A stretch of 64,000 bases of DNA, taken from NCBI GenBank assembly GCA_015075635.1, contig JABTUA010000001.1, positions 1,984,001 through 2,048,000 on the forward strand, in the 5' to 3' direction. The notes beneath the pieces were generated by a model. That model saw nothing but the letters and a program-made list of their open reading frames with translations. It did not search any database and was not told where the DNA came from. The stretch comes from Polyangiaceae bacterium. GTDB lineage: Bacteria; Myxococcota_A; Polyangia; Polyangiales; Polyangiaceae. Position numbers and translations under genes: made by a program. Shown piece by piece: positions 1 to 64,000 of this stretch. Position 1 is the first letter of the stretch, and each line of letters starts with the position of its first letter.

Positions 1-267
1 GTACTCGAGCGCCATGTAGTGGCTGCCGTCCACCTGGCCCGCGTCGATGGTGCGGGCGATGTTCGGGTGGTCGAGGTGCGTGGCGATGCGCGCTTCGTCG
101 TGGAAGAGCTCGATGAACTCCTCGTCTTCGGAGACGTTGGGCAGGATGCGCTTGAGCGCGACGACGTCGCGGGTGCGCGTGTGGCGCGCCAGGAAGACCT
201 CTGCCATTCCGCCGACGCTGATGCGCTGGATGAGCTCGAAGGGGCCGTAGAGCTGCGTCGGGGGCAA
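1..267 (-). CDS. Ser/Thr protein kinase, N-terminal part (cut by window edge)
   Basis: Eighty-nine codons of a Hanks-type kinase that runs off the left edge. The glycine-rich loop (GGMAEVF, residues 19-25) and the ATP-anchoring lysine in the VALK motif (about residue 39) are visible, followed by the start of the alphaC region with HDEAR. No in-frame ATG precedes this homology. A TTG at 265-267 lies behind a GGAG at suitable distance and is the best start. The catalytic loop and any C-terminal sensor lie outside the window. The gene starts 51 nt downstream of the stop of the large exported protein, so the two could be cotranscribed. Substrate unknown. Confidence 0.85.
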   Translation of the reverse strand, partial: MPPTQLYGPFELIQRISVGGMAEVFLARHTRTRDVVALKRILPNVSEDEEFIELFHDEARIATHLDHPNIARTIDAGQVDGSHYMALEY

Positions 268-318
268 CGGATCTCCGGCGAGAAGTCTGGCACAAACCGC
301 CCCTGATTTTGAGAAATG

Positions 319-2979
319 TCACTCCGCTTCGGCCCCGCCGGCCTCGCTCTCTTCCTTTTTCGGCTTGGGGAAGTAGCGCACCCGCTTGGCCTGGAGCGGG
401 TACCAGACGTTGACCGGAACGACCGGGGTGTCCGGAAAGATCCGAGTGGCCCCCGGCGAAGGCCGCCGCACCAGCCGGAGCGCGTCCGGCCCCGCCGTGA
501 GGGCGCGACCGCCGAGGTCGCGATCGCCCCCGAGCGCCAGGCCGAGCGGCTTCGATAAGTACAGTCGCGGCTTGGCCCCGAGCGAGTCGAGCACGGAGTC
601 GAGCAGCTCCCCGTCCCGCGTTGCGTCGCGTCCGCTCGTGACCTCGACGTAGGCGAGCATGCCCGCGCCGTCGATGCCGAGGGCGGCCAGCGCGTCCGGG
701 CCGCGGGTGGAGAGCCCGCGCGCCACCGCGACGGCACCGTCCGGGCCAGTCGGGCCTACCGCGAAGCCCGCGGGCCCGAGCCACAGTCCGGGTCCCTGCT
801 CGCCGGCGCGAGGGAACGCGATCACGACCTGCGGGTCCGCTTCGCTTGGCTTCTCGGGGCGCACCGCCTTGGGGTCGAGCTTCAGGATGGTGAGCTTGGT
901 GTCCGGGCGGCTCGGCTCCGCTCGCAGCCAGGTCGTCGCGACCGCGTAGGGCCAGCCGTGCTGCGGCAGGCCCTTGACCTTCCACTCGCCCTCGCCGGGC
1001 TCGGCGGGGGTCACGCGCGGCGCGAGCTTCGCGCCCGGCACGAGGTGCTTCAGCGTCAGGTAGAAGAAGTCCCGCGACTCGCGCTGGATGTAACGCGGGA
1101 AGTTCATCAGGCCCATGTAGCGCAGCATGCGCCGGCCCATGAAGCGCCAGCCGGGCATGTCGCGCACGTCGCCCTCCGCCTCCCACTGCGCGTCGAGCTT
1201 GCGTCCGAGGGACGGCAGCTCGTTCGCGGGCGCCGCGCGGTAGAACTCGAAGCCCGTGTGCCCCGGGTTCATGTCCAGGTGGATGCCGTACACGCAGCGC
1301 ACACGCTGCATGGCCAGCGCCAGGTGATCGGCGTCGATGCTGGCGCCGTAGAAGTAGGCGACGAAACCCTCCTTGGTCTGGCAGATCGCGCTGCGCGTGG
1401 TGCGGCTCTCGTCGGTCCAACCCGGAGGCACGCCGCCCCACCAGTTCCGCTTGTACGGGTTGATGGTGCCGTCCATCACCAGCGGCGTCATGTTCTGGCG
1501 GAAGCCGATGATGTCGTCCGGGACCTTCTCGTCGTTGGGCCAGGTGCCGAACGCCGTGGAGCCGTCCGCGAGCTCCGCGACGGTGGCGGCGTAGGGCTTC
1601 GGCGGCAGGTAGGTGACGCCGTCGGCCATCATGCCGAACTCGCCGTGCGTCGCCTGGAAGCCTCCGTTGAAGCCGCCGACGAGCCGGCTCATCACCTCCG
1701 GCTTGCGCGGCACGAGGCCCGAGCCCGTCTCGCCCGTGGCGCTCTTCGGCTCGAGGGTGCCGCTCATGGCGTGGAGCGCGATCTGGCGCGGATCCCAGAC
1801 CAGCACCCAGGTCTGGTTGTAGGCGCGCTTCTGATCGGTGCGGATGAACGACTGCACGAAGGGCGCGGGCGCGTCGGGATTCGTGGGGATGAACGGATCC
1901 TTCTCGAGCGGGCGCCACTTGCCCTCGCCCTCGAGCGCCGGCGAGATCATCGGTTCCATGGGCGCCGGGGGCCAACCGGTCTCGGGATCGGGAAGGTCTG
2001 GCGCGAGCGGCGCTGCCTCGAGCCCGGCGAGCTCCTCCTTCACGCGCTCGGCGCCGGTGTCACCGGTGACTCCGCCCATCACGCGCTCGAAGGCGTCGAG
2101 GGCCTCGAACGCGACGGCTTTGACGAGCTGCATGCGATCGCTGCCGAACCAGGGCAGCGCGCGCACGCGATCGACGGCCCAGGTGACCAGGTTGCCGGGA
2201 CGGCCTTTCTCCGGCGTCTGCTCCATCAAGTGGCGCGCGCCTTCGATGGTCGGATCGCCCGAGGTCGGGATGCGGATCTTGCGCCCGTCCACGTCGGCGT
2301 TGAGCGCGTTTTCGTCGAAGCTCAAGACCGCGCGCTCCGCTGGCGGATCGAGGCGGAAGCTCCGCTGCCCGACGCCGCTCGCTTGTCCGGTCTCTTGAAG
2401 GTTGGTGATCTTGGCCTGCCAGCGCGAGCGCGCCGACCAGCCGCTCGGCACCGGCTCGCCGGAGAGATCCGCGAGCTTGAGCGTGTAGGCCTTGCCGTCG
2501 CTGCCGATCACCCATGCCGCGCGCGGGCCGTCCACCGTGAGCTCGCGCTCGTCCACCGCGGAAGTGTCGCTCAGGTTGTAGAGCCCGGTGAGCTCGAGCA
2601 GTCGCCCTTCGGGTGACCAGCGGCTGGTGGTGAGCCAGATGTCCGCGGGCTCGCTCCCGCTCTGCGCGCGCACCAGCGCACGCACGCGCCCGCCGCCTGC
2701 GCTCAGGCGCCCCGGCGCCGGATCGAGGAAGTGCGCTTCCTCGGCGACCGCGCTCATTCCTCGCTCTGCCAGGGCAAGGCACAGCGCGCGGGCTCGCTCG
2801 GGCTCCGCGCGCGCCGGAGCCGGCGCGGCACGGGGTGCGACGAGCCAGCCGAGCACCATCAAGAACGGCAGCGGGCGCGCGAGCCCGCCGAGCTTTCGCA
2901 TCCACGGACGCAGCTCGGGCACGCGCGGGGAGACCGCCTGCGCTGGCGCTGTGCCGCTCGGCCCGCTGTCCACCGTCAT
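319..2979 (-). CDS. exported phosphodiester-glycosidase-like (DUF2233/NAGPA-type) protein
   Basis: About 886 residues with an N-terminal hydrophobic segment ending in an Ala/Pro-rich stretch, consistent with export. The central part (roughly residues 370-590) resembles the phosphodiester glycosidase fold. A GGFNGGFQ motif is followed by an RTTRSAIC segment and then an LDMNPGHTGFE motif where the family usually has an LDGGGS-like motif. The last 300 residues have no assignment I recognise. ATG at 2979 has GGGAG directly against it. GTG two codons later (2973) has GGAG at 6-nt spacing and may be the true start. The family call rests on motif order and is moderate; the substrate cannot be told. 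Confidence 0.6.
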   Translation of the reverse strand: MTVDSGPSGTAPAQAVSPRVPELRPWMRKLGGLARPLPFLMVLGWLVAPRAAPAPARAEPERARALCLALAERGMSAVAEEAHFLDPAPGRLSAGGGRVRALVRAQSGSEPADIWLTTSRWSPEGRLLELTGLYNLSDTSAVDERELTVDGPRAAWVIGSDGKAYTLKLADLSGEPVPSGWSARSRWQAKITNLQETGQASGVGQRSFRLDPPAERAVLSFDENALNADVDGRKIRIPTSGDPTIEGARHLMEQTPEKGRPGNLVTWAVDRVRALPWFGSDRMQLVKAVAFEALDAFERVMGGVTGDTGAERVKEELAGLEAAPLAPDLPDPETGWPPAPMEPMISPALEGEGKWRPLEKDPFIPTNPDAPAPFVQSFIRTDQKRAYNQTWVLVWDPRQIALHAMSGTLEPKSATGETGSGLVPRKPEVMSRLVGGFNGGFQATHGEFGMMADGVTYLPPKPYAATVAELADGSTAFGTWPNDEKVPDDIIGFRQNMTPLVMDGTINPYKRNWWGGVPPGWTDESRTTRSAICQTKEGFVAYFYGASIDADHLALAMQRVRCVYGIHLDMNPGHTGFEFYRAAPANELPSLGRKLDAQWEAEGDVRDMPGWRFMGRRMLRYMGLMNFPRYIQRESRDFFYLTLKHLVPGAKLAPRVTPAEPGEGEWKVKGLPQHGWPYAVATTWLRAEPSRPDTKLTILKLDPKAVRPEKPSEADPQVVIAFPRAGEQGPGLWLGPAGFAVGPTGPDGAVAVARGLSTRGPDALAALGIDGAGMLAYVEVTSGRDATRDGELLDSVLDSLGAKPRLYLSKPLGLALGGDRDLGGRALTAGPDALRLVRRPSPGATRIFPDTPVVPVNVWYPLQAKRVRYFPKPKKEESEAGGAEAE

Positions 2980-3121
2980 CTCCCGAGAAAACGCGAGCCC
3001 GCGGTTAGCATCTTCCCGGAGCGGCAGCCATGCCCGAGGCCCGCGCCCAATCGGTTGCCGGCAGCGACAACTCGGTTGGCGTGTCTGGCGGCATTGCCCT
3101 GACATTGTCCAGGCCCCAGCG

Positions 3122-3140
3122 TGGCACGCGGCGTGCTACT
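3122..3140 (+). promoter_or_regulatory. candidate promoter just upstream of the 3153 lipoprotein gene
   Basis: TGGCAC followed after 5 nt by GTGCT matches the sigma-54 consensus at 15 of 16 positions. The same stretch also reads as an extended -10 (TGCTACTCT) for a sigma-70-type factor. Either reading puts the transcription start about 5 nt before the ATG at 3153, so the message would be nearly leaderless. The two readings cannot be separated by eye. Confidence 0.3.
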
Positions 3141-3152
3141 CTGTTGGCAGAT

Positions 3153-3482
3153 ATGCGACGGTTCTCGCGCCGCGGCTGGCTCATCGGGCTCTCGCTCGCC
3201 GCCACCGCTTGCCTGTCGCCCACGCTGCCCTTGCCGCCGCCGAGCAAGCCGGTGGTCGAGGGCCCCGACCAGCAGGGCATGGTCACCCTCGACGGCTACG
3301 TCGAAGGGGAGGCCACCGTGTTCGCCGCCAACATGCGCACCGGCGAGATCCGCGGTCAGTTCACTGGCCCCGATGGGCACTATCGCTTCGCCATCGCCGC
3401 CGTCGTCGGCGACGAGCTCGAGCTCTGGTATCAAGTGGGCACGACGACCAGCCCGGGGATCGTGTTCAAGGTTCCGAAGTGA
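3153..3482 (+). CDS. small lipoprotein with carboxypeptidase-regulatory-like fold
   Basis: A 109-residue product with a basic N-terminus (MRRFSRRG), a hydrophobic core and a lipobox ending LAATAC, so a signal peptidase II substrate. The mature part starts Pro-rich and continues with a short beta-rich domain (a DGYVEGEATVFA stretch, then GPDGHYRFAI) that resembles the surface-adhesin/CarboxypepD_reg-like folds where a gene product adorns a larger complex. The start was chosen because the signal peptide begins here; the frame is open further upstream without coding character. A VWA-type lipoprotein gene follows 43 nt downstream. No specific function can be given. Confidence 0.7.
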   Translation: MRRFSRRGWLIGLSLAATACLSPTLPLPPPSKPVVEGPDQQGMVTLDGYVEGEATVFAANMRTGEIRGQFTGPDGHYRFAIAAVVGDELELWYQVGTTTSPGIVFKVPK

Positions 3483-3525
3483 GCCCGGGGGCAGCGCGCG
3501 CCGAGAGCGCGTAACAGGAGTCAGC

Positions 3526-5391
3526 ATGAAGCTCGTAACGGGGTTGGGCGCGGTGATGCTCGCGGCGGCGCTAGCGAGCGCGGGCTGCGGCGGCAACAGC
3601 TCGAGCGACGGAACTGGAGCATCCGGTGGCAGTGGCGGCACCGGCGGCGCGGGCGGCGCAGGCGGCAGCGGCGGCCTGGGCGGTAGCGGTGGCGCGCCGC
3701 TCCAACCGACGGACAAGGTCGATCTGCTCCTGATGGTCGACAACTCGCGCTCGATGGCGGACAAGCAGGCGATCTTGGCTGAAGCCGTGCCTCGCCTGGT
3801 GAACCAGCTCCTGAGCCCCAACGGCGGCGGCAAGCCGGTGACGGATCTGCACATCGGCGTGATCTCGTCGAGCCTGGGCGGGCATGGCGGGGATCAGTGC
3901 AGCCCGAACAGTCCGGCGGGCAACCCGACCCAGAACGACCACGCGCGCCTGATGCCCAGCGTGCGGCAGGGCCTCGACAGCCACCAAGGCCTCGGCTTCC
4001 TGTGGTGGGATCCCGCAGGCAAAGGCGGCGGCGAGACCGACCAAGCCAAGCTCATCACGCAGTTCATCGCCCACATCGAGGCCGTCGGCGAGAGCGGCTG
4101 CGGCTACGAGGCACCGCTCGAGGCCTGGTACCGCTTCCTGATCGATCCCTCACCGCCGGAGGACGTGGTGGTGCAGGACAACGTCGCGACCGTCACCGGC
4201 GTCGATCAGGTCGTGCTGAAGCAGCGCCAGGACTTCCTAAGACCCGACTCCGCGGTCGTGGTGCTGATGCTCTCGGACGAGAACGACTGCTCCATCATGG
4301 ACGGCGGCTTCAACTGGATCGCCGCGCAGACCTCGAACCCGAACAACACCCCCTTCCACCTGCCGCGCGCGACCAGCGCCTGCGCGACCGATCCAAACAG
4401 CCCCTGCTGCCGTTCGTGCCAAGCCGCGGAGCCGGCGCCGCCAGCGGGCTGCACGCCCCTCGGCGCCGATCCGGAGTGCAGCAAGGGCGCATGGGACGAT
4501 CAGGGCGACCACCCGAACCTGCGCTGCTGGGAGCAGAAGCGGCGCTTCGGCCTCGACTTCTTGTATCCGACGAGAAAATACGCCGAGGCGCTCACGCAGC
4601 CGACCATCTGCGACAGCTGGCTGGGCACCACGACCGCGCTGTCCTTGGGCGAGTGCAACGGCGCGCGCGTACCGAACCCGCTCTTCGCCGGCGGACGGCA
4701 CCCGGGGCTCGTGTTCCTGGTCGGCATCGTCGGTGTGCCTTGGCAGGATCTGGCGAGCGACGCGACCCTCGCCTCTCCGAGCGAGCTGTCGCTGCTCAGC
4801 GCCGGCGAGCTCGCCGCCAAGGGTCGCTGGGGCTGGCTCGTGCCGGAGTGTCAGGAGCCGGTGAGCCCGAGCGAGCTGCCGCGCCCGATGAGCATCTGCA
4901 AGCGCTGGAACCTGGCGGATCAACCGGACGATCCGTTCATGGTCGAGTCCCCGAAGCCCCGGAACGGGAACAACCCGGCCACCGGCGAGGCGATCGCCGG
5001 CCCGAGCGCGGGACCCATGGCGAGCAAGATCAACGGGCACGAGTGGAATACCGGCGACGGCGACCTTCAGTACGCCTGCATCTTCCCGCTCTCGACGCCG
5101 AAGGACTGCGGCTCCTCGGGAGGCGGAGCGTGCTCCTGCGACGACGTCGGCCCGGGCTACACTGAGGACAACCCACTCTGCCAGGGCTCGAGCGGTCAGT
5201 ACTCGAAGCTCCAGGCCTTCGCCAAGGCCTATCCCGGCACGCGCCACCTCGAGGTGCTGAAGGACGTCGGTGACCAGGCGGTGGTGGCGTCCATCTGCCC
5301 CAAGGACGTCGCCAACCCGTCGGGCAGCGCCTACGGCTACAACGCGGCGATGGACGCGCTGGCAGCGCGGCTCGTGACCGTCCTCAAGTGA
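3526..5391 (+). CDS. VWA-type (MIDAS-containing) lipoprotein
   Basis: A 621-residue lipoprotein. The signal peptide ends ALASAGC and is followed by a Gly/Ser/Thr-rich linker typical of myxobacterial surface lipoproteins. From about residue 62 there is a von Willebrand A-like core whose first strand ends in a DNSRSM metal-ion-dependent adhesion motif (D-x-S-x-S). A LSDENDCS segment near residue 245 and many Cys pairs in the second half suggest disulphide bonding outside the cytoplasm. An AGGAG sits 5 nt before the ATG. The 3' end overlaps the convergent rimO stop by 8 bp. Likely a surface binding protein; ligand unknown. Confidence 0.8.
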   Translation: MKLVTGLGAVMLAAALASAGCGGNSSSDGTGASGGSGGTGGAGGAGGSGGLGGSGGAPLQPTDKVDLLLMVDNSRSMADKQAILAEAVPRLVNQLLSPNGGGKPVTDLHIGVISSSLGGHGGDQCSPNSPAGNPTQNDHARLMPSVRQGLDSHQGLGFLWWDPAGKGGGETDQAKLITQFIAHIEAVGESGCGYEAPLEAWYRFLIDPSPPEDVVVQDNVATVTGVDQVVLKQRQDFLRPDSAVVVLMLSDENDCSIMDGGFNWIAAQTSNPNNTPFHLPRATSACATDPNSPCCRSCQAAEPAPPAGCTPLGADPECSKGAWDDQGDHPNLRCWEQKRRFGLDFLYPTRKYAEALTQPTICDSWLGTTTALSLGECNGARVPNPLFAGGRHPGLVFLVGIVGVPWQDLASDATLASPSELSLLSAGELAAKGRWGWLVPECQEPVSPSELPRPMSICKRWNLADQPDDPFMVESPKPRNGNNPATGEAIAGPSAGPMASKINGHEWNTGDGDLQYACIFPLSTPKDCGSSGGGACSCDDVGPGYTEDNPLCQGSSGQYSKLQAFAKAYPGTRHLEVLKDVGDQAVVASICPKDVANPSGSAYGYNAAMDALAARLVTVLK

Positions 5392-6811
5392 CGACGCGCA
5401 GGCCGACCTTGCGGCCGTCGCTCTCGCGGTGGACGACCGGCGCGCCCGGTTGCTTCCGCCGCGGGGCGCGCTCGCTGGGCTCCTCGTCGATGACCTCGCC
5501 GAGCAAGTCGTAGTCGGTGGCGCGCTCGATGCGCACGCGGCGCATCTGCCCGGGGCGCACCTCGGCGCCGGACAGGAACACCTGGCCGTCGATCTCCGGT
5601 GCCTGGCCGGCGTGCCGGCCCACCATCACCAGCTCGCTCTCCTCGCTCGGGCCCTCGACCAGCACGGTGAGCTCCTGCCCGATCAGCGCGCGCTGCTTCT
5701 CGCGGCTGATCTTGCGCTGGATGGCCATCAGCTTCTTGGCGCGGGAGGCGGCGACCCGCGGCGGCACCTTGTCGGCCAGGTGATAGCTCTTCGACGACTC
5801 CTCGTCCGAATAGCGGAACACGCCCATGCGATCGAAGCGCGCCCAGCGCACGAAGTCGCACAGCTCTTCGAACTCCGCCTCGCTCTCGCCGGGATGGCCC
5901 ACGATGAAGGCGGTGCGGAAGGTGAGGTTCGGCACGCGCTCGCGCAGGCGGCTCACCAGCTCGCGCAGGCGCGCGCCGCCGTGTCCGCGGCGCATGCGCC
6001 GGAGCATGGCGTCCGCCGCGTGCTGGAGCGGCATGTCCACGTAGGGCACGACGCGCTCGTGGTGGCCGATGAGCTCGATCAGCTCGTCGCCGAGCTTCTC
6101 CGGGTACAGGTAGAACAGGCGCACCCAGCGGATGCCGGACACCGCCGCCACGCGCTCGACCAGCTGGGCCAGGCTGCGGTCGCCCGGCAGGTCGCGGCCG
6201 TAGGCCACGGTGTCCTGCGACACCAGGTTCACCTCCAGGACGCCGGCGTCTGCGAGCCGCTTCACCTCCTCGACCACGTCGCGCACCGAGCGCGAGCGCT
6301 GAAGCCCCCGGAGCTCCGGGATCACGCAGAAGGAGCACTTGCGGTTGCAGCCTTCGGCGATCTTCACGTAGGCGCTGGCGCCGCGGGTCGAGATCGTGCG
6401 CGGGTCGGCGGCCTTCACCACCCAGTCGGCGGGGCTACCGACCAGGATGCGCTCGGCCTTGCCGGTGAGCACGCCTTCGAGCTTGAGCATGTCGCTCGAG
6501 CCGAGCAGGTGATCCACCTCCGGCAGGCCGTCCGCCAGCTCGTCCGGGTGGCGCTGGCTGAGGCAGCCGGCGACCACCAGCTTCTGGCAGCTCCCGCTCT
6601 CCTTGTGGCGGCCGAGCTCGAGGATGGTGTCGATGCTCTCCTTCTTGGCCGCGTCGATGAAGCCGCAGGTGTTGACCACGATCACCGAGGCGTCCGCCGC
6701 GTCGGGCACGTGACGGTAGCCCGCGCGTTCGGCGACGCCGAGCATGACCTCGCTGTCCACCCGGTTCTTCGGGCAGCCGAGCGAGACGAAGTGGATGGTT
6801 TTGCGAGCCAA
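5384..6811 (-). CDS. rimO: ribosomal protein S12 methylthiotransferase RimO
   Basis: Radical-SAM methylthiotransferase that modifies a conserved Asp of ribosomal protein S12 in the cytoplasm. The 475 residues show the full MTTase architecture. The N-terminal domain has Cys13, Cys49 and Cys83 as ligands of the auxiliary Fe-S cluster. The radical-SAM core has C155-x3-C159-x2-C162. A C-terminal TRAM domain spans roughly residues 390-455. The SLGCPKN start and the VNTCGF motif are RimO-type rather than MiaB-type. The gene lies 52 nt downstream of carA on the same strand and may be cotranscribed with it. Its 3' end overlaps the convergent VWA gene by 8 bp. Confidence 0.97.
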   Translation of the reverse strand: MARKTIHFVSLGCPKNRVDSEVMLGVAERAGYRHVPDAADASVIVVNTCGFIDAAKKESIDTILELGRHKESGSCQKLVVAGCLSQRHPDELADGLPEVDHLLGSSDMLKLEGVLTGKAERILVGSPADWVVKAADPRTISTRGASAYVKIAEGCNRKCSFCVIPELRGLQRSRSVRDVVEEVKRLADAGVLEVNLVSQDTVAYGRDLPGDRSLAQLVERVAAVSGIRWVRLFYLYPEKLGDELIELIGHHERVVPYVDMPLQHAADAMLRRMRRGHGGARLRELVSRLRERVPNLTFRTAFIVGHPGESEAEFEELCDFVRWARFDRMGVFRYSDEESSKSYHLADKVPPRVAASRAKKLMAIQRKISREKQRALIGQELTVLVEGPSEESELVMVGRHAGQAPEIDGQVFLSGAEVRPGQMRRVRIERATDYDLLGEVIDEEPSERAPRRKQPGAPVVHRESDGRKVGLRVVT

Positions 6812-6863
6812 GGCCGCCCGGCTCTTAGCTCGCGGGGGGCGGATTGGCCAGTGGGGAGGGAGC

Positions 6864-7991
6864 TCAGCCAGCGACCAACTGCCGAAATCGCTCGAACAGG
6901 TAGAGCGCGTCGTGCGGGCCGGCGGCGGCCTCGGGGTGGTATTGCACGCTGAACGCTCGCGCCTCCGGCGCTTCCAGGCCTTCGCTGGTGCCGTCGTTCA
7001 GGTGCACGTGCGTCGAGCGCGCGTGGCCCTTCAGCGAGTCGATGTCCACCACGAAGCCGTGGTTCTGCGTGGTGATCTCGACGCGCCCGGTGGTCAGGTC
7101 CTTGACCGGTTGATTCAGGCCGCGGTGACCGAACTTGAGCTTGTAGGTGCGGCCGCCCAGGGCGAGCGAGAGCAGCTGGTGGCCGAGGCAGATGCCGAAG
7201 ATGGGCTTCTTGCCCAGGAGCTCGCGGATGGTCGCGACCGCGTAGGTGACCGCGGCGGGATCGCCGGGGCCGCTGGACAGGAAGATGCCGTCGGGTGACA
7301 GGGCGAGGATGTCGGCGGCGCTGGTCGCGGCGGGCACTGCGGTGACGCGGAAGCCGCTCTGGACGAGGCAGCGGAAGATGTTGCGCTTGGCGCCGAAGTC
7401 CATGGCCACGATGCGCGGCCGCTCCGCCTGCGCCGCCGGTTCGTCTCCGAGCGCGCTCCAGGCGCCGCAGCCTTCCTGGAACTCGTAGCGCTCCTGGGGC
7501 GTGACGCGCGCCGCGAGGTCGAGGCCCTCCATGCTGGGCGCGCTCCGGGCGCGCTCGACCAGCACGTCCGGGGGCTCGGTGCCGATGCAGCCGTTCTGCG
7601 CGCCGCGATCGCGGATCAGGCGGGTCAGGCGCCGGGTGTCCACGCCGCCGATGGCGACCACGCCGTGTCGCGCCAGGTACTCGTCCAGGCTGCCCTTGGC
7701 GCGCCAGCTCGAGGTGACGGGGCTGGGGCTCCGCACCACGAAGCCGGAGACCTGCGGCCGGCCGCCGACGGCCTCGTCGTCCTCGTCGTTGATGCCGGTG
7801 TTGCCGATCTCCGGCGCCGTCATCGTGACGATCTGGCCGGTGTAGCTCGGATCCGTCAGCACTTCCTGGTAGCCGGTCATGCCGGTGGTGAACACGACCT
7901 CGCCGGTGGTGCTGCCGTCGGCGCCGAACGCTTCGCCTTCGAACAGCGTGCCGTCGGCCAGGGCCAGGTGGGCCTTGCGCGTGGCGCTCAT
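6864..7991 (-). CDS. carA: carbamoyl-phosphate synthase small (glutaminase) subunit CarA
   Basis: Supplies ammonia from glutamine to CarB for carbamoyl phosphate, feeding pyrimidine and arginine synthesis. The N-terminal CPSase small-chain domain (TTGMTGYQE, ITDPSY-like DPSYTGQ) covers residues 1-150. The class I glutamine amidotransferase domain follows with the nucleophile Cys268 in GICLGHQ and the His352/Glu354 pair in YHPE. The length of 375 aa is normal. The start codon overlaps the pyrC stop by 4 bp (ATGA), indicating translational coupling. carB is not in the window. Confidence 0.97.
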   Translation of the reverse strand: MSATRKAHLALADGTLFEGEAFGADGSTTGEVVFTTGMTGYQEVLTDPSYTGQIVTMTAPEIGNTGINDEDDEAVGGRPQVSGFVVRSPSPVTSSWRAKGSLDEYLARHGVVAIGGVDTRRLTRLIRDRGAQNGCIGTEPPDVLVERARSAPSMEGLDLAARVTPQERYEFQEGCGAWSALGDEPAAQAERPRIVAMDFGAKRNIFRCLVQSGFRVTAVPAATSAADILALSPDGIFLSSGPGDPAAVTYAVATIRELLGKKPIFGICLGHQLLSLALGGRTYKLKFGHRGLNQPVKDLTTGRVEITTQNHGFVVDIDSLKGHARSTHVHLNDGTSEGLEAPEARAFSVQYHPEAAAGPHDALYLFERFRQLVAG

Positions 7992-9304
7992 CGGGCGTCA
8001 CCGAGGGCGTCGAACACGGCGCGACCGTCTGCGAGCGTGACGAGCACGCGCCCGCGGAGCTCTCGCCCCAGGAAGGGAGTGTTGTCGCTCTTGGAGCGGA
8101 GCTTGCCGCGCTCCGGCGTCCAGAGCGCTTCCGGATCGACCAGCACCAGATCCGCCGGCGCGCCTTCGCGCAGGCTGGGGGCGTCGAGCCCGGCGATGCG
8201 CGCGGGGCGCGTGGACAGAGCGTCGATCAGCCGCCCGAGCGTGAGCCCGTTCTTGCCCACCAGGCCGAGCAGCAGGCCGAAGCACAGCTCGAGCCCCATC
8301 ATGCCGGGCTTCGCGAAGGAGAACTCGCAGTCCTTCTCCAGCGAGGTGTGCGGGGCGTGATCGGTGGCGATGGCGTCCAGGGTTCCGTCGGCCAGCGCGG
8401 CGCGGAGCGCCTCCACGTCGGCCTCCTCGCGCAACGGCGGGTTGACCTTGCAGGCCGTGTCGTAGCCGATCACCGCTGCGTCGGTCAGCAAGAGGTGGTG
8501 CGGCGTGACCTCGGCGGTCACCGGCAGGCCGCGGCTCTTGGCCTCGCGCAGGATGCGCACCGTGCCCAGCGTCGAGGCGTGGGCCACGTGGTAGCGCGCC
8601 CGGGTGTACTCTGCGAGCAAGACGTCGCGGGCGACGATCACGTCCTCGGCCACCCGCGGCCAGCCCCGCAGCCCGAGCCGCGCGCTCACCGCGCCCTCGT
8701 GCATGTCGGCGCCGGCGCTGAGCTCGTGGTCCTCGGCGTGCTGGATCACCGGCAGGTCGAAGGTCTTGGCGTACTCGAGGGCGCGGCGCATCACCGCGCT
8801 GGACATCACGCACACGCCGTCGTCGCTGACCGCGACCGCGCCGGCGTCGCGGAGCTCGGCCATCTCCGTCAGCTCCTTGCCCTTCTGCCCCATGGTGATG
8901 GCCGCGATGGGGTGCAGGCGCGGGCCGCCGACCTCCGCCGCGCGCCTGAGCATCATCTCGGTGACGGCGCGGGTGTCGTTCACCGGCTTGGTGTTCGGCA
9001 TCACGCACACGTGCGCGTAGCCGCCGGCCGCCGCGGCGGCGAGCCCGCTGGCGATGTCCTCTTTGTACTCCTGGCCCGGCTCGCGCAGGTGGGCGTGCAG
9101 ATCGACGAAGGCGGGCAGGAGCCACTTGCCGGCGCCGTCCACCACCCGGGCGCGCTCGCTCCCGGCGGCCTCGCGCCCGGCGCCCTTGCCGAGCCGGGTG
9201 ATGCGCCCGTGCTCGACCACCAGATCCACCTCGCCGTCGAGACCCGCAGCGGGATCGACGGCCCGCACGCTCTTCACGACCAGGAGCTCGACTGGCGACG
9301 TCAC
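7988..9304 (-). CDS. pyrC: dihydroorotase PyrC (type I)
   Basis: Cyclises carbamoyl aspartate to dihydroorotate in pyrimidine synthesis. The amidohydrolase metal site is visible: DLHAHLREPG (His70, His72), the MPNTKP motif after residue 101, a QHAED segment with a metal His, the AHAST motif, and TDHAPH near the C-terminal third. The length of 438 aa fits type I enzymes. The GTG start at 9304 was chosen because AAGGAGGT, an almost complete anti-16S match, lies 5 nt upstream; open frame upstream of it lacks coding character. It forms a coupled pair with carA. Confidence 0.96.
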   Translation of the reverse strand: MTSPVELLVVKSVRAVDPAAGLDGEVDLVVEHGRITRLGKGAGREAAGSERARVVDGAGKWLLPAFVDLHAHLREPGQEYKEDIASGLAAAAAGGYAHVCVMPNTKPVNDTRAVTEMMLRRAAEVGGPRLHPIAAITMGQKGKELTEMAELRDAGAVAVSDDGVCVMSSAVMRRALEYAKTFDLPVIQHAEDHELSAGADMHEGAVSARLGLRGWPRVAEDVIVARDVLLAEYTRARYHVAHASTLGTVRILREAKSRGLPVTAEVTPHHLLLTDAAVIGYDTACKVNPPLREEADVEALRAALADGTLDAIATDHAPHTSLEKDCEFSFAKPGMMGLELCFGLLLGLVGKNGLTLGRLIDALSTRPARIAGLDAPSLREGAPADLVLVDPEALWTPERGKLRSKSDNTPFLGRELRGRVLVTLADGRAVFDALGDAR

Positions 9305-9365
9305 GGCGGACCTCCTTAGCACGCTCCGGCGAGGGCAGGGTACCGCCGGCGCGGACCCGGGATTT

Positions 9366-10889
9366 TCACGAGGCCAGACGCTCCGCCGCGAGCCACGCCA
9401 GGGCCGAGATGGTGTGCTGGGGGTTCACGCCCATGTTGGTCGGGAACACGCTGGAGTCGATCACGTACAGGCCGGGCAGATCGTGGGTCTCGAAGCTGGG
9501 CTTGACCACGCTGTTGAACGCCGAGCCGCCCATCAGCGCCGTGCCGAACAGGTGCGCAGCGATGGTGTGGAACAGGCGCGGGTCGTCGGCGGCGTCGAAC
9601 ATGGGCTGGAGCTCGTCCACGCTGGCGATCGAGGCCGGCAAACCGTGCACGCCCGGCAGCACCGCGCGGGCGCCGGCGGCGAACATCATCTCCGTCAGTC
9701 GCCGCACGCCGAGCTTGAGCACGCGGATGTCGGCATCGGTCATGTCGTATTCGATGTGCGTGCCCCCGAACAGGCCCGCACGCACCGAGCCCATCGCCTC
9801 CGCGCGCACCTGCACGCCCCAGACCGCCAGGTGGGCGTAGCGGGCGAGCTCGCGCATCAGCTCGGGGCCGAGCCCGGGCAAGCGCGCCATGGCCAGCTCC
9901 GGCGGCATGGCGACAGTCTCGAACTTCATGCGCTCGTCCCAGTAGTGGACGCTCTCGTAGCCCTGGGTCGCGCCTCGGAACATCTTCACCGGCGCGTCGA
10001 ACACGCCGACCACGGCCGTGCCCGGGTGCGCCTGCAGGCGCTTGCCCAGCACGCCGGAGCCGCGGCCCACGCGATTGTGCGCCAGAAACAGCGGGGTCTG
10101 GATGGCGCTCGCGGCCAAGAACACCGCGCGGCGGGCCTCGACTCGGAGCTCCGGTCCGCTCTCGCCGCTCAGCGGATCGCGGAAGCGCCCGATCACACCG
10201 GTGGCCCGCCCGCCCCGGGTGAGGAGCGAGGTCGCGGTGCAGGTGGCGTAGACGCGGGCGCCGGCCGCCACGGAGCGCGGCACGTACGAGACGTTCATGC
10301 TCTGGCGCCGAGCGGTGGGGCAGCCCTGGTTGCAGTGGGCGCTGCCCTGGCAGTCCTTCACGTTGCGCCGGATCAGGTTGCCGGCGATGCCCAGGCGCTC
10401 GGTGGCGGTGCGCATCAGCGCGTTGTTCTGGCCGAGCACTGCCTCCGGCGCGGTGCCCACGTGGAGCTCCTGGTCGAGGGTGTCCCAGATGCGCACGAGC
10501 TCCGCGTAGGGCAGGGCGTCGCCCAGCCCGAACTCGTCGCGCCAGCGGGCCCAGATCTTCTCCGGCATGCGGTGGATGATGGCGCCGTTGATGGCCGTGG
10601 TGCCGCCCACGCAGCGTCCCTGCAGAATGGGCGTGAGCGCACGCCCGTTCGCGACCTGGAAGCCCAGGTCGCGCCAGACCTGCTTGAAGCTCGACCACAT
10701 GTCGTTCTGCAGGTCGGCGGTGCTCACGTGAGCGCCCTCTTCGATCAACACCACGTCGAGGCCCGCCTCGGTCAAGACCCGCGCCGCCGTGGCGCCGGCC
10801 GCGCCGCTGCCGATCACGACCACGTCGGCGGCGTCTTGGACGCGCGGCTTGCCGGAGACGTCCCGGAGCTCGAGGATGGCGCCGCTCAT
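9366..10889 (-). CDS. GMC-family FAD-dependent oxidoreductase
   Basis: A 507-residue flavoprotein of the glucose-methanol-choline oxidoreductase family. The N-terminal Rossmann motif (VVIGSGAAGATAA, residues 23-35) ends in an acidic residue (LIEEG) that would bind the FAD ribose. A GGTTAINGA segment near residue 95 is the second GMC signature. A Cys-rich CNQGCPTARR stretch and the C-terminal NPQHTI motif complete the fold. It acts on an unknown alcohol-type substrate. No signal peptide is visible. The start overlaps the stop of the small upstream gene by 4 bp, and that protein is the obvious candidate partner. Confidence 0.9.
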   Translation of the reverse strand: MSGAILELRDVSGKPRVQDAADVVVIGSGAAGATAARVLTEAGLDVVLIEEGAHVSTADLQNDMWSSFKQVWRDLGFQVANGRALTPILQGRCVGGTTAINGAIIHRMPEKIWARWRDEFGLGDALPYAELVRIWDTLDQELHVGTAPEAVLGQNNALMRTATERLGIAGNLIRRNVKDCQGSAHCNQGCPTARRQSMNVSYVPRSVAAGARVYATCTATSLLTRGGRATGVIGRFRDPLSGESGPELRVEARRAVFLAASAIQTPLFLAHNRVGRGSGVLGKRLQAHPGTAVVGVFDAPVKMFRGATQGYESVHYWDERMKFETVAMPPELAMARLPGLGPELMRELARYAHLAVWGVQVRAEAMGSVRAGLFGGTHIEYDMTDADIRVLKLGVRRLTEMMFAAGARAVLPGVHGLPASIASVDELQPMFDAADDPRLFHTIAAHLFGTALMGGSAFNSVVKPSFETHDLPGLYVIDSSVFPTNMGVNPQHTISALAWLAAERLAS

Positions 10890-11317
10890 GGCTTCGGCTC
10901 CGCTGCCCAGTCCGGCCGCGGGGTGTCGTCGTCGAGCGGGATCCCCATCTGGCGCTGCACCTCCGGCAGGCCGGCGTAGCCGAGCGCGCCCAGCATCTTG
11001 AACAGGATGGGCAGCTCCCTCACCAGGTACACGTCGCTCGACCTGAGCTTGTCCAGGAGCGCCAGGCGTGCCTCGGTCTCGAGGCTCGGGAAGAGCGCGA
11101 AGCGACCCAGCACCAGCAGCGGGCAGAAGGTCAGAAGCCAGACGCAGGCGCGCGCGCCGAAGCTGACGCGGGCCGGCGCGAGGGCGATGAGCTGGTCCAG
11201 GAAGCGGTCGAGCGGCACGTCACTCGCGCCGAGCGCGAGGCCGCCGGGGGTGCCGCTCGGCAGGATGGTCGCCCAGATGGCGGCGAGCCAGCGGCGTTCG
11301 AAGGACCACCAGTTCAA
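10886..11317 (-). CDS. uncharacterised small partner of the GMC oxidoreductase
   Basis: A 143-residue protein I do not recognise by family. It has a central hydrophobic segment (about residues 55-78, ACVWLLTFCPLLVLGRF) that could be one membrane span, and a charged C-terminal half. It is translationally coupled to the GMC gene (4-bp overlap). Several GMC dehydrogenases work with a small second subunit encoded next to them, so a subunit or membrane anchor role is a reasonable inference from context only. Confidence 0.7.
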   Translation of the reverse strand: MNWWSFERRWLAAIWATILPSGTPGGLALGASDVPLDRFLDQLIALAPARVSFGARACVWLLTFCPLLVLGRFALFPSLETEARLALLDKLRSSDVYLVRELPILFKMLGALGYAGLPEVQRQMGIPLDDDTPRPDWAAEPKP

Positions 11318-11338
11318 GGCGGCAGCGAATGTAGCAGG

Positions 11339-12526
11339 TCAGAGCGTGGCTCGCTGAACCGTTCCGGCCATCGAGTCGGCGATCAAGAGCGAGCCGCCCG
11401 AGATGGCCAAACCTCGCGGGTACTGGAAGCCACCGAGGTTCACGATGCCCCCGCCGGTGAGGTTCTTCGGGCGTACGTAGATCCGGCCGTTGACACCGCG
11501 GTGGCCCATGTAGACGCAGGTCGGCGAGAGCGCGATGCCCTCCGCGCCGGAGATCACGAGCACCTGCTCCAGCGCGCCGCCGGCGCGGGGAACGCGATAC
11601 ACGGCGTCGGGGGGCGTCGCCGTACCGGTCGGGGTACGCACGCTGAAGTACACGTGGGTCGCGTCCAGCGCGATGCTCACCGCGCTCCAGTTGCCGCCCA
11701 GGGGGTTCGCCTTGTTCGTGAGGGGCTGCGAGCTCCCGCCGCTCTTCGGGCCGCGGTGGACGCCGCCCGCGAGCGTGACCCAGAACACGTCCGACTCGCC
11801 GAGCGCGATGGCGTAGGCGCCGGCGGAGGCGTAGAGGTTCTCGTTGCTGCCACCCCCGGCGCGGCGGCGGATGCCGACGTCGGACGCCCAGTAGACGTGC
11901 GTCGAGTCCGCCGCGACGGTCTGGATGCCGGTCTGACCGGAGGTGACGACCGTGAACTGGTTGTTGTTCAAGTCGACGTGCCTGAGCTCGCTGCGGCCTT
12001 GATCTGCCCAGTACAGATCCGTGCCGGCGACCGCGACGCCCTCGATTTGCGTCGGTGCGATGTCCGTGTGCAGCGGGACGGCTGTCCCGCCGGCGACCGG
12101 CACGCGCATGATCGAGAGGTCGGTGCTGAAGTAGACGTTGCCGCCGGACACGACCGGGTACTCCGGGTTCGGCGTCGCCGTGGTGAGCAGCGTCGGCGAG
12201 GTCGGCGCGGGACAGCCGGTGCTACCGCCGGTGCTCGCGTCCGCTCCGCCGCCGCCGCCGGTGCTGGCGTCCAGACCGCCGCTGCCGCCGGAGCCCGCGC
12301 TGCCGCCGGAGCCCGCGCTGCCGCCGGAGCCCGCGCTGCCGCCGCTCGCGCCGGCGCTACCGCCGGCCCCAGCGCCGCCACCGCTCCCGCCGGCCCCACC
12401 GCTCGTCGCTCCGCCCACTGTGCTTCCGGCTGCGCCGCCGCTGCTCTCGGCGCTGAACTCCTCGCCGCCACAAGCGTATGCCGAGAGGAGCGCGAGCCCG
12501 AACCACGCCGAAATCCACTGCCGCAT
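11339..12526 (-). CDS. beta-propeller lipoprotein with Gly/Ser-rich linker
   Basis: A 395-residue lipoprotein: signal peptide, lipobox LSAYAC, then about 90 residues of Gly/Ser/Ala repeats (GSGGSA units) forming a flexible tether. After that, about 270 residues of repeating 40-45-residue blades carry VYWA/LYWAD/VYFS motifs with hydrophobic-Tyr/Trp patterns typical of six- to seven-bladed propellers. It is a paralogue of the protein at 39883-40953. Probably anchored at the outer membrane facing out; ligand unknown. The divergent YtkA-like gene starts 58 bp away. Confidence 0.8.
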   Translation of the reverse strand: MRQWISAWFGLALLSAYACGGEEFSAESSGGAAGSTVGGATSGGAGGSGGGAGAGGSAGASGGSAGSGGSAGSGGSAGSGGSGGLDASTGGGGGADASTGGSTGCPAPTSPTLLTTATPNPEYPVVSGGNVYFSTDLSIMRVPVAGGTAVPLHTDIAPTQIEGVAVAGTDLYWADQGRSELRHVDLNNNQFTVVTSGQTGIQTVAADSTHVYWASDVGIRRRAGGGSNENLYASAGAYAIALGESDVFWVTLAGGVHRGPKSGGSSQPLTNKANPLGGNWSAVSIALDATHVYFSVRTPTGTATPPDAVYRVPRAGGALEQVLVISGAEGIALSPTCVYMGHRGVNGRIYVRPKNLTGGGIVNLGGFQYPRGLAISGGSLLIADSMAGTVQRATL

Positions 12527-12584
12527 CGATGCAGATTACGTCGGTCCGGTTGACGAAGCCAGGACCAGCGGTCAGGCTCCGCGC

Positions 12585-13043
12585 GTGCGCTGGGCGTTGT
12601 TGCTCGTCCTGTCGGTGATCTCCGTCGCTGGCTGCTCCGACGAGTCCGAGAGCGGCGGCAGCGGCGGGCAAGGCGGCGCCTCCTGCGCCGGCGACACCTT
12701 CAGCGCCGGGCTCCAGAGGACCGGCAAGAGCGGCAAGCTGACGGTCACGCTGGAGTCCGCGGATCCGGCGCCGCCGCAGAAGGGCGACAATCGCTGGACC
12801 ATCCGCGTGACCGACCCGGCCGGGGCGGCGATCTCGGACGCGACCGTCACGGTCACGCCCTTCATGCCCGAGCACGGGCACGGCACCAGCGTGCAGGCGG
12901 TGGTCACCCCGAAGAGCGACGGTCGCTACGAGCTGTTCCCGGTGAACCTCCTGATGCCGGGCAAGTGGGAGATCACGCTCGACGTCGGCCTGCCCGGTGG
13001 GCAGAGCGACAGCGTGGTCTACACCTTCTGCGTCGAGGGCTGA
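12585..13043 (+). CDS. YtkA-like domain lipoprotein
   Basis: A 152-residue lipoprotein starting at a GTG, chosen because the signal peptide (VRWALLLVLSV) begins there; the lipobox is ISVAGC. A short Gly/Ser linker is followed by an immunoglobulin-like domain of the YtkA/FixH-periplasmic type, with ITVRVTD-like strands, MPEHGHG and a closing LLMPGKWEI motif. Such domains occur beside copper- or respiration-related proteins, but nothing here proves metal binding. Its stop abuts the stop of the convergent multiheme cytochrome gene with no gap, which fits a respiratory context without showing it. Confidence 0.75.
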   Translation: MRWALLLVLSVISVAGCSDESESGGSGGQGGASCAGDTFSAGLQRTGKSGKLTVTLESADPAPPQKGDNRWTIRVTDPAGAAISDATVTVTPFMPEHGHGTSVQAVVTPKSDGRYELFPVNLLMPGKWEITLDVGLPGGQSDSVVYTFCVEG

Positions 13044-14501
13044 TCAGTTCGCCTTCGCCACGCTGGAGGTCACACACGCCGCGGGCACCGCGTCGATGGT
13101 CTTCTGAAAGCCGAGGGGCGGCGTGGCCGCGGCGCTCGGCGTCCACTCCAGAGCCACGCTCGCCTTGCCGCGGTTCGGCAACAGCTCGAGCCGCTCCACC
13201 GCGTCGCGCTCGGCGGCGCCGAGATGTCCGCTCTGGACCAGATCGTCGAGCACGTCGCGGCCGATGGGCTCGATGTGGACGCGCAAGCTGACGCGGTCCG
13301 GCGCGCCGGCGATGAGCTCGCTCCCGGCGGGGTAGCGGTGGGAGAGGTGCGTGATGAAGTAGTCGGGGTGCTTGGGGTCGAAGCTGACGGGGCCCGGGAT
13401 GGTGCTCGGTTCGAGCTCCGCCACCTGCCAGAACATGTGCGCGTCCTTGCCGTCCGCCCCGATCGCTCTGTCGCGCAGCAGCCAGAGCGCGGGATCGGGG
13501 TCGCTGGTCACGGCCTCGGTCACGGGCACGTCCCCGCTCTCGTAGAGCAAGCTGCTGCCAGACCAGGCGCCGATCTCGACCCAGACCCGGCGGTCTTGCG
13601 CAGCACCGCTCGGGAAATGGTGGCCAGCCGCGACGTTCTCCAGCGTGACGTGCAAGGACGCCACGCCCGGCAGCTGGCGCACACACAGCTCGAAGCGCAG
13701 CGTCTGGTCGAGCTCGTGCTCGATCAGCGCCTGCTGCGCCGCGCGCTCCGGGAAGTCGGTGATGGCCCGATCCACTCCGGGCCAGGTGTGGGCGTGTACG
13801 CGCCGGAGCGGCACTCCATCGACGTCGGCGGCGACGTCGTCCCGCCCGGTCATGTGGCAGCCGCCGCAGGTCAGGCCGCCCTGGGACGGCGGTCGATTGA
13901 ACACGGTCCCCTGCCACTCGGCGAAGGTGCGCTCCAGGTGGACCGGCGCCGGCGCCGGTGGTGACGGCAAGACGATGTCGTGGCAGGCGCCGCACAGGCT
14001 CGCGCTCTCGAGCGCCTCGCGATCGTGGAGCTTCGAGTACTTCGAGCCGTGCGCGGAATTCCGTGTGGGGTTCGCGATGCCGCCGCGCAGCGTGGTGTCG
14101 TTGGCCAGCCGGAGCGGCGCGTTGTGGCTGCCCTGGACCTCGACCACGTTGTGGCAGAAGTAGCAGGTGACGCCCTTGAGCGAGGCGTCGAGCTCGTCCA
14201 GGTTCAGGCCGTCCGCGGTCGCGCCCTCGCGCACCGCCATGGGCGCGTGGCAATTGACGCAGAAGGTGCCGAGCGCCCCTTGGGTCTCTTCTTGCCCGCG
14301 GCGGTTCATGGCGCGGAACACCGGATCTTCGGCGGCGTAGGCGTGCATGCTGCCGGACCACTCCTGGTAGTGGCGAGAGTGGCAGCCCTTGCAGGTCTCC
14401 GGGCTCATGAGCTCGGCACGGCTGAGGGCCTTCTGCGCCACCTCGGCGTCGTCGCCGCAGGCGGCGACCGAGAGCGCGAGGAGCGGGAGCGCCCGCTTCA
14501 C
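13044..14501 (-). CDS. five-heme c-type cytochrome lipoprotein (cytochrome c554-like)
   Basis: 485 residues with a GTG start (GGAG 7 nt upstream) and a signal ending SVAAC, so a lipoprotein. Five CxxCH heme-binding motifs lie in the first half: CKGCH, CVNCH, CYFCH, CGACH and CGGCH. Spacing and surrounding sequence (CKGCHSRHYQEWSGSMHAYA) resemble the cytochrome c554/multiheme family. The C-terminal half lacks heme motifs and looks beta-rich. Its start overlaps the stop of the upstream cytochrome-like gene by 4 bp. It probably acts as a periplasmic electron carrier or reductase; partner unknown. Confidence 0.88.
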   Translation of the reverse strand: MKRALPLLALSVAACGDDAEVAQKALSRAELMSPETCKGCHSRHYQEWSGSMHAYAAEDPVFRAMNRRGQEETQGALGTFCVNCHAPMAVREGATADGLNLDELDASLKGVTCYFCHNVVEVQGSHNAPLRLANDTTLRGGIANPTRNSAHGSKYSKLHDREALESASLCGACHDIVLPSPPAPAPVHLERTFAEWQGTVFNRPPSQGGLTCGGCHMTGRDDVAADVDGVPLRRVHAHTWPGVDRAITDFPERAAQQALIEHELDQTLRFELCVRQLPGVASLHVTLENVAAGHHFPSGAAQDRRVWVEIGAWSGSSLLYESGDVPVTEAVTSDPDPALWLLRDRAIGADGKDAHMFWQVAELEPSTIPGPVSFDPKHPDYFITHLSHRYPAGSELIAGAPDRVSLRVHIEPIGRDVLDDLVQSGHLGAAERDAVERLELLPNRGKASVALEWTPSAAATPPLGFQKTIDAVPAACVTSSVAKAN

Positions 14502-14899
14502 CGCTCGGCTCCCTGGGCGATCCAGGTGCGGATGGCGCAGCGCTCGCCGCTCGAGAGGGGTTTGCCCGGAGGCATGCTCCAAGCATGACCCGTCGCGTCC
14601 AGGCGCACGACCAGCTCGCTGCAGGCGGGATCGCCGGGCACGATTCGGCCTTCGCTGGTGAGCTCGGCAAAAGAGCCATCCGCGTCGGCGAAGGTCAGCC
14701 CGCCCTTGTCTCCGGCCGGGCCGTGGCAGCTTCCACCGGAGGTCGCGCACTTCTTGCTCAGGGTCTGGGCGTAGATCTGATCGAACTCCGGCGCGTAGAG
14801 CGGCGCGCAGGTCGCGGGCAGATCGCCGAGGCAGGCGGGGCGCGGGTCGGCGTCCTCCGAGCAGCCGACGAGCACGAGCAGGCACGCCAGGCGCTTCAC
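14498..14899 (-). CDS. c-type cytochrome-like lipoprotein
   Basis: 133 residues. The signal peptide ends LVLVGC. A heme-binding-like region has an expanded motif, CATSGGSCHG, six residues between the Cys rather than two, as in some 'planctomycete-type' cytochrome c domains, and a downstream WSMPPGKPLSS stretch could give the axial Met. The GTG start lies only 3 nt after the amidase stop and its end overlaps the five-heme gene by 4 bp, so the two cytochromes are almost certainly coexpressed. Whether heme is attached at the expanded motif is uncertain. Confidence 0.8.
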   Translation of the reverse strand: MKRLACLLVLVGCSEDADPRPACLGDLPATCAPLYAPEFDQIYAQTLSKKCATSGGSCHGPAGDKGGLTFADADGSFAELTSEGRIVPGDPACSELVVRLDATGHAWSMPPGKPLSSGERCAIRTWIAQGAER

Positions 14900-14902
14900 C
14901 GC

Positions 14903-16501
14903 TCACCACACCGGAGTGCGGGGGAAGTCCACGTCGCCGGAGACGTTCGTCTCGATGGCGCTCATCACCGCGAGCGCGGTGCGCTCGCACCAGGGCGGCG
15001 CCACGATCTGCACGCCGACCGGCAGCCCCGCGCTCTGCTCGTCGATGCGGCGCGCGAGCCGGCCGAGCTGACCCTTGGCGCGATCGCGCCGCGCTTCGGC
15101 GCCGTGGACCCGCGTGACCGGGACCACGCCGGCGACGAAGCCGACGGCGTTCCAGGGTAGGCAATACGACGAAGCGACCAGGAAGTCCGCCGAGAGGCCG
15201 TGAGGCAGAGCCGGCGTGGCGTAGGGGGGACAGAGCAGCGCGTCGATGCCGGCGCTGCGCCAGGCCTCGAGCATGACGTGCTTTGCCGCGTCGAGCCGCT
15301 CGCACAGGGCTTGATACTCGCCCACGCTCCGCTCGCCGATGCAGGCGATGAGCCGGGCGAGCTCCTTGTCCCCGGAGAGCTCGGCGACCTTGCGCAGCGC
15401 CGCGCGCACCGCGCCCGGCGCGCGCACCAGCTTGTGCAGCGAGCGCAGCGACTCCGCGACCTGACCACTGCCGAGGGCCGCCAGCATGGCGTGCCCGCCT
15501 TCCGCGCCGAACAGCGCGGCGGTGTCGAAGAACAGCTCGGCGAGTCCCGGCGGCGAGAACGGGACGACCGTCACACCCGCCGCGCGCAGGGCGTCGCTCG
15601 CCCGCTCGAGGGCGCCGACCAGCGCGCTCGAGGGGCTCAGGAGCTCGTTGTCCTTGAAGACCCCCACCGACAGGCCGCGCAGGGGCTTGCCAGGCGCGTC
15701 CGTGATCGGCGGCACCGCTGGATCCAGGTGAGCGAGCGCGCTCGCGGGCAGCGCTTCGAGCGCGAGCTCCAGATCGCCCACGCTGCGTCCGAGCAGCGAG
15801 GTCTGCAGCGCGATCACGGTCTGCCCCGGCAGCGGTCCGCGGGAGCCATGGTTCGGCAGCCGCCCGGGCGTGGGCTTGAGCCCGGCGATGCCGCAGAAGT
15901 GCGCCGGCACCCGGGCGCTGCCCCCGAGATCGGTGCCGAAGCCCAAGGGGGAGAGCCCCGCGGCGATGGCCGCCGCTTCGCCGCCGCTCGAGCCGCCGGC
16001 GCTGTGGCGTGGGCTGAACGGGTTCGAGGTGCGCCCGAACACGGGGTTGTCGCTCTCGAGCGCGAGCAGCAGCTGGGCGACGTTGGTGCGGCCCAAGATC
16101 ACGGCGCCGGCGTCGGAAAGCGCGCGCACCATCGCGCTGTCCCTCTCGGCGCGCGCGGCTCGGCGCGCCGGCAATCCGAGCGTGGTCGGGCGGCCTTCGA
16201 AGTCGAAGCACTCCTTGATGCTGACCGGTACGCCGTGCAGCGGGCCGCGGCGCTTGCCCGCGAGCCGCTCCTCGTCCGCTTGCGCGGCGGCACGCCGGGC
16301 GCTGTCGTGGAACACCTCGGTGAAGGCGGTGATCTCGCGATCCACCTCGGCGATGCGCTCGAGGTGCGCGCCCACGAGCTCCTGGCTCGTGAGCTCGCCT
16401 TTGTCCAGGGCCTCGGCCATCTCGCGCACGCTCGCGCGGTGCCACTCGCGGGGCCGCGTCACGATCGACGGTTCGCGCAAGGAATCGGGGGTCTCTGCCA
16501 C
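14903..16501 (-). CDS. amidase-signature family hydrolase
   Basis: A 532-residue amidase-signature enzyme. The Ser-cisSer-Lys triad is visible as Lys96 (VSIKE), Ser171 (GGSSGGE) and Ser195 (DLGGSAR). No signal peptide, so cytoplasmic. The GatA-like core is complete, but there is no gatB/gatC nearby and the C-terminus (LPVGVQIVAPPWCE) is that of a general amidase, so a GatA role is unlikely. It is 44 nt downstream of the MFS gene and 3 nt upstream of the cytochrome gene. It may hydrolyse an amide taken up by the transporter (inference). Confidence 0.92.
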   Translation of the reverse strand: MAETPDSLREPSIVTRPREWHRASVREMAEALDKGELTSQELVGAHLERIAEVDREITAFTEVFHDSARRAAAQADEERLAGKRRGPLHGVPVSIKECFDFEGRPTTLGLPARRAARAERDSAMVRALSDAGAVILGRTNVAQLLLALESDNPVFGRTSNPFSPRHSAGGSSGGEAAAIAAGLSPLGFGTDLGGSARVPAHFCGIAGLKPTPGRLPNHGSRGPLPGQTVIALQTSLLGRSVGDLELALEALPASALAHLDPAVPPITDAPGKPLRGLSVGVFKDNELLSPSSALVGALERASDALRAAGVTVVPFSPPGLAELFFDTAALFGAEGGHAMLAALGSGQVAESLRSLHKLVRAPGAVRAALRKVAELSGDKELARLIACIGERSVGEYQALCERLDAAKHVMLEAWRSAGIDALLCPPYATPALPHGLSADFLVASSYCLPWNAVGFVAGVVPVTRVHGAEARRDRAKGQLGRLARRIDEQSAGLPVGVQIVAPPWCERTALAVMSAIETNVSGDVDFPRTPVW

Positions 16502-16545
16502 GGCGGGGGGAGGCTAGAGCATTTCGAGCCCCGCGCCGAGCCTGC

Positions 16546-17766
16546 TCAGTCGGCCGCTGCCGGCGCGTACAGCCAGCGCGACAGCGGCTTCGCCGTGAAG
16601 AGCAGGACGGCGCCCGCCACGAACACGCCGAGCGCGACCAGCGCGAGCACTATCAGCTCGGCCTTGGGGAAGCTCCGCGTGACGAACGAGGTCGCGATGG
16701 GCACGGCGCCGGACACCACGAACCAGCCGCTCATGACCAGCGTCTGAAAGCGCCGCGGCACGTCGCCGACCACGCGGGCCATCGCGAACGGGCCGACCAG
16801 CACCTCCGCCACGCCCAGCGCGCCCTCGGAGATCGCCGCCGCGGCCACGCTGGAGCGCGCCAGCATCAGCGGCACCGCGGCGAGCGCCGCCAGGCAGAGC
16901 CCGACCGCCACCACCAAGAGCGCAGGCAGCGCGACGCCCCTGAGATGGAGCAGCGTCAAGATCGGGATCACCAGGAGCGACGTCGCGATCACCATGCCGG
17001 GGTTCACCACCGTGACCCACGCCATCGAGGTGCTGCCGGTGGCCGAGAAGCTGGTCGAAGACACGACGGTGAGGAGCGCAGAGTACGGGGCGCCGAGAGC
17101 GACCAGGCCTGCGGCGCCGAGCAGGACGCGGCCGGTGCGGAGCGGCTCCGGTGGTGCCGGCTCGCTCCGGCGGGTCAGGAGCCAGGCCACGCCGAGCGCG
17201 ATGGCGAAGAGCGCCCCGAGCCCGGTCGCGCCCGCCGCGGAAGCGAACCCCGCGCGTGCGCCGAAGGTGGTGGCCAAGAGCCCCGCGGTGCTGCCGGAGC
17301 TCAGCGCCGAGGCGTTCAAGACGGCGTACAGCAACACGAACGCCAGCGCGCGGAGCTGCTCCCGCGGGTGCCCGAGCTCCGCCGCCGCGATGGCGAAGCA
17401 GGCGGGCTTGGCCAGCCCCTGGCCCATGGCCAAGACGCCGATGCCGAGCCAGACCGCGCCGGGGCTCTGGCCGCCGGCGATCACCAGGTAGCCGAGCGCC
17501 GACAGGACGAGGCCGACCACCAGCGGGATCACCGGACCGGTGCCCAGCGCGACGAGCCCACCGGCCACGACCAGGAACGCGTTCAGGGTCGCCTGCGTGG
17601 TCATCAGGCTGCCGGTCGTGGAGATCGGCAAGCCGATGTCGCGAAGGTGCAGCCAGAGCACGCTGCGGCTCAGCCAATACGCCCAGCGATCCAGCCCGAG
17701 CACGACGGGCAAGAGCGCGAGCGCGAGCACCACCCGCCACAGGTTGAGCGGAGGTCGATCCGGCAC
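16546..17766 (-). CDS. MFS transporter
   Basis: 406 residues with about 12 predicted hydrophobic spans and a central basic loop (TRRSEPAPPEPLR, near residue 210) separating two six-helix halves, the MFS plan. A LDRWAYW motif in helix 1 and the P-x-C-F-A-I segment in helix 4 recall the POT/peptide-transporter branch, but the diagnostic ExxER motif is not clear. The start lies 3 nt after the hutI stop, so it is very likely cotranscribed with hutI; uptake of histidine, urocanate or a peptide is a possible role from context. Confidence 0.88.
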   Translation of the reverse strand: MPDRPPLNLWRVVLALALLPVVLGLDRWAYWLSRSVLWLHLRDIGLPISTTGSLMTTQATLNAFLVVAGGLVALGTGPVIPLVVGLVLSALGYLVIAGGQSPGAVWLGIGVLAMGQGLAKPACFAIAAAELGHPREQLRALAFVLLYAVLNASALSSGSTAGLLATTFGARAGFASAAGATGLGALFAIALGVAWLLTRRSEPAPPEPLRTGRVLLGAAGLVALGAPYSALLTVVSSTSFSATGSTSMAWVTVVNPGMVIATSLLVIPILTLLHLRGVALPALLVVAVGLCLAALAAVPLMLARSSVAAAAISEGALGVAEVLVGPFAMARVVGDVPRRFQTLVMSGWFVVSGAVPIATSFVTRSFPKAELIVLALVALGVFVAGAVLLFTAKPLSRWLYAPAAAD

Positions 17767-17769
17767 GAC

Positions 17770-19032
17770 TCAGTCGAACACGCGCTCGCCGTCCACGACG
17801 ACGGCTCGCACGGGGTTGTAGCCGAAGGCGTAGCCGAGCCAGCGGTGGTCGGGCACGTCGCACACGATCACGTCGGCGCGCTTGCCGGGCTCCAGGCTGC
17901 CGATCTCGCGGCCTCGGCCCAGGGCGTGAGCGGCGTTGATGGTGCAGGCCACCACCGCCTCGCTGGCCGTCATCTTGTTGGTGCGGCAGGCGAGGGCGAT
18001 GCACATCGGGAGCGACGGCGTGAACGACGAGCCCGGGTTGAAGTCCGTGGCGATGGCCAGCGGGACGCCCGCCTCGATCAGCTTGCGCGCTGGGGCGTGC
18101 TCGCTCTGGCCGAGGTGGAAGGCCACGCCCGGCAAGAGCACGCCGACCGGGGGCTCTTCGGCGGCGGCGAGGGCGGCGACGGCGGAAGCGTCCACGTGCT
18201 CCAGGTGGTCCACGCTGGTCGCGCCGAGGCGCGCGCCGAGGGCGGCGGCGCCGCTCGCGCTGAACTGCTCGGCGTGGAGCTTGAGGCCGAAGCCGAGCGC
18301 CTTGGCGCGCGTCAGGATGCGCTCGGACTCGGCGAGGGTGAAGGCTTCCTTTTCACAGAACACGTCCACGAACTCGGCCAGCGAGCGCTCCTTGACCTCG
18401 ACCATGAGCTGCTCGAGCAGGGCGAGGTAGTCCTCGCGCCGGGTTTGGTACTCCGGCGGCACCACATGGGCGCCGAGGAAGGTGCTGACGATCTCGAGCG
18501 GCAGCTCGCTCGCCACCGCGCGCGCGACCTCCAGCAGCTTGAGCTCGCCGTCGTGGTCCAGGCAGTAGCCGCTCTTGGCCTCCAGCGTGGTGGTGCCGTG
18601 CTCCATGCAGGTGGTGGCCCAGCGCAGCGCGTTGGTGGCCAGCGCCCCGATGGCCGAGGCGCGGGTCTTCTTGACCGTGCTCAGGATGCCGCCGCCTTCG
18701 CGCAAGATGTCCAGGTAGGGCTTGCCCGCCAAACGCTGCTCCCACTCCGCGGCGCGATCGCCGGCGAACACCAGGTGCGTGTGGCAGTCCACGAAGCCGG
18801 GCAGCACGATGCCGCCGGCGGCGTCGAGCACCCGATCGTCGCTCACCCGGTGCTCGCGGCGCAGCCGATCGCTGGCGCCCACGGCCAGGATGCGATCGCC
18901 CGCGATGGCCACGGCGCCGTCGCGCACGATGCGCACGACGCCCTGGTCCGCCCCTCGCGCTGGCGCGTCGGAGAAGCCCGCGCAGGTCACGACCTCCGCC
19001 GCGTTCACGATCAGGAGATCGGCGTCGGTCAT
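17770..19032 (-). CDS. hutI: imidazolonepropionase HutI
   Basis: Third enzyme of histidine degradation: hydrolyses 4-imidazolone-5-propionate to N-formimidoylglutamate. The 420-residue amidohydrolase has the metal motif DCHTHLVFAG (His84, His86), the EAKSGYCL substrate segment, KLHAEQ with a metal His, and ATDFNPGSS near the C-terminal third, all diagnostic for HutI. It overlaps the tautomerase gene by 4 bp upstream and is followed after 3 nt by the MFS gene. hutU lies about 3.7 kb away on the same strand; hutH, hutF and hutG are not in the window. Confidence 0.97.
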   Translation of the reverse strand: MTDADLLIVNAAEVVTCAGFSDAPARGADQGVVRIVRDGAVAIAGDRILAVGASDRLRREHRVSDDRVLDAAGGIVLPGFVDCHTHLVFAGDRAAEWEQRLAGKPYLDILREGGGILSTVKKTRASAIGALATNALRWATTCMEHGTTTLEAKSGYCLDHDGELKLLEVARAVASELPLEIVSTFLGAHVVPPEYQTRREDYLALLEQLMVEVKERSLAEFVDVFCEKEAFTLAESERILTRAKALGFGLKLHAEQFSASGAAALGARLGATSVDHLEHVDASAVAALAAAEEPPVGVLLPGVAFHLGQSEHAPARKLIEAGVPLAIATDFNPGSSFTPSLPMCIALACRTNKMTASEAVVACTINAAHALGRGREIGSLEPGKRADVIVCDVPDHRWLGYAFGYNPVRAVVVDGERVFD

Positions 19033-19382
19033 GCGAACGTGTCTCCGTCGTGGCCCCAGAGGTGCGGCTTTGCGTCGGTGAGCTCGATGTAGACGCGGTT
19101 CTCCCGCACGCCGAGGGCGAGCGAGAGCGCTCGGGTCACCTTGGCGCTGACGGCGCGCGCGTCGTCAGGCGTCATCGTGCCGATGTTCTTGATCTCCACG
19201 TAGCAGCACGGCTCGCTGGTGCCGCCGAAGGTCATCTCCGCCCGCGGCATCAGGCTGGTCATGACCCACTGCTCGGGCTTGGCGAAATGCGCCGAAAGCA
19301 GCCGCGACAGCTCGTCCAGCAGGCGTGCGCGCGCCGCCGCGGCCGGGGGCTCCGCGGAGCTCACGATTTGGATCAGGGGCAT
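19029..19382 (-). CDS. MIF/phenylpyruvate tautomerase-like protein
   Basis: 117 residues of the macrophage migration inhibitory factor (tautomerase) superfamily. Pro2, the catalytic base after Met removal, is present (MPLIQIVSS), as are the YVEIKNIG strand and a C-terminal RVYIELTD strand expected in MIF homologues. Cytoplasmic trimer by family. It overlaps hutI by 4 bp, so it heads the hut-associated run. A role in tautomerising an imidazolone or keto-acid intermediate is conceivable but is inference only. Confidence 0.9.
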   Translation of the reverse strand: MPLIQIVSSAEPPAAAARARLLDELSRLLSAHFAKPEQWVMTSLMPRAEMTFGGTSEPCCYVEIKNIGTMTPDDARAVSAKVTRALSLALGVRENRVYIELTDAKPHLWGHDGDTFA

Positions 19383-19408
19383 GGCCCGGCGGAGGCTAGC
19401 ATGAGCCC

Positions 19409-20659
19409 GTGACGAACCACCGTGGGATGCTGCTCGGTCTGATCGCGGGCGCTTTCGGGGGCCTCGGGGTCAACGCCTTCGCGCACGACGCCCGTTGGGC
19501 CCGCCTGCTCACGGACTACGTCGCGCTGCCGCTGGGCCAGATCTTCCTGCGCCTGTTGTTCATGCTGGTCATCCCGCTGTTGTTCTCGGCGTTGGTGCTC
19601 GGGGTCTGCGAGCTGGATCTCAAGCACCTGGGCCGGCTGGGCGGGCGCATGCTCGGCTACACCGTGGTGGTCTCGGCCATCGCCGTGACCATCGGCATCA
19701 CGCTGGTGAACGTGATCGGACCAGGACGCGGCGTCTCGACGGCCGGGCTGGCCCTGGGCAGCCAGATGGCGACGCTGAAGGCGGCTGCCGCCCCCACGGA
19801 CACTTCGCCGGTGGCGCTGATCGTCAACCTTTTCCCGGACAACGTGTTCAAGGCGGCGGCCAACGGCGACATGTTGGCGATCATCGCCTTCTCGCTGATC
19901 TTCGGCGGCGGGCTGGCGCTCACCAAGACCGAGGGCGCAGAGCGGCTCAAGCAGGTCATCAGCGGCCTCTTCGACGTGAGCATGCGCCTCATCCACGGCG
20001 TCCTCCGGCTGGCGCCCCTCGGCGTGTGCGCGCTGATGTTCACGGCGACCTCGCGGCTGGGCTTGGACCTGCTCCGTCTGATCGCGCTCTACGTGGCGGT
20101 GGTGCTGCTCGGCCTGGGCCTGCACATGTTCGTGGTCTACTCGCTGTCGGTGCGCTTCTTCGGCGGCATGCGCCCGCTGGTCTTCTTCCGCTCCATCCGG
20201 CTGGCGATGGCCACCGCGTTCTCGACGGCGTCCAGCAACGCGTCGCTGCCGGCGGCGCTGGAGGTGGCCGAGACGAACCTGAAGCTGCCGCGCCACGTGA
20301 GCCGCTTCGTGCTGACCGCGGGCAGCAGCATGAACCAGAACGGCACGGCGCTCTTCGAGGGAGTCACCGTGCTGTTTTTGGCGCAGGTCTACGGCGTGGA
20401 GCTGAGCTTCGGCCAGCAGGTCTTGGTGGTCGTCGTCTGCATCCTGGCCGGCATCGGCACCGCCGGCGTGCCCGCGGGCTCCTTGCCCGTGATCGCGATG
20501 ATCCTCGGGATGCTGAAGGTGCCCGTGGAGGGCATCGGCTTGATCCTCGGCGTGGACCGCTTCCTCGACATGTGCCGGACGACGCTGAACGTCACGGGTG
20601 ATCTGGCGGCGGCGGTGTTCGTGGCGCGGGGGGAGTCAGAGGTCGAGGACCAAACGTAG
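19409..20659 (+). CDS. dicarboxylate/amino acid:cation symporter (DAACS family)
   Basis: 416 residues with eight hydrophobic spans plus two re-entrant loops, homologous to GltP/GltT. The SSSNASLP-type serine-rich hairpin 1 (about residue 270), the MNQNGTAL motif in TM7 (NMDGT in archetypes) and the DRFLDMCRTTLNVTGD motif in TM8 are visible; these bind the carboxylate substrate and cations. The C-terminus is short and acidic. GTG start. The divergent tautomerase gene starts only 26 bp upstream. It could import glutamate or aspartate, and glutamate is the end product of histidine breakdown, a possible link. Confidence 0.94.
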   Translation: MTNHRGMLLGLIAGAFGGLGVNAFAHDARWARLLTDYVALPLGQIFLRLLFMLVIPLLFSALVLGVCELDLKHLGRLGGRMLGYTVVVSAIAVTIGITLVNVIGPGRGVSTAGLALGSQMATLKAAAAPTDTSPVALIVNLFPDNVFKAAANGDMLAIIAFSLIFGGGLALTKTEGAERLKQVISGLFDVSMRLIHGVLRLAPLGVCALMFTATSRLGLDLLRLIALYVAVVLLGLGLHMFVVYSLSVRFFGGMRPLVFFRSIRLAMATAFSTASSNASLPAALEVAETNLKLPRHVSRFVLTAGSSMNQNGTALFEGVTVLFLAQVYGVELSFGQQVLVVVVCILAGIGTAGVPAGSLPVIAMILGMLKVPVEGIGLILGVDRFLDMCRTTLNVTGDLAAAVFVARGESEVEDQT

Positions 20660-20974
20660 CTTCTCGTCGAGGCGCGCCAGGGTGCCGGCGCGCAGCCGGC
20701 CTACTCTGCCGGCTGCCAGGCGGTCGAGCAGCGTGACCTGGAGCTGAGTCGGGACCGCGACGTGGTCCTCTTCAGCGCCAGCTTCCGCGGCGGAGACGCG
20801 GACCGCGAGGGAGGGGGGAGCCGCGTTGGGATCCGTGTCGAGCGGCACGACCAGGGTCGTCGGCAGCGCCGAGTTCAGCGGATCTGCCTGGATCACCACC
20901 ACGCGTTCGCCGGAGCGTTCGCTGCCGAAGCCCAACCGGCGCTTTACGCGCAGGACGTCTCCGCGCTCAGCCAT
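20636..20974 (-). CDS. MazF/PemK-like toxin
   Basis: 112 residues of the PemK/MazF SH3-like fold: ERGDVLRVKR at the start, RVVVIQADPLN, TTLVVPLDTD and an internal VPTQLQVTLLDRLA strand-helix with a terminal LRLVLDL helix. In the family this fold is a sequence-specific mRNA endonuclease. The upstream RHH gene overlaps by 8 bp, the usual antitoxin-toxin order. Its 3' end overlaps the convergent symporter gene by 24 bp. Activity is not provable from sequence. Confidence 0.85.
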   Translation of the reverse strand: MAERGDVLRVKRRLGFGSERSGERVVVIQADPLNSALPTTLVVPLDTDPNAAPPSLAVRVSAAEAGAEEDHVAVPTQLQVTLLDRLAAGRVGRLRAGTLARLDEKLRLVLDL

Positions 20975-21200
20975 TGACGCGCTCGAGGGCTTCCGCGATC
21001 TTGATCATGCGGGCGCGGATCTCCGGCGTCATCTCCGCGGAGACCCGCTCGTAGAACTCGGCGCGCTCGGCCATGCCCAGGCCGCGCAGGAAGAGCTCCC
21101 GCGCCACTTCTGTCTCGGTTCGGCCCAGCCGCTTGGCGACGGCCTTGAGCCGCTTGCGCGCTTCCTCGGGCACGTTGAGATTGATGCGTTCCAGGGCCAT
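20967..21200 (-). CDS. ribbon-helix-helix antitoxin
   Basis: 77 residues. An N-terminal beta strand (RINLNVPEE) and two helices (ARKRLKAVAKRLG, TETEVARELFLRG) make a MetJ/Arc-type DNA-binding domain. The C-terminal helix-rich tail would wrap the toxin. ATG at 21198-21200 was chosen because it starts the RHH strand. Three ATCCTC repeats on this strand lie directly upstream and are the likely operator, so autoregulation together with the toxin is expected from family behaviour. Confidence 0.85.
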   Translation of the reverse strand: MALERINLNVPEEARKRLKAVAKRLGRTETEVARELFLRGLGMAERAEFYERVSAEMTPEIRARMIKIAEALERVNG

Positions 21201-21207
21201 CCTGATC

Positions 21208-21237
21208 GAGGATATGATGGAGGATGCCACCGAGGAT
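21208..21237 (-). promoter_or_regulatory. 12-bp-spaced operator repeats of the toxin-antitoxin operon
   Basis: GAGGAT on the plus strand (ATCCTC in the direction of the operon) occurs at 21208, 21220 and 21232, an exact 12-bp period, ending 8 bp before the antitoxin ATG. One-turn spacing of short direct repeats is what tandem RHH dimers bind. No clear -35/-10 pair was picked out. Assignment is inferred from geometry. Confidence 0.5.
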
Positions 21238-21293
21238 GTCAACGGTCCCGCGAGGCCCTTGCCGGCTGCTCGGGGTCGCGCCACCATCGCGCG

Positions 21294-21530
21294 ATGCGAG
21301 CTCTCTCTGGCCTGCTCTGGCTCGCGCTCGGCTGCAATCAGAGCCCGGGCGCGGCCCCTGCGGCGGAGCCGGCGCCGCCTCGCCCCGCGCCCACGACCAG
21401 CAGCGCACCGGCGCCTCCGGCGAGCGCGGCGAGCGACTGCGTCGAGAGCTGCGTCGAGCGCCGCCAGATGCAAGCCATCAGTCCGCAGCAGATCGAGGCG
21501 GACTGCCGCGCCGAGTGCGAGAAGAAGTGA
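21294..21530 (+). CDS. small Cys-containing lipoprotein
   Basis: 78 residues: signal peptide with lipobox WLALGC, an Ala/Pro-rich linker of about 30 residues, and a C-terminal helix with four cysteines in a CVESCVERRQMQ...CRAEC pattern, a CxxxC/CxxxC hairpin. The stop overlaps the GTG start of the GGDEF gene (GTGA), so the two are coupled. The CxxxC helical hairpin is common in small envelope proteins, but no function is known to me. Confidence 0.7.
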   Translation: MRALSGLLWLALGCNQSPGAAPAAEPAPPRPAPTTSSAPAPPASAASDCVESCVERRQMQAISPQQIEADCRAECEKK

Positions 21531-22747
21531 CCCTGACCCAAGCAGCTCTCGAGCGCGAGAACGCTGCCCTCCGGCAGGCGGTGGACCTCCTGCACCGCGT
21601 GAGCAACCTGGTGCGGCAGTCGCTCGAGCTCGAGCCGACCTGCTACGCGCTCTTGACCGGGGTCACCGCCGGAGTGGGCCTGGGCTTCAACCGGGCGATG
21701 CTGTTCTTCGCCGACGATCGCGATCGCTCCGCGCTGCGCGGCGTCGCCGCAGTGGGCCCGGCGGATCGGGACGAGGCCGACCGCATCTGGAAGTCCATCG
21801 AGAGCGACGCCCCGGATCTCGACACGCTCTACCAGGCCGGGCTCCGTCAGCGCGCCGAGCGGAGCGCGCTCGATCGGCGCGTGCGCGCGCTCTCGGTGCC
21901 GATCGGCGGGGACACGCCCATCGCGCTGGCGCTGCGGCGCACGGCGCTGGTGCAGGGCGAAGGCACCGACGATCTGGGCGGGCTCCTGCACCTACCCACC
22001 GCGGTGGCGGCACCGCTCCGGGGGGCGGAGAGCGTGCGCGGCGTACTCTACGCCGACAACTGCTACACCGAACGCCCGCTGGACGAGGCGGCGGAGCTGG
22101 TGCTCTCGCTGATCGCCGATCAGGCCGGGCGCGCCATCGAGCACGCGCACCACTACGAGGAGCTGGCGATGCGCGCGCGGCTCGACGCGCTGACCGGGCT
22201 CGAGCACCACGGGCGCATGATGGAGGCCCTCGACACGGCGCTGGGCGGCGAGCCCGATGCGCCCTTCGGCCTGGCCATGATCGATCTCGACGACTTCAAG
22301 CGTGTCAACGACGGCTACGGACACCTGGCCGGCGACGCCCTGCTGTGCGGGCTCGGCGAGCGGCTGCGCTCGGTGTTGCGCTCGGGGGAGCGCCCCTATC
22401 GCTACGGTGGCGAGGAGTTCGCCGTGCTCCTGCCGGGGGCGCACGCCGGGGATCTGCACGCCATCGGCGAGCGGCTGCGCCGGGCCGTCGCCGACTCGCC
22501 CTGCGCCATCGACGCCGAGCGCAGCCTGACCGCCACCTGCTCGGTGGGGGTCGCGGCGAGGGAGCCCGGCGACTCTTCCGAGGCGCTGATCGACCGCGCC
22601 GACCAGGCGCTGCTCGCGGCGAAGGCGGCGGGGAAGAACCGGGTGGTGGTGGCGGGCCTGCTCGACGTCGTCCGGGAGTGGGAGGGCGAGCAGGGCGCCT
22701 TGAGCGAGGCGGAGCTCCGCGCCGCACGGCGGAGGCAGCGCCCGTGA
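21527..22747 (+). CDS. GAF-GGDEF diguanylate cyclase
   Basis: 406 residues, GTG start coupled to the lipoprotein gene. It has a short coiled coil at the N-terminus, a GAF sensory domain (about residues 20-210) and a GGDEF domain whose active-site loop reads RYGGEEF near residue 285. The LDALTGL, DLDDFKRVND and GHLAGDALL signatures are intact, so c-di-GMP synthesis is expected. An RxxD inhibitory site five residues before GGEEF is not obvious: the upstream sequence reads RSGERPYRYGGEEF. It has no transmembrane segment, so it is a cytoplasmic sensor. Confidence 0.92.
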   Translation: MTLTQAALERENAALRQAVDLLHRVSNLVRQSLELEPTCYALLTGVTAGVGLGFNRAMLFFADDRDRSALRGVAAVGPADRDEADRIWKSIESDAPDLDTLYQAGLRQRAERSALDRRVRALSVPIGGDTPIALALRRTALVQGEGTDDLGGLLHLPTAVAAPLRGAESVRGVLYADNCYTERPLDEAAELVLSLIADQAGRAIEHAHHYEELAMRARLDALTGLEHHGRMMEALDTALGGEPDAPFGLAMIDLDDFKRVNDGYGHLAGDALLCGLGERLRSVLRSGERPYRYGGEEFAVLLPGAHAGDLHAIGERLRRAVADSPCAIDAERSLTATCSVGVAAREPGDSSEALIDRADQALLAAKAAGKNRVVVAGLLDVVREWEGEQGALSEAELRAARRRQRP

Positions 22748-22766
22748 GCGAGGTCGCCTTGGATAC

Positions 22767-24431
22767 TCAGGGGATCACGACACCTTTCGCCTTCGCCGTG
22801 GCGATCGCCTCCGGATAACCCGCGATGGCGTGGCGCGCGACGCCGATGCCGGGATCGACGGTGAGCACGCGGTTCAAGCGCTCGGCGCGCTCCTTGGTGC
22901 CGTCGGCGACGATCACCATCCCGGCGTGGAGCGAGTTGCCGATGCCGACGCCGCCGCCGTGGTGGAAGCTGACCCAGGAGGCGCCCGAGGCGGTGTTCAG
23001 CGCGAAGTTCAGCAGCGCCCAGTCGGCGATGGCGTCGGAGCCGTCCTTCATCGCCTCGGTCTCGCGATCCGGCGAGGCCACGGAGCCGCAATCCAAGTGA
23101 TCGCGGCCGATGGCGACGGGCGCGCTGACCTTGCCGTCGTGGATCAGCCGGTTCATCGCCTCGCCGAACTTCGCGCGGTCACCGTAGCCGAGCCAGCAGA
23201 TGCGCGTGGGCAGGGCCAAGAAGGGCACGCGCTCGCTGGCCAGGCGCACCCAGCGGCGGAGGCCCTCGTCTTCCGGGAACACGCGCAAGAGCTCCTCGTC
23301 GAGCACGTGGATGTCCTTCGGATCGCCGGAGAGCGCGGCCCAGCGGAAGGGGCCCATGCCCTGCGAGAAGAGCGGGCGGATGTAGGCCGGGACGAAGCCC
23401 GGGTACTTCCAGGCGCCGTCGTCGGCGCGCACGCTGACGCCGGCGAGCTCGGCCTGGGCGCGCAAGTTGTTGCCGTAGTCGAAGGCGATGGCGCCGCGAG
23501 CCTGCATCTCCAGGATGGCCGTGACGTGTTTGGCGATCGCTGCGAGCGAGCGCCGGTGGTACTCGGCGAGATCCTTGCCTCGCAGCACTTCGAGCTCCGC
23601 TAGGTCGCCCTCGGGCACGTAGGCGCCCAGATCGTGCGCGGGGGTCTGATCGGTGACCATGTCCGGGATCACGTTGCGGCGCACCAGCTCCGGGTAGATT
23701 TCGGCGGCGTTGCCCACCAGGCCGATGGAGAGGCCGCACCCGGCGCGCTTGGCCTCATCCGCCCAGGCCAGGGCCTCGTCGAGCGAGCGCGTCATCTTGT
23801 CGCAGTAGCCCTCGGCCACCTTGCGCTCGACCCGCTCGGCGCGGACCTCGACGTCGATCACGACGCCTTCGTTCATGGTGACGGCCATCGGCTGCGCGCC
23901 GCTCATGCCGCCGAGGCCTGCGGTCAGGATCAGCTTGCCCTTCAGGCTGGGCACTCCGTAGTGCTTCTCGGCCGCGGCCAGGAAGGTCTGATACGTGCCC
24001 TGCAAGATGCCCTGCGTCCCGATGTAGATCCAGGAGCCGGCCGTCATCTGCCCGTACATGGTCAGCCCCATGCGATCGAGCCGATCGAAGCTCGCTTGCG
24101 TCGCCCACTTCGGCACCAGGTTGCTGTTGGCGATGAGCACCCGCGGGGCGTGCTCGTGGGTCTTCGCGACGTAGACCGCGCGGCCGGACTGAACGCACAG
24201 CGTCTCGTCCGGCGCGAGCCGATCGAGGATGCCGGTGAGCTTGTCGTACTCGTGCCAGTTGCGCGCCGCGCGTCCGCTGCCGCCGTAGACGACCAGGTGC
24301 TCCCAGTCCACGGCGTTCGCGGGGTCGAGGTTGTTCATCAGCATCCGCTTGGCGGCCTCGGCGTCCCAGCTCCGCGCCGTGCGGGCGGTGCCCCTCGGCG
24401 CGCGGGGCGGCGCGGCCGGCTGGGCGGCCAT
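22767..24431 (-). CDS. hutU: urocanate hydratase HutU
   Basis: Second enzyme of histidine degradation, converting urocanate to imidazolonepropionate with tightly bound NAD. From Met at 24431 it has 554 residues, the normal length. Conserved blocks include [50 protein letters not shown] and HHGGGVGIG. The frame extends to another ATG at 24527, adding 32 residues not usual in the family. A TATGCT -10-like element lies just before that ATG, so the longer form cannot be excluded. It stands alone, 3.7 kb from hutI. Confidence 0.95.
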
Positions 24432-24590
24432 GTGAAGCGGCCGTCCGTGGCTCGAGAGCTCACCCTCGATGTCGCAGGCGCAGCCGTACTTCGCGTGCTC
24501 GTGCTCGACGATCTCCCGATCCAGCATGGGCGCGGAGCATAATCCGCTGGCCCCGCCGTGGGCGTGATAGTGTCCTCTGTCGCTTCAGCC

Positions 24591-27500
24591 ATGGCCGAGG
24601 ACGACGCATCGGGCTCGAAAAAACCGCCCAAGCCGGCAGGCCGCTCCGTGCCGCCGCCTCCCCGCAAGGTCGTGCCCCCGCCCGCACCGCCGGGCTCGAA
24701 CCCCAAGGCCGCGGTACCTCCGCCGCCGCAGCGACGCCCCGCCGGTCCGCCTCCCAAGGAACCGGTGCGCGTCGCGCCGCCGCCGGTCGCGGTCGGCAGC
24801 GCCACCGAGACCCCGAAGCCCCAGGTGCGCGCGCAGCCGAAGTCGATTCCGCCGCCGCTGCCGCAGTCGCCGCCACCGCCGGCCGCCGTGCACCTGAAGA
24901 CCGACGCGGGCATCGGCACTCAGCGCCCGAGCGAAGCGCCGCTCTGGGCGCAGCGCACGCTCAAGAAGCTGGAGGCCGATCTCGCGCGCGAGCGCGATCC
25001 GCTGCGCGTCGGGCGCCTGCACTACGAGGTCGCGCGCCTGTACGAGGCGCCGCTCGGCGATCTCACCAACGCCGCGGATCACTACCAGAAGGCGTACGCC
25101 ACCTGTCCGGATCACCTGCCCACGCTGCGCGGCGCGCGGCGCGTGCTCTGCGCGAAGAAGAGCTTCCAGGCGGCGCTGCCGCTGTTCGACGCCGAGGCGC
25201 GCTACCTCGCCGAGCCCGTGCTCAAGGCGCAGCTGTTCTACGAGAAGGGTCGCATCCTGGAGGATCACCTGGCGCAGCGCCGGGAAGCGCGGGACGCCTA
25301 CGCCGCCGCCGCCGATCTCGACGGGCAGAACGCGGCCTACTTGAAGGCGCTGGAGCGGGTGGACACCCAGGCCAAATCCTGGGACGCCCTCGACAAGACC
25401 CTGGAGCGCTCCGCGAACGCCGTCGCCAGCGACTCCCGGCACCGCGCGGCCCTGATCGTCGAGCGCGCCCGGCTGGTCGAGACCCGGAAGGGCGACAGCC
25501 GCACCGCCACCGAGCTCTACAACGAGGCGCTGGGCTTCGATCCGCGGGCGCCCGCCGCGCTCGAGGCGCTGAAGCGCCTGCACTACGCGCACCAGCGCTG
25601 GCGCGATCTCACCTTCGTGCTCGCGCGCGAGGCCGAGCAGGCCAGCGATCCCAACGTGCGGGCCATGGCTTATTACCGCATGGGCCGCGTGCTCAGCGAC
25701 CGCCTCGGGCACCTGGACGAAGGGCTCAGCGCCTTCGAGCGCGCGGCCTCGGAGCTGCCCGGCGAGCCGATGGTGCTCGAGGAGCTCGCGCGTCTGTACG
25801 AGCTGGGCAAGCGCTGGGACTCGCTGACCGGCGTGCTGGAGCGGCTCGCCGAGCTGGCGCGGTCGGACAACGAGAAGGTCGGCATCCAGCACCGCATCGG
25901 TCAGCTGGCCGAGGAGCGCCTGAACGACGAGACCCGGGCCATCACCTGGTTCTCGAGCGCGCTCAAGCTCGACCCCACCTACCTGCCGGCGCTCCAGGCG
26001 CTCGGCAAGATCTACACGCGGCGGCAGCAATGGGCGGAGCTCATCGGCATGCACCTGGCGGAGGCCGGCGCGACCGCGGACGCCGCGCGCAAGGCCAGCT
26101 CCCACGCGCGGGTCGCGGCCATCTACGAGGAGCGCCTCGGCAACGTCGAGCACGCCGCCCAGCACCACGCCCGCGCGCTCGGGCTCTTGCCGGGCTACGC
26201 CCCGAGCTTCAAGGCCCTGTCCCGCATCTACCAGCAGGCCGGCAAGTGGCGCGAGCTGGTCGAGCTGTTCGAGCGCGTGGTGGACGACGCCAAGGACGCC
26301 GAGACCAAGATCACCTACCTGTTCAAGATCGGGCGCGCCTGGGAAGACGCCCTCGGCTCGCCGGTCCACGCCCTGGGTGCCTACAAGCGCGTGCTCGACG
26401 TCTCGCCCAACCACTTCGGCGGCATCCACGCGGCGCAGCGCGCAGCGGAGCGGGCTGGACGCTACAAGGAGCTGGTCTGGGCGCTGGAGCTCGAGGCCGA
26501 GAAGGTGAACGACAAGCGCCAGGCGGTGATGCTCTACCACCGCGCCGGCGAGGTGCTCGAGGACTGCCTCGACGACCTGGAAGGCGCGCTCGCGCGCTAC
26601 CGGCGCGTGGTGGAGCTCGACAAGGGCTACCAGCCCGCGCTGAGCAGCCTGGGACGCCTGTATTACCAGGCGGGGCGCTGGGAAGATCTGCTCGACACCT
26701 ACAAGCGTGAGCTCGAGGTAGCCGGCAAGGGCCCGGCGGCCGCGGCGCTGCTCTACAAGATGGGCGAGCTCAGCGAGGAGCGCATCGGTCGCGACGACGA
26801 CGCGATGGGGTATTACCGGCGCGCCATCGACGCCGATCCGTTCCACCGGCCGGCGCTGCACGCCCTGGGTCGCAAGCTGGCGGAGCGCGGCCAGTGGGCG
26901 GAGCTGGTGAAGCTGATCGAGCTCGAGCTGTCCGGGCTGAAAGACCCTGCTGAGCGCGCGCGCAGCGCCTTCCACCTCGGCGAGGTCTACGAGAACCGGC
27001 TGTCGCAGCCCGAGCGGGCGCTTCAGGCCTATGAGCAGGCGCTCCTCTCGGTGCCGGAGTTCCGGCCGGCCTCGGACGGCCGAGCCCGGCTGCTCACGCT
27101 GGCCAAGGAGTACAAGAAGCTCGGCGAAGATCTGTCGCGTGAGATCACCAGCGCGCGGGACCCCGTCGTGGCGATGGTCGCGCTGTTCCGGCAGGGCGAG
27201 CTCTACCGCGACGAGCTCAACGACCCGCGGCGCGCCATCGAGGCCTTCGAGGCCGTGCTCTCGCGGGATCCTTCGCACTTGGGCGCGCTGCTCGCGCTCG
27301 AGCCGCTGTACGCCGAGATCGGCGCCTGGGAGGCGCTGGCCCGCGTCTTCGCCACCGAGGCGCGGGTGCTCTCCGACGTCGGCGCACGGGTGGCGGCGCT
27401 CAAGGAGCTGGCGCGACTGGAGGAGACTCGAGGCGTCGGCAAGCCGGAGGAGCTCCGGGCGGCGTACATCGCCGTGCTCCAGCTCTCGCCCTCGGATCCC

Positions 27501-29864
27501 GGGGCGCTCGCGGCGCTGGAGCGGGTGGCGCTCGGGGCGGGGGACTCGCAGCTCTTGACCCACGTGGACGCGAAGCTCGGCGCCACCTTGTCCTCGCCGG
27601 CGCTGGCGGCGGTCCACCAGACGCGGCTGGCGGAGGCGCTGGAGGCGCTCGGCGATCCGAGCGCGCTCGAGACCTTCCGCGCGGCGCTGGCCCGCGACCG
27701 CGACAACCTCGCGGCCGCGCTCGGCGTCACGCGCATCGCGGAGCAGAGCGAAGATCCAGGGCTGCTCGGCGAGGCAGCGGATCTGGCCTTCCGCGTGCTC
27801 GCCGACAAGGCGCTCGGCGCGGGCCTGCTGGTACGGGCGTCGCAGGCGTTGATGAAGATCTCCGACGTCGAGGGCGCGGTGATGGCGCTGGAGGCGGCGC
27901 TCGAGAAGCACCCGGACAGCGCCGAGGCCGCGGCCGAGCTCCGCCGCCTCTTGATTGGCCGCCGCGAGGTCGATCGGCTGTTCGACACGCTCTGCCAAGC
28001 GGCGCAGTGGGCCCAGGACCGGGAGCGCATGGCGTCGCTGTGGCTGGACGTTTCGGAGCTGCTCGCGGACGAGAAGAAGGACGTGCCCGCGGCCATCGCA
28101 GCGCTCTGCCGGACGCTCGAACACCTGCCGCGGCACGTGCCGACGCTGATGCGGCTCGGCGACCTCTACACCCGCGACAAGCAGTGGGCCGAAGCCGTGG
28201 ACCGGCTGAAGCAGGCGCTCGCGGCCGGGCCGCCGCCGGAGATAGAAATCGCCGCGCACCTGATGCTGTCCCGCATCCTGAAAGACGAGCTCGGGGACGA
28301 GGCCCGGGCGCTCGCGAGCCTGGAGCGCGTGCTGATCCTGGACGCCAAGAACCGCGAGGCCCTATCGCGCGTGCTCGAGATCCAGATGCGCCGGGGACAG
28401 ATGAGCGAGGCCGCGAACACCGCGGCGGAGCTGGTCGCGGTGGCCTCTTCGAACAAGGAGCGAGCCGACACGCTGGCGCTGCTCGCGCGCCTGAACCGCC
28501 AGAACAAGAACCTGGACGCCGCGGCGAACGCCTTCGAGCAGGCGGTGAGCATGGTCGGCACCGAGGGCACCATCGCCGCGGAGTTCAAGGACCTGTTGCT
28601 CGAGCAGAAGCTGCTCGGCGAGGATCCGCGCTGGGACTACTACATCGGCGCGCTCAGCGGTTACTCGGACATGCAGAGCGACCCGCGGAAGCGCTCCAGC
28701 ATCCAGCTCGAAATCGCGCAGGTACTCGCCGACGAGATGGAGATACCGGATCGCGCGCTGCACACCCTGCAACGCGCGCTCGCCGCGGATCCCGACAGCA
28801 CGCCGCTCCGTACCGAGCTCTCGAAGCGGCTCAAGCTGGCCGGCCATTACCCGCAGGCGTTGATCGAGCTGCGGCGCCTGCTCGAGGTGGACGTCACCAA
28901 GGTCGAGACCTGGAGCGCCATCCTGGAGTGCTTCCAGGCCATGCAGCGCACGGAAGAAGCGCAGCTGGCCATGGCTCCGCTGGTCGCGCTCGGCTTCGCC
29001 AGCGATCTGGAGCGCGCCACCGTGTCGTCGCGCCTGCCCCGCTTCGCGCACTCGCGCCCGCAGTCCTTCGACGAGACGGCGTTCCGCGGCGTGGACGCGC
29101 GCGGCGTGGATCCGGCGCTCGCCGTCCTCGCGGCCATCGCCGAGGGGCTCGGCAAGGTCTACCCGCCCGAGCTCGATCGCTACGGCCTGGGGAGCCGTGA
29201 CCGCATCACCAGCCGCTCGGGGCACCCGCTGAAGCAGCTGGCGGACCGTGTCGCGAGCGTGTTCGGTCCGCTCGAGTTCGACATCTACCTGCACCGCGCA
29301 CACCAGGGCGGGCTCGAGATCGAGCTCACGGATCCGCCGTCGCTCCTCGTGCCCGCGCACGTGCAGAGCCTGCGCGAGCCCGAGCAGGTGTTCCTGTTCG
29401 CGCGACCGCTGGCGCTCTTGGCGCGGGGCGGACACGCCCTGGGGCGGCTGGCCCCGGCGGAGATCGCGCTGCTCGTGATCGCGGCTTGCCGCGTCCTCGA
29501 TCCGAGCTTCGGCGCCGGCGTCTCCGACGAAGACTTCCTCCAGCAGCAGGCGAAGCGCGTGCAGAAGGCGATCTCGCGCCGGTCCCGGCGCACGCTCGAG
29601 GAGGTGGCGCCCGCGTTCATGAGCGCGCCGCGCCCGGACTGGGAGCAGTGGGCGTTCGAGCACAAGAAGACGGCCGCCCGAGCCGCCGCGCTCCTGGCCG
29701 ACGAGCTGCCGTCGAGCATCGCGCTGGTGCGGCGCATGGAGGGCGACCTGGCCGGCCTGCGCGGCGCGGCGCTGGCCCAGGGCATCGCGCTGACGCACGA
29801 TCTCCTGCGCTTCTGGGTGAGCGACGCGGCCTTCGCGCTCAGGCGCAGGATCGGGCTGCTCTAG
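24591..29864 (+). CDS. giant tetratricopeptide-repeat protein (1757 aa)
   Basis: A 1757-residue protein with no signal peptide. Residues 1-115 are Pro-rich and low complexity (PPPP, APPP runs). The remainder is an almost continuous solenoid of TPR-like units: DHYQKAYATCPDHLPTL, AMGYYRRAIDADPF and many AxxxY...AL...DP patterns, interspersed with longer 50-residue units. The last 350 residues lose the repeat and may form a globular cap. ATG at 24591 was preferred over an upstream GTG at 24558 that would add a non-coding-like stretch. Probably a protein-interaction scaffold. It is divergent from hutU. Confidence 0.9.
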   Translation: MAEDDASGSKKPPKPAGRSVPPPPRKVVPPPAPPGSNPKAAVPPPPQRRPAGPPPKEPVRVAPPPVAVGSATETPKPQVRAQPKSIPPPLPQSPPPPAAVHLKTDAGIGTQRPSEAPLWAQRTLKKLEADLARERDPLRVGRLHYEVARLYEAPLGDLTNAADHYQKAYATCPDHLPTLRGARRVLCAKKSFQAALPLFDAEARYLAEPVLKAQLFYEKGRILEDHLAQRREARDAYAAAADLDGQNAAYLKALERVDTQAKSWDALDKTLERSANAVASDSRHRAALIVERARLVETRKGDSRTATELYNEALGFDPRAPAALEALKRLHYAHQRWRDLTFVLAREAEQASDPNVRAMAYYRMGRVLSDRLGHLDEGLSAFERAASELPGEPMVLEELARLYELGKRWDSLTGVLERLAELARSDNEKVGIQHRIGQLAEERLNDETRAITWFSSALKLDPTYLPALQALGKIYTRRQQWAELIGMHLAEAGATADAARKASSHARVAAIYEERLGNVEHAAQHHARALGLLPGYAPSFKALSRIYQQAGKWRELVELFERVVDDAKDAETKITYLFKIGRAWEDALGSPVHALGAYKRVLDVSPNHFGGIHAAQRAAERAGRYKELVWALELEAEKVNDKRQAVMLYHRAGEVLEDCLDDLEGALARYRRVVELDKGYQPALSSLGRLYYQAGRWEDLLDTYKRELEVAGKGPAAAALLYKMGELSEERIGRDDDAMGYYRRAIDADPFHRPALHALGRKLAERGQWAELVKLIELELSGLKDPAERARSAFHLGEVYENRLSQPERALQAYEQALLSVPEFRPASDGRARLLTLAKEYKKLGEDLSREITSARDPVVAMVALFRQGELYRDELNDPRRAIEAFEAVLSRDPSHLGALLALEPLYAEIGAWEALARVFATEARVLSDVGARVAALKELARLEETRGVGKPEELRAAYIAVLQLSPSDPGALAALERVALGAGDSQLLTHVDAKLGATLSSPALAAVHQTRLAEALEALGDPSALETFRAALARDRDNLAAALGVTRIAEQSEDPGLLGEAADLAFRVLADKALGAGLLVRASQALMKISDVEGAVMALEAALEKHPDSAEAAAELRRLLIGRREVDRLFDTLCQAAQWAQDRERMASLWLDVSELLADEKKDVPAAIAALCRTLEHLPRHVPTLMRLGDLYTRDKQWAEAVDRLKQALAAGPPPEIEIAAHLMLSRILKDELGDEARALASLERVLILDAKNREALSRVLEIQMRRGQMSEAANTAAELVAVASSNKERADTLALLARLNRQNKNLDAAANAFEQAVSMVGTEGTIAAEFKDLLLEQKLLGEDPRWDYYIGALSGYSDMQSDPRKRSSIQLEIAQVLADEMEIPDRALHTLQRALAADPDSTPLRTELSKRLKLAGHYPQALIELRRLLEVDVTKVETWSAILECFQAMQRTEEAQLAMAPLVALGFASDLERATVSSRLPRFAHSRPQSFDETAFRGVDARGVDPALAVLAAIAEGLGKVYPPELDRYGLGSRDRITSRSGHPLKQLADRVASVFGPLEFDIYLHRAHQGGLEIELTDPPSLLVPAHVQSLREPEQVFLFARPLALLARGGHALGRLAPAEIALLVIAACRVLDPSFGAGVSDEDFLQQQAKRVQKAISRRSRRTLEEVAPAFMSAPRPDWEQWAFEHKKTAARAAALLADELPSSIALVRRMEGDLAGLRGAALAQGIALTHDLLRFWVSDAAFALRRRIGLL

Positions 29865-29931
29865 CCTGGGCTGGAGTCGAGCTGAGCTTGCAGTAGCGCC
29901 CGGCGCGGCTCGCGACTACGACGCCCGGGTG

Positions 29932-31955
<2,024 letters not shown>

Positions 31956-31959
<4 letters not shown>

Positions 31960-32438
31960 AGCCGCGGCTGCGCCCCATCGAGCCGCGGGACGACGCGGCT
32001 TTGGCCGCCGTGATCCGCGAGGTGATGCCCAGCTTCGGCGCCAAGGGCGAGGGCTTCGCCATCAACGATCCCGAGGTGGATTTCATGAGCCGCGCCTACT
32101 CGGGCGAGCGCGCGTGCTACTGGGTGGCCGAGCAGGACGGGCGGCTGGTGGGCGGTGGCGGCTTCGCGCCCCTCGAGGGCGGTGCGCCCGACACCTGCGA
32201 GCTGCGCAAGATGTACTTCTTGCCGGAGGCACGCGGTCACGGCGTGGGACGCGAGCTCTTGGAGCTCTGCCTCGCCGAGGCGAAGCGTCGTGGCTTTCGG
32301 CGCTGCTACCTGGAGACCCTGGAGAACATGACCGCTGCGCGGCACTTGTACGAGCGGCACGGCTTCGCTCGGCTCGCCAGACCGGAGGGTCACACCGGCC
32401 ACTTCGGCTGCGACGCCTGGTACGCGCGGGACCTGTGA
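31956..32438 (+). CDS. GNAT-family N-acetyltransferase
   Basis: 160 residues with a full GNAT fold. The ELRKMYFLPEARGHGVGREL block contains the acetyl-CoA pyrophosphate-binding loop (R-G-H-G-V-G), and the YLETLENMTAARHLYERHGF block is the usual motif B. The GTG start overlaps the peptidase stop by 4 bp, so they are cotranscribed. The substrate (amine or amino acid) is unknown; the neighbour suggests peptide-derived amines, as inference. It ends 3 bp before the convergent UGA-containing gene. Confidence 0.92.
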
Positions 32439-32441
32439 CCC

Positions 32442-32801
32442 TCACGCCCAGACGAACAGCGCGGTCGCGCCGAGCGCCAGTCCCCAGGCCAGGAGCGACG
32501 TGAAGCGGCCGCGCCGGCGCACGCGCTCGCGCTCGAGCGGCGACACGATGGGCTCGACACCCTCGTCCGTCTCGCGCAGACCGCGCGAGGCCTTGTAGCT
32601 TCAGGTGCCGTACAGGCCCTGAAGGAAGCCGTTCGCTGCCATGTAGAACGGCACCACCAGGAGCAGGCGAGCGGCCCAGGGGACCCCCAGCTTGGCCAAG
32701 ATCACCGCGCTGATCAGCGCCACGGCGACGGTGACGACTCCGTAGCGCAGACCCCGGGCGCTGCAGGCCGGGCTCAGGTTGGCCGTGGCTTCCGAAGCCA
32801 T
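32442..32801 (-). CDS. candidate small membrane selenoprotein (in-frame UGA, Sec67)
   Basis: A 119-codon frame with a single internal TGA (32601-32603) and a terminal TGA at 32442. Both parts are coding-like: in the 52 codons after the internal TGA nearly every third base is G or C. The product has three hydrophobic spans (about residues 20-38, 43-60, 101-119). The UGA is at position 67 just after span 2, in a GLYGT-U-SYKASRG context. A 7-bp stem with a GGUCU loop follows the UGA (see the SECIS entry), supporting selenocysteine. I recall related small myxobacterial membrane proteins with Cys here but cannot verify it. The alternative is a nonsense mutation leaving a 66-aa stub. No sel genes are in the window. 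Confidence 0.7.
32571..32589 (-). promoter_or_regulatory. SECIS-like hairpin downstream of the in-frame UGA
   Basis: On the minus strand CTCGCGC (32589-32583) pairs perfectly with GCGCGAG (32577-32571) around the five-base loop GGTCT. The loop begins 18 nt after the UGA. In E. coli fdhF the GGUCU loop of the SECIS also starts 18 nt after the UGA, as codons +7 and +8 (GGU CUG). Here too codons +7 and +8 are GGU CUG. SelB recognises the loop G and U in this position. Confidence 0.65.
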
Positions 32802-32846
32802 CGAGTACTAAGTCTAGCGCGCCGCTCCCGCGGCGGAAGTGGCCCC

Positions 32847-35585
32847 GTGACCGAGCCCGTACCCCGACGCGCCGCGCTCAGCTCCTTCATCGACGTGCGC
32901 GCGGGGGAGGGCAGGCCGCTGCTCTCGGCCACCGCCACGCTGTTCGGGCTGGTCGCGGCCCACAGCCTGCTCGAGACGGCGCGCGACGCGCTGTTCCTCG
33001 GCCAGCTCCCGGCCAGCCGTTTGCCGCTCGTGTACCTGGTGGTCGCGCTGGTGGGCGTCGGGCTGACGGATCTCAACGCGCGCTTCATCCGGCGCTTCGG
33101 TCGCAGGAACGCCTTGGTCGTCACCACCACCTTGCTCTCGCTCGGGACGGCCTGGCTGCACTTCCGACCCGTCACGCCGGGCCTCGCCTTCGGGCTCTAC
33201 GTCTGGAGCGCCCTCGCCGGATCGCTCGGCGTGGTGCAGTTCTGGCTCCTGGCCGGCGAGGTCTTCACCTCGGCCCAGAGCAAGCGCTTCTTCCCGGTCG
33301 TCTCCGCCGGCGGCGTGCTCGGGGCGGTGGTCGGCTCGGCGCTGGCGGTGCTCTTGCTGTGGCTGCTGCCCGTCGGCAGCTTGCTCTTGGCGGCGGCCGC
33401 GCTCTCGCTCGGCACGGCGTTCTTGGCCGCGTCGAGCTCCGAGCCGGAGGCCCTGGCGCCGCGCCAGCGCGCTCCGGCGCCGGCGCTCGGTGGCAGCGTC
33501 GGGCTCCTCCTCCACGATGGCTACGTGCGTCGCGTGGCGCTCTTGGTCGTGAGCTCGACCCTGGCGCTGCTCACGCTCGACTACCTGTTCAAGAGCGCGG
33601 CCGCGGCGGCCTTGCCGAAGCAGGAGCTCGGCCCGTTCTTCGCGCGCTACTACGGCGCACTCAACACCGCGGCGCTTGTGGTGCAGCTCCTGGTCGCCGG
33701 GCGCATCGTGCGCCGCTTCGGCATCGCGGCGGCGCTCGCGGTGCTGCCGGTTTGCCTGGCGCTCGGCGCGGCGGGCCTGGTGGTCCTGGGCGGCGCCTTC
33801 GCGCTCCTGCTCTTGACCAAAGGCGCGGACGGGGCGCTGCGGCACTCGGTCCACCGCGTGGGCGTGGAGCTCACCTACCTGCCGATGGACCCGGAGCTGC
33901 GCGACCGCGCCAAGCCCCTGATCGACTCGGTGATCGGGCGCGTGGCGCAGGCGCTCGGCGCCGGCGGGCTGTTCTTGCTGGCGACCTACGGCCTCGGTAG
34001 CCCGACCGTGCTCGGCGCGCTGGTCGCCGCGCTGTCCCTGGTCTGGCTGGTGGCGGCGCTGGCGATTCGACGCCCGTACCTCGACCTGTTCCGGCAGTCC
34101 CTGGGCCGCGGCTCGGGTTACGCGGAGCTGTCGCTCAGCGACCTGGATCTGGGCTCGGCTCAGACCGTGATCGAGGCGCTCTCGAGCCCGGAGCCGGCGC
34201 GCGCGTTGGCGGCGATGAACCTGCTCGCGGACGCGGAGCGCACGCGGCTCATCCCTGCGCTCATCCTGTACCACGACCAGGAAGAGGTGCTGCTCCGCGC
34301 GCTCGAGGTCGTCCCGGACGCGACCCGGGAGGACTGGGTGCCGCTCGCGCGTCGCTTGCTCGAGCATTCCTCCGAGCGCGTGGCGACACGGGCGGCGCGG
34401 GCGCTGGGGCGCCATGGCAGGTTGCCGGAGGTCGCCGCAGCCATCGGCCCCCTGCGGGCGTACCTGGCGGTGGGCCGCCTCGGGCGCGATCGCTCGGCCG
34501 ACCCAGCCGCAGATCCCGAGCTCACCGCGATGATCGCCGGCACCACGCCGGCGTGTCACGGCGCCCGCCTGGCGCTCGCCGACGCGATCGCCGACGCCAA
34601 GGACCCGAGGTTCTCGCCGGTAGTGGAGCGGCTCGCCCGCGACGCCGATGGGGAGGTCGCCGAGGCTGCGCTCGGTGCGCTCGCATCCCTGGGAAGTGAC
34701 GAGAGCATTCCGTTTCTGATCGAGACCCTCGCCGACCCACGGCGGCGGGCGGCCGCGCGGCAAGCGCTGGTGCGCTTCGGCGATCGAGCCCTCGAGGCGC
34801 TCGGGATCGCGCTCACCGACGGGCGCTTCACCGAGCGCGTGCGTCGAGAGATCCCGCGAGCGATCGGCGAGCTCGGCAGCGAGCGCGCCGCGGGCTTGCT
34901 CTCCGACGCGCTGGTCGGCGAGCTGCCCGGGCTCGTGCGCTACCGCGTGTTGCGCGCGCTCGGCCGCTTGGTCCGACGACACGGCGTGCGCGTCCCGCGG
35001 GAGCGGCTCGAGCCGGAGCTGCTCAGAAACCTGGAAGAGAGCCTGCGCCTGGCCGCCCTCGCGCTGGTGTTCGAGGAGAGCGGCCCACCGCCAGAGCGCG
35101 CGCGGCCGAGCGATCGGCTCTTGCGCGGCTTGATCGCGGACAAGCAGCGCCAGGCGCGGGAGCGCGCCTTCCGCATCCTGCAGATGCTGTACCGGAGCGA
35201 GGATCTGCGCAGTGTGTACTTCGCGCTCGAGTCTTCGGACAAACGCGTGCGCGCCAACGCTCTCGAGCTGGTCGACGCGCTGATCCTGCGCGCCAGCGAA
35301 GAGCTTCGCGATCTGCTCAGCTGGGTGGTGGACGACCTCTCGCTCCGCGAGCGCGTCGAGCGCTCGGAGGCGCGACTACCCGGTAGGCCGCGAACCCTGG
35401 ACGCGGCGCTCGGCGTGATGCTCGGGGACTCCGACGACGCGCTGGCGACCCTCGCCGCCTACCACGTGCGCGCCCTTGCCGTGACCGACCTCGACGACGA
35501 GGCCGCGGAGGTGTTCAGCCAGCGCCGCTGGATGCCCCTCGACGCCGACGCCTCGGCGTTGTTCGGAGGCCGCAGCAATGAGTGA
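32847..35585 (+). CDS. nucleotide-transporter (NTT/MFS)-like protein fused to HEAT repeats
   Basis: 912 residues. Residues about 30-420 contain 10-12 hydrophobic spans and resemble the ATP:ADP antiporter (NTT) branch of the MFS: SLLETARDALFLG, LPASRLPLVYL, and the RHSVHRVGVELTYLPM segment late in the membrane half. Residues about 440-900 are a soluble alpha-solenoid of HEAT-like units (AEAALGALASLGSDESIPFL, AARQALVRFGDRALEAL). It overlaps the cNMP-binding gene by 8 bp. Transported substrate unknown; NTT relatives in free-living bacteria with HEAT tails are not known to be energy parasites. Confidence 0.85.
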   Translation: MTEPVPRRAALSSFIDVRAGEGRPLLSATATLFGLVAAHSLLETARDALFLGQLPASRLPLVYLVVALVGVGLTDLNARFIRRFGRRNALVVTTTLLSLGTAWLHFRPVTPGLAFGLYVWSALAGSLGVVQFWLLAGEVFTSAQSKRFFPVVSAGGVLGAVVGSALAVLLLWLLPVGSLLLAAAALSLGTAFLAASSSEPEALAPRQRAPAPALGGSVGLLLHDGYVRRVALLVVSSTLALLTLDYLFKSAAAAALPKQELGPFFARYYGALNTAALVVQLLVAGRIVRRFGIAAALAVLPVCLALGAAGLVVLGGAFALLLLTKGADGALRHSVHRVGVELTYLPMDPELRDRAKPLIDSVIGRVAQALGAGGLFLLATYGLGSPTVLGALVAALSLVWLVAALAIRRPYLDLFRQSLGRGSGYAELSLSDLDLGSAQTVIEALSSPEPARALAAMNLLADAERTRLIPALILYHDQEEVLLRALEVVPDATREDWVPLARRLLEHSSERVATRAARALGRHGRLPEVAAAIGPLRAYLAVGRLGRDRSADPAADPELTAMIAGTTPACHGARLALADAIADAKDPRFSPVVERLARDADGEVAEAALGALASLGSDESIPFLIETLADPRRRAAARQALVRFGDRALEALGIALTDGRFTERVRREIPRAIGELGSERAAGLLSDALVGELPGLVRYRVLRALGRLVRRHGVRVPRERLEPELLRNLEESLRLAALALVFEESGPPPERARPSDRLLRGLIADKQRQARERAFRILQMLYRSEDLRSVYFALESSDKRVRANALELVDALILRASEELRDLLSWVVDDLSLRERVERSEARLPGRPRTLDAALGVMLGDSDDALATLAAYHVRALAVTDLDDEAAEVFSQRRWMPLDADASALFGGRSNE

Positions 35586-36504
35586 CTCCGCGGTCGAGCG
35601 CCTCGAACGCTCGCTGTTCATGCGCACGCTGTTCGGCAGCCAGAGCGGCCCGAGCGTGGAGCAGGTGGTGGCGCTGATGAGCGACGTCTACTTCGATGCC
35701 GGCCAGACCGTGTACCGGAAGGGCGAAGCAAGCCGCGAGATCTACTTCATCGTCAAGGGGCAGGTCGTGCTCGAGGCCGAGGGGCTCGCGCCCTGGACCT
35801 TCGGCGCCCGCGACGGCATCGGCTTCCAGGACGCGATGCAAGACAGCGCCCACACCCGCACCGCCCGCGCACTGAGCGCGGTGCACGCGCTGGCCTTCTC
35901 CGTCGAGGACTGGTTCGACGTGCTCGAGGGCAACCCCGAGCTCGGCCGCGGCGCGGTGATGGGCCACGCGCGGGCGGTGTCCCGGATGATCGACGAGCTC
36001 GGCTTCGATGCCGCCTTCGCGCCGCCCGGCCCCGGCGAGCCCGCCGACCTCGGCCGCCCGCCGGGGCTGGTGGACCGCATGCTCATGCTGACCGACGCGC
36101 CGCTCCTCGCGCGCGCCGGCATTCAAGCCGTGGCCGTGCTGGCGCGCCTCGGCCGCCCGCGTCTGATCCGCCAGGGCGGCCTTCTGCACAAGCAGGGCGA
36201 GGCTCGCACCAGCCTCTGCCTGGTCGGCCAGGGAGAGCTCCAGCTGGCGCGCGAAGGAGAGCCCGCCGTCGGTCGGTTCGGCCCCGGCAGCGTGGCGGGG
36301 AGCCTGGGCATGCTCGCGCGGCCGCGCCACGACGCGACGCTCTCGGCCGCGACGGACGCCGTCGTGCTCGAGCTCGACGACGACGACTTCTTCGAGGCGA
36401 TGGACGATCACTTCGATCTGGCGCGGGCCGTCTTCGCCTACATGGCGAAGGAACGCGGCCGGCTCATGGAGCTCATCGCCCGCCGGCGCGCGCTCAGCAG
36501 CTGA
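35578..36504 (+). CDS. double cyclic-nucleotide-binding domain protein
   Basis: 308 residues with two CRP-like cNMP-binding domains. Domain 1 (about residues 20-130) has FDAGQTVYRKGEASREIYFIVKGQV. Domain 2 (about 175-300) has LIRQGGLLHKQGEARTSLCLVGQGELQLAREG. There is no HTH and no membrane span. The canonical phosphate-binding cassette (FGExAL-x-R) is poorly kept in both, so nucleotide binding is uncertain. It is coupled to the NTT-HEAT gene (8-bp overlap) and probably acts as its cytoplasmic regulatory subunit, an inference from coupling. The 3' end overlaps the convergent Cys-rich gene by 11 bp. Confidence 0.85.
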   Translation: MSDSAVERLERSLFMRTLFGSQSGPSVEQVVALMSDVYFDAGQTVYRKGEASREIYFIVKGQVVLEAEGLAPWTFGARDGIGFQDAMQDSAHTRTARALSAVHALAFSVEDWFDVLEGNPELGRGAVMGHARAVSRMIDELGFDAAFAPPGPGEPADLGRPPGLVDRMLMLTDAPLLARAGIQAVAVLARLGRPRLIRQGGLLHKQGEARTSLCLVGQGELQLAREGEPAVGRFGPGSVAGSLGMLARPRHDATLSAATDAVVLELDDDDFFEAMDDHFDLARAVFAYMAKERGRLMELIARRRALSS

Positions 36505-38158
36505 AGACCTGCCACTCGAAGATGACCGGGTTCGAGCCCTGGCCGGTGTTGGAGGTGTGGACGCCGTAGATGCGGAGCTTGGTGGTGCTGACCGCGGTGG
36601 TCAGCGTGTGGCTCCAGTCGTTGGTCTGGCCCGAGACCGTGCCGGCGCCGACCCAGGAAGCGCCGTTCCAGTATTGGATCGTGCCGCCCGCCAGGTTCCG
36701 GCCGCTGGAGACGCCGCAGGTGCTCGCGCTCGCCGGGACGGTGTCGATGCTGATGCGCTTGACGGTCACGCTGCTCGGCCAGTCGAGCTGGATGTAGGCC
36801 GAGCCCGGCGAGCTGCCGGCGTCCACCCAGTGGAACTTCTCGGTGTTGCAGGAGGCCTCCAGGTAGCCGTCGTTCATCTTGTTCGGGCCGACGTTGAAGC
36901 TCACCTGACCGCTGGACCCCGCTGGGCTCGAGAGCGCCGTGGCCGTGAGCGCGACGTTGGTGGACGGATTGCAGCTCGACACGCAGCTGCCGCCCTGGCA
37001 GGTCTGGCTGGCGGAGCAGGCGTTGCCGCAGGCGCCGCAGTTGCTCGCGTCGGTGCTGGTGTTGACGCAGCTGTTGCCGCACTTGGTCTGGCCGCTGGGG
37101 CAGACCAGCGTGCAGGCGCTGTTCTGACAAACCTGGCCCGTCGGGCACTTGTTCGAGCAAACGCCGCAGTTGTTGGCGTCGTTCTTGGTGTCGACGCAGG
37201 TCGTGCCGCACTTGGTCTGGCCAGTGGGGCAGACCAAGGTGCAGACCCCGGAGAGGCAGGTGAGGCCGGAGCCGCAGGCGTTGCCGCAGCTGCCGCAGTT
37301 GTTCGGATCCACCTGCATGTCCACGCAGGCGTTGTTGCAGTTGGTCGTGCCGCCGCTGCAGATGAGCGTGCACTTGCTGCTCACGCAGCCCTGCCCGGTC
37401 GTACACGCCGTGCCGCAGGCGCCGCAGTTGGCTGGGTCCTTGGTCAGATCGGCGCACTTGCTACCGCACTTGGTCAGGCCGCCGGAGCAGACCAGCCCGC
37501 ACGTGCCGCTCTGGCACGCCTCGCCGCTCGCGCACGCGTTGGCGCAAGCCCCGCAGTTCTGCGGATCCACCGCCGTGTCCACGCACTTGCCGCCACAGTT
37601 CGTCGAGCCACCGGAGCAGACCACGCCGCACTGCCCCTGCGAGCAGACTTCACCCGTCGCGCAGGCGTTGCCACAGGTGCCGCAGTTCTGCGGATCCACC
37701 TGGAGGTCGGCGCACTTGCCCGACTGGCCCCAGCTCGAGCAGTTCGTCGTTCCACCCAGGCACTCGCTCGCGCACTGGCCGATGGTGCACATCTCACCGG
37801 CGGCGCAGATGTTGCCGCAGGTCCCGCAGTTCGCCGGGTCGGTCTGTAGATCGGCGCACTTGCCGTCGCAGTTGGTGGTGCCGCCTGAGCAGAAGCCGCC
37901 ACACACACCCTGCGAGCAGACCTGACTGCTCGGGCAGAGGTTGTCGCAAACACCGCAGTGACTCGGGTTCGCCATGGGGTCGATGCAGGCGCTCCTGCAC
38001 TGGATGTTCGGCGGCTGGCACTGCCCCGTCCCGCCGCCGGAGCCGCCGAAGGAGCCCCCGCCAATTCCGCCGACGTCCTCGCTGCTGCCCGTGGCGCAGC
38101 CCAAGGTGGCAGAGCCCAAGACCAAGAGACACGCCCCGATCCGCCGAAGGAAGCCCAT
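36494..38158 (-). CDS. Cys-repeat lipoprotein with C-terminal discoidin-like domain
   Basis: 554 residues: signal peptide with lipobox SATLGC, a Gly/Ser linker, then eight to nine Cys-rich repeats of about 40 residues. The repeat logic is C-x-x-G-x-T-x-C...C-x-D...D-x-x-N-C-G-x-C-x-N-x-C...G-x-x-C. The last 150 residues (NVALTATALSSPAG, FHWVDAGSSPGSAYIQLDW, RIYGVHTS) look like an F5/8 type C (discoidin) carbohydrate-binding domain. Surface-exposed and heavily disulphide-bonded. The family is common in myxobacteria; ligand unknown. Confidence 0.85.
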   Translation of the reverse strand: MGFLRRIGACLLVLGSATLGCATGSSEDVGGIGGGSFGGSGGGTGQCQPPNIQCRSACIDPMANPSHCGVCDNLCPSSQVCSQGVCGGFCSGGTTNCDGKCADLQTDPANCGTCGNICAAGEMCTIGQCASECLGGTTNCSSWGQSGKCADLQVDPQNCGTCGNACATGEVCSQGQCGVVCSGGSTNCGGKCVDTAVDPQNCGACANACASGEACQSGTCGLVCSGGLTKCGSKCADLTKDPANCGACGTACTTGQGCVSSKCTLICSGGTTNCNNACVDMQVDPNNCGSCGNACGSGLTCLSGVCTLVCPTGQTKCGTTCVDTKNDANNCGVCSNKCPTGQVCQNSACTLVCPSGQTKCGNSCVNTSTDASNCGACGNACSASQTCQGGSCVSSCNPSTNVALTATALSSPAGSSGQVSFNVGPNKMNDGYLEASCNTEKFHWVDAGSSPGSAYIQLDWPSSVTVKRISIDTVPASASTCGVSSGRNLAGGTIQYWNGASWVGAGTVSGQTNDWSHTLTTAVSTTKLRIYGVHTSNTGQGSNPVIFEWQVFSC

Positions 38159-38248
38159 GGATCCCAGATTCTAGAGCATTTTGGCGGGCTCGGCCGGGGA
38201 GCAGAATTTTCAGCCTGCCCGGGGCCGGCTTCGGCGACAATTCGGGTG

Positions 38249-39229
38249 ATGTCCGTGCGCCTTGGCTTGCTCTCGCTCCCGCTGTTCTTGCTCGCTTGTT
38301 CCGCCCGCAATCTCGACGACTACGACAGCAGCGGCGGGTCGGCCGGCGGCGGCGCTGCGCCAGGTGGTGGTGCCGCGGGTCTCGGCGGCGGAGGGACCGG
38401 GAACACGGGCGGAGCGGCGGGCGGCGGCGGAAGCGGCAACGCCGGCGGCGGCGGCGGGACCACCGGCGGGGGAGGCAGTGGAGGGACGACCGGGGGAGGC
38501 GGCAGCGGAAACACCGGAGGCGCCAGCGGTGGCACGACGGGAGGCGGCGGAGCTGGCGCGACGGGCGGCAGCAGCGGCGCCACGGGCGGCAGCGGCGGCG
38601 CGACGGGCGGCAGCGGCGGCGCGACCGGCGGCAGCGGCGGCGCGACCGGCGGCAGCGGCGGCGCGACCGGCGGCAGCGGCGGCACCGGCGGCACGACGCC
38701 GGTCTGCGGCAACAGCAAGCTCGAAGCCGGCGAGCAGTGCGACGACGGCAACAAGAACGCCGGCGACGGCTGCAACCCCACCTGCCAGGTCGTGTGCACC
38801 GAGAAGGCCTCGACCGCGGTGCCTTACACGGTCAACGGCCGGGTGCACTGCTACTGGCGCGTCGGCAGCAGCAACAGCTTCGCCGACAGCAGCATGAAGT
38901 GTCAGAGCTCGGGCGCGCACCTGGCGACGATCCTCACCAGCGGCGAGAACGCGTTCGTGCTCGGCCTGTGCCCGACCGCCGATCCCCGTTGCTGGATCGG
39001 CGGCACCGACGGTCAGACCAAATCGTCCGCGACCGAGGCCCCGTACTCTTGGATCACCGGCGAGACGATGTCGTATCTCAACTGGGCCTCCGGGCAGCCC
39101 GAACACGGCCCGTGCGGCACCGGGTGCTACCAGCATCGGGTGGCGATCAAGTCCACCGACGGCAAGTGGGAAGATCGCAGCGAAGACGACAGCGAAGACG
39201 CCATCTGCGAGTGGGAGCCCAAGCCCTGA
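38249..39229 (+). CDS. lectin-like lipoprotein with Cys-rich DUF4215 motif
   Basis: 326 residues: lipobox LFLLAC, about 120 residues of Gly/Ser/Thr repeats, a Myxococcus Cys-rich repeat (GEQCDDGNKNAGDGCNPTCQ, the DUF4215 signature), and a C-terminal C-type-lectin fold of about 130 residues. The lectin part shows CQSSGAHLATI, WIGGTDG, WITGETMSYLNWASGQPEHG and a final CEWEPK, with the WASGQP element in the usual sugar-binding loop. Likely a surface adhesin; it is divergent from the Cys-repeat gene with about 90 bp between. Confidence 0.85.
   Translation: MSVRLGLLSLPLFLLACSARNLDDYDSSGGSAGGGAAPGGGAAGLGGGGTGNTGGAAGGGGSGNAGGGGGTTGGGGSGGTTGGGGSGNTGGASGGTTGGGGAGATGGSSGATGGSGGATGGSGGATGGSGGATGGSGGATGGSGGTGGTTPVCGNSKLEAGEQCDDGNKNAGDGCNPTCQVVCTEKASTAVPYTVNGRVHCYWRVGSSNSFADSSMKCQSSGAHLATILTSGENAFVLGLCPTADPRCWIGGTDGQTKSSATEAPYSWITGETMSYLNWASGQPEHGPCGTGCYQHRVAIKSTDGKWEDRSEDDSEDAICEWEPKP
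38555..38693 (+). repeat. 21-bp tandem repeat coding the GGATGGS linker
   Basis: Five to six copies of a 21-bp unit (GGCGGCGCGACCGGCGGCAG plus C) encode repeated GGATGGS heptapeptides in the lectin lipoprotein's linker. The last copies are identical at the DNA level, so the array can gain or lose units by slippage and vary tether length. Confidence 0.8.
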
Positions 39230-39321
39230 GCGTGCGCCTGCGCAGCTGAGCGGGCGGGTGCGCAGCTCGCTCGGGGTTTCGCCCGAAACCAGTCTGGCCC
39301 GGGCCTTGCTCTCGTCAGCGC

Positions 39322-39855
39322 ATGCGCCGACGAACGACGGACTCCCTCGCCAAAGCCACACTCGCTGCCACCCTGGCGTTGGCACTCGTGGGTTGCGGCC
39401 CTGCGGCCTCGGACGACCTCGGCGAGCCCGCCGACGAAGAGCTCGCGGACTACGAGGGAGCGCTCGAAGCCGGCTTCGATCCGGCGGCAGAGTACGACGA
39501 TCGGCTGCGGCACAACGCGCATCGCAAGAAGCACGTGGGCGCCGTCGCGCTCGAGAACCGGAAATGCTTGAAGAACATCGCCCGGGCCTGGGCCAAGCAC
39601 CTGGGCGAGAGCGGCGCGTTCGAGCACAACCCGAGCTTCGCCAAGCAGATCACGAAGCAGTGCGCCTGGAAGTGGGAGCTCGTCGGTGAAAACATCGCCT
39701 ACGGTCCCGACGAGCCCGCCATCTTCAAGGCCTGGCTCGCCAGCTCGCCGCACCACCAGAACATCGACCGGAAGCGCTTCCGCTACGTGGGCATCGGCGC
39801 CTATCGCAAGGGCGACACGCTCTACATGGTCGCGAACTTCGCCGACCCGCTCTGA
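39322..39855 (+). CDS. CAP/SCP-domain lipoprotein
   Basis: 177 residues. The signal peptide ends LALVGC and is followed by an acidic linker. The CAP (cysteine-rich secretory/antigen 5/PR-1) domain shows the conserved His positions: EYDDRLRHNAHRKKHVG, then CLKNIARAWAKHLGESG, a GENIAYG motif and the WLASSPHHQNI motif, ending in MVANFADP. Secreted or surface-anchored; biochemical activity of bacterial CAP proteins is generally unknown. Confidence 0.88.
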   Translation: MRRRTTDSLAKATLAATLALALVGCGPAASDDLGEPADEELADYEGALEAGFDPAAEYDDRLRHNAHRKKHVGAVALENRKCLKNIARAWAKHLGESGAFEHNPSFAKQITKQCAWKWELVGENIAYGPDEPAIFKAWLASSPHHQNIDRKRFRYVGIGAYRKGDTLYMVANFADPL

Positions 39856-39882
39856 ACCCGCTGAAAGAGGCGCGCGCCGAGC

Positions 39883-40953
39883 TCAACGCGCGCGCGCCAT
39901 CACCGAACCGCTCGCGTCGCCCACACCTTGGTTCGTCCAGTACACGCACGCTTCGTCCAGCGCCACGTCCCGCGGCACGACGAGCCCGGTCGCGAGCGTC
40001 TCCACGCTCCCCCCGGCCCGGGGAACGCGCGCCAGGCGGCCCGAGCTGGTCGCTCCGCCTTCCACCCAGTACAGGTGCGGCCCGCCCAGCGCGACGCCGT
40101 GGGCGAACGCCCCGCTCGACAGCACCTGGCGCGCGCCGCCGTCGCGGTGAACCCGTCCCACCTCGGCGTTCATGGCGTAGTAGACGTGACTGTCGTCCAG
40201 AGCGAGGTCGTTGCCGTTGGCCGCCGGCAGCGGCGCGAGCAGCTGTGGGACGGCGGTGGTCGCCGGCGCGAAGTGCCAGATCCCCGGCGTGTTACCGGTC
40301 GTGTTGTCGATCCAGAACGCGTGGCCTTCGCTCACCACGAGCGCTCCCGGGCTGTCGAGCCCGCTCGCCAGGAGCGTGGGCGCCACGCTCTCCGGCTCCC
40401 AGGCGAAGAGCGCGCCGCCCTTCACGCCTGGCCCCTGCCGAACCCAGACCGTCGTCGTGCCCGCGCGGGCGATCCCCGCCGGATGACCCGGCGACGCGGC
40501 CACGATCTGCTGGACTGCCGCGCCGTCCTTGGTGGCTGCGAGGACGCGGCCGTCCATCGGAGAAGTGACCCAGACGCGCTCCGCGTCGAGCGCCAGGTGC
40601 CGCGGCCGTCCCAGACCCGTCAGGAGCGCCAGCGCCGGTCCACCCGCCTTCGGGATGCGCAAGAGCTCGCCGCCGTCCACGGCGCTGGTCACGAACACGA
40701 ACGCCTCGTCCACTGCGATGGCGTACGCGCGGGAAATCCCCGCCGCGAGCGTGACCGGCTCTGCGCCGAACGCGCAGCTCGGCGTGCCGCCAGCGCCTGC
40801 GCCGCCGCCGGAGCCCGCGCTGCCACCCGCGCCCGCGCCGCCACCAGAGCCGCCGGCGTCGGCGTCGGTCGTCTCCGCGGGCGGCGACGAGAGCCCGGAG
40901 CGCGAGCCGCAGGCGCCGAGCAGGAGCGCTAGACAGAGGCGGGCAGCACGCAT
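39883..40953 (-). CDS. beta-propeller lipoprotein (paralogue of the 11339 gene)
   Basis: 356 residues from the Met that opens the signal peptide (MRAARLCLALLLGAC). A Gly/Ala/Ser linker (GGSGGGAGAGG units) is followed by about 280 residues of propeller blades with LYWVEGG, VYYAMN, AFWIDN and VYWTNQG motifs. Same architecture and blade motifs as the protein at 11339-12526. Probably outer-membrane anchored; ligand unknown. Confidence 0.82.
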   Translation of the reverse strand: MRAARLCLALLLGACGSRSGLSSPPAETTDADAGGSGGGAGAGGSAGSGGGAGAGGTPSCAFGAEPVTLAAGISRAYAIAVDEAFVFVTSAVDGGELLRIPKAGGPALALLTGLGRPRHLALDAERVWVTSPMDGRVLAATKDGAAVQQIVAASPGHPAGIARAGTTTVWVRQGPGVKGGALFAWEPESVAPTLLASGLDSPGALVVSEGHAFWIDNTTGNTPGIWHFAPATTAVPQLLAPLPAANGNDLALDDSHVYYAMNAEVGRVHRDGGARQVLSSGAFAHGVALGGPHLYWVEGGATSSGRLARVPRAGGSVETLATGLVVPRDVALDEACVYWTNQGVGDASGSVMARAR

Positions 40954-40998
40954 GTGCGGGAGCATGCTGCGGTTGGGGCCGAGCTGGAAGGCGGTGGA

Positions 40999-41247
40999 TC
41001 AGAACTGCCCGAAGATGCCGAGCTCACCCTTCTGACCCGTGACGGTGAGCCGCGGATACACTCGGACCTTCGCTTGCTCGGGCGGGCGCTCCCGGGGAAC
41101 GTCCTCCCTGGCGATGACCGTGGCGTCCAGGATGATCGCCCCGACGATGCCGAGGGCAAAGCCGGCGGCTGCACCACCAAGGCAGCCGAAGTCTCCGGAC
41201 GAGTCCCCTTCAGCCGCGCAGCCGATGACCGCGCCGCCGATCGGCAT
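40999..41247 (-). CDS. small Gly-rich membrane-associated protein
   Basis: 82 residues from an ATG at 41247 (a TTG at 41274 is possible; an in-frame stop lies just upstream). A glycine-zipper-like hydrophobic segment (GGAAAGFALGIVGAIILD) could span or insert in a membrane, followed by a charged linker and a C-terminal beta-like strand ending GIFGQF. The N-terminus lacks a normal signal peptide, so the gene may be truncated or the start misread. Function unknown. Confidence 0.45.
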   Translation of the reverse strand: MPIGGAVIGCAAEGDSSGDFGCLGGAAAGFALGIVGAIILDATVIAREDVPRERPPEQAKVRVYPRLTVTGQKGELGIFGQF

Positions 41248-41367
41248 TCCCGCGCGGAGCCCCAGGGCTGGCAAAGGGCTCGCACCCGCGGCACGCCATG
41301 GTCATTTGTCCCGGGCGGCGCAGCGTTCGCGGTCGCGCACAGCGTGGACCCGTGAAACATTCTGGGC

Positions 41368-41772
41368 ATGCTCAATTGCCCGACCTGCTCCAAGGCCGTG
41401 AACATCTACGCCAAGGTATGCCTGCACTGCGGCGGGTCGTTGACCCCCAGCGGCAGCACACCCGAAGCGCCGCGTGCCGCGGCGCCAAGCCCCGAGCCGT
41501 GCGCGAAGTGCCAGCACGGCCAGCTCATCGTGGTCTCGCCCTTCTACCTGCCGGACGTGCAGAACAACGGAAGCGTGATGCCGATGGCCGTCGCCTCCGG
41601 GCTCGAGGCCCGCTGGCAGGTCCTGACCGGGGGCAGCTTTCGCGCTCACGTCTGCCTGACCTGCGGCTACACCGAGTGGTACGCCCAGGAGCTCGGCGCG
41701 CTCGCCGCGACGGTCGGGAAGATCCCCAACGTGAGCGCCGTGGAAGCGAACGGAGCGACGCCCTATCGCTGA
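41368..41772 (+). CDS. double zinc-ribbon protein
   Basis: 134 residues. A zinc ribbon at the N-terminus (CPTC...CLHCGG, residues 4-22), an Ala/Pro linker, and a second four-Cys site (CAKCQHGQL near residue 46 and CLTCGYTEWY near residue 94). The middle is beta-rich. No membrane segment or signal peptide. This style occurs in uncharacterised cytoplasmic proteins with a YfgJ-like ribbon; no function can be given. Confidence 0.75.
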   Translation: MLNCPTCSKAVNIYAKVCLHCGGSLTPSGSTPEAPRAAAPSPEPCAKCQHGQLIVVSPFYLPDVQNNGSVMPMAVASGLEARWQVLTGGSFRAHVCLTCGYTEWYAQELGALAATVGKIPNVSAVEANGATPYR

Positions 41773-41829
41773 GCGGAAGTGAACGGCCGGATTGACCTTC
41801 TTGCCACGCCGGAGTGGACTGTCTCGAAG

Positions 41830-42264
41830 ATGTCCTCGCTCGGTCGAATCGCGCCAATCGTCGCCGCGCTCGCGATCCTCGGGTGCGCGCGGGGCACGGG
41901 CACTCGAATGGTCACCGGCCCCAATGGCAGACCCGCGGCGGCCATCACTTGCAGGAAGTCTGCAGACTGCTTCGAACTGGCAGGGCGCGCGTGCCCCCAC
42001 GGGTACTGGCTGCTCGACCGGGACGAGAGCTACGAAGGGCGCGGACGGGCCTGGGTCACCGGCGACACAGGTCATGCCCATGCAAAGGTTGACAGGACTG
42101 GCACGATGCTGATCGAGTGCCGCCCCGCCGACCCGTGGGCGGAGTGCAGCACGAAGCGCGATCGGTGGGACGCGTGCGTGGCTGCGGGCGGTAAGTGTCT
42201 ACCCACCGGCGATGGTGGCAGTCGCTGCTCCTGGCCGCAGTCCCAGGCAGCGCCGCCGCGCTGA
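41830..42264 (+). CDS. lipoprotein with Cys-rich mature domain
   Basis: 144 residues from the ATG that starts the signal peptide (MSSLGRIAPIVAALAILGC). The mature part has three Cys pairs (CRKSADCFELAGRACPHGYWLLD; CRPADPWAEC; CVAAGGKCLP) and ends Gln/Ala/Pro-rich. It resembles small envelope lipoproteins found singly in myxobacterial genomes. It overlaps the next Cys-rich reading frame by 70 bp, which is unusual and suggests one of the two ends is altered. Confidence 0.65.
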   Translation: MSSLGRIAPIVAALAILGCARGTGTRMVTGPNGRPAAAITCRKSADCFELAGRACPHGYWLLDRDESYEGRGRAWVTGDTGHAHAKVDRTGTMLIECRPADPWAECSTKRDRWDACVAAGGKCLPTGDGGSRCSWPQSQAAPPR

Positions 42265-42503
42265 GGATCGTTTGCCCCGTCGGCCCGCACGCGTGTCAGA
42301 TCGACTGCAAGCAAACCGACGGCTGCAAGGCGGCCACGGTCACCTGTGCGGCCGGCACCTGCGCGATGAGCTGCGGCGCCACGGCGAACGTGCGCCAGGA
42401 CAGCAAGCTCATTTGTGGCTCGAACGACTGCTCCGTGACCTGCGGAGGTGCTTCGAAGCCGAGTGTGACGTGCGGTGCCGTTTGTCGCTGCACGACGTGC
42501 TGA
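42195..42503 (+). CDS. Cys-rich putative secreted protein next to the island edge
   Basis: 102 residues from a GTG. The first 25 residues look like a signal peptide (two Arg, then QSLLLAAVPGSAAA), followed by a domain with 14 cysteines in CxxxC and CxxxxC spacing (CPVGPHACQIDCKQTDGC). The pattern matches small Cys-knot-like proteins common in myxobacteria. The N-terminus overlaps the preceding gene in another frame, so the real start may have been lost. The stop lies 4 nt before the tRNA-derived repeat at 42507, so this is the last gene left of the island. Confidence 0.5.
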   Translation: MSTHRRWWQSLLLAAVPGSAAALRIVCPVGPHACQIDCKQTDGCKAATVTCAAGTCAMSCGATANVRQDSKLICGSNDCSVTCGGASKPSVTCGAVCRCTTC

Positions 42504-42506
42504 AGA

Positions 42507-42566
42507 TTGGTGCGAAGGAGAGGACTTGAACCTCCACCCTATTACTAGGACTGGAACCTGAATCTA
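42507..42566 (-). repeat. attachment-site repeat A: 3' half of tRNA-Leu(CAG)
   Basis: On the minus strand this reads as the anticodon loop (TTCAGGT, anticodon CAG), a 3' anticodon stem, a 15-nt variable arm with CCTA/TAGG pairing, the T-arm with TTCAAGT, the acceptor strand CCTTCGC, then A and CCA. There is no matching 5' half (which should begin GCGAAGG) beside it, so it is not a functional tRNA. It is identical over 60 bp to the copy at 46656-46715. Confidence 0.85.
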
Positions 42567-42727
42567 CGAGAGCGAGACGAAACAGCAGGATTTTTGCGGG
42601 ATCGTGATGCGGGGAAGGGTGCTGGAGGGTAGGGGAGAGCATGGGTTTTGGGGGAGTGCCCCAGAATTCCAAGACCACTGAGGCGGTTCCGTGCTCGACC
42701 CTGCTGGCGCGGGTCGAGCCACGAACG
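42567..42727. repeat. conserved arm next to attachment repeat A, with terminal hairpin
   Basis: About 160 bp alignable (roughly 80% by eye) to 46716-46877. It ends in a hairpin whose 9-bp arms GCTCGACCC (42693-42701) and GGGTCGAGC (42711-42719) are conserved while the loop differs. After the hairpin comes CACGAACG and then five T's. The equivalent position in the other copy holds the group II intron, so this is an intron-free homologous site. Confidence 0.75.
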
Positions 42728-42764
42728 TTTTTGGGTCAGCGGTGCCGCCGAAGCGGTAGCGGAA

Positions 42765-43649
42765 GTGGACTTCGGACGAGCCAACGACGACCATGCCTGC
42801 GTGCTCCGGTTGACGTTGCCAGCGCGTGCCACGGTGGGCGAGAGCTTCCAGCTCATCGAGCTCTGCAACGAAGCAGAGCGCGAGGTGGGCGAGGTCGAGA
42901 TCGACTGCTCGCACACGAAGCTCTTCGGGCCCTTCGGGGTGGCATTGATTGCATCGGTGTTTTCCACGCGGCGGAAGTCTGGCCGGCCCACGGGTCTCAC
43001 ACGCCCACATGACCCCGACGCGAGCGCGTTCGCCGAGGAAGTTGGGCTCACCAAGTTCGCGGCGGGGCATCCGACCGGGCTCCGGACCCTCGAGCTGCGC
43101 GAAATGACCGCGCTCGATGCCGTGTACACCGACTCTGTCACCTCGATGCTCACGCATGGGGTGCCGGGAATGACATCCGAGAGCTCCTACACGATCCAGC
43201 TTTGCTTGAACGAGCTGCTGCAGAACGTGTTCGAGTGGTCGGAGTCGCCGATCGGGTGCGTCGTGCTCGCCCGCTGGTACAAGAAAACCCGCTCGGTCAG
43301 GCTCGCGGTCATTGACCGCGGCATCGGGATCCCGGCTGCACTTCGCCGCGAACGTATCCGTGCCCTCCACCGACAGAGCGACGCCGATGTGATCGAGGCG
43401 GCCGTCACGGCGCCTCGCTTGACCTCGCGTGCCAATCAGGTCGGGGGGCTCGGGCTCAAGACGATCCGTGAGACCGTGTGCAGTCGTCGCGGCCGCTTGA
43501 CCATCGTGTCGCTCGCGGCCAAACTCACATGGTCCGGCGATCGCCTGTCTCGCTTCAAGAGCCCACCACTGCGCGGAACCGCAATCGAGATCGATTTCAG
43601 GCCCGACGCGGAGGTCCCGGACGAGCCCGGTTACACCCCACTGTTCTAA
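42765..43649 (+). CDS. GHKL-fold ATP-binding protein
   Basis: 294 residues from a GTG at 42765, chosen as the first start past the repeat arm. The second half is a HATPase_c (GHKL) domain: N-box NELLQNV (Glu150, Asn154), G1 box DRGIGIP (184-190), G2 GGLGL (228-232) and a closing GTAIEID strand. Residues 1-125 have alternating beta/alpha pattern without a known motif. No sensor or H-box, so it is not a typical histidine kinase. Its stop overlaps the start of the DUF4325 gene (TAATG). Such ATPase/STAS-like pairs recall partner-switching systems. GC-rich but with more varied codon use than host genes. Confidence 0.8.
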   Translation: MDFGRANDDHACVLRLTLPARATVGESFQLIELCNEAEREVGEVEIDCSHTKLFGPFGVALIASVFSTRRKSGRPTGLTRPHDPDASAFAEEVGLTKFAAGHPTGLRTLELREMTALDAVYTDSVTSMLTHGVPGMTSESSYTIQLCLNELLQNVFEWSESPIGCVVLARWYKKTRSVRLAVIDRGIGIPAALRRERIRALHRQSDADVIEAAVTAPRLTSRANQVGGLGLKTIRETVCSRRGRLTIVSLAAKLTWSGDRLSRFKSPPLRGTAIEIDFRPDAEVPDEPGYTPLF

Positions 43650-43969
43650 TGGCCCGCATTCACATCGCGACCGAGTACCAGTCGAAGCGCGTTACGCGCA
43701 GCGATGGCGCCGAGCTTCGCGCGGCGATCGAGAAGCACTGGGCCGACGCGGAGCCGGTCGTGCTCGACTTCGCAGGGGTCCGCATCGCCTCGGTATCCTT
43801 CTTCGACGAGAGCTTGGGACGCCTGGCGCTTCTGCATCCGGTCGATGAGCTCACGACGCGGGTGAAGGTCGAGAACATCGATCCGGCGGATCGCCGGCTT
43901 CTGGACGACATCGTTCGCTCGCGCTCGCGGGAACGAACGGAGTCCGATTCGGCTCCACTGCCTGGGTGA
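43649..43969 (+). CDS. STAS-like DUF4325 protein
   Basis: 106 residues. The RSDGAELRAAI helix, the VVLDFAGVRIASVSFFDE block (strand-turn-strand, with Ser and the FDE motif) and the following LGRLALLHP helix are the DUF4325 STAS-like pattern. STAS folds in anti-sigma-factor antagonists are phosphorylated on a Ser by GHKL kinases. The ASVSF serines here could play that part, but that is inference. The ATG overlaps the GHKL stop by 1 bp. The last 20 residues are charged and probably disordered. Confidence 0.75.
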   Translation: MARIHIATEYQSKRVTRSDGAELRAAIEKHWADAEPVVLDFAGVRIASVSFFDESLGRLALLHPVDELTTRVKVENIDPADRRLLDDIVRSRSRERTESDSAPLPG

Positions 43970-43979
43970 GGAGGCAAGC

Positions 43980-44162
43980 GTGGTCGATGTCACCGACAAA
44001 GGTCGGGAGATTCGCGAGCGGAATCGCCTGGCCGAAGCCCTGATCCGAGAGTGGCTCGCGGACGAGTCCGGGTACGACGAGGCGACGTGGCCGGAGTTGG
44101 TCGAAGCCCTCGATGAGAGTCGGCGCGCCGTCGGCGCAGGTCCACTCCGCGGCGAGCGGTGA
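43980..44162 (+). CDS. 60-aa acidic protein of the GHKL/STAS module
   Basis: 60 residues, GTG start behind a strong GAGGAGG and 10 nt after the STAS-like stop, so part of the same operon. The helical segment LAEALIREWLADESGYDEATWPEL is rich in Glu/Asp/Trp. I do not recognise a named family, though short proteins with an ESGYDE-x-x-W motif occur in many genomic islands. A decayed copy lies at 45893-45988. Possibly an adaptor for the ATPase pair; unknown. Confidence 0.7.
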   Translation: MVDVTDKGREIRERNRLAEALIREWLADESGYDEATWPELVEALDESRRAVGAGPLRGER

Positions 44163-44211
44163 AGCTGGGCGCGAGGCCGCGCCTGCCCGATCGCTGCCCA
44201 CCCGACTTCAT

Positions 44212-44304
44212 CAGCGTCCCCTTCGGCCGCTCGCGCTCGAGCCAGGAACGGAGGAGCACTTCGATCGTCGGAGCGAGCTCGGTCCGCTCCGCGTATGCGA
44301 CCGG
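44212..44304 (-). pseudogene. C-terminal remnant of an RHH protein gene
   Basis: The frame AERTELAPTIEVLLRSWLERERP (read in one piece here) closely matches the C-terminus of the RHH protein at 48739-48957 (MELTPMIEMLLRYWLERERPK). An in-frame TGA at 44305-44307 cuts off the N-terminal RHH strand and helix, and the C-terminal reading continues into unrelated sequence. It is a relic of an earlier unit that resembled unit 2. Confidence 0.55.
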
Positions 44305-44364
44305 TCAGCTCGCCCTGCGCCCCGCACCACCTGCGCGCGCGGCAGTCCGCATCCGGCGGCTGGG

Positions 44365-45704
44365 TCACTCGAAGCGGAACTTGCCGACTGCGGAAAGCTC
44401 GTCCACGACGCTGTTCCCTTCGCGGAAATAGCTTCCTCCCGCGACGAAGTCGCCGTCCGGGTGCCAGGCCATTCCTCGGTAGAGATCCCACGTCTCTCCC
44501 AGGTCTGCGATCCTGCACGCGGTGCCGTCGGCGCGGCAATGCGCCACCGGCGTCGGAGCATACGTGTCCTTGCCCACGGTCCCCGAGAGAGCAAGGCCGT
44601 GCGAGCCTGCGGCCACGGTGTCGAACAGAATGCTCGACGACATGACGCGCCGGCTGAGGACCGCTCCATCGGTGTCGAGCCAAACGAGCACCGAGCGCTC
44701 GACGTAGGCACCCCCGCCCAGCGCTTCGCCCTCGATCACGACGTCACCGCCTCCGATCACGGTCGCCACGAGGCGGCCGGTCGGGTCGATCGCGAGTGAA
44801 CCGCCGTCCGCGATGGTCCCGCCGAACACCCGAGACCATCGGACCTCTCCCTCAGCGTCGAGAGCCAGCACATAGGCTGCGTTCATTCCTGGTGTGGGTG
44901 TGATCCCGGACCCCAGGTCCATCTGGTTGTTGGCGTGCCCTGCGACATACAAGTGGCCGTTCGGGCCGACGACGAGCTTCGGCCGCGGTGTGCCGAAGGT
45001 CCAATCGGCGGTGAACGCTCGCCCCCAGCGTGGCGCACCCTGTGGGTCCAGCGCGAAGAGGCACAGGTAGGGCCATGCGCCCGGGTGAGGAATCGGCGGA
45101 GGCGACGTCTCGATCTGGCCGACCTTCGCGGCATCGAAACAGGCGGCCGCAACGAACACGTTGCCCGATGCATCGACTGCGATGTCGAACCCGGTATTGA
45201 CGGGGTTGAAGGGGTAGCCTCCGGTGGCATTGACGATGAGCTGCTTCCAAATGGGTTTGCCGCTCACCGAAAGCGCGACCACGTACCCCGACGGCGGGAC
45301 CTCTTCCCCTCCCACGTTCGTGCCAAAGGAAGCGACTCCCAGCGCAAACACATTACCGGCGGGGTCGACCGTCACGGCATCGCCACGTCGCCCGGATGCG
45401 AGGCGTCGGTCGCGAAGGTCCAGATGGGCTGACCCGACTCATCGAGCATGGCAACGAACCCGCGTCGCGAGCCCGACTGCTCAATCACGCCAGCCGCCCC
45501 GAAATCGACCGGGCCTACGACGTTGCCCGCGATTGCAATCCGGCCATCCGCCCCGACGGCTAGTGCGTGGTTCTGCGCATGCGGGCCGAAGTGGCGTTTC
45601 CAACCCGACAGCCGGTCGACCTTCTCGTCGCCGCATCCGATCAGCGGGAGCGCTAACGCCACGGCGAGCACGCTCGCCCCCACCTCGATCCGAACCACAG
45701 CCAT
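44365..45704 (-). pseudogene. frameshifted beta-propeller lipoprotein gene
   Basis: Two frames that together make one protein: 45704-45372 encodes a lipoprotein signal (LALPLIGC) and the first propeller repeats, ending at a TGA; 45375-44365 continues the repeats (VDPAGNVFALG, DASGNVFVAA, DPTGRLVATV) in another frame. The junction is at GDVAMP-stop / VTVDPAGN, with a 4-bp GTGA overlap. The repeat pattern runs smoothly across the join, so a single-base indel is the simplest explanation; a coupled pair of genes is less likely because the second half has no signal peptide. A sequencing error cannot be excluded. Confidence 0.6.
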
Positions 45705-45825
45705 TGGCGCACCACACAGCATACGCCGGGCCAGGATTGCTTGCCGGACGTCCACTACGAGAGCGCGCCGGAGCGGCAGGATCTGTGCTGGTTCGTGATG
45801 CCAGCGAGTGGCGCTGGAGAGGGAG

Positions 45826-45988
45826 AGGCTCGCAGTCATCGACCGCGGCATCGGGATCCTGGCGGCGCTGCGCCGGGAACGAGTGCGTGCTCTCCGGGTA
45901 CGATGAAGCGACATGGGCCGAGCTGGCCGAGGCGCTCGACCAGAGTCGGCGCGCGGTCGGTGCACGGTCGCTCCGCGGCCGGCGGTGG
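45826..45988 (+). pseudogene. deletion-fused remnant of a second GHKL/60-aa gene pair
   Basis: 45826-45892 encodes RLAVIDRGIGI-LAALRRERVRAL, nearly identical to residues 179-201 of the GHKL protein. 45893-45988 then matches SGYDEATW...LDxSRRAVGA of the 60-aa protein in another frame. Everything between (the rest of the ATPase and the STAS gene, about 0.7 kb) is missing, joined at a CTCC/TCC microhomology. The stretch 45705-45825 shows nothing else I can support. Confidence 0.65.
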
Positions 45989-46024
45989 GGCGCCATTGAC
46001 CAGGCCGACCCGAACGCTGCGCGT

Positions 46025-46252
46025 TCAACCGGAACGCACGATCGTCGCCACTCGCGACGGGATCTCGGTGAACAGGGGCACCGCGTCGTTGCCAAGCTCG
46101 ACGCGCACGCGAATGATCCGCTCGCCGTCGCGGCCGAGATGCCCTCGATCCTCGATGACCTCGCCGCGCGCCATGTAGCTCCCGAACGGGAACGAAACGA
46201 TGTCGCCGACGCGAGGCTTGCGGGATGCTGGGCGGGCGCGCGCGTGACTCAT
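46025..46252 (-). CDS. 75-aa conserved small protein (island copy)
   Basis: 75 residues starting at the ATG at 46252. Strongly beta-patterned: RVGDIVSFPFGSY, ARGEVIEDRGHLG, RDGERIIRVRVEL, FTEIPSRVATIV. It resembles small barrel (SH3/KOW-like) proteins, but I cannot name the family. An 85%-similar homologue of exactly the same length lies at 57101-57328 in a repeat-bounded cassette. It has its own short transcript on the minus strand here, with no partner gene in frame. Function unknown. Confidence 0.7.
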   Translation of the reverse strand: MSHARARPASRKPRVGDIVSFPFGSYMARGEVIEDRGHLGRDGERIIRVRVELGNDAVPLFTEIPSRVATIVRSG

Positions 46253-46416
46253 CTTGCTGAAACCTGACCCAAGCGTGGCCACTTGCGCGGCGGGCACCTG
46301 AGAATACCTCTGGACCGCGCCGGAGTCTCGATTGCCCCTGCTGCGCGGGACGCCGCCGTACGTGCGAATTGGCGGCGACGTTGCCGACGCCGCTCGATGG
46401 CCCTACCGTCAGTGCC

Positions 46417-46611
46417 GTGCCACCCCGAGACGCATCCACGACGGCCGATTTCGCGGAGCTCATCCGCAACGCGCGCCGTGCCACCCCCGCCGAGCTCCGG
46501 GCCCAACGCGTCAGCTTCGCCTTCGGCAACGTCGCGATCGAAAATCCGCGGATCACTCGAGAGGTGGTCGAGCGCGAGGCCGCGCGCATCAAGCCTCGCG
46601 CGTCGAGGTGA
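46417..46611 (+). CDS. 64-aa small protein near attachment repeat B
   Basis: 64 residues from a GTG (a TTG at 46369 would extend it by 16). The FAELIRNARRATPAELRAQRVSF segment is helical and the NVAIENPRITREVVEREAARI segment reads like real protein rather than noise. I recall short proteins with a QRxSFxxGN...ENPxIT pattern in bacterial islands but cannot name a family. It ends 45 bp before the tRNA-derived repeat. Confidence 0.5.
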   Translation: MPPRDASTTADFAELIRNARRATPAELRAQRVSFAFGNVAIENPRITREVVEREAARIKPRASR

Positions 46612-46655
46612 CGTCACGTCAGGCGCCGGCCTGATCGTCTCGCCGGCAGGGTTCG

Positions 46656-46715
46656 TTGGTGCGAAGGAGAGGACTTGAACCTCCACCCTATTACTAGGAC
46701 TGGAACCTGAATCTA
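46656..46715 (-). repeat. attachment-site repeat B: 3' half of tRNA-Leu(CAG)
   Basis: Second copy of the 60-bp tRNA-Leu(CAG) 3' half, identical to 42507-42566 and in the same orientation, 4149 bp away. The identity starts in the anticodon stem-loop and ends at the CCA, the segment that many tyrosine recombinases duplicate on integrating into tRNA genes. Not a functional tRNA: no 5' half. Confidence 0.85.
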
Positions 46716-46877
46716 AGAAAGCGCGCTGGAGCAGCGGGATTTCTGCGGGATCGTGATGCAGCGGGAGGCGCTTGAGCGTTGGGGAGAGCATGGGTTTTGG
46801 GGCAGTGCCCCAGAATTCCAAGACCCCTGAGGTGGTTCCGTGCTCGACCCCTTTGTAGGGGGGTCGAGCTAACGGCG
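46716..46877. repeat. conserved arm next to attachment repeat B, interrupted by the intron
   Basis: Alignable to 42567-42727. It contains a GGGGCA/TGCCCC mini-palindrome and ends in the hairpin GCTCGACCCC (46842-46851)/GGGGTCGAGC (46860-46869), followed by TAACGGCG. The group II intron begins at the next base. Arms of both copies could hold integrase arm-binding sites (inference). Confidence 0.7.
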
Positions 46878-47260
46878 GTGCGCCCGGCATGGGCACAACC
46901 TTGGAGGTGGAAGTCCTCTCGAAATTTGGTCATCAAAATCGAAGCGAACCGCAACTGCGGAAGGGTGACCGACCGTGGGAAGGAAGCGGGGAGCGAAACC
47001 GTGGGCCGACGAACAGGAATCGGATACGAGGCGGAGTCGGGTGAGCGAGCAGGCCGTATTCTGCGAAGCTCGGATGACCAAGACCCGGCGACGTAGATCC
47101 GGCGGTCGTGCGGTGAAGGGTTGTGCAATTACCCGGGGAGATCTCGCCTTGCGCCTGAAAGGGCGACGCTGTGCGAACGGCGGAGCGAGAAGTCAGCAGA
47201 GGTCGTAGTAGTCGCTGAGCTCGGCGACGAAGGACCGAACGAAGAGGAGAGCGAACGAAC

Positions 47261-48634
47261 GTGGGTCTCAAAGGCACCAGGTCTCAGATGTCCGGGCAAC
47301 TGGAGCTCCCGCTGGCAGATAGGGGTGAAGCCCCGAACAACCCGCGGAGCGAGGAAGTGCCGATGGCGACGCATGAGCTCGTACGCTCGGGAGCGAGCGA
47401 CCTGATGATGAAGGTGTGTGAACGCCAGAATCTTCAGGCCGCGTTGAAACGAGTGAAAAGGAACAAGGGCAGTCCTGGTATCGATGGGATGACCGTAAGC
47501 GAGTTGCCCGACTACCTGCGCGCTCACTGGCACGAGCTCCGCGAGCAGTTGCTCACGGGGGCGTATCGGCCCGCGCCGGTGAGACGGCAGCTAATTCCCA
47601 AGGGAACCGGCGGAATGCGAGAGCTCGGCATTCCTACGGTGCTCGATCGGTTCATCCAGCAGGCCCTGCTTCAGGTCCTGCAACCGATGTTCGATCCGAG
47701 CTTCTCGCAGCACAGCCACGGCTTTCGACCCGGGCGGCGCGCACACGACGCTGTTCGTGAAGCGCAACGCTTCGTGCAAGAGGGCCGGCGGTGGGTGGTC
47801 GATGTCGATCTGGAGAAATTCTTCGATCGCGTCAACCACGACGTGCTGATGGGAAAGCTCGCGAAGCGGATCGCGGACAAGACGATGCTCGGACTCATCC
47901 GCCGCTACTTGAACGCCGGCATCATGGTCGGCGGAGTGGTGGTGGAACGGCACGAGGGAACGCCGCAAGGCGGGCCACTCTCGCCGTTGCTCGCGAACGT
48001 GCTGCTCGATGACATCGACAAGGAGCTGGAGAAGCGCGGACACGCCTTCGTGCGCTACGCCGATGACTGCAACGTTTACGTGCGGTCGCGGCGCGCCGGC
48101 GAGCGCGTGATGGAGCTGCTCCGGCGGCTCTACGCGAAGCAACGGCTCCAAATCAACGAGTCGAAAAGCGCGGTCGCACATGCCTTCGAGCGACAGTTTC
48201 TCGGTTTCGCATACTGGGCAGCGCCCAAACGCGAGATCCGAGTCCGCGTCGCACCGAAGGCCGTTGCAGCGATGAAAGCTCGAGTGCGGCGGACTACCCG
48301 CCGTAACGGCGGAAGAAGCCTGGCGCGGGTTTGCGAGGACTTGAAAGCATTCCTAACCGGATGGAAGGCATACTTCGATCTGGCCAAAACGCCGAAGGTC
48401 TTCGCCGATCTCGACCGTTGGATTCGACGCCGGCTGAGAATGCTCCAGCTCAAGCAGTGGCGACGCGGTCGCACCGTGTTTCGGGAGCTCGTGTCACGCG
48501 GTCTGACCGTGTGGCGCTCTCGTCGCGGTGCTGCCAACCACCGCCGTTGGTGGCGGAGCGCAATCAGAGACATCCAAATCGCACTTCCAAACTCGCTCTT
48601 CGACGAGCTGGGCGTACCCCGGCTCGCCGCGTGA
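47261..48634 (+). CDS. ltrA: group II intron reverse transcriptase/maturase
   Basis: 457 residues from GTG 47261 (ATG at 47288 is equally possible). The RT domain has all blocks: GIDGMTV, IPKGTGGMRELGIPTVLDR, GFRPGR, DVDLEKFFDRVNHD, GTPQGGPLSPLLANV and the catalytic YADD (residues 266-269). The maturase X domain follows (about 330-440, LTGWKAYF...LDRWIRRRLR). There is no HNH endonuclease at the C-terminus, so mobility would use ssDNA or hairpin targets. Intact and probably active. Confidence 0.95.
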   Translation: MGLKGTRSQMSGQLELPLADRGEAPNNPRSEEVPMATHELVRSGASDLMMKVCERQNLQAALKRVKRNKGSPGIDGMTVSELPDYLRAHWHELREQLLTGAYRPAPVRRQLIPKGTGGMRELGIPTVLDRFIQQALLQVLQPMFDPSFSQHSHGFRPGRRAHDAVREAQRFVQEGRRWVVDVDLEKFFDRVNHDVLMGKLAKRIADKTMLGLIRRYLNAGIMVGGVVVERHEGTPQGGPLSPLLANVLLDDIDKELEKRGHAFVRYADDCNVYVRSRRAGERVMELLRRLYAKQRLQINESKSAVAHAFERQFLGFAYWAAPKREIRVRVAPKAVAAMKARVRRTTRRNGGRSLARVCEDLKAFLTGWKAYFDLAKTPKVFADLDRWIRRRLRMLQLKQWRRGRTVFRELVSRGLTVWRSRRGAANHRRWWRSAIRDIQIALPNSLFDELGVPRLAA

Positions 48635-48647
48635 CCTCAACTTTTCG

Positions 48648-48722
48648 AACCGCCGGATGCGGTCCCGCACGTCCGGTGGTGTGGGAGGGGTCGCCGGGCG
48701 AAACCGGCGCCCCTATCCCGAT
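48648..48722 (+). ncRNA. group II intron domains V and VI
   Basis: Domain V is a 9-bp stem (ACCGCCGGA with TCCGGTGGT), a two-base bulge and a TGCG/CGCA upper stem. Domain VI has a GGGAGGGG...CCCCTATCCC stem over a CGCCGG/CCGGCG hairpin, with the branch-point A bulged in CTATCC. The ribozyme core therefore looks intact. Confidence 0.7.
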
Positions 48723-48738
48723 TCTTTTGCTCCTGCGG

Positions 48739-48957
48739 TCACTTGGGGCGCCGCTCGACGAGCCGCCACTTGGGGCGCTCGCGCTCAAGCCAGTAGCGGA
48801 GGAGCATCTCGATCATCGGGGTGAGCTCCATCCGCTCCGCGCGCGCGACCTTGCGGAGCGCGTCGGCCACGTCGTCATCGATGTACAATCGGCTCTTCGG
48901 CGCGGGTTGCTCTTCGATCTCGACTTCGAGGCGCGGGCGCCGCTTTTTCGTAGCCAT
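48739..48957 (-). CDS. ribbon-helix-helix regulator of the island
   Basis: 72 residues with a basic tail at the N-terminus (KKRRPRLEVEIEE), an RHH strand (KSRLYIDDDV) and two helices (ADALRKVARAERM, LTPMIEMLLRYWLERERP). It is divergent from the HTH/integrase pair across a 71-bp region that holds their promoter and a palindrome, so it is a good candidate repressor of excision. A truncated paralogue is at 44212-44304. Confidence 0.75.
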   Translation of the reverse strand: MATKKRRPRLEVEIEEQPAPKSRLYIDDDVADALRKVARAERMELTPMIEMLLRYWLERERPKWRLVERRPK

Positions 48958-48974
48958 GCCAATACAGTAGCTAC

Positions 48975-49015
48975 TTGACTAGCCATCGCGCAACCACTAT
49001 ACTGGCGGTCAGTAT
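48975..49015 (+). promoter_or_regulatory. promoter and palindromic operator of the HTH-integrase genes
   Basis: TTGACT (48975-48980) and TATACT (48998-49003) are separated by 17 bp, each matching sigma-70 consensus at five of six positions. A perfect inverted repeat, ATACTG-N5-CAGTAT (48999-49015), covers the -10 and the expected start near 49010. A second outer pair (CCAATACAG at 48959 and CAGTATTGG at 49010) is 8/9 complementary. A repressor bound here would block transcription. Confidence 0.65.
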
Positions 49016-49028
49016 TGGGGAGGTTCGC

Positions 49029-49403
49029 ATGGACTACGTCGTTGCCGCACCGGCGCCGCTCTTCTGGTGCGCGGAGGATCCCGCGTCGCCGTTCCTGACT
49101 CGGCGCGAGGCGGCCGGCTACCTGCGCGTCAGCGTGCGGACGTTCGACGCGCACGTGCGGGCGGGCGTGGCGGAGCACCGCATCGGCCGGAAACCGCTCT
49201 TCAAGAAGGAGGATCTCGCAGCATGGCTCGACCGTCAGAAGGCTGGAAATTGCGCAAGCGCGGCGGGCGCTACTTCGTCCGCTTCACCGTCGCGGGCGAG
49301 CGCGTGGAGCTCGCCACGGGCGCAAGAGATTCTGAAGAAGCTGCAAGGCGTGCGTCCAAGCTCTACTCCGAGCACCAGCTCTCCGCACCGGCGCGCCGGC
49401 TGA
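49029..49403 (+). CDS. excisionase-like HTH DNA-binding protein
   Basis: 124 residues from ATG at 49029, with GGGGAGG 5 nt upstream. A MerR/excisionase-type winged helix covers about residues 18-68: FLTRREAAGYLRVSVRTFDAHVR, GRKPLFKKEDLAAWLD. The last 55 residues are Ser/Ala-rich and lie in a different frame over the integrase N-terminus (181-bp overlap), so this tail may be a by-product of the overlap or the gene may end differently in relatives. By position and fold, a recombination directionality factor or repressor. Confidence 0.75.
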   Translation: MDYVVAAPAPLFWCAEDPASPFLTRREAAGYLRVSVRTFDAHVRAGVAEHRIGRKPLFKKEDLAAWLDRQKAGNCASAAGATSSASPSRASAWSSPRAQEILKKLQGVRPSSTPSTSSPHRRAG

Positions 49404-50317
49404 AGGTTCTGGGCCCGGAGCTCGCGCTGGTCGAGATCGCCGCGACCTGGATCGCCGACATCGAAGGCGAGCTCGACGCCGCGACCCTCGACACCTTCGT
49501 GATCTACGCGCGCCACTTCCAGGCCTTCTTCGGCTCGATGGCGGGGATCACCGACGCCGCTTGCGCCCAGTACAGCCGCGAGCGCTTGCGGAAGGTGAAG
49601 CGCCAGACCGTCCGCAAGGAGCTGAGCGCACTCCGGCGCTTCGTGCGCTGGTGCGTGCAGCAGGGGGTGCTCTCGCGCGAGCCGCACATCCCGAACCCGC
49701 CGCCCCGCGCCACGGGAACGGCGTACTTCAAGCGTCGGCGAAGCAAAGCGACGGTAATCACGCCCGCGGAGGCGTTGGCGATCATCGAGGCGTTGCCCGA
49801 GTGGTCGAAGAAGCCCGGCGGCAAGCTGTTCCCGGTCCGCGCGCGGATCCGCTTCGCGTGGGAGACCGCGCTCCGTCCGAAGACGATCGACAACCTGAAC
49901 GTGCCCGAGCACTACACTCGTGGATCGGCCACGCTGCTGATCACTGACGAGATCGACAAGGCGCGCTTCGGTCGGGAGATCCCCCTGACGGAAGCGGCGC
50001 GGGCCGCGATCGACTCGGTCTGCCCAGACGTCGGAGTCATCTTCGGGCGCCACCACTGCCGGGACCGGCTCACCGCGGCGGCCCGAGCGGTGCTGCCGCC
50101 GGAGAAGGCTGCGACGTTCACGCCGTACGACCTGCGGCACTCGCGGGCGACGGAATGGGCGGAGTCGGGGAACCTCGTCGGGGTCGCGTTCCTGCTCGGG
50201 CACAAGCACATCAGCACGACGAATCGGTACACCAAGCCGAATGAGGCGGCGGCGAGGAGGGTGTTGGGGGTGAAGGACGTGGCGCGGCCCACGTGGGAGC
50301 TCAGCGTCGCCGCGTGA
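49223..50317 (+). CDS. tyrosine recombinase (phage-type integrase)
   Basis: 364 residues from ATG 49223 behind AAGGAGG. The N-terminal arm/core-binding region (about 1-150) is followed by the catalytic domain with an Arg in AWETALRPKTID, the LRHSRAT box (His-x-x-Arg), GHKHIS and the nucleophile Tyr in TTNRY. The architecture is that of island integrases that target tRNA genes. Its natural target would be tRNA-Leu(CAG), inferred from the two flanking 3'-half repeats. Intact. Confidence 0.9.
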   Translation: MARPSEGWKLRKRGGRYFVRFTVAGERVELATGARDSEEAARRASKLYSEHQLSAPARRLKVLGPELALVEIAATWIADIEGELDAATLDTFVIYARHFQAFFGSMAGITDAACAQYSRERLRKVKRQTVRKELSALRRFVRWCVQQGVLSREPHIPNPPPRATGTAYFKRRRSKATVITPAEALAIIEALPEWSKKPGGKLFPVRARIRFAWETALRPKTIDNLNVPEHYTRGSATLLITDEIDKARFGREIPLTEAARAAIDSVCPDVGVIFGRHHCRDRLTAAARAVLPPEKAATFTPYDLRHSRATEWAESGNLVGVAFLLGHKHISTTNRYTKPNEAAARRVLGVKDVARPTWELSVAA

Positions 50318-50420
50318 CGAGGCGACGCCACCAGGCGATCAGTGCCATCCGACCGCGCTTGCCGAGCTTCCGGAGATAGGGATTGGGCCGGCCGTTCTCG
50401 AGCGTGTACTCGCTGCGCAT
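50301..50420 (-). CDS. 39-aa small basic protein overlapping the integrase 3' end
   Basis: 39 residues, MRSEYTLENGRPNPYLRKLG... with a basic Arg-rich tail. The (E)Y-x(5)-G-R-x-N-P-Y pattern recalls the N-termini of short CopG/BrnA-type antitoxins (EYDF-x-x-ARPNPYA). It overlaps the integrase stop by 17 bp on the opposite strand. It could be a relic of an antitoxin; no toxin gene is adjacent. Confidence 0.35.
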   Translation of the reverse strand: MRSEYTLENGRPNPYLRKLGKRGRMALIAWWRRLVTRRR

Positions 50421-50425
50421 CGGGC

Positions 50426-51985
50426 TCAATTCACCTGAAGGACGTTCTGCGCGACGCCGTCGATGCCGTCGTTGGAGCCGGGCTTGCCGCCCGTTCCCTT
50501 CGTGCCCTTCTTCCCGAACGTGAGCTTGGCGCTGCCGTTGATCGTCGGTGCGGCAGTTCCCTTCCAGACGACGGGGACGCTGATGCCACCGGCACCACCG
50601 CCACCGGCCCCGCCAGAGCCCCCGGCTGCTCCGTTTCCCCCTTGGCAGGCGAGTGAGCCTTGGATGCCACCCCCACCAAAGGAGGTCTGACCGGCTTGCC
50701 CCGCAACGCCATTCCCGCCGTTGCCCGCATCGCTCGCGACGAGCTCACAGCCGGCATCGAGGCTTACGGTTGAGTCGAGGGCGATGAGTGCGATGCTGGC
50801 GCCGCCCCCGTCGCCGCCTGGTCCACCCGCACCGCCGCACCCGCCGCAGCCTCCTCCGCCACCACCGCCCGTGGCAGAGCTCGCGCCCCCTCCGCCGCCT
50901 TGGCCCGGTCCGCCGGGGGAGGCACTGGCTCCTTTCGCTGGTGACCAGGCCGTACCGACCACCGTGCCGACGGTGCTCGCCCCGGCGGCGTCAGAGGCCG
51001 CAGAGGCAGGCGAACCGTCCTTGCCCGCGCCGCCGCTGCCGCAACTGCCGGGCGTACCACCCTGTCCGCCGCCCAAAGCCGGGAGGCCCGGGTTTCCTGC
51101 TTGTGGCGTGGGCGCACTCCCGCCGGCTCCCCCGATCGTGTTGTCGCTGGCAGGGCAAACACATTGCTTCACTGCGCCGCCAGCGAGCCCGCTCGCGTTG
51201 TTGCCGTTCAAGCTCGCCTGGGTCGGGTAGGTGTAAGCCGACAGCACCCCACTCGCGCCCGTGACGCCCTTGCCCGCCGCGAGCTTCACACGGTGGAGCT
51301 TCACGTCAGTGCTCGCCGCGATGGTTGCGGCCACGCTGCTCTCGCCGGCCGCGGTCGCGTCAGCTGACCCGAACTCGACGTCCTCGATTAGGACCGTCGC
51401 GCTCGCGCCGTTGATGTCCAGCGCCGTTCCCTTCACCGCCGGCTTCACCACCGCGCGCTTACCCGTCTCGTAGCTCCAGTCCGTGCACGAGAATCCGCCG
51501 AACAACTTCCCACCGGCGGTGATTTTGACCTGCTCTGCGTACGTGGTGTCGCACACCAGAATCAGCTTTCCACTCGCCGCCGCGAGCGCTTCGGTGATCG
51601 TCTTGAACGGGCTGGCCTTTGTCCCCGTGCCCGTCGTCGCGACCGTGCCGTTCACGAACACCGCGTGCTGATCGTCCACCAAGCACGCTTCTTCGCTCGG
51701 AGTCTTGCTCGTGTCGCACTGCCCGCCGTCGGTGCCAGCGGTACCGCCGGACCCCGACACGCCGCCAGTGCCGCCAGCACCGCCCGTGTTGCCTGTGCCC
51801 CCCGTGTTGCCCGTGCCCCCCGTTCCCGAGGTGCCTCCGGTCCCCCCGCCCCCGCCGCCGCTCGCACCACCGGTGGCACTCGACGGTTCGAATTCCCCGC
51901 TCGAGCAGGAGAGCGTGCAGGCGATGATGCCCACTCCCAGCGTGCTCGCCGCCCTGCGGGCGGCTGCGGGCGCTGCCCCTCCCAT
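50426..51985 (-). CDS. beta-helix/Gly-rich lipoprotein (copy 1)
   Basis: 519 residues from ATG 51985 (a GTG at 52051 would add 22 residues). Lipobox ACTLSC, a long Gly/Thr linker, then a domain with SPFKTITEALAAASGK, the DUF1565/parallel-beta-helix entry motif. The C-terminal half is very Gly-rich (GQGGGGGASSATGGGGGGGCGG) and ends in a short strand region. It is the downstream copy of a tandem duplication with the gene at 52052; the two share a nearly identical stretch of about 490 bp. Confidence 0.8.
   Translation of the reverse strand: MGGAAPAAARRAASTLGVGIIACTLSCSSGEFEPSSATGGASGGGGGGTGGTSGTGGTGNTGGTGNTGGAGGTGGVSGSGGTAGTDGGQCDTSKTPSEEACLVDDQHAVFVNGTVATTGTGTKASPFKTITEALAAASGKLILVCDTTYAEQVKITAGGKLFGGFSCTDWSYETGKRAVVKPAVKGTALDINGASATVLIEDVEFGSADATAAGESSVAATIAASTDVKLHRVKLAAGKGVTGASGVLSAYTYPTQASLNGNNASGLAGGAVKQCVCPASDNTIGGAGGSAPTPQAGNPGLPALGGGQGGTPGSCGSGGAGKDGSPASAASDAAGASTVGTVVGTAWSPAKGASASPGGPGQGGGGGASSATGGGGGGGCGGCGGAGGPGGDGGGASIALIALDSTVSLDAGCELVASDAGNGGNGVAGQAGQTSFGGGGIQGSLACQGGNGAAGGSGGAGGGGAGGISVPVVWKGTAAPTINGSAKLTFGKKGTKGTGGKPGSNDGIDGVAQNVLQVN
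51257..51745. repeat. near-identical paralogous stretch, copy 1
   Basis: About 490 bp almost identical to 52889-53368 (offset 1632 bp), while flanking parts of the two genes differ much more. This is the expected trace of recent gene conversion or a recent partial duplication. Confidence 0.75.
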
Positions 51986-52051
51986 GCGTCCGCGCTCGCG
52001 CTCTGCGCTCGCGGCGGCCGCGGGAGGGGAAGAGCGGGTCGGATAGTGCAC

Positions 52052-53611
52052 CTACTTCACCTCGAGCGTGTTCTGCGCAAGGCCGTCGATGCCATCGTTG
52101 CTGCCGGCCTTGCCTCCGGCGCCCTTGTTGCCCTTCGGGCCCAGCGTGACCTTTGCGCTGCCGTCGATGGACGGTGCGGCTGAGCCCTTCCAGACGACGG
52201 CCACGCTGATGCCGCCGGCACCGCCGCCGCCTGCTCCGCCTGCTCCGCCGGCAGCGCCCGCGCCTCCCTGGCATCCCCCACTCACGTCAGGCAGTCCGCC
52301 GTTACCTCCGGAGGGCTGCCCTACCTGTCCCGCCGCGCCCGCGCCACCGTTCCCCGCATCCGCGGTCGCGAGCTCGCTGCCCGCGTCGATGGAGACCGTG
52401 GAGTCCACCGTGACGAGCGCGATGCTCGCGCCACCACCTCCGCCACCCGGCCCGCCTGCTCCGCCGCAGCCGCCGCAGCCGCCGCCGCCACCTCCTCCGG
52501 AGACCGAGCTTGCGCCGCCACCGCCACCTTGGCCTGGGCCGCCGGGAGTGGCGTTCGCGCCTTTGGTTGGCATCCAGGTCGTGCCGGCCAGCGTGCCGAG
52601 GGTAGAGGCGCCGGGGGCTGAAGTCGCCGCGGGTGCCGCCGCGCCGTCCTTGCCGGTGCCTCCTGAACCGCAACCGACAAGCTTTACGCCGCCCTGGCCG
52701 CCGCCGAGCGCGGGGAGTCCAGGATTACCGTCCTGCGGCGTTGGTGCGTTTCCACCGGCGCCTCCGGTGGTCTGATCTCCTGCCGGACAACTGCAGGCTT
52801 TTGGCGCTCCGCCTGCGATCCCAGATGCGCTGTTTCCGTTCAACGTGCTTTGCGCGGGATAGGTGAATGGGCCTAGGACTCCGTTCGTGCCCGTGACGCC
52901 CTTGCCCGCCGCGAGCTTCACACGGTGGAGCTTCACGTCAGTGCTCGCCGCGATGGTTGCGGCCACGCTGCTCTCGCCGGCCGCGGTCGCGTCAGCTGAC
53001 CCGAACTCGACGTCCTCGATTAGGACCGTCGCGCTCACGCCGTTGATGTCTAGCGCCGTTCCCTTCGCCGCCGGCTTCACCACCGCGCGCTTACCCGTCT
53101 CGTAGCTCCAGTCCGTGCACGAGAATCCGCCGAACACCTTCACGCCGGCGGTGACCTTGACCTGCTCTGCGTACGTGGTGTCGCACACCAGAATCAACTT
53201 TCCACTCGCCGCCGCGAGCGCTTCGGTGATCGTCTTGAACGGGCTGGCCTTCGTCCCCGTGCCCGTCGTCGCGACCGTGCCGTTCACGAACACCGCGTGC
53301 TGATCGTCCACCAAGCACACTTCTTCGCTCGGAGTCTTGCTCGTGTCGCACTGCCCCCCGTCGGTGCCACTGATACCGCCGGAGCCCGACACACCGCCGG
53401 TGCCGCCAGCACCGCCCGTGTTGCCTGTGCCCCCCGTGTTGCCCGTGCCCCCGGTTCCCGAGGTGCCTCCGGTTCCCCCGCTTCCGCCGCCGCTCGCACC
53501 ACCGGTGGCGGGATTGCACGTCTTGTCATCCTCGCAGGAGGGGTCGCCGGAGCAGCCGGACGAGAATGCGAGAATCAAGGCACTTCCAAGGACAATTGTC
53601 TTCGTTCGCAT
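52052..53611 (-). CDS. beta-helix/Gly-rich lipoprotein (copy 2)
   Basis: 519 residues. Signal peptide with lipobox AFSSGC, a Gly/Thr/Asn-rich linker (GGTGNTGG units), the beta-helix domain from SPFKTITEAL on, then the Gly-rich half with an SGGGGGGGCGGCGGAGGPG run and the terminal GKAGSNDGIDGLAQ region. Its stop abuts the start region of copy 1, and it lies 9 nt downstream of the TPR/PEGA gene's stop, so all are in one transcription direction. Surface-anchored; function unknown. Confidence 0.85.
   Translation of the reverse strand: MRTKTIVLGSALILAFSSGCSGDPSCEDDKTCNPATGGASGGGSGGTGGTSGTGGTGNTGGTGNTGGAGGTGGVSGSGGISGTDGGQCDTSKTPSEEVCLVDDQHAVFVNGTVATTGTGTKASPFKTITEALAAASGKLILVCDTTYAEQVKVTAGVKVFGGFSCTDWSYETGKRAVVKPAAKGTALDINGVSATVLIEDVEFGSADATAAGESSVAATIAASTDVKLHRVKLAAGKGVTGTNGVLGPFTYPAQSTLNGNSASGIAGGAPKACSCPAGDQTTGGAGGNAPTPQDGNPGLPALGGGQGGVKLVGCGSGGTGKDGAAAPAATSAPGASTLGTLAGTTWMPTKGANATPGGPGQGGGGGASSVSGGGGGGGCGGCGGAGGPGGGGGGASIALVTVDSTVSIDAGSELATADAGNGGAGAAGQVGQPSGGNGGLPDVSGGCQGGAGAAGGAGGAGGGGAGGISVAVVWKGSAAPSIDGSAKVTLGPKGNKGAGGKAGSNDGIDGLAQNTLEVK
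52889..53368. repeat. near-identical paralogous stretch, copy 2
   Basis: Partner of 51257-51745. It encodes the start of the beta-helix region and part of the linker in both lipoproteins. Confidence 0.75.
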
Positions 53612-53620
53612 TGGTGTTTC

Positions 53621-54655
53621 TCAAAAAGTTCCGGACAGGAAGAGGCCCGCTTGGGACGGCGAGACCGCGGGCATTGCGGTGATGGTCTTCGCGCTTGTTC
53701 GTGCAGACGGGCTCCCGGACGTTGGCCAGAGCAGGTAGCCGATGCCGATCGCGACTGCGGCACCGCCCACTATCAGCGAGAGGTTACGGAGATCGGCGGC
53801 GCGATTCGTTGCCAGGTTCTTGTCGTGAAGGTCGGCGCACTCGCTGGGAGTAGCTGTGCCGGTCCCGCAGCCCTTGGGATCGACTGCGTCGGAGAGGGCT
53901 GCGGCGTCCGTCGCATTCGAGCTGCGCGAGAGCTCGAAGACCAGGGCGCCGCTGAGACCCACCAGGGCGACGCCACCCGCGATGTAGACAGGCAGCATGC
54001 TCTTTGGTGCCGGTGCCGAGCTGGGACTGGGCGGAACGCCGTTGGCCGGTTGCTCCGAGCTCGCTGGGCTCGACGCGACGCGCTCCAAAACGAGGGCGAC
54101 GTTCACGCTTTGCCCCTTCTTGGCTCTCACCACCTCGGCTTTTTGCACGAATCCCGCCGCGGTTGCGGTGATCGTTCGCTCGCCGGGCTCGACGTAAAGC
54201 GGTCCGTCAAAGGGTGCGGAGCCCACGGTGCGCCCGTCGATCGAGATTTCGGCGCGTTCTGGCGCGACCGTCAGGTTGAGCTCGACCACCTCGCGTTTCG
54301 CCTCCGCGTGGGCCTTCGCGACGCGCTCGCGCTGGGCAGCGTCGGCGCTCGGCGGCATATTGCGCAGGGCGAAGGACAGGTGCTCTGCCGCATCGCGATA
54401 TCGCCCGAGCATGCCTTCGCACATCGCAAGGTTGGTCGCGATGTCCGGGCTGTGTTGGAGCGACCACGCTTCCGTCAGGAGCTTAGCGGCTTCTTCGTAT
54501 TTCTTCGCGTCCTGAAGCGGCTTGGAGCGCTGGAAGAGCTCGTGTGCGCGATCAATCTCGGTTTGAGTCGGCTTGAGTGGGTCGGCCTGGGCGCCATGCG
54601 ACAAGAGCACGGAGCACGACACGATGACGGCGAAGAGGGGAAGTAGCGTGCGCAT
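53621..54655 (-). CDS. exported TPR/PEGA-domain protein
   Basis: 344 residues from the Met that begins a signal peptide (MRTLLPLFAVIVSC...AQA). Residues 25-110 form TPR-like helices (RAHELFQRSKPLQDAKKYEEAAKLLTEA). Residues about 120-200 are a PEGA domain (ISIDGRTVGSAPFDGPLYVEPGERTITATAAGF). Two hydrophobic segments near 235 and 300 could be membrane spans. This architecture is common in myxobacteria next to Ser/Thr kinases. It starts 1 nt after the stop of the single-span membrane protein, so it is cotranscribed with it. Confidence 0.85.
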   Translation of the reverse strand: MRTLLPLFAVIVSCSVLLSHGAQADPLKPTQTEIDRAHELFQRSKPLQDAKKYEEAAKLLTEAWSLQHSPDIATNLAMCEGMLGRYRDAAEHLSFALRNMPPSADAAQRERVAKAHAEAKREVVELNLTVAPERAEISIDGRTVGSAPFDGPLYVEPGERTITATAAGFVQKAEVVRAKKGQSVNVALVLERVASSPASSEQPANGVPPSPSSAPAPKSMLPVYIAGGVALVGLSGALVFELSRSSNATDAAALSDAVDPKGCGTGTATPSECADLHDKNLATNRAADLRNLSLIVGGAAVAIGIGYLLWPTSGSPSARTSAKTITAMPAVSPSQAGLFLSGTF

Positions 54656-54656
54656 G

Positions 54657-55580
54657 TCAGAAAACACTGGGGCCGAACGGGTTGTCGGTACTGGGCGCTG
54701 CCGGTGGCGAGGGGCTCGCGGAGGGAGCCGAGCTTCGGGGTTTCGCACCGAGGGCCGGCGCGGAAGACGCAGGCCCGGCCGGAATCCGCTTCGTGGGCGC
54801 CGCCGGGGCCGCCGCGGCGGGCGTCGCCGGCGAGGCGGATTCGATCGAGGTAGTGACGACGGGCGCCGTCTGGGTGGCCGGAACTACGGGTTCGGGTGGC
54901 TCAAGCGGCTCGACCGCACTCGCGCGAGGTGCGGGTACCGGGTCGGGACTGCCCAGCGCGACCACGGTCCCGACGACACCCGCGATCGCAAGCACGACCA
55001 AAATCAGAGCGATGCCGCGCGGCTTGGTCGGAGGCCGCGCCGGGGGCTCGACGCCGTGCTCGCTGGCTGGTGCCTCATCGGCCCACTCTGGTGTCTCCGG
55101 TCCGGGCACCACGACAGGCGCCGGCCCCGCACTCGGCGGCGCCTCGTCTGCGCCTGGCGCGCCTGCGTGCAAGCCGCGAAGCGTGGGCTCGCGTCGGACC
55201 AAGTCTCGGATGGTGTCCTTCTCGATCGGGCTGCGGAGCTTGCGTTGGGTCGGCACCTTTCGCGGATCGACGTCGGGTTCCACGGCGACCGTCTGCATTT
55301 CGAACGTGTTGTGATTCGTTCGGCCTGGAAGCTCACGCGGCCCTTCGTACGCCGCCGCCTGGCTCGGAAGGTCGATCGGCGTGGCGTCGGGGGGCACCTC
55401 CCGCAGGTCCCCGCCCGCCAGCGGCAACGGTGCCCTCGGCGGCAGCGCCTCGCCCCGCTTCAGTCGCTCGATGTCCTCGGGCGCGACGTCGCTGAAGGCC
55501 CCGGGCTCGAACTCCACGGTCTCCAGATGCGTCGGGCCGGCTTTTCCCGGCTCGGCTGGCTTGGAGGCTCGTTCGGTCAT
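54657..55580 (-). CDS. single-span membrane protein with Pro/Ala-rich periplasmic tail
   Basis: 307 residues. A charged, Pro-rich cytoplasmic part of about 185 residues is followed by one hydrophobic span (IALILVVLAIAGVVGTVVAL) and an Ala/Pro/Ser-rich tail. The N-terminal half contains a VEFEPGAFSDVAPEDIERLKRGE segment and possible phosphorylation-type Thr/Ser clusters. It is divergent from the kinase gene at 55769 (188-bp intergenic) and coupled to the TPR/PEGA gene. It could be a kinase substrate; that is inference. Confidence 0.75.
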   Translation of the reverse strand: MTERASKPAEPGKAGPTHLETVEFEPGAFSDVAPEDIERLKRGEALPPRAPLPLAGGDLREVPPDATPIDLPSQAAAYEGPRELPGRTNHNTFEMQTVAVEPDVDPRKVPTQRKLRSPIEKDTIRDLVRREPTLRGLHAGAPGADEAPPSAGPAPVVVPGPETPEWADEAPASEHGVEPPARPPTKPRGIALILVVLAIAGVVGTVVALGSPDPVPAPRASAVEPLEPPEPVVPATQTAPVVTTSIESASPATPAAAAPAAPTKRIPAGPASSAPALGAKPRSSAPSASPSPPAAPSTDNPFGPSVF

Positions 55581-55768
55581 CGCCCGTTCCCCGCCGTTCT
55601 CCCGGACGGAGGAGTAGCGCGACCACGGCTGCGAGCCAAGGAATGGGAGCCGGCCAGGGTTGGGCGGCAGGCCGGGGCGGCGCCTGATTCGATGGCGCCT
55701 CCTCGGCGCGCGCGCCGCGCGGGTTGCTCGATTTCTTCGGTAGACTCATTGTCCGGGCCGGGCATCTG

Positions 55769-57082
55769 ATGACCGCACTGCAAAAGAACCCCTTCGAAGG
55801 CACCCCTTACCGGGCCCTGCGCCGCCTCGGCGCAGGTGGCATGGGCGAGGTCTTCGAGGTGGAGCACGAGATCGTCGGAAAGTTGATGGTCGCGAAGGTG
55901 CTTCGGGCGGAGTTATCGAAGGACGCGGGGACCGTCGATCGGATGCGGGTCGAGGCCCAGGTCCTTGCGCGGCTCGAGCACCCGAACATCGTCAGCGTCA
56001 GCGACTTCCGGACCACCGCGGACGGCCGCCCCTTCTTCGTCATGGAGCTGCTTCAGGGCTGCACCGTGGGGCAGGAGCTCCGGAAAGCTGGCCCGTTCAG
56101 CGTCGAGAAGGCGATCGAAATCATGCGACAGGTCTTGGGTGCGCTCTCCGCCGCTCACGGCCTCGGTCTCGTGCACCGCGACATCAAGCTCGACAACGTG
56201 TTCCTGCACCGCACTCCGAGCGGCGAGCGCGTGGTCAAGGTCCTCGACTTCGGTGTCGCGAAGGTGCTCGGCGGCCACGGAGGTAGGGCACCGGCGCCAC
56301 CCTCGCTCCCGACAGCAGAAGGCGTGATCGTGGGTACGCCGCGTTACGTCAGTCCCGAACAGGTACGGGGCAAGGATGTCGATCAGCGAGCCGACATCTA
56401 CGGCGCCGGGCTGATGCTCTACATGTTGATCACCGGGCGTGGCCCGTTCGATCACGTAAACGGACGCGATGACTTGTTCATCGCCCATCTGACTGACGAT
56501 CCCGAGCCGCCGTCGAAATACTCGGAGCAGGCTGTGCCACACGAGCTGGACGCCGCGATTCTGCGTGCGCTCCAGAAGTCGCCGGACGACCGCTTTCAAA
56601 CCGCGCAGGCTTTCGAGGTGGCCCTGGCATCGATCGCCTCGAAGCGAAGCACGCCGATGGGATGGCTCGAGACCGAGCCAAGCCCAACGCCGGCTGCGGC
56701 GACGGCCCTACCAACCGCCACGATCCGAACCGGCGCGCCAGTGTTCGAAGACACGGTGCAAGACCGCCCGGCCGCCCGCCGAGTCGTGCCGACGGAAGTC
56801 CTGGAGGACCGCCCGCCGCCGTCAGCTCCCGAGGTCTCGACGCGGACCGCCCCGGGCGTCCCGCCTTCACCCGTGCCGGTGCCCGACCCCCCGCCCGCGC
56901 CCGCTTCGGGTTCGACGCCCGCCAGCACCTATGCGGCCGGGATCTTCGCTGCGATCGCGACATCCTTCGTGGGGCTCTGGGTGGTCCAGGCGCCGTCGGC
57001 TTTCGCCATCCTCGGAGTGCTCGTGGCCAGCGTCGTGGCCGCCGCGCTGGCGGCGACGATCGCCGCGAGATTCGCGCGCTGA
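55769..57082 (+). CDS. Ser/Thr protein kinase with C-terminal membrane spans
   Basis: 437 residues from ATG 55769. Kinase landmarks: GAGGMGEVF loop (21-29), Lys43, HRD (135-137), DFG (159-161), GTPRYVSPEQ activation segment end, and the ADIYGAGLMLY helix. A Pro-rich linker (about 290-385) leads to two hydrophobic spans at the extreme C-terminus, ending IAARFAR. The last nine codons with the stop form the 29-bp sequence repeated at 57360. Membrane-tethered kinase with no extracellular sensor. Confidence 0.93.
   Translation: MTALQKNPFEGTPYRALRRLGAGGMGEVFEVEHEIVGKLMVAKVLRAELSKDAGTVDRMRVEAQVLARLEHPNIVSVSDFRTTADGRPFFVMELLQGCTVGQELRKAGPFSVEKAIEIMRQVLGALSAAHGLGLVHRDIKLDNVFLHRTPSGERVVKVLDFGVAKVLGGHGGRAPAPPSLPTAEGVIVGTPRYVSPEQVRGKDVDQRADIYGAGLMLYMLITGRGPFDHVNGRDDLFIAHLTDDPEPPSKYSEQAVPHELDAAILRALQKSPDDRFQTAQAFEVALASIASKRSTPMGWLETEPSPTPAAATALPTATIRTGAPVFEDTVQDRPAARRVVPTEVLEDRPPPSAPEVSTRTAPGVPPSPVPVPDPPPAPASGSTPASTYAAGIFAAIATSFVGLWVVQAPSAFAILGVLVASVVAAALAATIAARFAR
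57054..57082 (+). repeat. 29-bp direct repeat, left copy (end of kinase gene)
   Basis: CGACGATCGCC-GCGAGATTCGC-GCGCTGA, including the kinase stop codon. A perfect copy is at 57360-57388. The 277 bp between them contain one small gene. Confidence 0.9.
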
Positions 57083-57100
57083 GTCTCGATCCCACCGCGA

Positions 57101-57328
57101 TCAGCGGGAGCGCACGACCGTCGCCACTCGCGACGGGATCTCGGTCAATAGCGGCTCGAGATCGTTGCCAACCTCCACACGCACGCGAATGATCCGCTCC
57201 CCATCGCGACCGAGATGCCCTCGATCCTCGATGACGTCACCGCGCGCCGTGTAGCTCCCGAAGGGGAACGACACGATGTCGCCGACCCGGGGCTCCCGGG
57301 GCAGTGGGTGGATATGCGCGTGCCTCAT
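57101..57328 (-). CDS. 75-aa conserved small protein (cassette copy)
   Basis: 75 residues, same length as and about 85% similar to the island protein at 46025-46252. The core RVGDIVSFPFGSYTARGDV, IEDRGHLGRDGERIIRVRVE and EIPSRVATVVR blocks are shared; only the first 12 residues differ. It is read against the two flanking kinase genes and lies between the 29-bp repeats. Probably a small beta-barrel; function unknown. Confidence 0.7.
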   Translation of the reverse strand: MRHAHIHPLPREPRVGDIVSFPFGSYTARGDVIEDRGHLGRDGERIIRVRVEVGNDLEPLLTEIPSRVATVVRSR

Positions 57329-57359
57329 CGCCTTGAAATCTATCACCACGCAGCTTCTT

Positions 57360-57388
57360 CGACGATCGCCGCGAGATTCGCGCGCTGA
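57360..57388 (+). repeat. 29-bp direct repeat, right copy
   Basis: Perfect copy of 57054-57082, offset 306 bp. The sequence outside (TTGTCGTGCC) probably was the original downstream of the first kinase gene before the cassette arrived (inference). Confidence 0.9.
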
Positions 57389-57442
57389 TTGTCGTGCCGT
57401 GCGACAGGAGTATGCTCGCTCGGCACCTGGGACGTGGGCGTG

Positions 57443-59521
57443 ATGGTGGACGCGAGCGGCTACTCCGACCGAGGTGATGACCCGTTCAAGCCCGGGGATG
57501 TCGTCGAGGGCCGCTACAAGGTGATCCGGCGCCTCAGCGCCGGCGGAGTCGGTGCAGTCTACGAGGTCGAGCACGCCTTCACCGGCATGCACGTCGCGCT
57601 CAAGGCCCTGCACAACCAGAGCGGGGACAACCCGGAGCGCATGCGAGCCGAGGCCCGAACGCTCGCCGAGATGCGACACCCAAACATCGTGCAGATCACC
57701 GACGGTGGAGTGACCGACCGCACGGTGTGGTTCACGATGGAGCTGCTCGACGGGCGCACGCTACGAGAGGAGATCCTCCGCGCAGGCCCGCTGAGCATCG
57801 CGCGCGCCCTGCGCTTCGGGATGCAAGTCGCGGAGGGAGTCGCGGTCGCTCATGCCGCTGGTGTCATCCACCGCGACCTTAAGCCCGAGAATATCTTCGT
57901 GGTCGCCGAGAGCGACAGCATCAAGATCCTCGATTTCGGCACCAGCAAGATCACGAGCAAGCAGCGGCGGTCACAGATGCTGAAGACCACCGATCGCTTC
58001 CGACTCATCGGCACCCAGGCGTACATGCCGCCCGAACGGCTGCGCGCCGGGCTCGCCGACGCGCGGGCCGACGTTTACGCGGTCGGTCACATGCTCTACG
58101 AGATGATCGCGGGCCGGCACTGTTGGAGCGAAGGCCCGGGCCCGCTCGATCTCCCGCCGCCGCAGGAGCTCGGCCTCCGGCAGATCTACACCATCCCCCG
58201 CCCGCTGCGAGAGCACGCCCCCGACGTCCCGGAGTTCATCGAGGCGCTGGTGCTCACGGCGCTTGCAAAGGATCCGGATCACCGGCAGCAGACGATGCAG
58301 GAGATGGCCGCGGCGCTCCGCTCTGCACTCGAGCGCTACAAGCGCGAACACCCAGTCGAACCACCTCGCAGGGTTCAGACCGCTGCGCCGGCAGGCGAAA
58401 CGGTTGAGGCGACCACACGCGAGCAGCCTCTTTGGGTGGCATCGAGGCCGCCGCAGCAAGCCTTCGAGGATCGCGCGCGTATCGATGCGCTCCTGGTCTG
58501 TGGCGCTGCGCGATTCGCCGCTGGGTCGACAGAGCCGGATGAGCTCGAGAAGGGCCTGAAAGCGACCGCGCTAGCCGAGGTCGCGGATCCGGCGCGACGC
58601 GGAATGCTGCGCGTAATCGCGCACGCGTCCGCGGAGGCCAATCCGAAGTGGCGAGAGTCTGTGCGCCGCGTGATTTGTTGGATCGGGCGCTCCGAGGGTC
58701 CCGAGCACGAGCAAGCCCTCCAGCAGTTGGTGCGCTCGCTCGAGAAACGCGGCTGGAAACCCGCCGGCGATCGGATCGAGCCACTGTGGCACGCGGATCT
58801 CGCGCTCGGCGCCGTGATGCTGCTCGACCCCGAACGACGCCTCGACTCCGCCGAGAACGCGCTCGTTCGCCTGCGAGACCTCGGCGACGATGTGCAGAGC
58901 CTGGCGGTCTCGGTCATGGTCGCGTTCGCGCGAACGCCGGCTGCGCTGCACCCCGCGCCACGCGGGGCCCTCCTCGCGCTCTTGCTCGGCGGCCCCGAGG
59001 ACTCGGAGCTCGCTCACTCGGAGCTCGCGCAGTTCGTGCTGAACGCGGCCGCCGCAAGTGGTCCCGCGCCGCCGCGGGTCGCCGCAGTACCGGTCGCACC
59101 CCGGCGTCCCGCTGCCACGCCAATGGCGCCGACGGTGGCATCACCGCCCCTGGCAATGGCTCAGCCGGTGCGAAAAGCGTCGCCGCCGCCAGCACCGGCG
59201 AAGATCGGATGGGTGATCGGGATCGGCGCTCTGGCATCGGGGCTCGTGCTCGCGGGTGGGTTCGCCATGAAGTCGCGCGCCAACGCGCCGGCGGCGCCCG
59301 AAGCGTCGGCCGCAGAGGAAGAGCGCGCGGAAACGCCCCCGCCACCGATCGCGAGCGCGGTGCCGACAGCAAGCGTGGCTGAGCCGCGACCTAGTGATTC
59401 CGCAAGTTCCGTAGTCGCTCCGAAGCCCAAAGAGACGCGTCCGGCGGCGGATGTGCCGGCGGCGCGAAGGGCGCCCCGTCCCACGGCCTCGGCGACACGC
59501 TTGCCGGCGTCGGGGTTGTGA
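57443..59521 (+). CDS. Ser/Thr protein kinase with HEAT-like middle and membrane span
   Basis: 692 residues from ATG 57443. Kinase motifs: SAGGVGAVY (32-40), Lys54, HRD (143-145), DFG (164-166), with a GTQAYMPPERL activation segment. After the kinase (about residue 290) comes a helical region of about 220 residues (ALAEVADPARRGMLRVIAHASAE and repeated alpha pairs) and then one span (about 592-612) with a Pro/Ala/Ser tail. A TATGCT -10-like element lies at 57411. The helical region may sense or bind a partner. The cassette lies just upstream. Confidence 0.92.
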   Translation: MVDASGYSDRGDDPFKPGDVVEGRYKVIRRLSAGGVGAVYEVEHAFTGMHVALKALHNQSGDNPERMRAEARTLAEMRHPNIVQITDGGVTDRTVWFTMELLDGRTLREEILRAGPLSIARALRFGMQVAEGVAVAHAAGVIHRDLKPENIFVVAESDSIKILDFGTSKITSKQRRSQMLKTTDRFRLIGTQAYMPPERLRAGLADARADVYAVGHMLYEMIAGRHCWSEGPGPLDLPPPQELGLRQIYTIPRPLREHAPDVPEFIEALVLTALAKDPDHRQQTMQEMAAALRSALERYKREHPVEPPRRVQTAAPAGETVEATTREQPLWVASRPPQQAFEDRARIDALLVCGAARFAAGSTEPDELEKGLKATALAEVADPARRGMLRVIAHASAEANPKWRESVRRVICWIGRSEGPEHEQALQQLVRSLEKRGWKPAGDRIEPLWHADLALGAVMLLDPERRLDSAENALVRLRDLGDDVQSLAVSVMVAFARTPAALHPAPRGALLALLLGGPEDSELAHSELAQFVLNAAAASGPAPPRVAAVPVAPRRPAATPMAPTVASPPLAMAQPVRKASPPPAPAKIGWVIGIGALASGLVLAGGFAMKSRANAPAAPEASAAEEERAETPPPPIASAVPTASVAEPRPSDSASSVVAPKPKETRPAADVPAARRAPRPTASATRLPASGL

Positions 59522-59627
59522 ATGATCTGTTCAACTGGATGAGCCTCCCGGGTTACGCTGCCGTCGGTTGCTACCCTGCGGCGGGTCGGGTCGGCCAATC
59601 CTTCGCTGAAGCTGACAGTGATAGCGC

Positions 59628-60740
59628 TCACTGCTCGAAGCAGTAGAGCCTGCCAATGTCCGAGCAGTAGTGCGTGTTCAGCGTGACCCAAGTGGCGTCC
59701 GTCGCCATCAAGGTTCCGTACCGACCGAGCATGGTCGATTGATTCGCCCACTCGCCGCAGCGCTCGGATGACTGCGTCCCGTTTGCGGCCGTTCCGGTCC
59801 AGACCCACTTGGCAGGTTCGGATACGTCGTAGACCTTGAGCTTTTCGTCGATCTTCACCGGGACGGTGGGACCGGTGGTCAGGCTCTGCTTGCTCGGAAA
59901 CGCCAGACTTGTGCCGTCGAGCAAGTACCATGGACTCACGTCGATGATTCGGTCGATGGCATTGGTCGCCAGATTGTTCGAGCCCTTGCCGGAGAGGTAC
60001 GCGCGCCACGATCCACCGAGGGCGCTGCCAGCGTTCTGGCAGAGCTTGTCCGCCGCTTCTAGTCCGTTGGGCAGCCCGCCCGCAGCGACCATGTTGCCGT
60101 TCCATGTCGTGCTCGTGACGAAGACCCGCTTGTTGCGCGCACAACCTGTCAAGGTCCCGGTCGGGCAACCGCACGCCGACGATTGGGACTGTGATGATTG
60201 GTGCCAGCCGGGTGGGCACGTCACCGCGCAGACCGTAATGCTAGCGCTCGCGCTGCAGAAGGGATCGCACGTGGCTTGTGGACCGCTTGGGCTGCCGCAA
60301 CTTCCGGAGCAGGTGACCGCGCTCGGGAAGTAGCCGTTTGGGCACCCTGTGCCGCACTGCTTGAACTGATTGCCGCACGCACCGCCCGAACCACTGCTCC
60401 CGCCTGTCCCTCCCCCACTGCCACCGCCTCCCGCGATCCCACCGGCACCCCCCGTTCCGCCCGCAGGTCCTCCATCCCCTGCAACTCCGCCGGCGCCCGC
60501 GCCTCCGAGGCCGCCTGTCCCCGACTCGCCACCCGTAGAACCGACACCGACGACTCCTCCGGAGCTTGCTCCTCCGGTCACCGGTGCACCGCCTCCGCCC
60601 GTCTTAGCGCCTCCGATTCCCCCAGCCTGTTCGCTGCGGTGTTCGTACCCCGAGAAGTCGTGCCCCAACGGGCATCCGCTCATGAGGGTGGCCACGGCGG
60701 CTGCGTGCAAGAAGCGAACAAGCGGAATAGCGCGCGGCAT
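59628..60740 (-). CDS. DUF1554-type lipoprotein
   Basis: 370 residues: signal peptide with lipobox TLMSGC, a Gly-rich linker of about 75 residues, a Cys-rich region (CGNQFKQCGTGCPNGYFP and similar), and a C-terminal domain of about 170 residues. That last domain has KRVFVTSTTWNGNM, ADKLCQNAGSALGGSWRAYLSG, VWTGTAANG and a terminal RLYCFEQ, the DUF1554 pattern. Surface-exposed protein. It lies 12 nt downstream of the kinase at 60753 and is probably cotranscribed with it. Confidence 0.88.
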   Translation of the reverse strand: MPRAIPLVRFLHAAAVATLMSGCPLGHDFSGYEHRSEQAGGIGGAKTGGGGAPVTGGASSGGVVGVGSTGGESGTGGLGGAGAGGVAGDGGPAGGTGGAGGIAGGGGSGGGTGGSSGSGGACGNQFKQCGTGCPNGYFPSAVTCSGSCGSPSGPQATCDPFCSASASITVCAVTCPPGWHQSSQSQSSACGCPTGTLTGCARNKRVFVTSTTWNGNMVAAGGLPNGLEAADKLCQNAGSALGGSWRAYLSGKGSNNLATNAIDRIIDVSPWYLLDGTSLAFPSKQSLTTGPTVPVKIDEKLKVYDVSEPAKWVWTGTAANGTQSSERCGEWANQSTMLGRYGTLMATDATWVTLNTHYCSDIGRLYCFEQ

Positions 60741-60752
60741 CGAGCATCCGTT

Positions 60753-62711
60753 CTATTGAACCCGATTCGGCAGGCTTCCCTCTATGATCCCGCCATCGAC
60801 CGTCATCGCCGTGACCACCCCGAGGTCGGCGTGGACGCTCACGATTGGAACGCCCTCCCACGTGGCGTCGTGCCAGACAGAGTTCCACGCCTGCGGGTGG
60901 TGGGCGCGTTGCAGCCAGAGCCTGCCGGCGCTCGCGGCCCAGACGCCGCCTCCGGGGTCGATCGCAACCGCAGACACGTCCGGCTCTCCGGGAATGGTCG
61001 CGTCGATCCGCCCGTTCGGCAGCAACATGAGAGTCCGACCCTGCGAGCCCACGGCGACGGCCACTCCGAGGTCGGGCCTGGCGGCGGCGGCCAGGTAGGC
61101 TCGGCAGTCTGGGGCCTTGAGAAGCGTCACGTTCCACATCAACGGCTCGAAACGCGCCAAGAACCCACCATCGGGGCCGCGCCCAGCCACGAGCCAGGCT
61201 TCGTCCTCCGTGCGGCATACCGCGGAGACGCGGGCGGCTTTGCTGAGTGCCGCGGGTCGCAGCCAGCGGCGCCCGCACACCGAGTACAGAAGTGGAGTCG
61301 CGGACTCCCGAGACCCGACTAGCACAGCCAAGTCGGCCAGGTCGCCGTCGGCATCCGTGAACGAGATCTCGGCATCGCCGCTGGAGAGCTCCTCCTTCAC
61401 GCCGTCAGGTCCAAGCACCGAGAGGTAGCCACGGTCGCCACCGACTAGCCACTGTCCGGCTGGCAGGCGACGCACGACGCGGATGCTCGAAGCATCGGGA
61501 AGGCCGGCAGCCTTGGTGAGCTGCCACGACGTTCCGTTCCAGAAGTCGAGCCCGTGGCTGGTGGCCGCCAGGCACCTGCCGCCGCTCTCCCACGCGACGC
61601 AACGCACGACCCGATCGCCGCCCGGTGTGTGACGCACGGTCCAGCGCCATCCGCCAGCCACGGTCAAGTCCTCGCCGGCGAACGTCGAGTATTTGCGTGC
61701 GGTCGGACGAGCCCTGCTCGGCGGCCGCAACGATGGCACCACTAGCTGGGCGAGCGTCTTCGCGCTCGGAGGGCGATGCTCGAAGTTGTACGAAGACGCT
61801 TGCGCCAGCGCGGCGTCGATGGCTTCGCATGCGGACTGGCGCTGGCGAAGCTCGGAGCAGAGAGCGCGCGCCTCCAACAAGCGCCGCCGGCCCGCTTCCC
61901 GCGCGGCGAGGACACCCTCGGCGGGAGTCTGGACGGCGAAGTAATCCTCGCCCGTCAGGAAGTAGTAGATGACGCAGCCGAAGCTGAATACGTCGCTCCA
62001 GGGACCAACCTGCGCGGAGTCGTTGCCGAACTGCTCGGGAGGCGCGTAGCCGGGAGTGCCGATCGACACCCCGCCGAACGTGGCGATCATTCCGGTCGGT
62101 CGTGCGATCCCAAAGTCGGCGATCTTGAAGATCTCGCTGTCCCCGAAGCCGCAACACAAGACGTTGGCCGGCTTGAGATCACGATGAATCACGCCGACGT
62201 CGTGGATTGCGGAGAGGCCGCTCGCAAGGCACTCGATGGCCAGACTGGCGCGTTCAGGATCGAACGCTTGCCCGGTGACGCGTAGGCTGGTTCCGACCCG
62301 CTGCTCCAGCGTAGTGCCGTCTGGCCCGCCGTGAACGTACTCGACCACGATCCAGGGCAGGTCGGCTCGCGACTGCCCGAGCGACACCGGCAGCGCACCC
62401 GTATCGACCAGCCGCACGACGAATGGAGTCGTCGGCACCTGCTCGTTCAAGCGACCGAGCGCAACCGCTTCCTTGGCGACGAGCAGTGCTGCCGCGCGTT
62501 GCGAGCCAGCCACGATCGCCGGGCGCATGATCTTCATGACGACGGGGGATTCGCCGTCGGGCGCGATTCGGAGAGCGAAGAATGCCACGGACATTCCGCC
62601 GGCCCCGAGGACCCGGTCGAGCCGATACCGAACGGCGGGCTCGAGCTCCGAGGCAAACGACTGGCCTTCGAGACCGGCCAGCACGTCGTCGCGAGGTGAG
62701 AGCGCAATCAT
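60753..62711 (-). CDS. Ser/Thr protein kinase with C-terminal beta-propeller
   Basis: 652 residues. Kinase: GAGGMSVAF (36-44), Lys60 (VMKIM), HRD (176-178), ADFG (198-201), a GTPGYAPPEQ activation segment. Residues about 345-650 repeat WD-like/YVTN-like blades: GGRCLAATSHGLDFWNG, GQWLVGGDRGYLSVLG, GVAVAVGSQGRTLMLLPNG. The protein has no membrane span, so the propeller is cytoplasmic and may be a protein-protein or ligand module. It starts 5 nt after the next kinase's stop. Confidence 0.92.
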   Translation of the reverse strand: MIALSPRDDVLAGLEGQSFASELEPAVRYRLDRVLGAGGMSVAFFALRIAPDGESPVVMKIMRPAIVAGSQRAAALLVAKEAVALGRLNEQVPTTPFVVRLVDTGALPVSLGQSRADLPWIVVEYVHGGPDGTTLEQRVGTSLRVTGQAFDPERASLAIECLASGLSAIHDVGVIHRDLKPANVLCCGFGDSEIFKIADFGIARPTGMIATFGGVSIGTPGYAPPEQFGNDSAQVGPWSDVFSFGCVIYYFLTGEDYFAVQTPAEGVLAAREAGRRRLLEARALCSELRQRQSACEAIDAALAQASSYNFEHRPPSAKTLAQLVVPSLRPPSRARPTARKYSTFAGEDLTVAGGWRWTVRHTPGGDRVVRCVAWESGGRCLAATSHGLDFWNGTSWQLTKAAGLPDASSIRVVRRLPAGQWLVGGDRGYLSVLGPDGVKEELSSGDAEISFTDADGDLADLAVLVGSRESATPLLYSVCGRRWLRPAALSKAARVSAVCRTEDEAWLVAGRGPDGGFLARFEPLMWNVTLLKAPDCRAYLAAAARPDLGVAVAVGSQGRTLMLLPNGRIDATIPGEPDVSAVAIDPGGGVWAASAGRLWLQRAHHPQAWNSVWHDATWEGVPIVSVHADLGVVTAMTVDGGIIEGSLPNRVQ

Positions 62712-62716
62712 CGCGG

Positions 62717-64000
62717 CTATCGACGCTTGTCCTTCCAGTCGCTCTGCGGCTTCGGCTGCGGCGCGACTGGAACCAGAGGTGGCTTGGCGCCTGCCGCGCC
62801 CGCCGCCGGTGGCTTGGCGATCGGCGTCCGCGTCGTGGGCAGGTCGGTCAAGGAGACCACCGGTGTCGATGCGGACGGAGCTACGGTCGGCTCATTTGCC
62901 CCCGAGTCGCGTTGCACGGCGAGCTGGGTCGGCTGCTGGGTCTGCATCGCGGGTGTTTGCACGGACGGCACAGACGCCGAGAGTGAGGGTGACTCCGCCT
63001 GCATTCGCGATCCCAAGAAGGTCACCCCGACACCGATGACGACGAGCACGGACACGCCAGCGGCAGCTGCGGCCGCTAGCACGACGTTGCGAGAAGGACG
63101 CGGCGAACGTGTGGGTTGAAGCGGGACTCCGGTCCGCCCCGACGTCACTGCCGCCTCCGACCCGGTCGGGCTCGGCGCTCCGACCGGACGGGCATCGATT
63201 GTCGTCACGGGCTCGTCATCGACCGACTCTGGAACAGCGAGGGGAGGGTAGCTGTGGATCGGGGCGTGTCGAATGCGATCGTAGGCGGTGCGAACGGCGT
63301 CTTGCATGGCTGCGGCGGTCGGCCAGCGGTCGGACTTCCGGAACATGAGCGCCTTGTCGATGACCTCGGCGAGGGGCAGGGGGGTTTCCGGCGCGACCTC
63401 CCTCATCGGCCGAGCTGCCTGCGTCACCGCAGCGACGAGTTGCTCGTTGGGGGTGCTCGCTTCGTGGACCAACTTGCCCGTCGCAAGCGTGAACATGGTC
63501 GCCCCCACCGACCACAAGTCGCTCTCGACATCCACTTCCTCCCATCGTCCACGCGCGTGCTCGGGTGCCATGAACGCCGGAGTCCCCATGGTCGTTCCCG
63601 CCTGAGTCGCGTTGCTGGCGGTCGAAAGCTCCCGTAGCCTCGCGATCCCAAAGTCGAGAACCTTGACCACGCCCTGCCGGGTCAGAAACACGTTTTCGGG
63701 CTTGATGTCTCGATGGACGATGCCTTTGGCGTGTGCGGCCGCCAGCACGTCGAGCACCTGGTCGGCGACGGAGAGGACCTCATCGACCACGAGACTGCCC
63801 CCCTTCCGAAGACGGCGAGTCTCGAGCGACTCTCCCTCGAGCAAGTCCATCACCAGGTACAGCGAACCGTCGTCCGCGGTATCGTCGTCGAGCACGCGAA
63901 CCACCCCGGGGTGATCGACCTTGTTCGCGACATAGCCTTCCTTGAGGAAGCGAGAGCGAACGTGGCCGTAGCCGCCGAGCTCCGGGTGAAGGACCTTCAC
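62717..64000 (-). CDS. Ser/Thr protein kinase, C-terminal 427 residues (cut by window edge)
   Basis: The frame is open at the right edge; the glycine-rich loop is missing but VKVLHPE with the ATP lysine is right at the edge. HRD (96-98 in this fragment), DFG and the GTPAFMAPEH activation segment are present. A Ser/Thr/Pro-rich linker is followed by one membrane span (NVVLAAAAAAGVSVLVVIGVG) and a periplasmic tail rich in Thr/Pro/Ala. It is the first gene of the run 64000-59628. Confidence 0.9.
   Translation of the reverse strand: MKVLHPELGGYGHVRSRFLKEGYVANKVDHPGVVRVLDDDTADDGSLYLVMDLLEGESLETRRLRKGGSLVVDEVLSVADQVLDVLAAAHAKGIVHRDIKPENVFLTRQGVVKVLDFGIARLRELSTASNATQAGTTMGTPAFMAPEHARGRWEEVDVESDLWSVGATMFTLATGKLVHEASTPNEQLVAAVTQAARPMREVAPETPLPLAEVIDKALMFRKSDRWPTAAAMQDAVRTAYDRIRHAPIHSYPPLAVPESVDDEPVTTIDARPVGAPSPTGSEAAVTSGRTGVPLQPTRSPRPSRNVVLAAAAAAGVSVLVVIGVGVTFLGSRMQAESPSLSASVPSVQTPAMQTQQPTQLAVQRDSGANEPTVAPSASTPVVSLTDLPTTRTPIAKPPAAGAAGAKPPLVPVAPQPKPQSDWKDKRR

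Follow-up and report, generated by a model that had tools for sequence, protein, structure and literature searches.

The stretch of DNA analysed here (the window) comprises 64,000 nucleotides of a Polyangiaceae bacterium genome. On its minus strand, between a converging GNAT gene that ends 3 bases away and a divergent transporter gene, lies a frame of 119 codons interrupted by a single TGA and followed, just beyond this TGA, by a perfect hairpin. The features at the locus are as follows.

32445-32801, minus strand: probable selenoprotein gene of 119 codons, from ATG 32801 to A119, with its stop TGA at 32444-32442; based on translation with TGA as U, colinear homologues and purifying selection before and after the UGA
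32601-32603, minus strand: in-frame UGA, read as Sec67; aligned to UGA in 22 other genes and to Cys in 29
32571-32589, minus strand: apical hairpin of the putative bSECIS, CTCGCGC-GGTCT-GCGCGAG, with its loop 19 nt after the UGA; based on a covariance model
32847-35585, plus strand: TLC (ATP/ADP transporter-like)/MFS-type transporter with HEAT repeats, divergent neighbour of the selenoprotein gene

An in-frame UGA with a downstream hairpin

The split frame consists of 66 codons, the UGA and 52 further codons, which give 119 residues, and its third-position GC content (GC3) was 0.89 upstream of the UGA and 0.94 downstream. The previous in-frame stop lies only two sense codons ahead of ATG 32801, and an ATG is present at the equivalent position in both same-genus relatives. 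Ordinary ORF calling at the locus returned a product of 66 aa (32601-32801). The sequence 3' of the UGA, AGC TAC AAG GC-CTCGCGC-GGTCT-GCGCGAG, forms a perfect 7-bp stem closing a GGUCU loop that begins at nt 19 after the UGA, with GGU CUG as codons +7/+8; in the E. coli fdhF record, GGTCT is likewise found at nt 19 past the UGA. Published criteria for a bSECIS include a loop of 3-9 nt with a G in its first two positions, located 16-37 nt after the UGA, together with a stem of 4-16 bp and an MFE <= -7.5 kcal/mol (PMC13188914). The window hairpin agrees with all of these (5-nt loop, nt 19, 7 bp, about -13 kcal/mol). An Rfam scan of the window returned nothing relevant.

Most of this had been noticed in a previous sequence-only reading of the window, which described one TGA splitting a 119-codon frame, a 66-aa protein as the product of ordinary annotation, and a GGUCU loop at nt 19 on a perfect 7-bp stem, with GGU CUG codons and the same loop at the same distance in fdhF. 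All of these were borne out, the fdhF comparison in the real E. coli record; the strand of the frame, left unstated in that reading, is the minus strand. Its third positions, described as near-total G/C, are indeed high in G/C in both halves, "near-total" being slightly generous.

In the window, 244 ORFs end in TGA and are at least 50 aa long; 116 of them have at least 45 open codons past the TGA. The Sec67 gene was the only one that combined at least 45 open codons with a perfect 7-bp hairpin whose GG/GU loop falls within the allowed range, and also the only one with a hairpin of at least 6 bp together with a GC3 of at least 0.85 on both sides. Taken alone, this coincidence of ORF, hairpin and GC3 within the window is suggestive; the reading of the UGA is firm because the comparative evidence adds to it.

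Homologues, SECIS conservation and selenocysteine machinery

A search of 59 related genomes showed that both same-genus genomes (65 and 63% identity) have UGA at this codon, thus three of three genes within the genus when that of the window is included, and that more distant family members have Cys at the position of residue 67. The homologues were colinear with the window protein from end to end, before and after the UGA. A profile search covering 379 genomes of the phylum added members of a second, larger subfamily, again with UGA; this canonical subfamily is characterised by the motif KTUVALASRGQRD and by an N-terminus like C-x-x-N-I-G-P-R-E-R-R-K-R, and the clade of the window gene by the motif GTUSxKASRG. 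A profile of all early members offered no sufficiently conserved stretch for scanning a collection of 84,980 species, which was therefore scanned with the canonical subfamily; 11 loci were found, all with UGA, including Acidobacteria-labelled bins and bins of Gemmatimonadota and Chloroflexota. Among 400 genomes from the phylum of one Chloroflexota locus, 40 had a member, nine with UGA and 31 without an in-frame stop; 21 of these stop-free sequences were read and all had Cys.

Altogether, we distinguished 23 UGA genes (window's included) in 22 genomes: 10 in Myxococcota, 10 in Chloroflexota, two in Gemmatimonadota and one labelled Acidobacteria by its record only. The residue 67 position was occupied by UGA in these 23 genes and by Cys in the 29 others examined, with no other sense codon among those read. 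A quick tree required at least four Sec/Cys changes and grouped the window's clade with Cys members of its own family. Four weak matches (L020, L021, L035 and L036) were set aside as chance after reading, no relative was found in viral contigs or plasmids, and PHROGs gave no match. One same-genus genome (G002) has two paralogues, L012 and L049, one from each subfamily and each with UGA. In a large Chloroflexota Cys clade (L063, L066-L079), Phe replaces the Thr ahead of the Cys, and the invariant Asn mostly has a Cys directly in front of it.

We compared the window gene with relatives on either side of the UGA. Against L011, dN was 0.34 and dS 0.97 upstream, and dN was 0.20 and dS 0.67 downstream; the downstream half compared with the same-genus relatives gave dN 0.20-0.25 and dS about 0.7. 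More generally, dN was below dS on both sides of the UGA in pairs of UGA genes, and for the downstream half this argues against a true stop, since a true stop would release that half from selection.

The hairpin was conserved along with the UGA. Between 4 and 7 contiguous pairs close directly round nt 19-23 in 22 of the 23 UGA genes, and in the remaining one (L048) 7 bp fold around GGU. Although similar to the UGA members over much of the protein, Cys relatives mostly lack the stem, with mostly 0-2 pairs; for the number of pairs out of 7, UGA and Cys members differed with a Mann-Whitney p of 3e-8, a pooled value that is overstated as the members are related. Double changes occur at third-codon positions of the stem (C-G to T-A, G-C to A-T), and the covariation score of 0.309, from genes that are not independent, was reached by none of 500 shuffles and exceeded all shifted registers. 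A covariance model built from 20 UGA genes, with the window's clade excluded, ranked the window hairpin first in the window (27.6 bits, E 4.8e-5), the runner-up site scoring 11.6 bits. Synonymous recoding tests were individually weak for each gene (window p about 0.11) and matter only when pooled.

The window's genome encodes the machinery for Sec insertion, with selA (C3:2144618), selB (C3:2154251; above the cut-off of TIGR00475, the SelB equivalog) and tRNA-Sec (C3:2156214; 71 bits) all within about 12 kb. Among UGA genomes, selA was above cut-off in 22 of 22 and tRNA-Sec was present in 21 of 22, compared with tRNA-Sec in 24 of 37 Cys-only genomes (Fisher p 0.01) and a background rate of 215/379 in the phylum at large. 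The UGA genome in which tRNA-Sec was not detected, a 2.2-Mb bin (G404), has selA. The SelB search covered nine genomes only; one UGA genome with selA and tRNA-Sec (G043, loci L096 / L050) gave no SelB-wing_3 match, a gap that could reflect either a fragmentary assembly or a divergent SelB.

Consistently with these comparisons, we conclude that the UGA at codon 67 very probably encodes Sec, and that the gene is a selenoprotein gene, with a probability of about 0.96. The alternative that the UGA is read by ordinary suppression, as Trp or Cys rather than Sec, finds some backing in the fact that Cys is the only alternative found at the site; we regard it as very improbable, because a SECIS hairpin at a fixed distance accompanies the UGA and is mostly missing with Cys, and because selA and tRNA-Sec are kept in UGA genomes. 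A true stop at this codon, or a recent nonsense mutation, leaving a 66-residue two-span product and a decaying downstream half, is scarcely credible in view of the same UGA in relatives across phyla, the purifying selection on the downstream codons and the presence of both SECIS and Sec machinery, even if this genome uses UGA as an ordinary stop, the final codon of the gene included.

The sequence-only reading had already proposed selenocysteine at residue 67, a proposal now supported by homologues, a conserved SECIS and the Sec machinery. It had expected Cys or UGA at this position in homologues, and only these were found among the sequences read; close relatives ending at the UGA or carrying a sense codon other than Cys, which it had named as pointing to a nonsense mutation, did not turn up, both same-genus relatives having UGA at that codon. 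Its SECIS reading holds, the hairpin being kept in relatives with compensatory changes, and the selA, selB and selC genes that it called for are all present in the window's genome. Where it spoke of one undescribed selenoprotein, it was right as to the selenoprotein and understated the extent, since the family spans several phyla and has two subfamilies.

Predicted structure and comparison with known families

A structure was predicted with AlphaFold2 from 47 sequences, with a mean pLDDT of 94.3. The parts of the model, and a candidate partner of Sec67, map to the window as follows.

32688-32771, minus strand: helix 1 of the AlphaFold2 model (residues 11-38), predicted to be the first membrane span
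32610-32678, minus strand: helix 2 of the AlphaFold2 model (residues 42-64), predicted to be the second membrane span, with Sec67 after its end
32448-32540, minus strand: helix 3 of the AlphaFold2 model (residues 88-118), predicted to be the third membrane span, following the beta-hairpin 75-84
32763-32765, minus strand: codon of Cys13, which may partner Sec67; in canonical members, C-x-x-N stands at the equivalent end

Past Sec67, the model shows residues 68-72 as a short helix and 75-84 as a beta-hairpin. A second structure prediction, from only 6 rows, was of low confidence (64.8) and reproduced the pattern of three long helices. The arginines in 73-99 would, by the positive-inside rule, put both N-terminus and Sec loop on the cytosolic side. 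Asn8, Gln61, Thr66, Sec67 and Arg76 are invariant in all 23 Sec members, 22 of which have a Cys within -5 to +6 residues of Asn8, on the same side of the membrane; in the window protein, Cys13 may thus be the partner of Sec67. The position of this second Cys varies between clades, and it is missing in one Sec member and in five Cys members, one of these five possibly cut short at its N-terminus. The family contains neither a UxxC/CxxU motif nor an enzyme domain.

None of the 23 members, nor further ones, matched a Pfam or NCBIfam model above its curated cut-off, and the PDB gave no match by sequence or by fold. A confident model places Sec67 after helix 2, as expected from the earlier description of a residue beside a membrane span in a three-span protein, and the label "of no known function" still applies, there being no Pfam, NCBIfam or PDB match. 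A 2026 catalogue of prokaryotic selenoproteins lists 119 families or subfamilies (PMC13188914). None of the 119 fits by Pfam/NCBIfam model, as far as the listed NF models are part of the library in use, and the entries with only cd, PTHR or no usable models, judged by name and motif, do not fit either. The new families of the deep-Sep paper (PMC12013277) figure in the 119-family table with their own models, mostly NCBIfam, and do not match this family. A full-text literature search, with subscription papers, preprints and supplements mostly outside its coverage, turned up no publication describing such selenoproteins in Myxococcota. Judged from its sequences, this is a new selenoprotein family that uses standard bacterial Sec insertion and is absent from the 119-family catalogue; it would add a family to that list. 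That the family has so far gone unlisted would be explained by ordinary gene calling, in which these genes are cut at the UGA.

The gene resembles E. coli FdhF in its in-frame UGA and adjacent downstream hairpin with the GGUCU loop at nt 19, and bacterial SECIS-dependent selenoproteins in general in having SelA, SelB and tRNA-Sec in the genome and Cys homologues. Unlike FdhF, it has no formate dehydrogenase similarity and encodes a small protein with three membrane helices and a T-U motif, with no UxxC/CxxU. The YeeE/YedE thiosulfate transporter selenoprotein is likewise an integral membrane selenoprotein, but that family is a much larger protein with its own Pfam model (PF04143), which has no match here. 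MerT is small, has three spans and carries a chalcogen residue in the loop that joins helix 2 to helix 3. Considered for this similar architecture, MerT (PF02411) was rejected: hhalign against one MerT sequence gave a probability of 0.5% over 11 columns, and the present family is without the vicinal Cys pair in helix 1. A selenoprotein form of the putative mercuric transport protein MerT is listed in the 2026 catalogue (PMC13188914).

YgaP-like_TM (PF11127, DUF2892) was a recurrent weak Pfam match of several members, the best at 15.4 bits against a gathering cut-off of 25.3. Comparison by hhalign gave P 5e-4, with a probability of 31%, below homology thresholds, and 0 of 150 block-shuffled controls; restricted to canonical Sec members, the match was weaker (7 of 150 shuffles). 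In the alignment, an Asn and an Arg close to the beginning of helix 1 coincide, and the Sec/Cys at the end of helix 2 falls on the YgaP Cys; Cys159 of YgaP lies at the end of TMH2, near bound thiocyanate (PMC4730233). Unlike YgaP-like_TM, the present family has a third helix and a beta-hairpin and is without the C-P motif and without rhodanese. With its three helices, it may be distantly related to the YgaP transmembrane domain, a link that we treat as a lead and not as membership.

Proposed function and genomic neighbourhood

We propose that the hairpin just past the UGA would direct SelB and Sec-tRNA(Sec) to recode codon 67, yielding a 119-residue inner-membrane selenoprotein with three membrane helices, in which Sec67 would lie at the cytosolic end of helix 2, ahead of the predicted short helix and beta-hairpin. 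Its selenolate, partnered by the near-N-terminal Cys, might form a redox or sulfur-handling centre on the cytosolic face of the membrane, and this centre would reduce oxidised or sulfur species reaching the membrane. We give such a redox or sulfur-handling role at the membrane an even chance. Slightly more tentative is the broader proposal that these proteins form a non-thioredoxin-like, three-helix membrane family of several phyla, with a cytosolic Sec at the end of helix 2, serving a sulfur- or lipid-redox step that has not been described for any membrane-embedded selenoenzyme.

A rival to the functional part only is that the selenoprotein would act in transport or binding (of a sulfur anion, a metal or a selenium species), like YgaP-TM or YeeE/YedE, and not in redox catalysis. 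A small three-helix membrane protein without an enzyme domain is compatible with this, as are the weak similarity to YgaP-like_TM, whose YgaP member binds SCN- near its Cys (PMC4730233), and the transporter gene adjoining it in the window's relatives; the MerT comparison was negative, however, and the neighbours differ between phyla. We hold it to be a serious, if lesser, possibility.

A selenoprotein family of this kind would depart from the common pattern in being a small membrane protein and not a thioredoxin-like fold. With several phyla and repeated Sec/Cys exchange, the family is a good system in which to ask why selenium is kept at one membrane site, and the fixed hairpin-to-UGA geometry can be traced across phyla.

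Gene neighbourhood was rejected as a guide to function, since neither a shared neighbour nor a conserved operon was found across phyla. The TLC/MFS-HEAT neighbour is retained in 7 loci of the window's family, in Sec and Cys members alike. At a canonical locus (G286), an AhpC/TSA peroxiredoxin ends 12 bp upstream, and several Chloroflexota loci have a glyoxalase-family gene next to or near the family member. At another locus (L041:3735-3980), a short frame that precedes the UGA gene by 18 bp resembles a peroxiredoxin without its middle, a gap that could be a deletion or an assembly fault; this apparent peroxiredoxin remnant had no Pfam match and was dropped as evidence. Elsewhere in the window (36494-38158, minus strand), seven stretches match the plant-named 'STIG1-like' Pfam family; the protein is a bacterial cysteine-rich repeat protein, with relatives in the same-genus loci.
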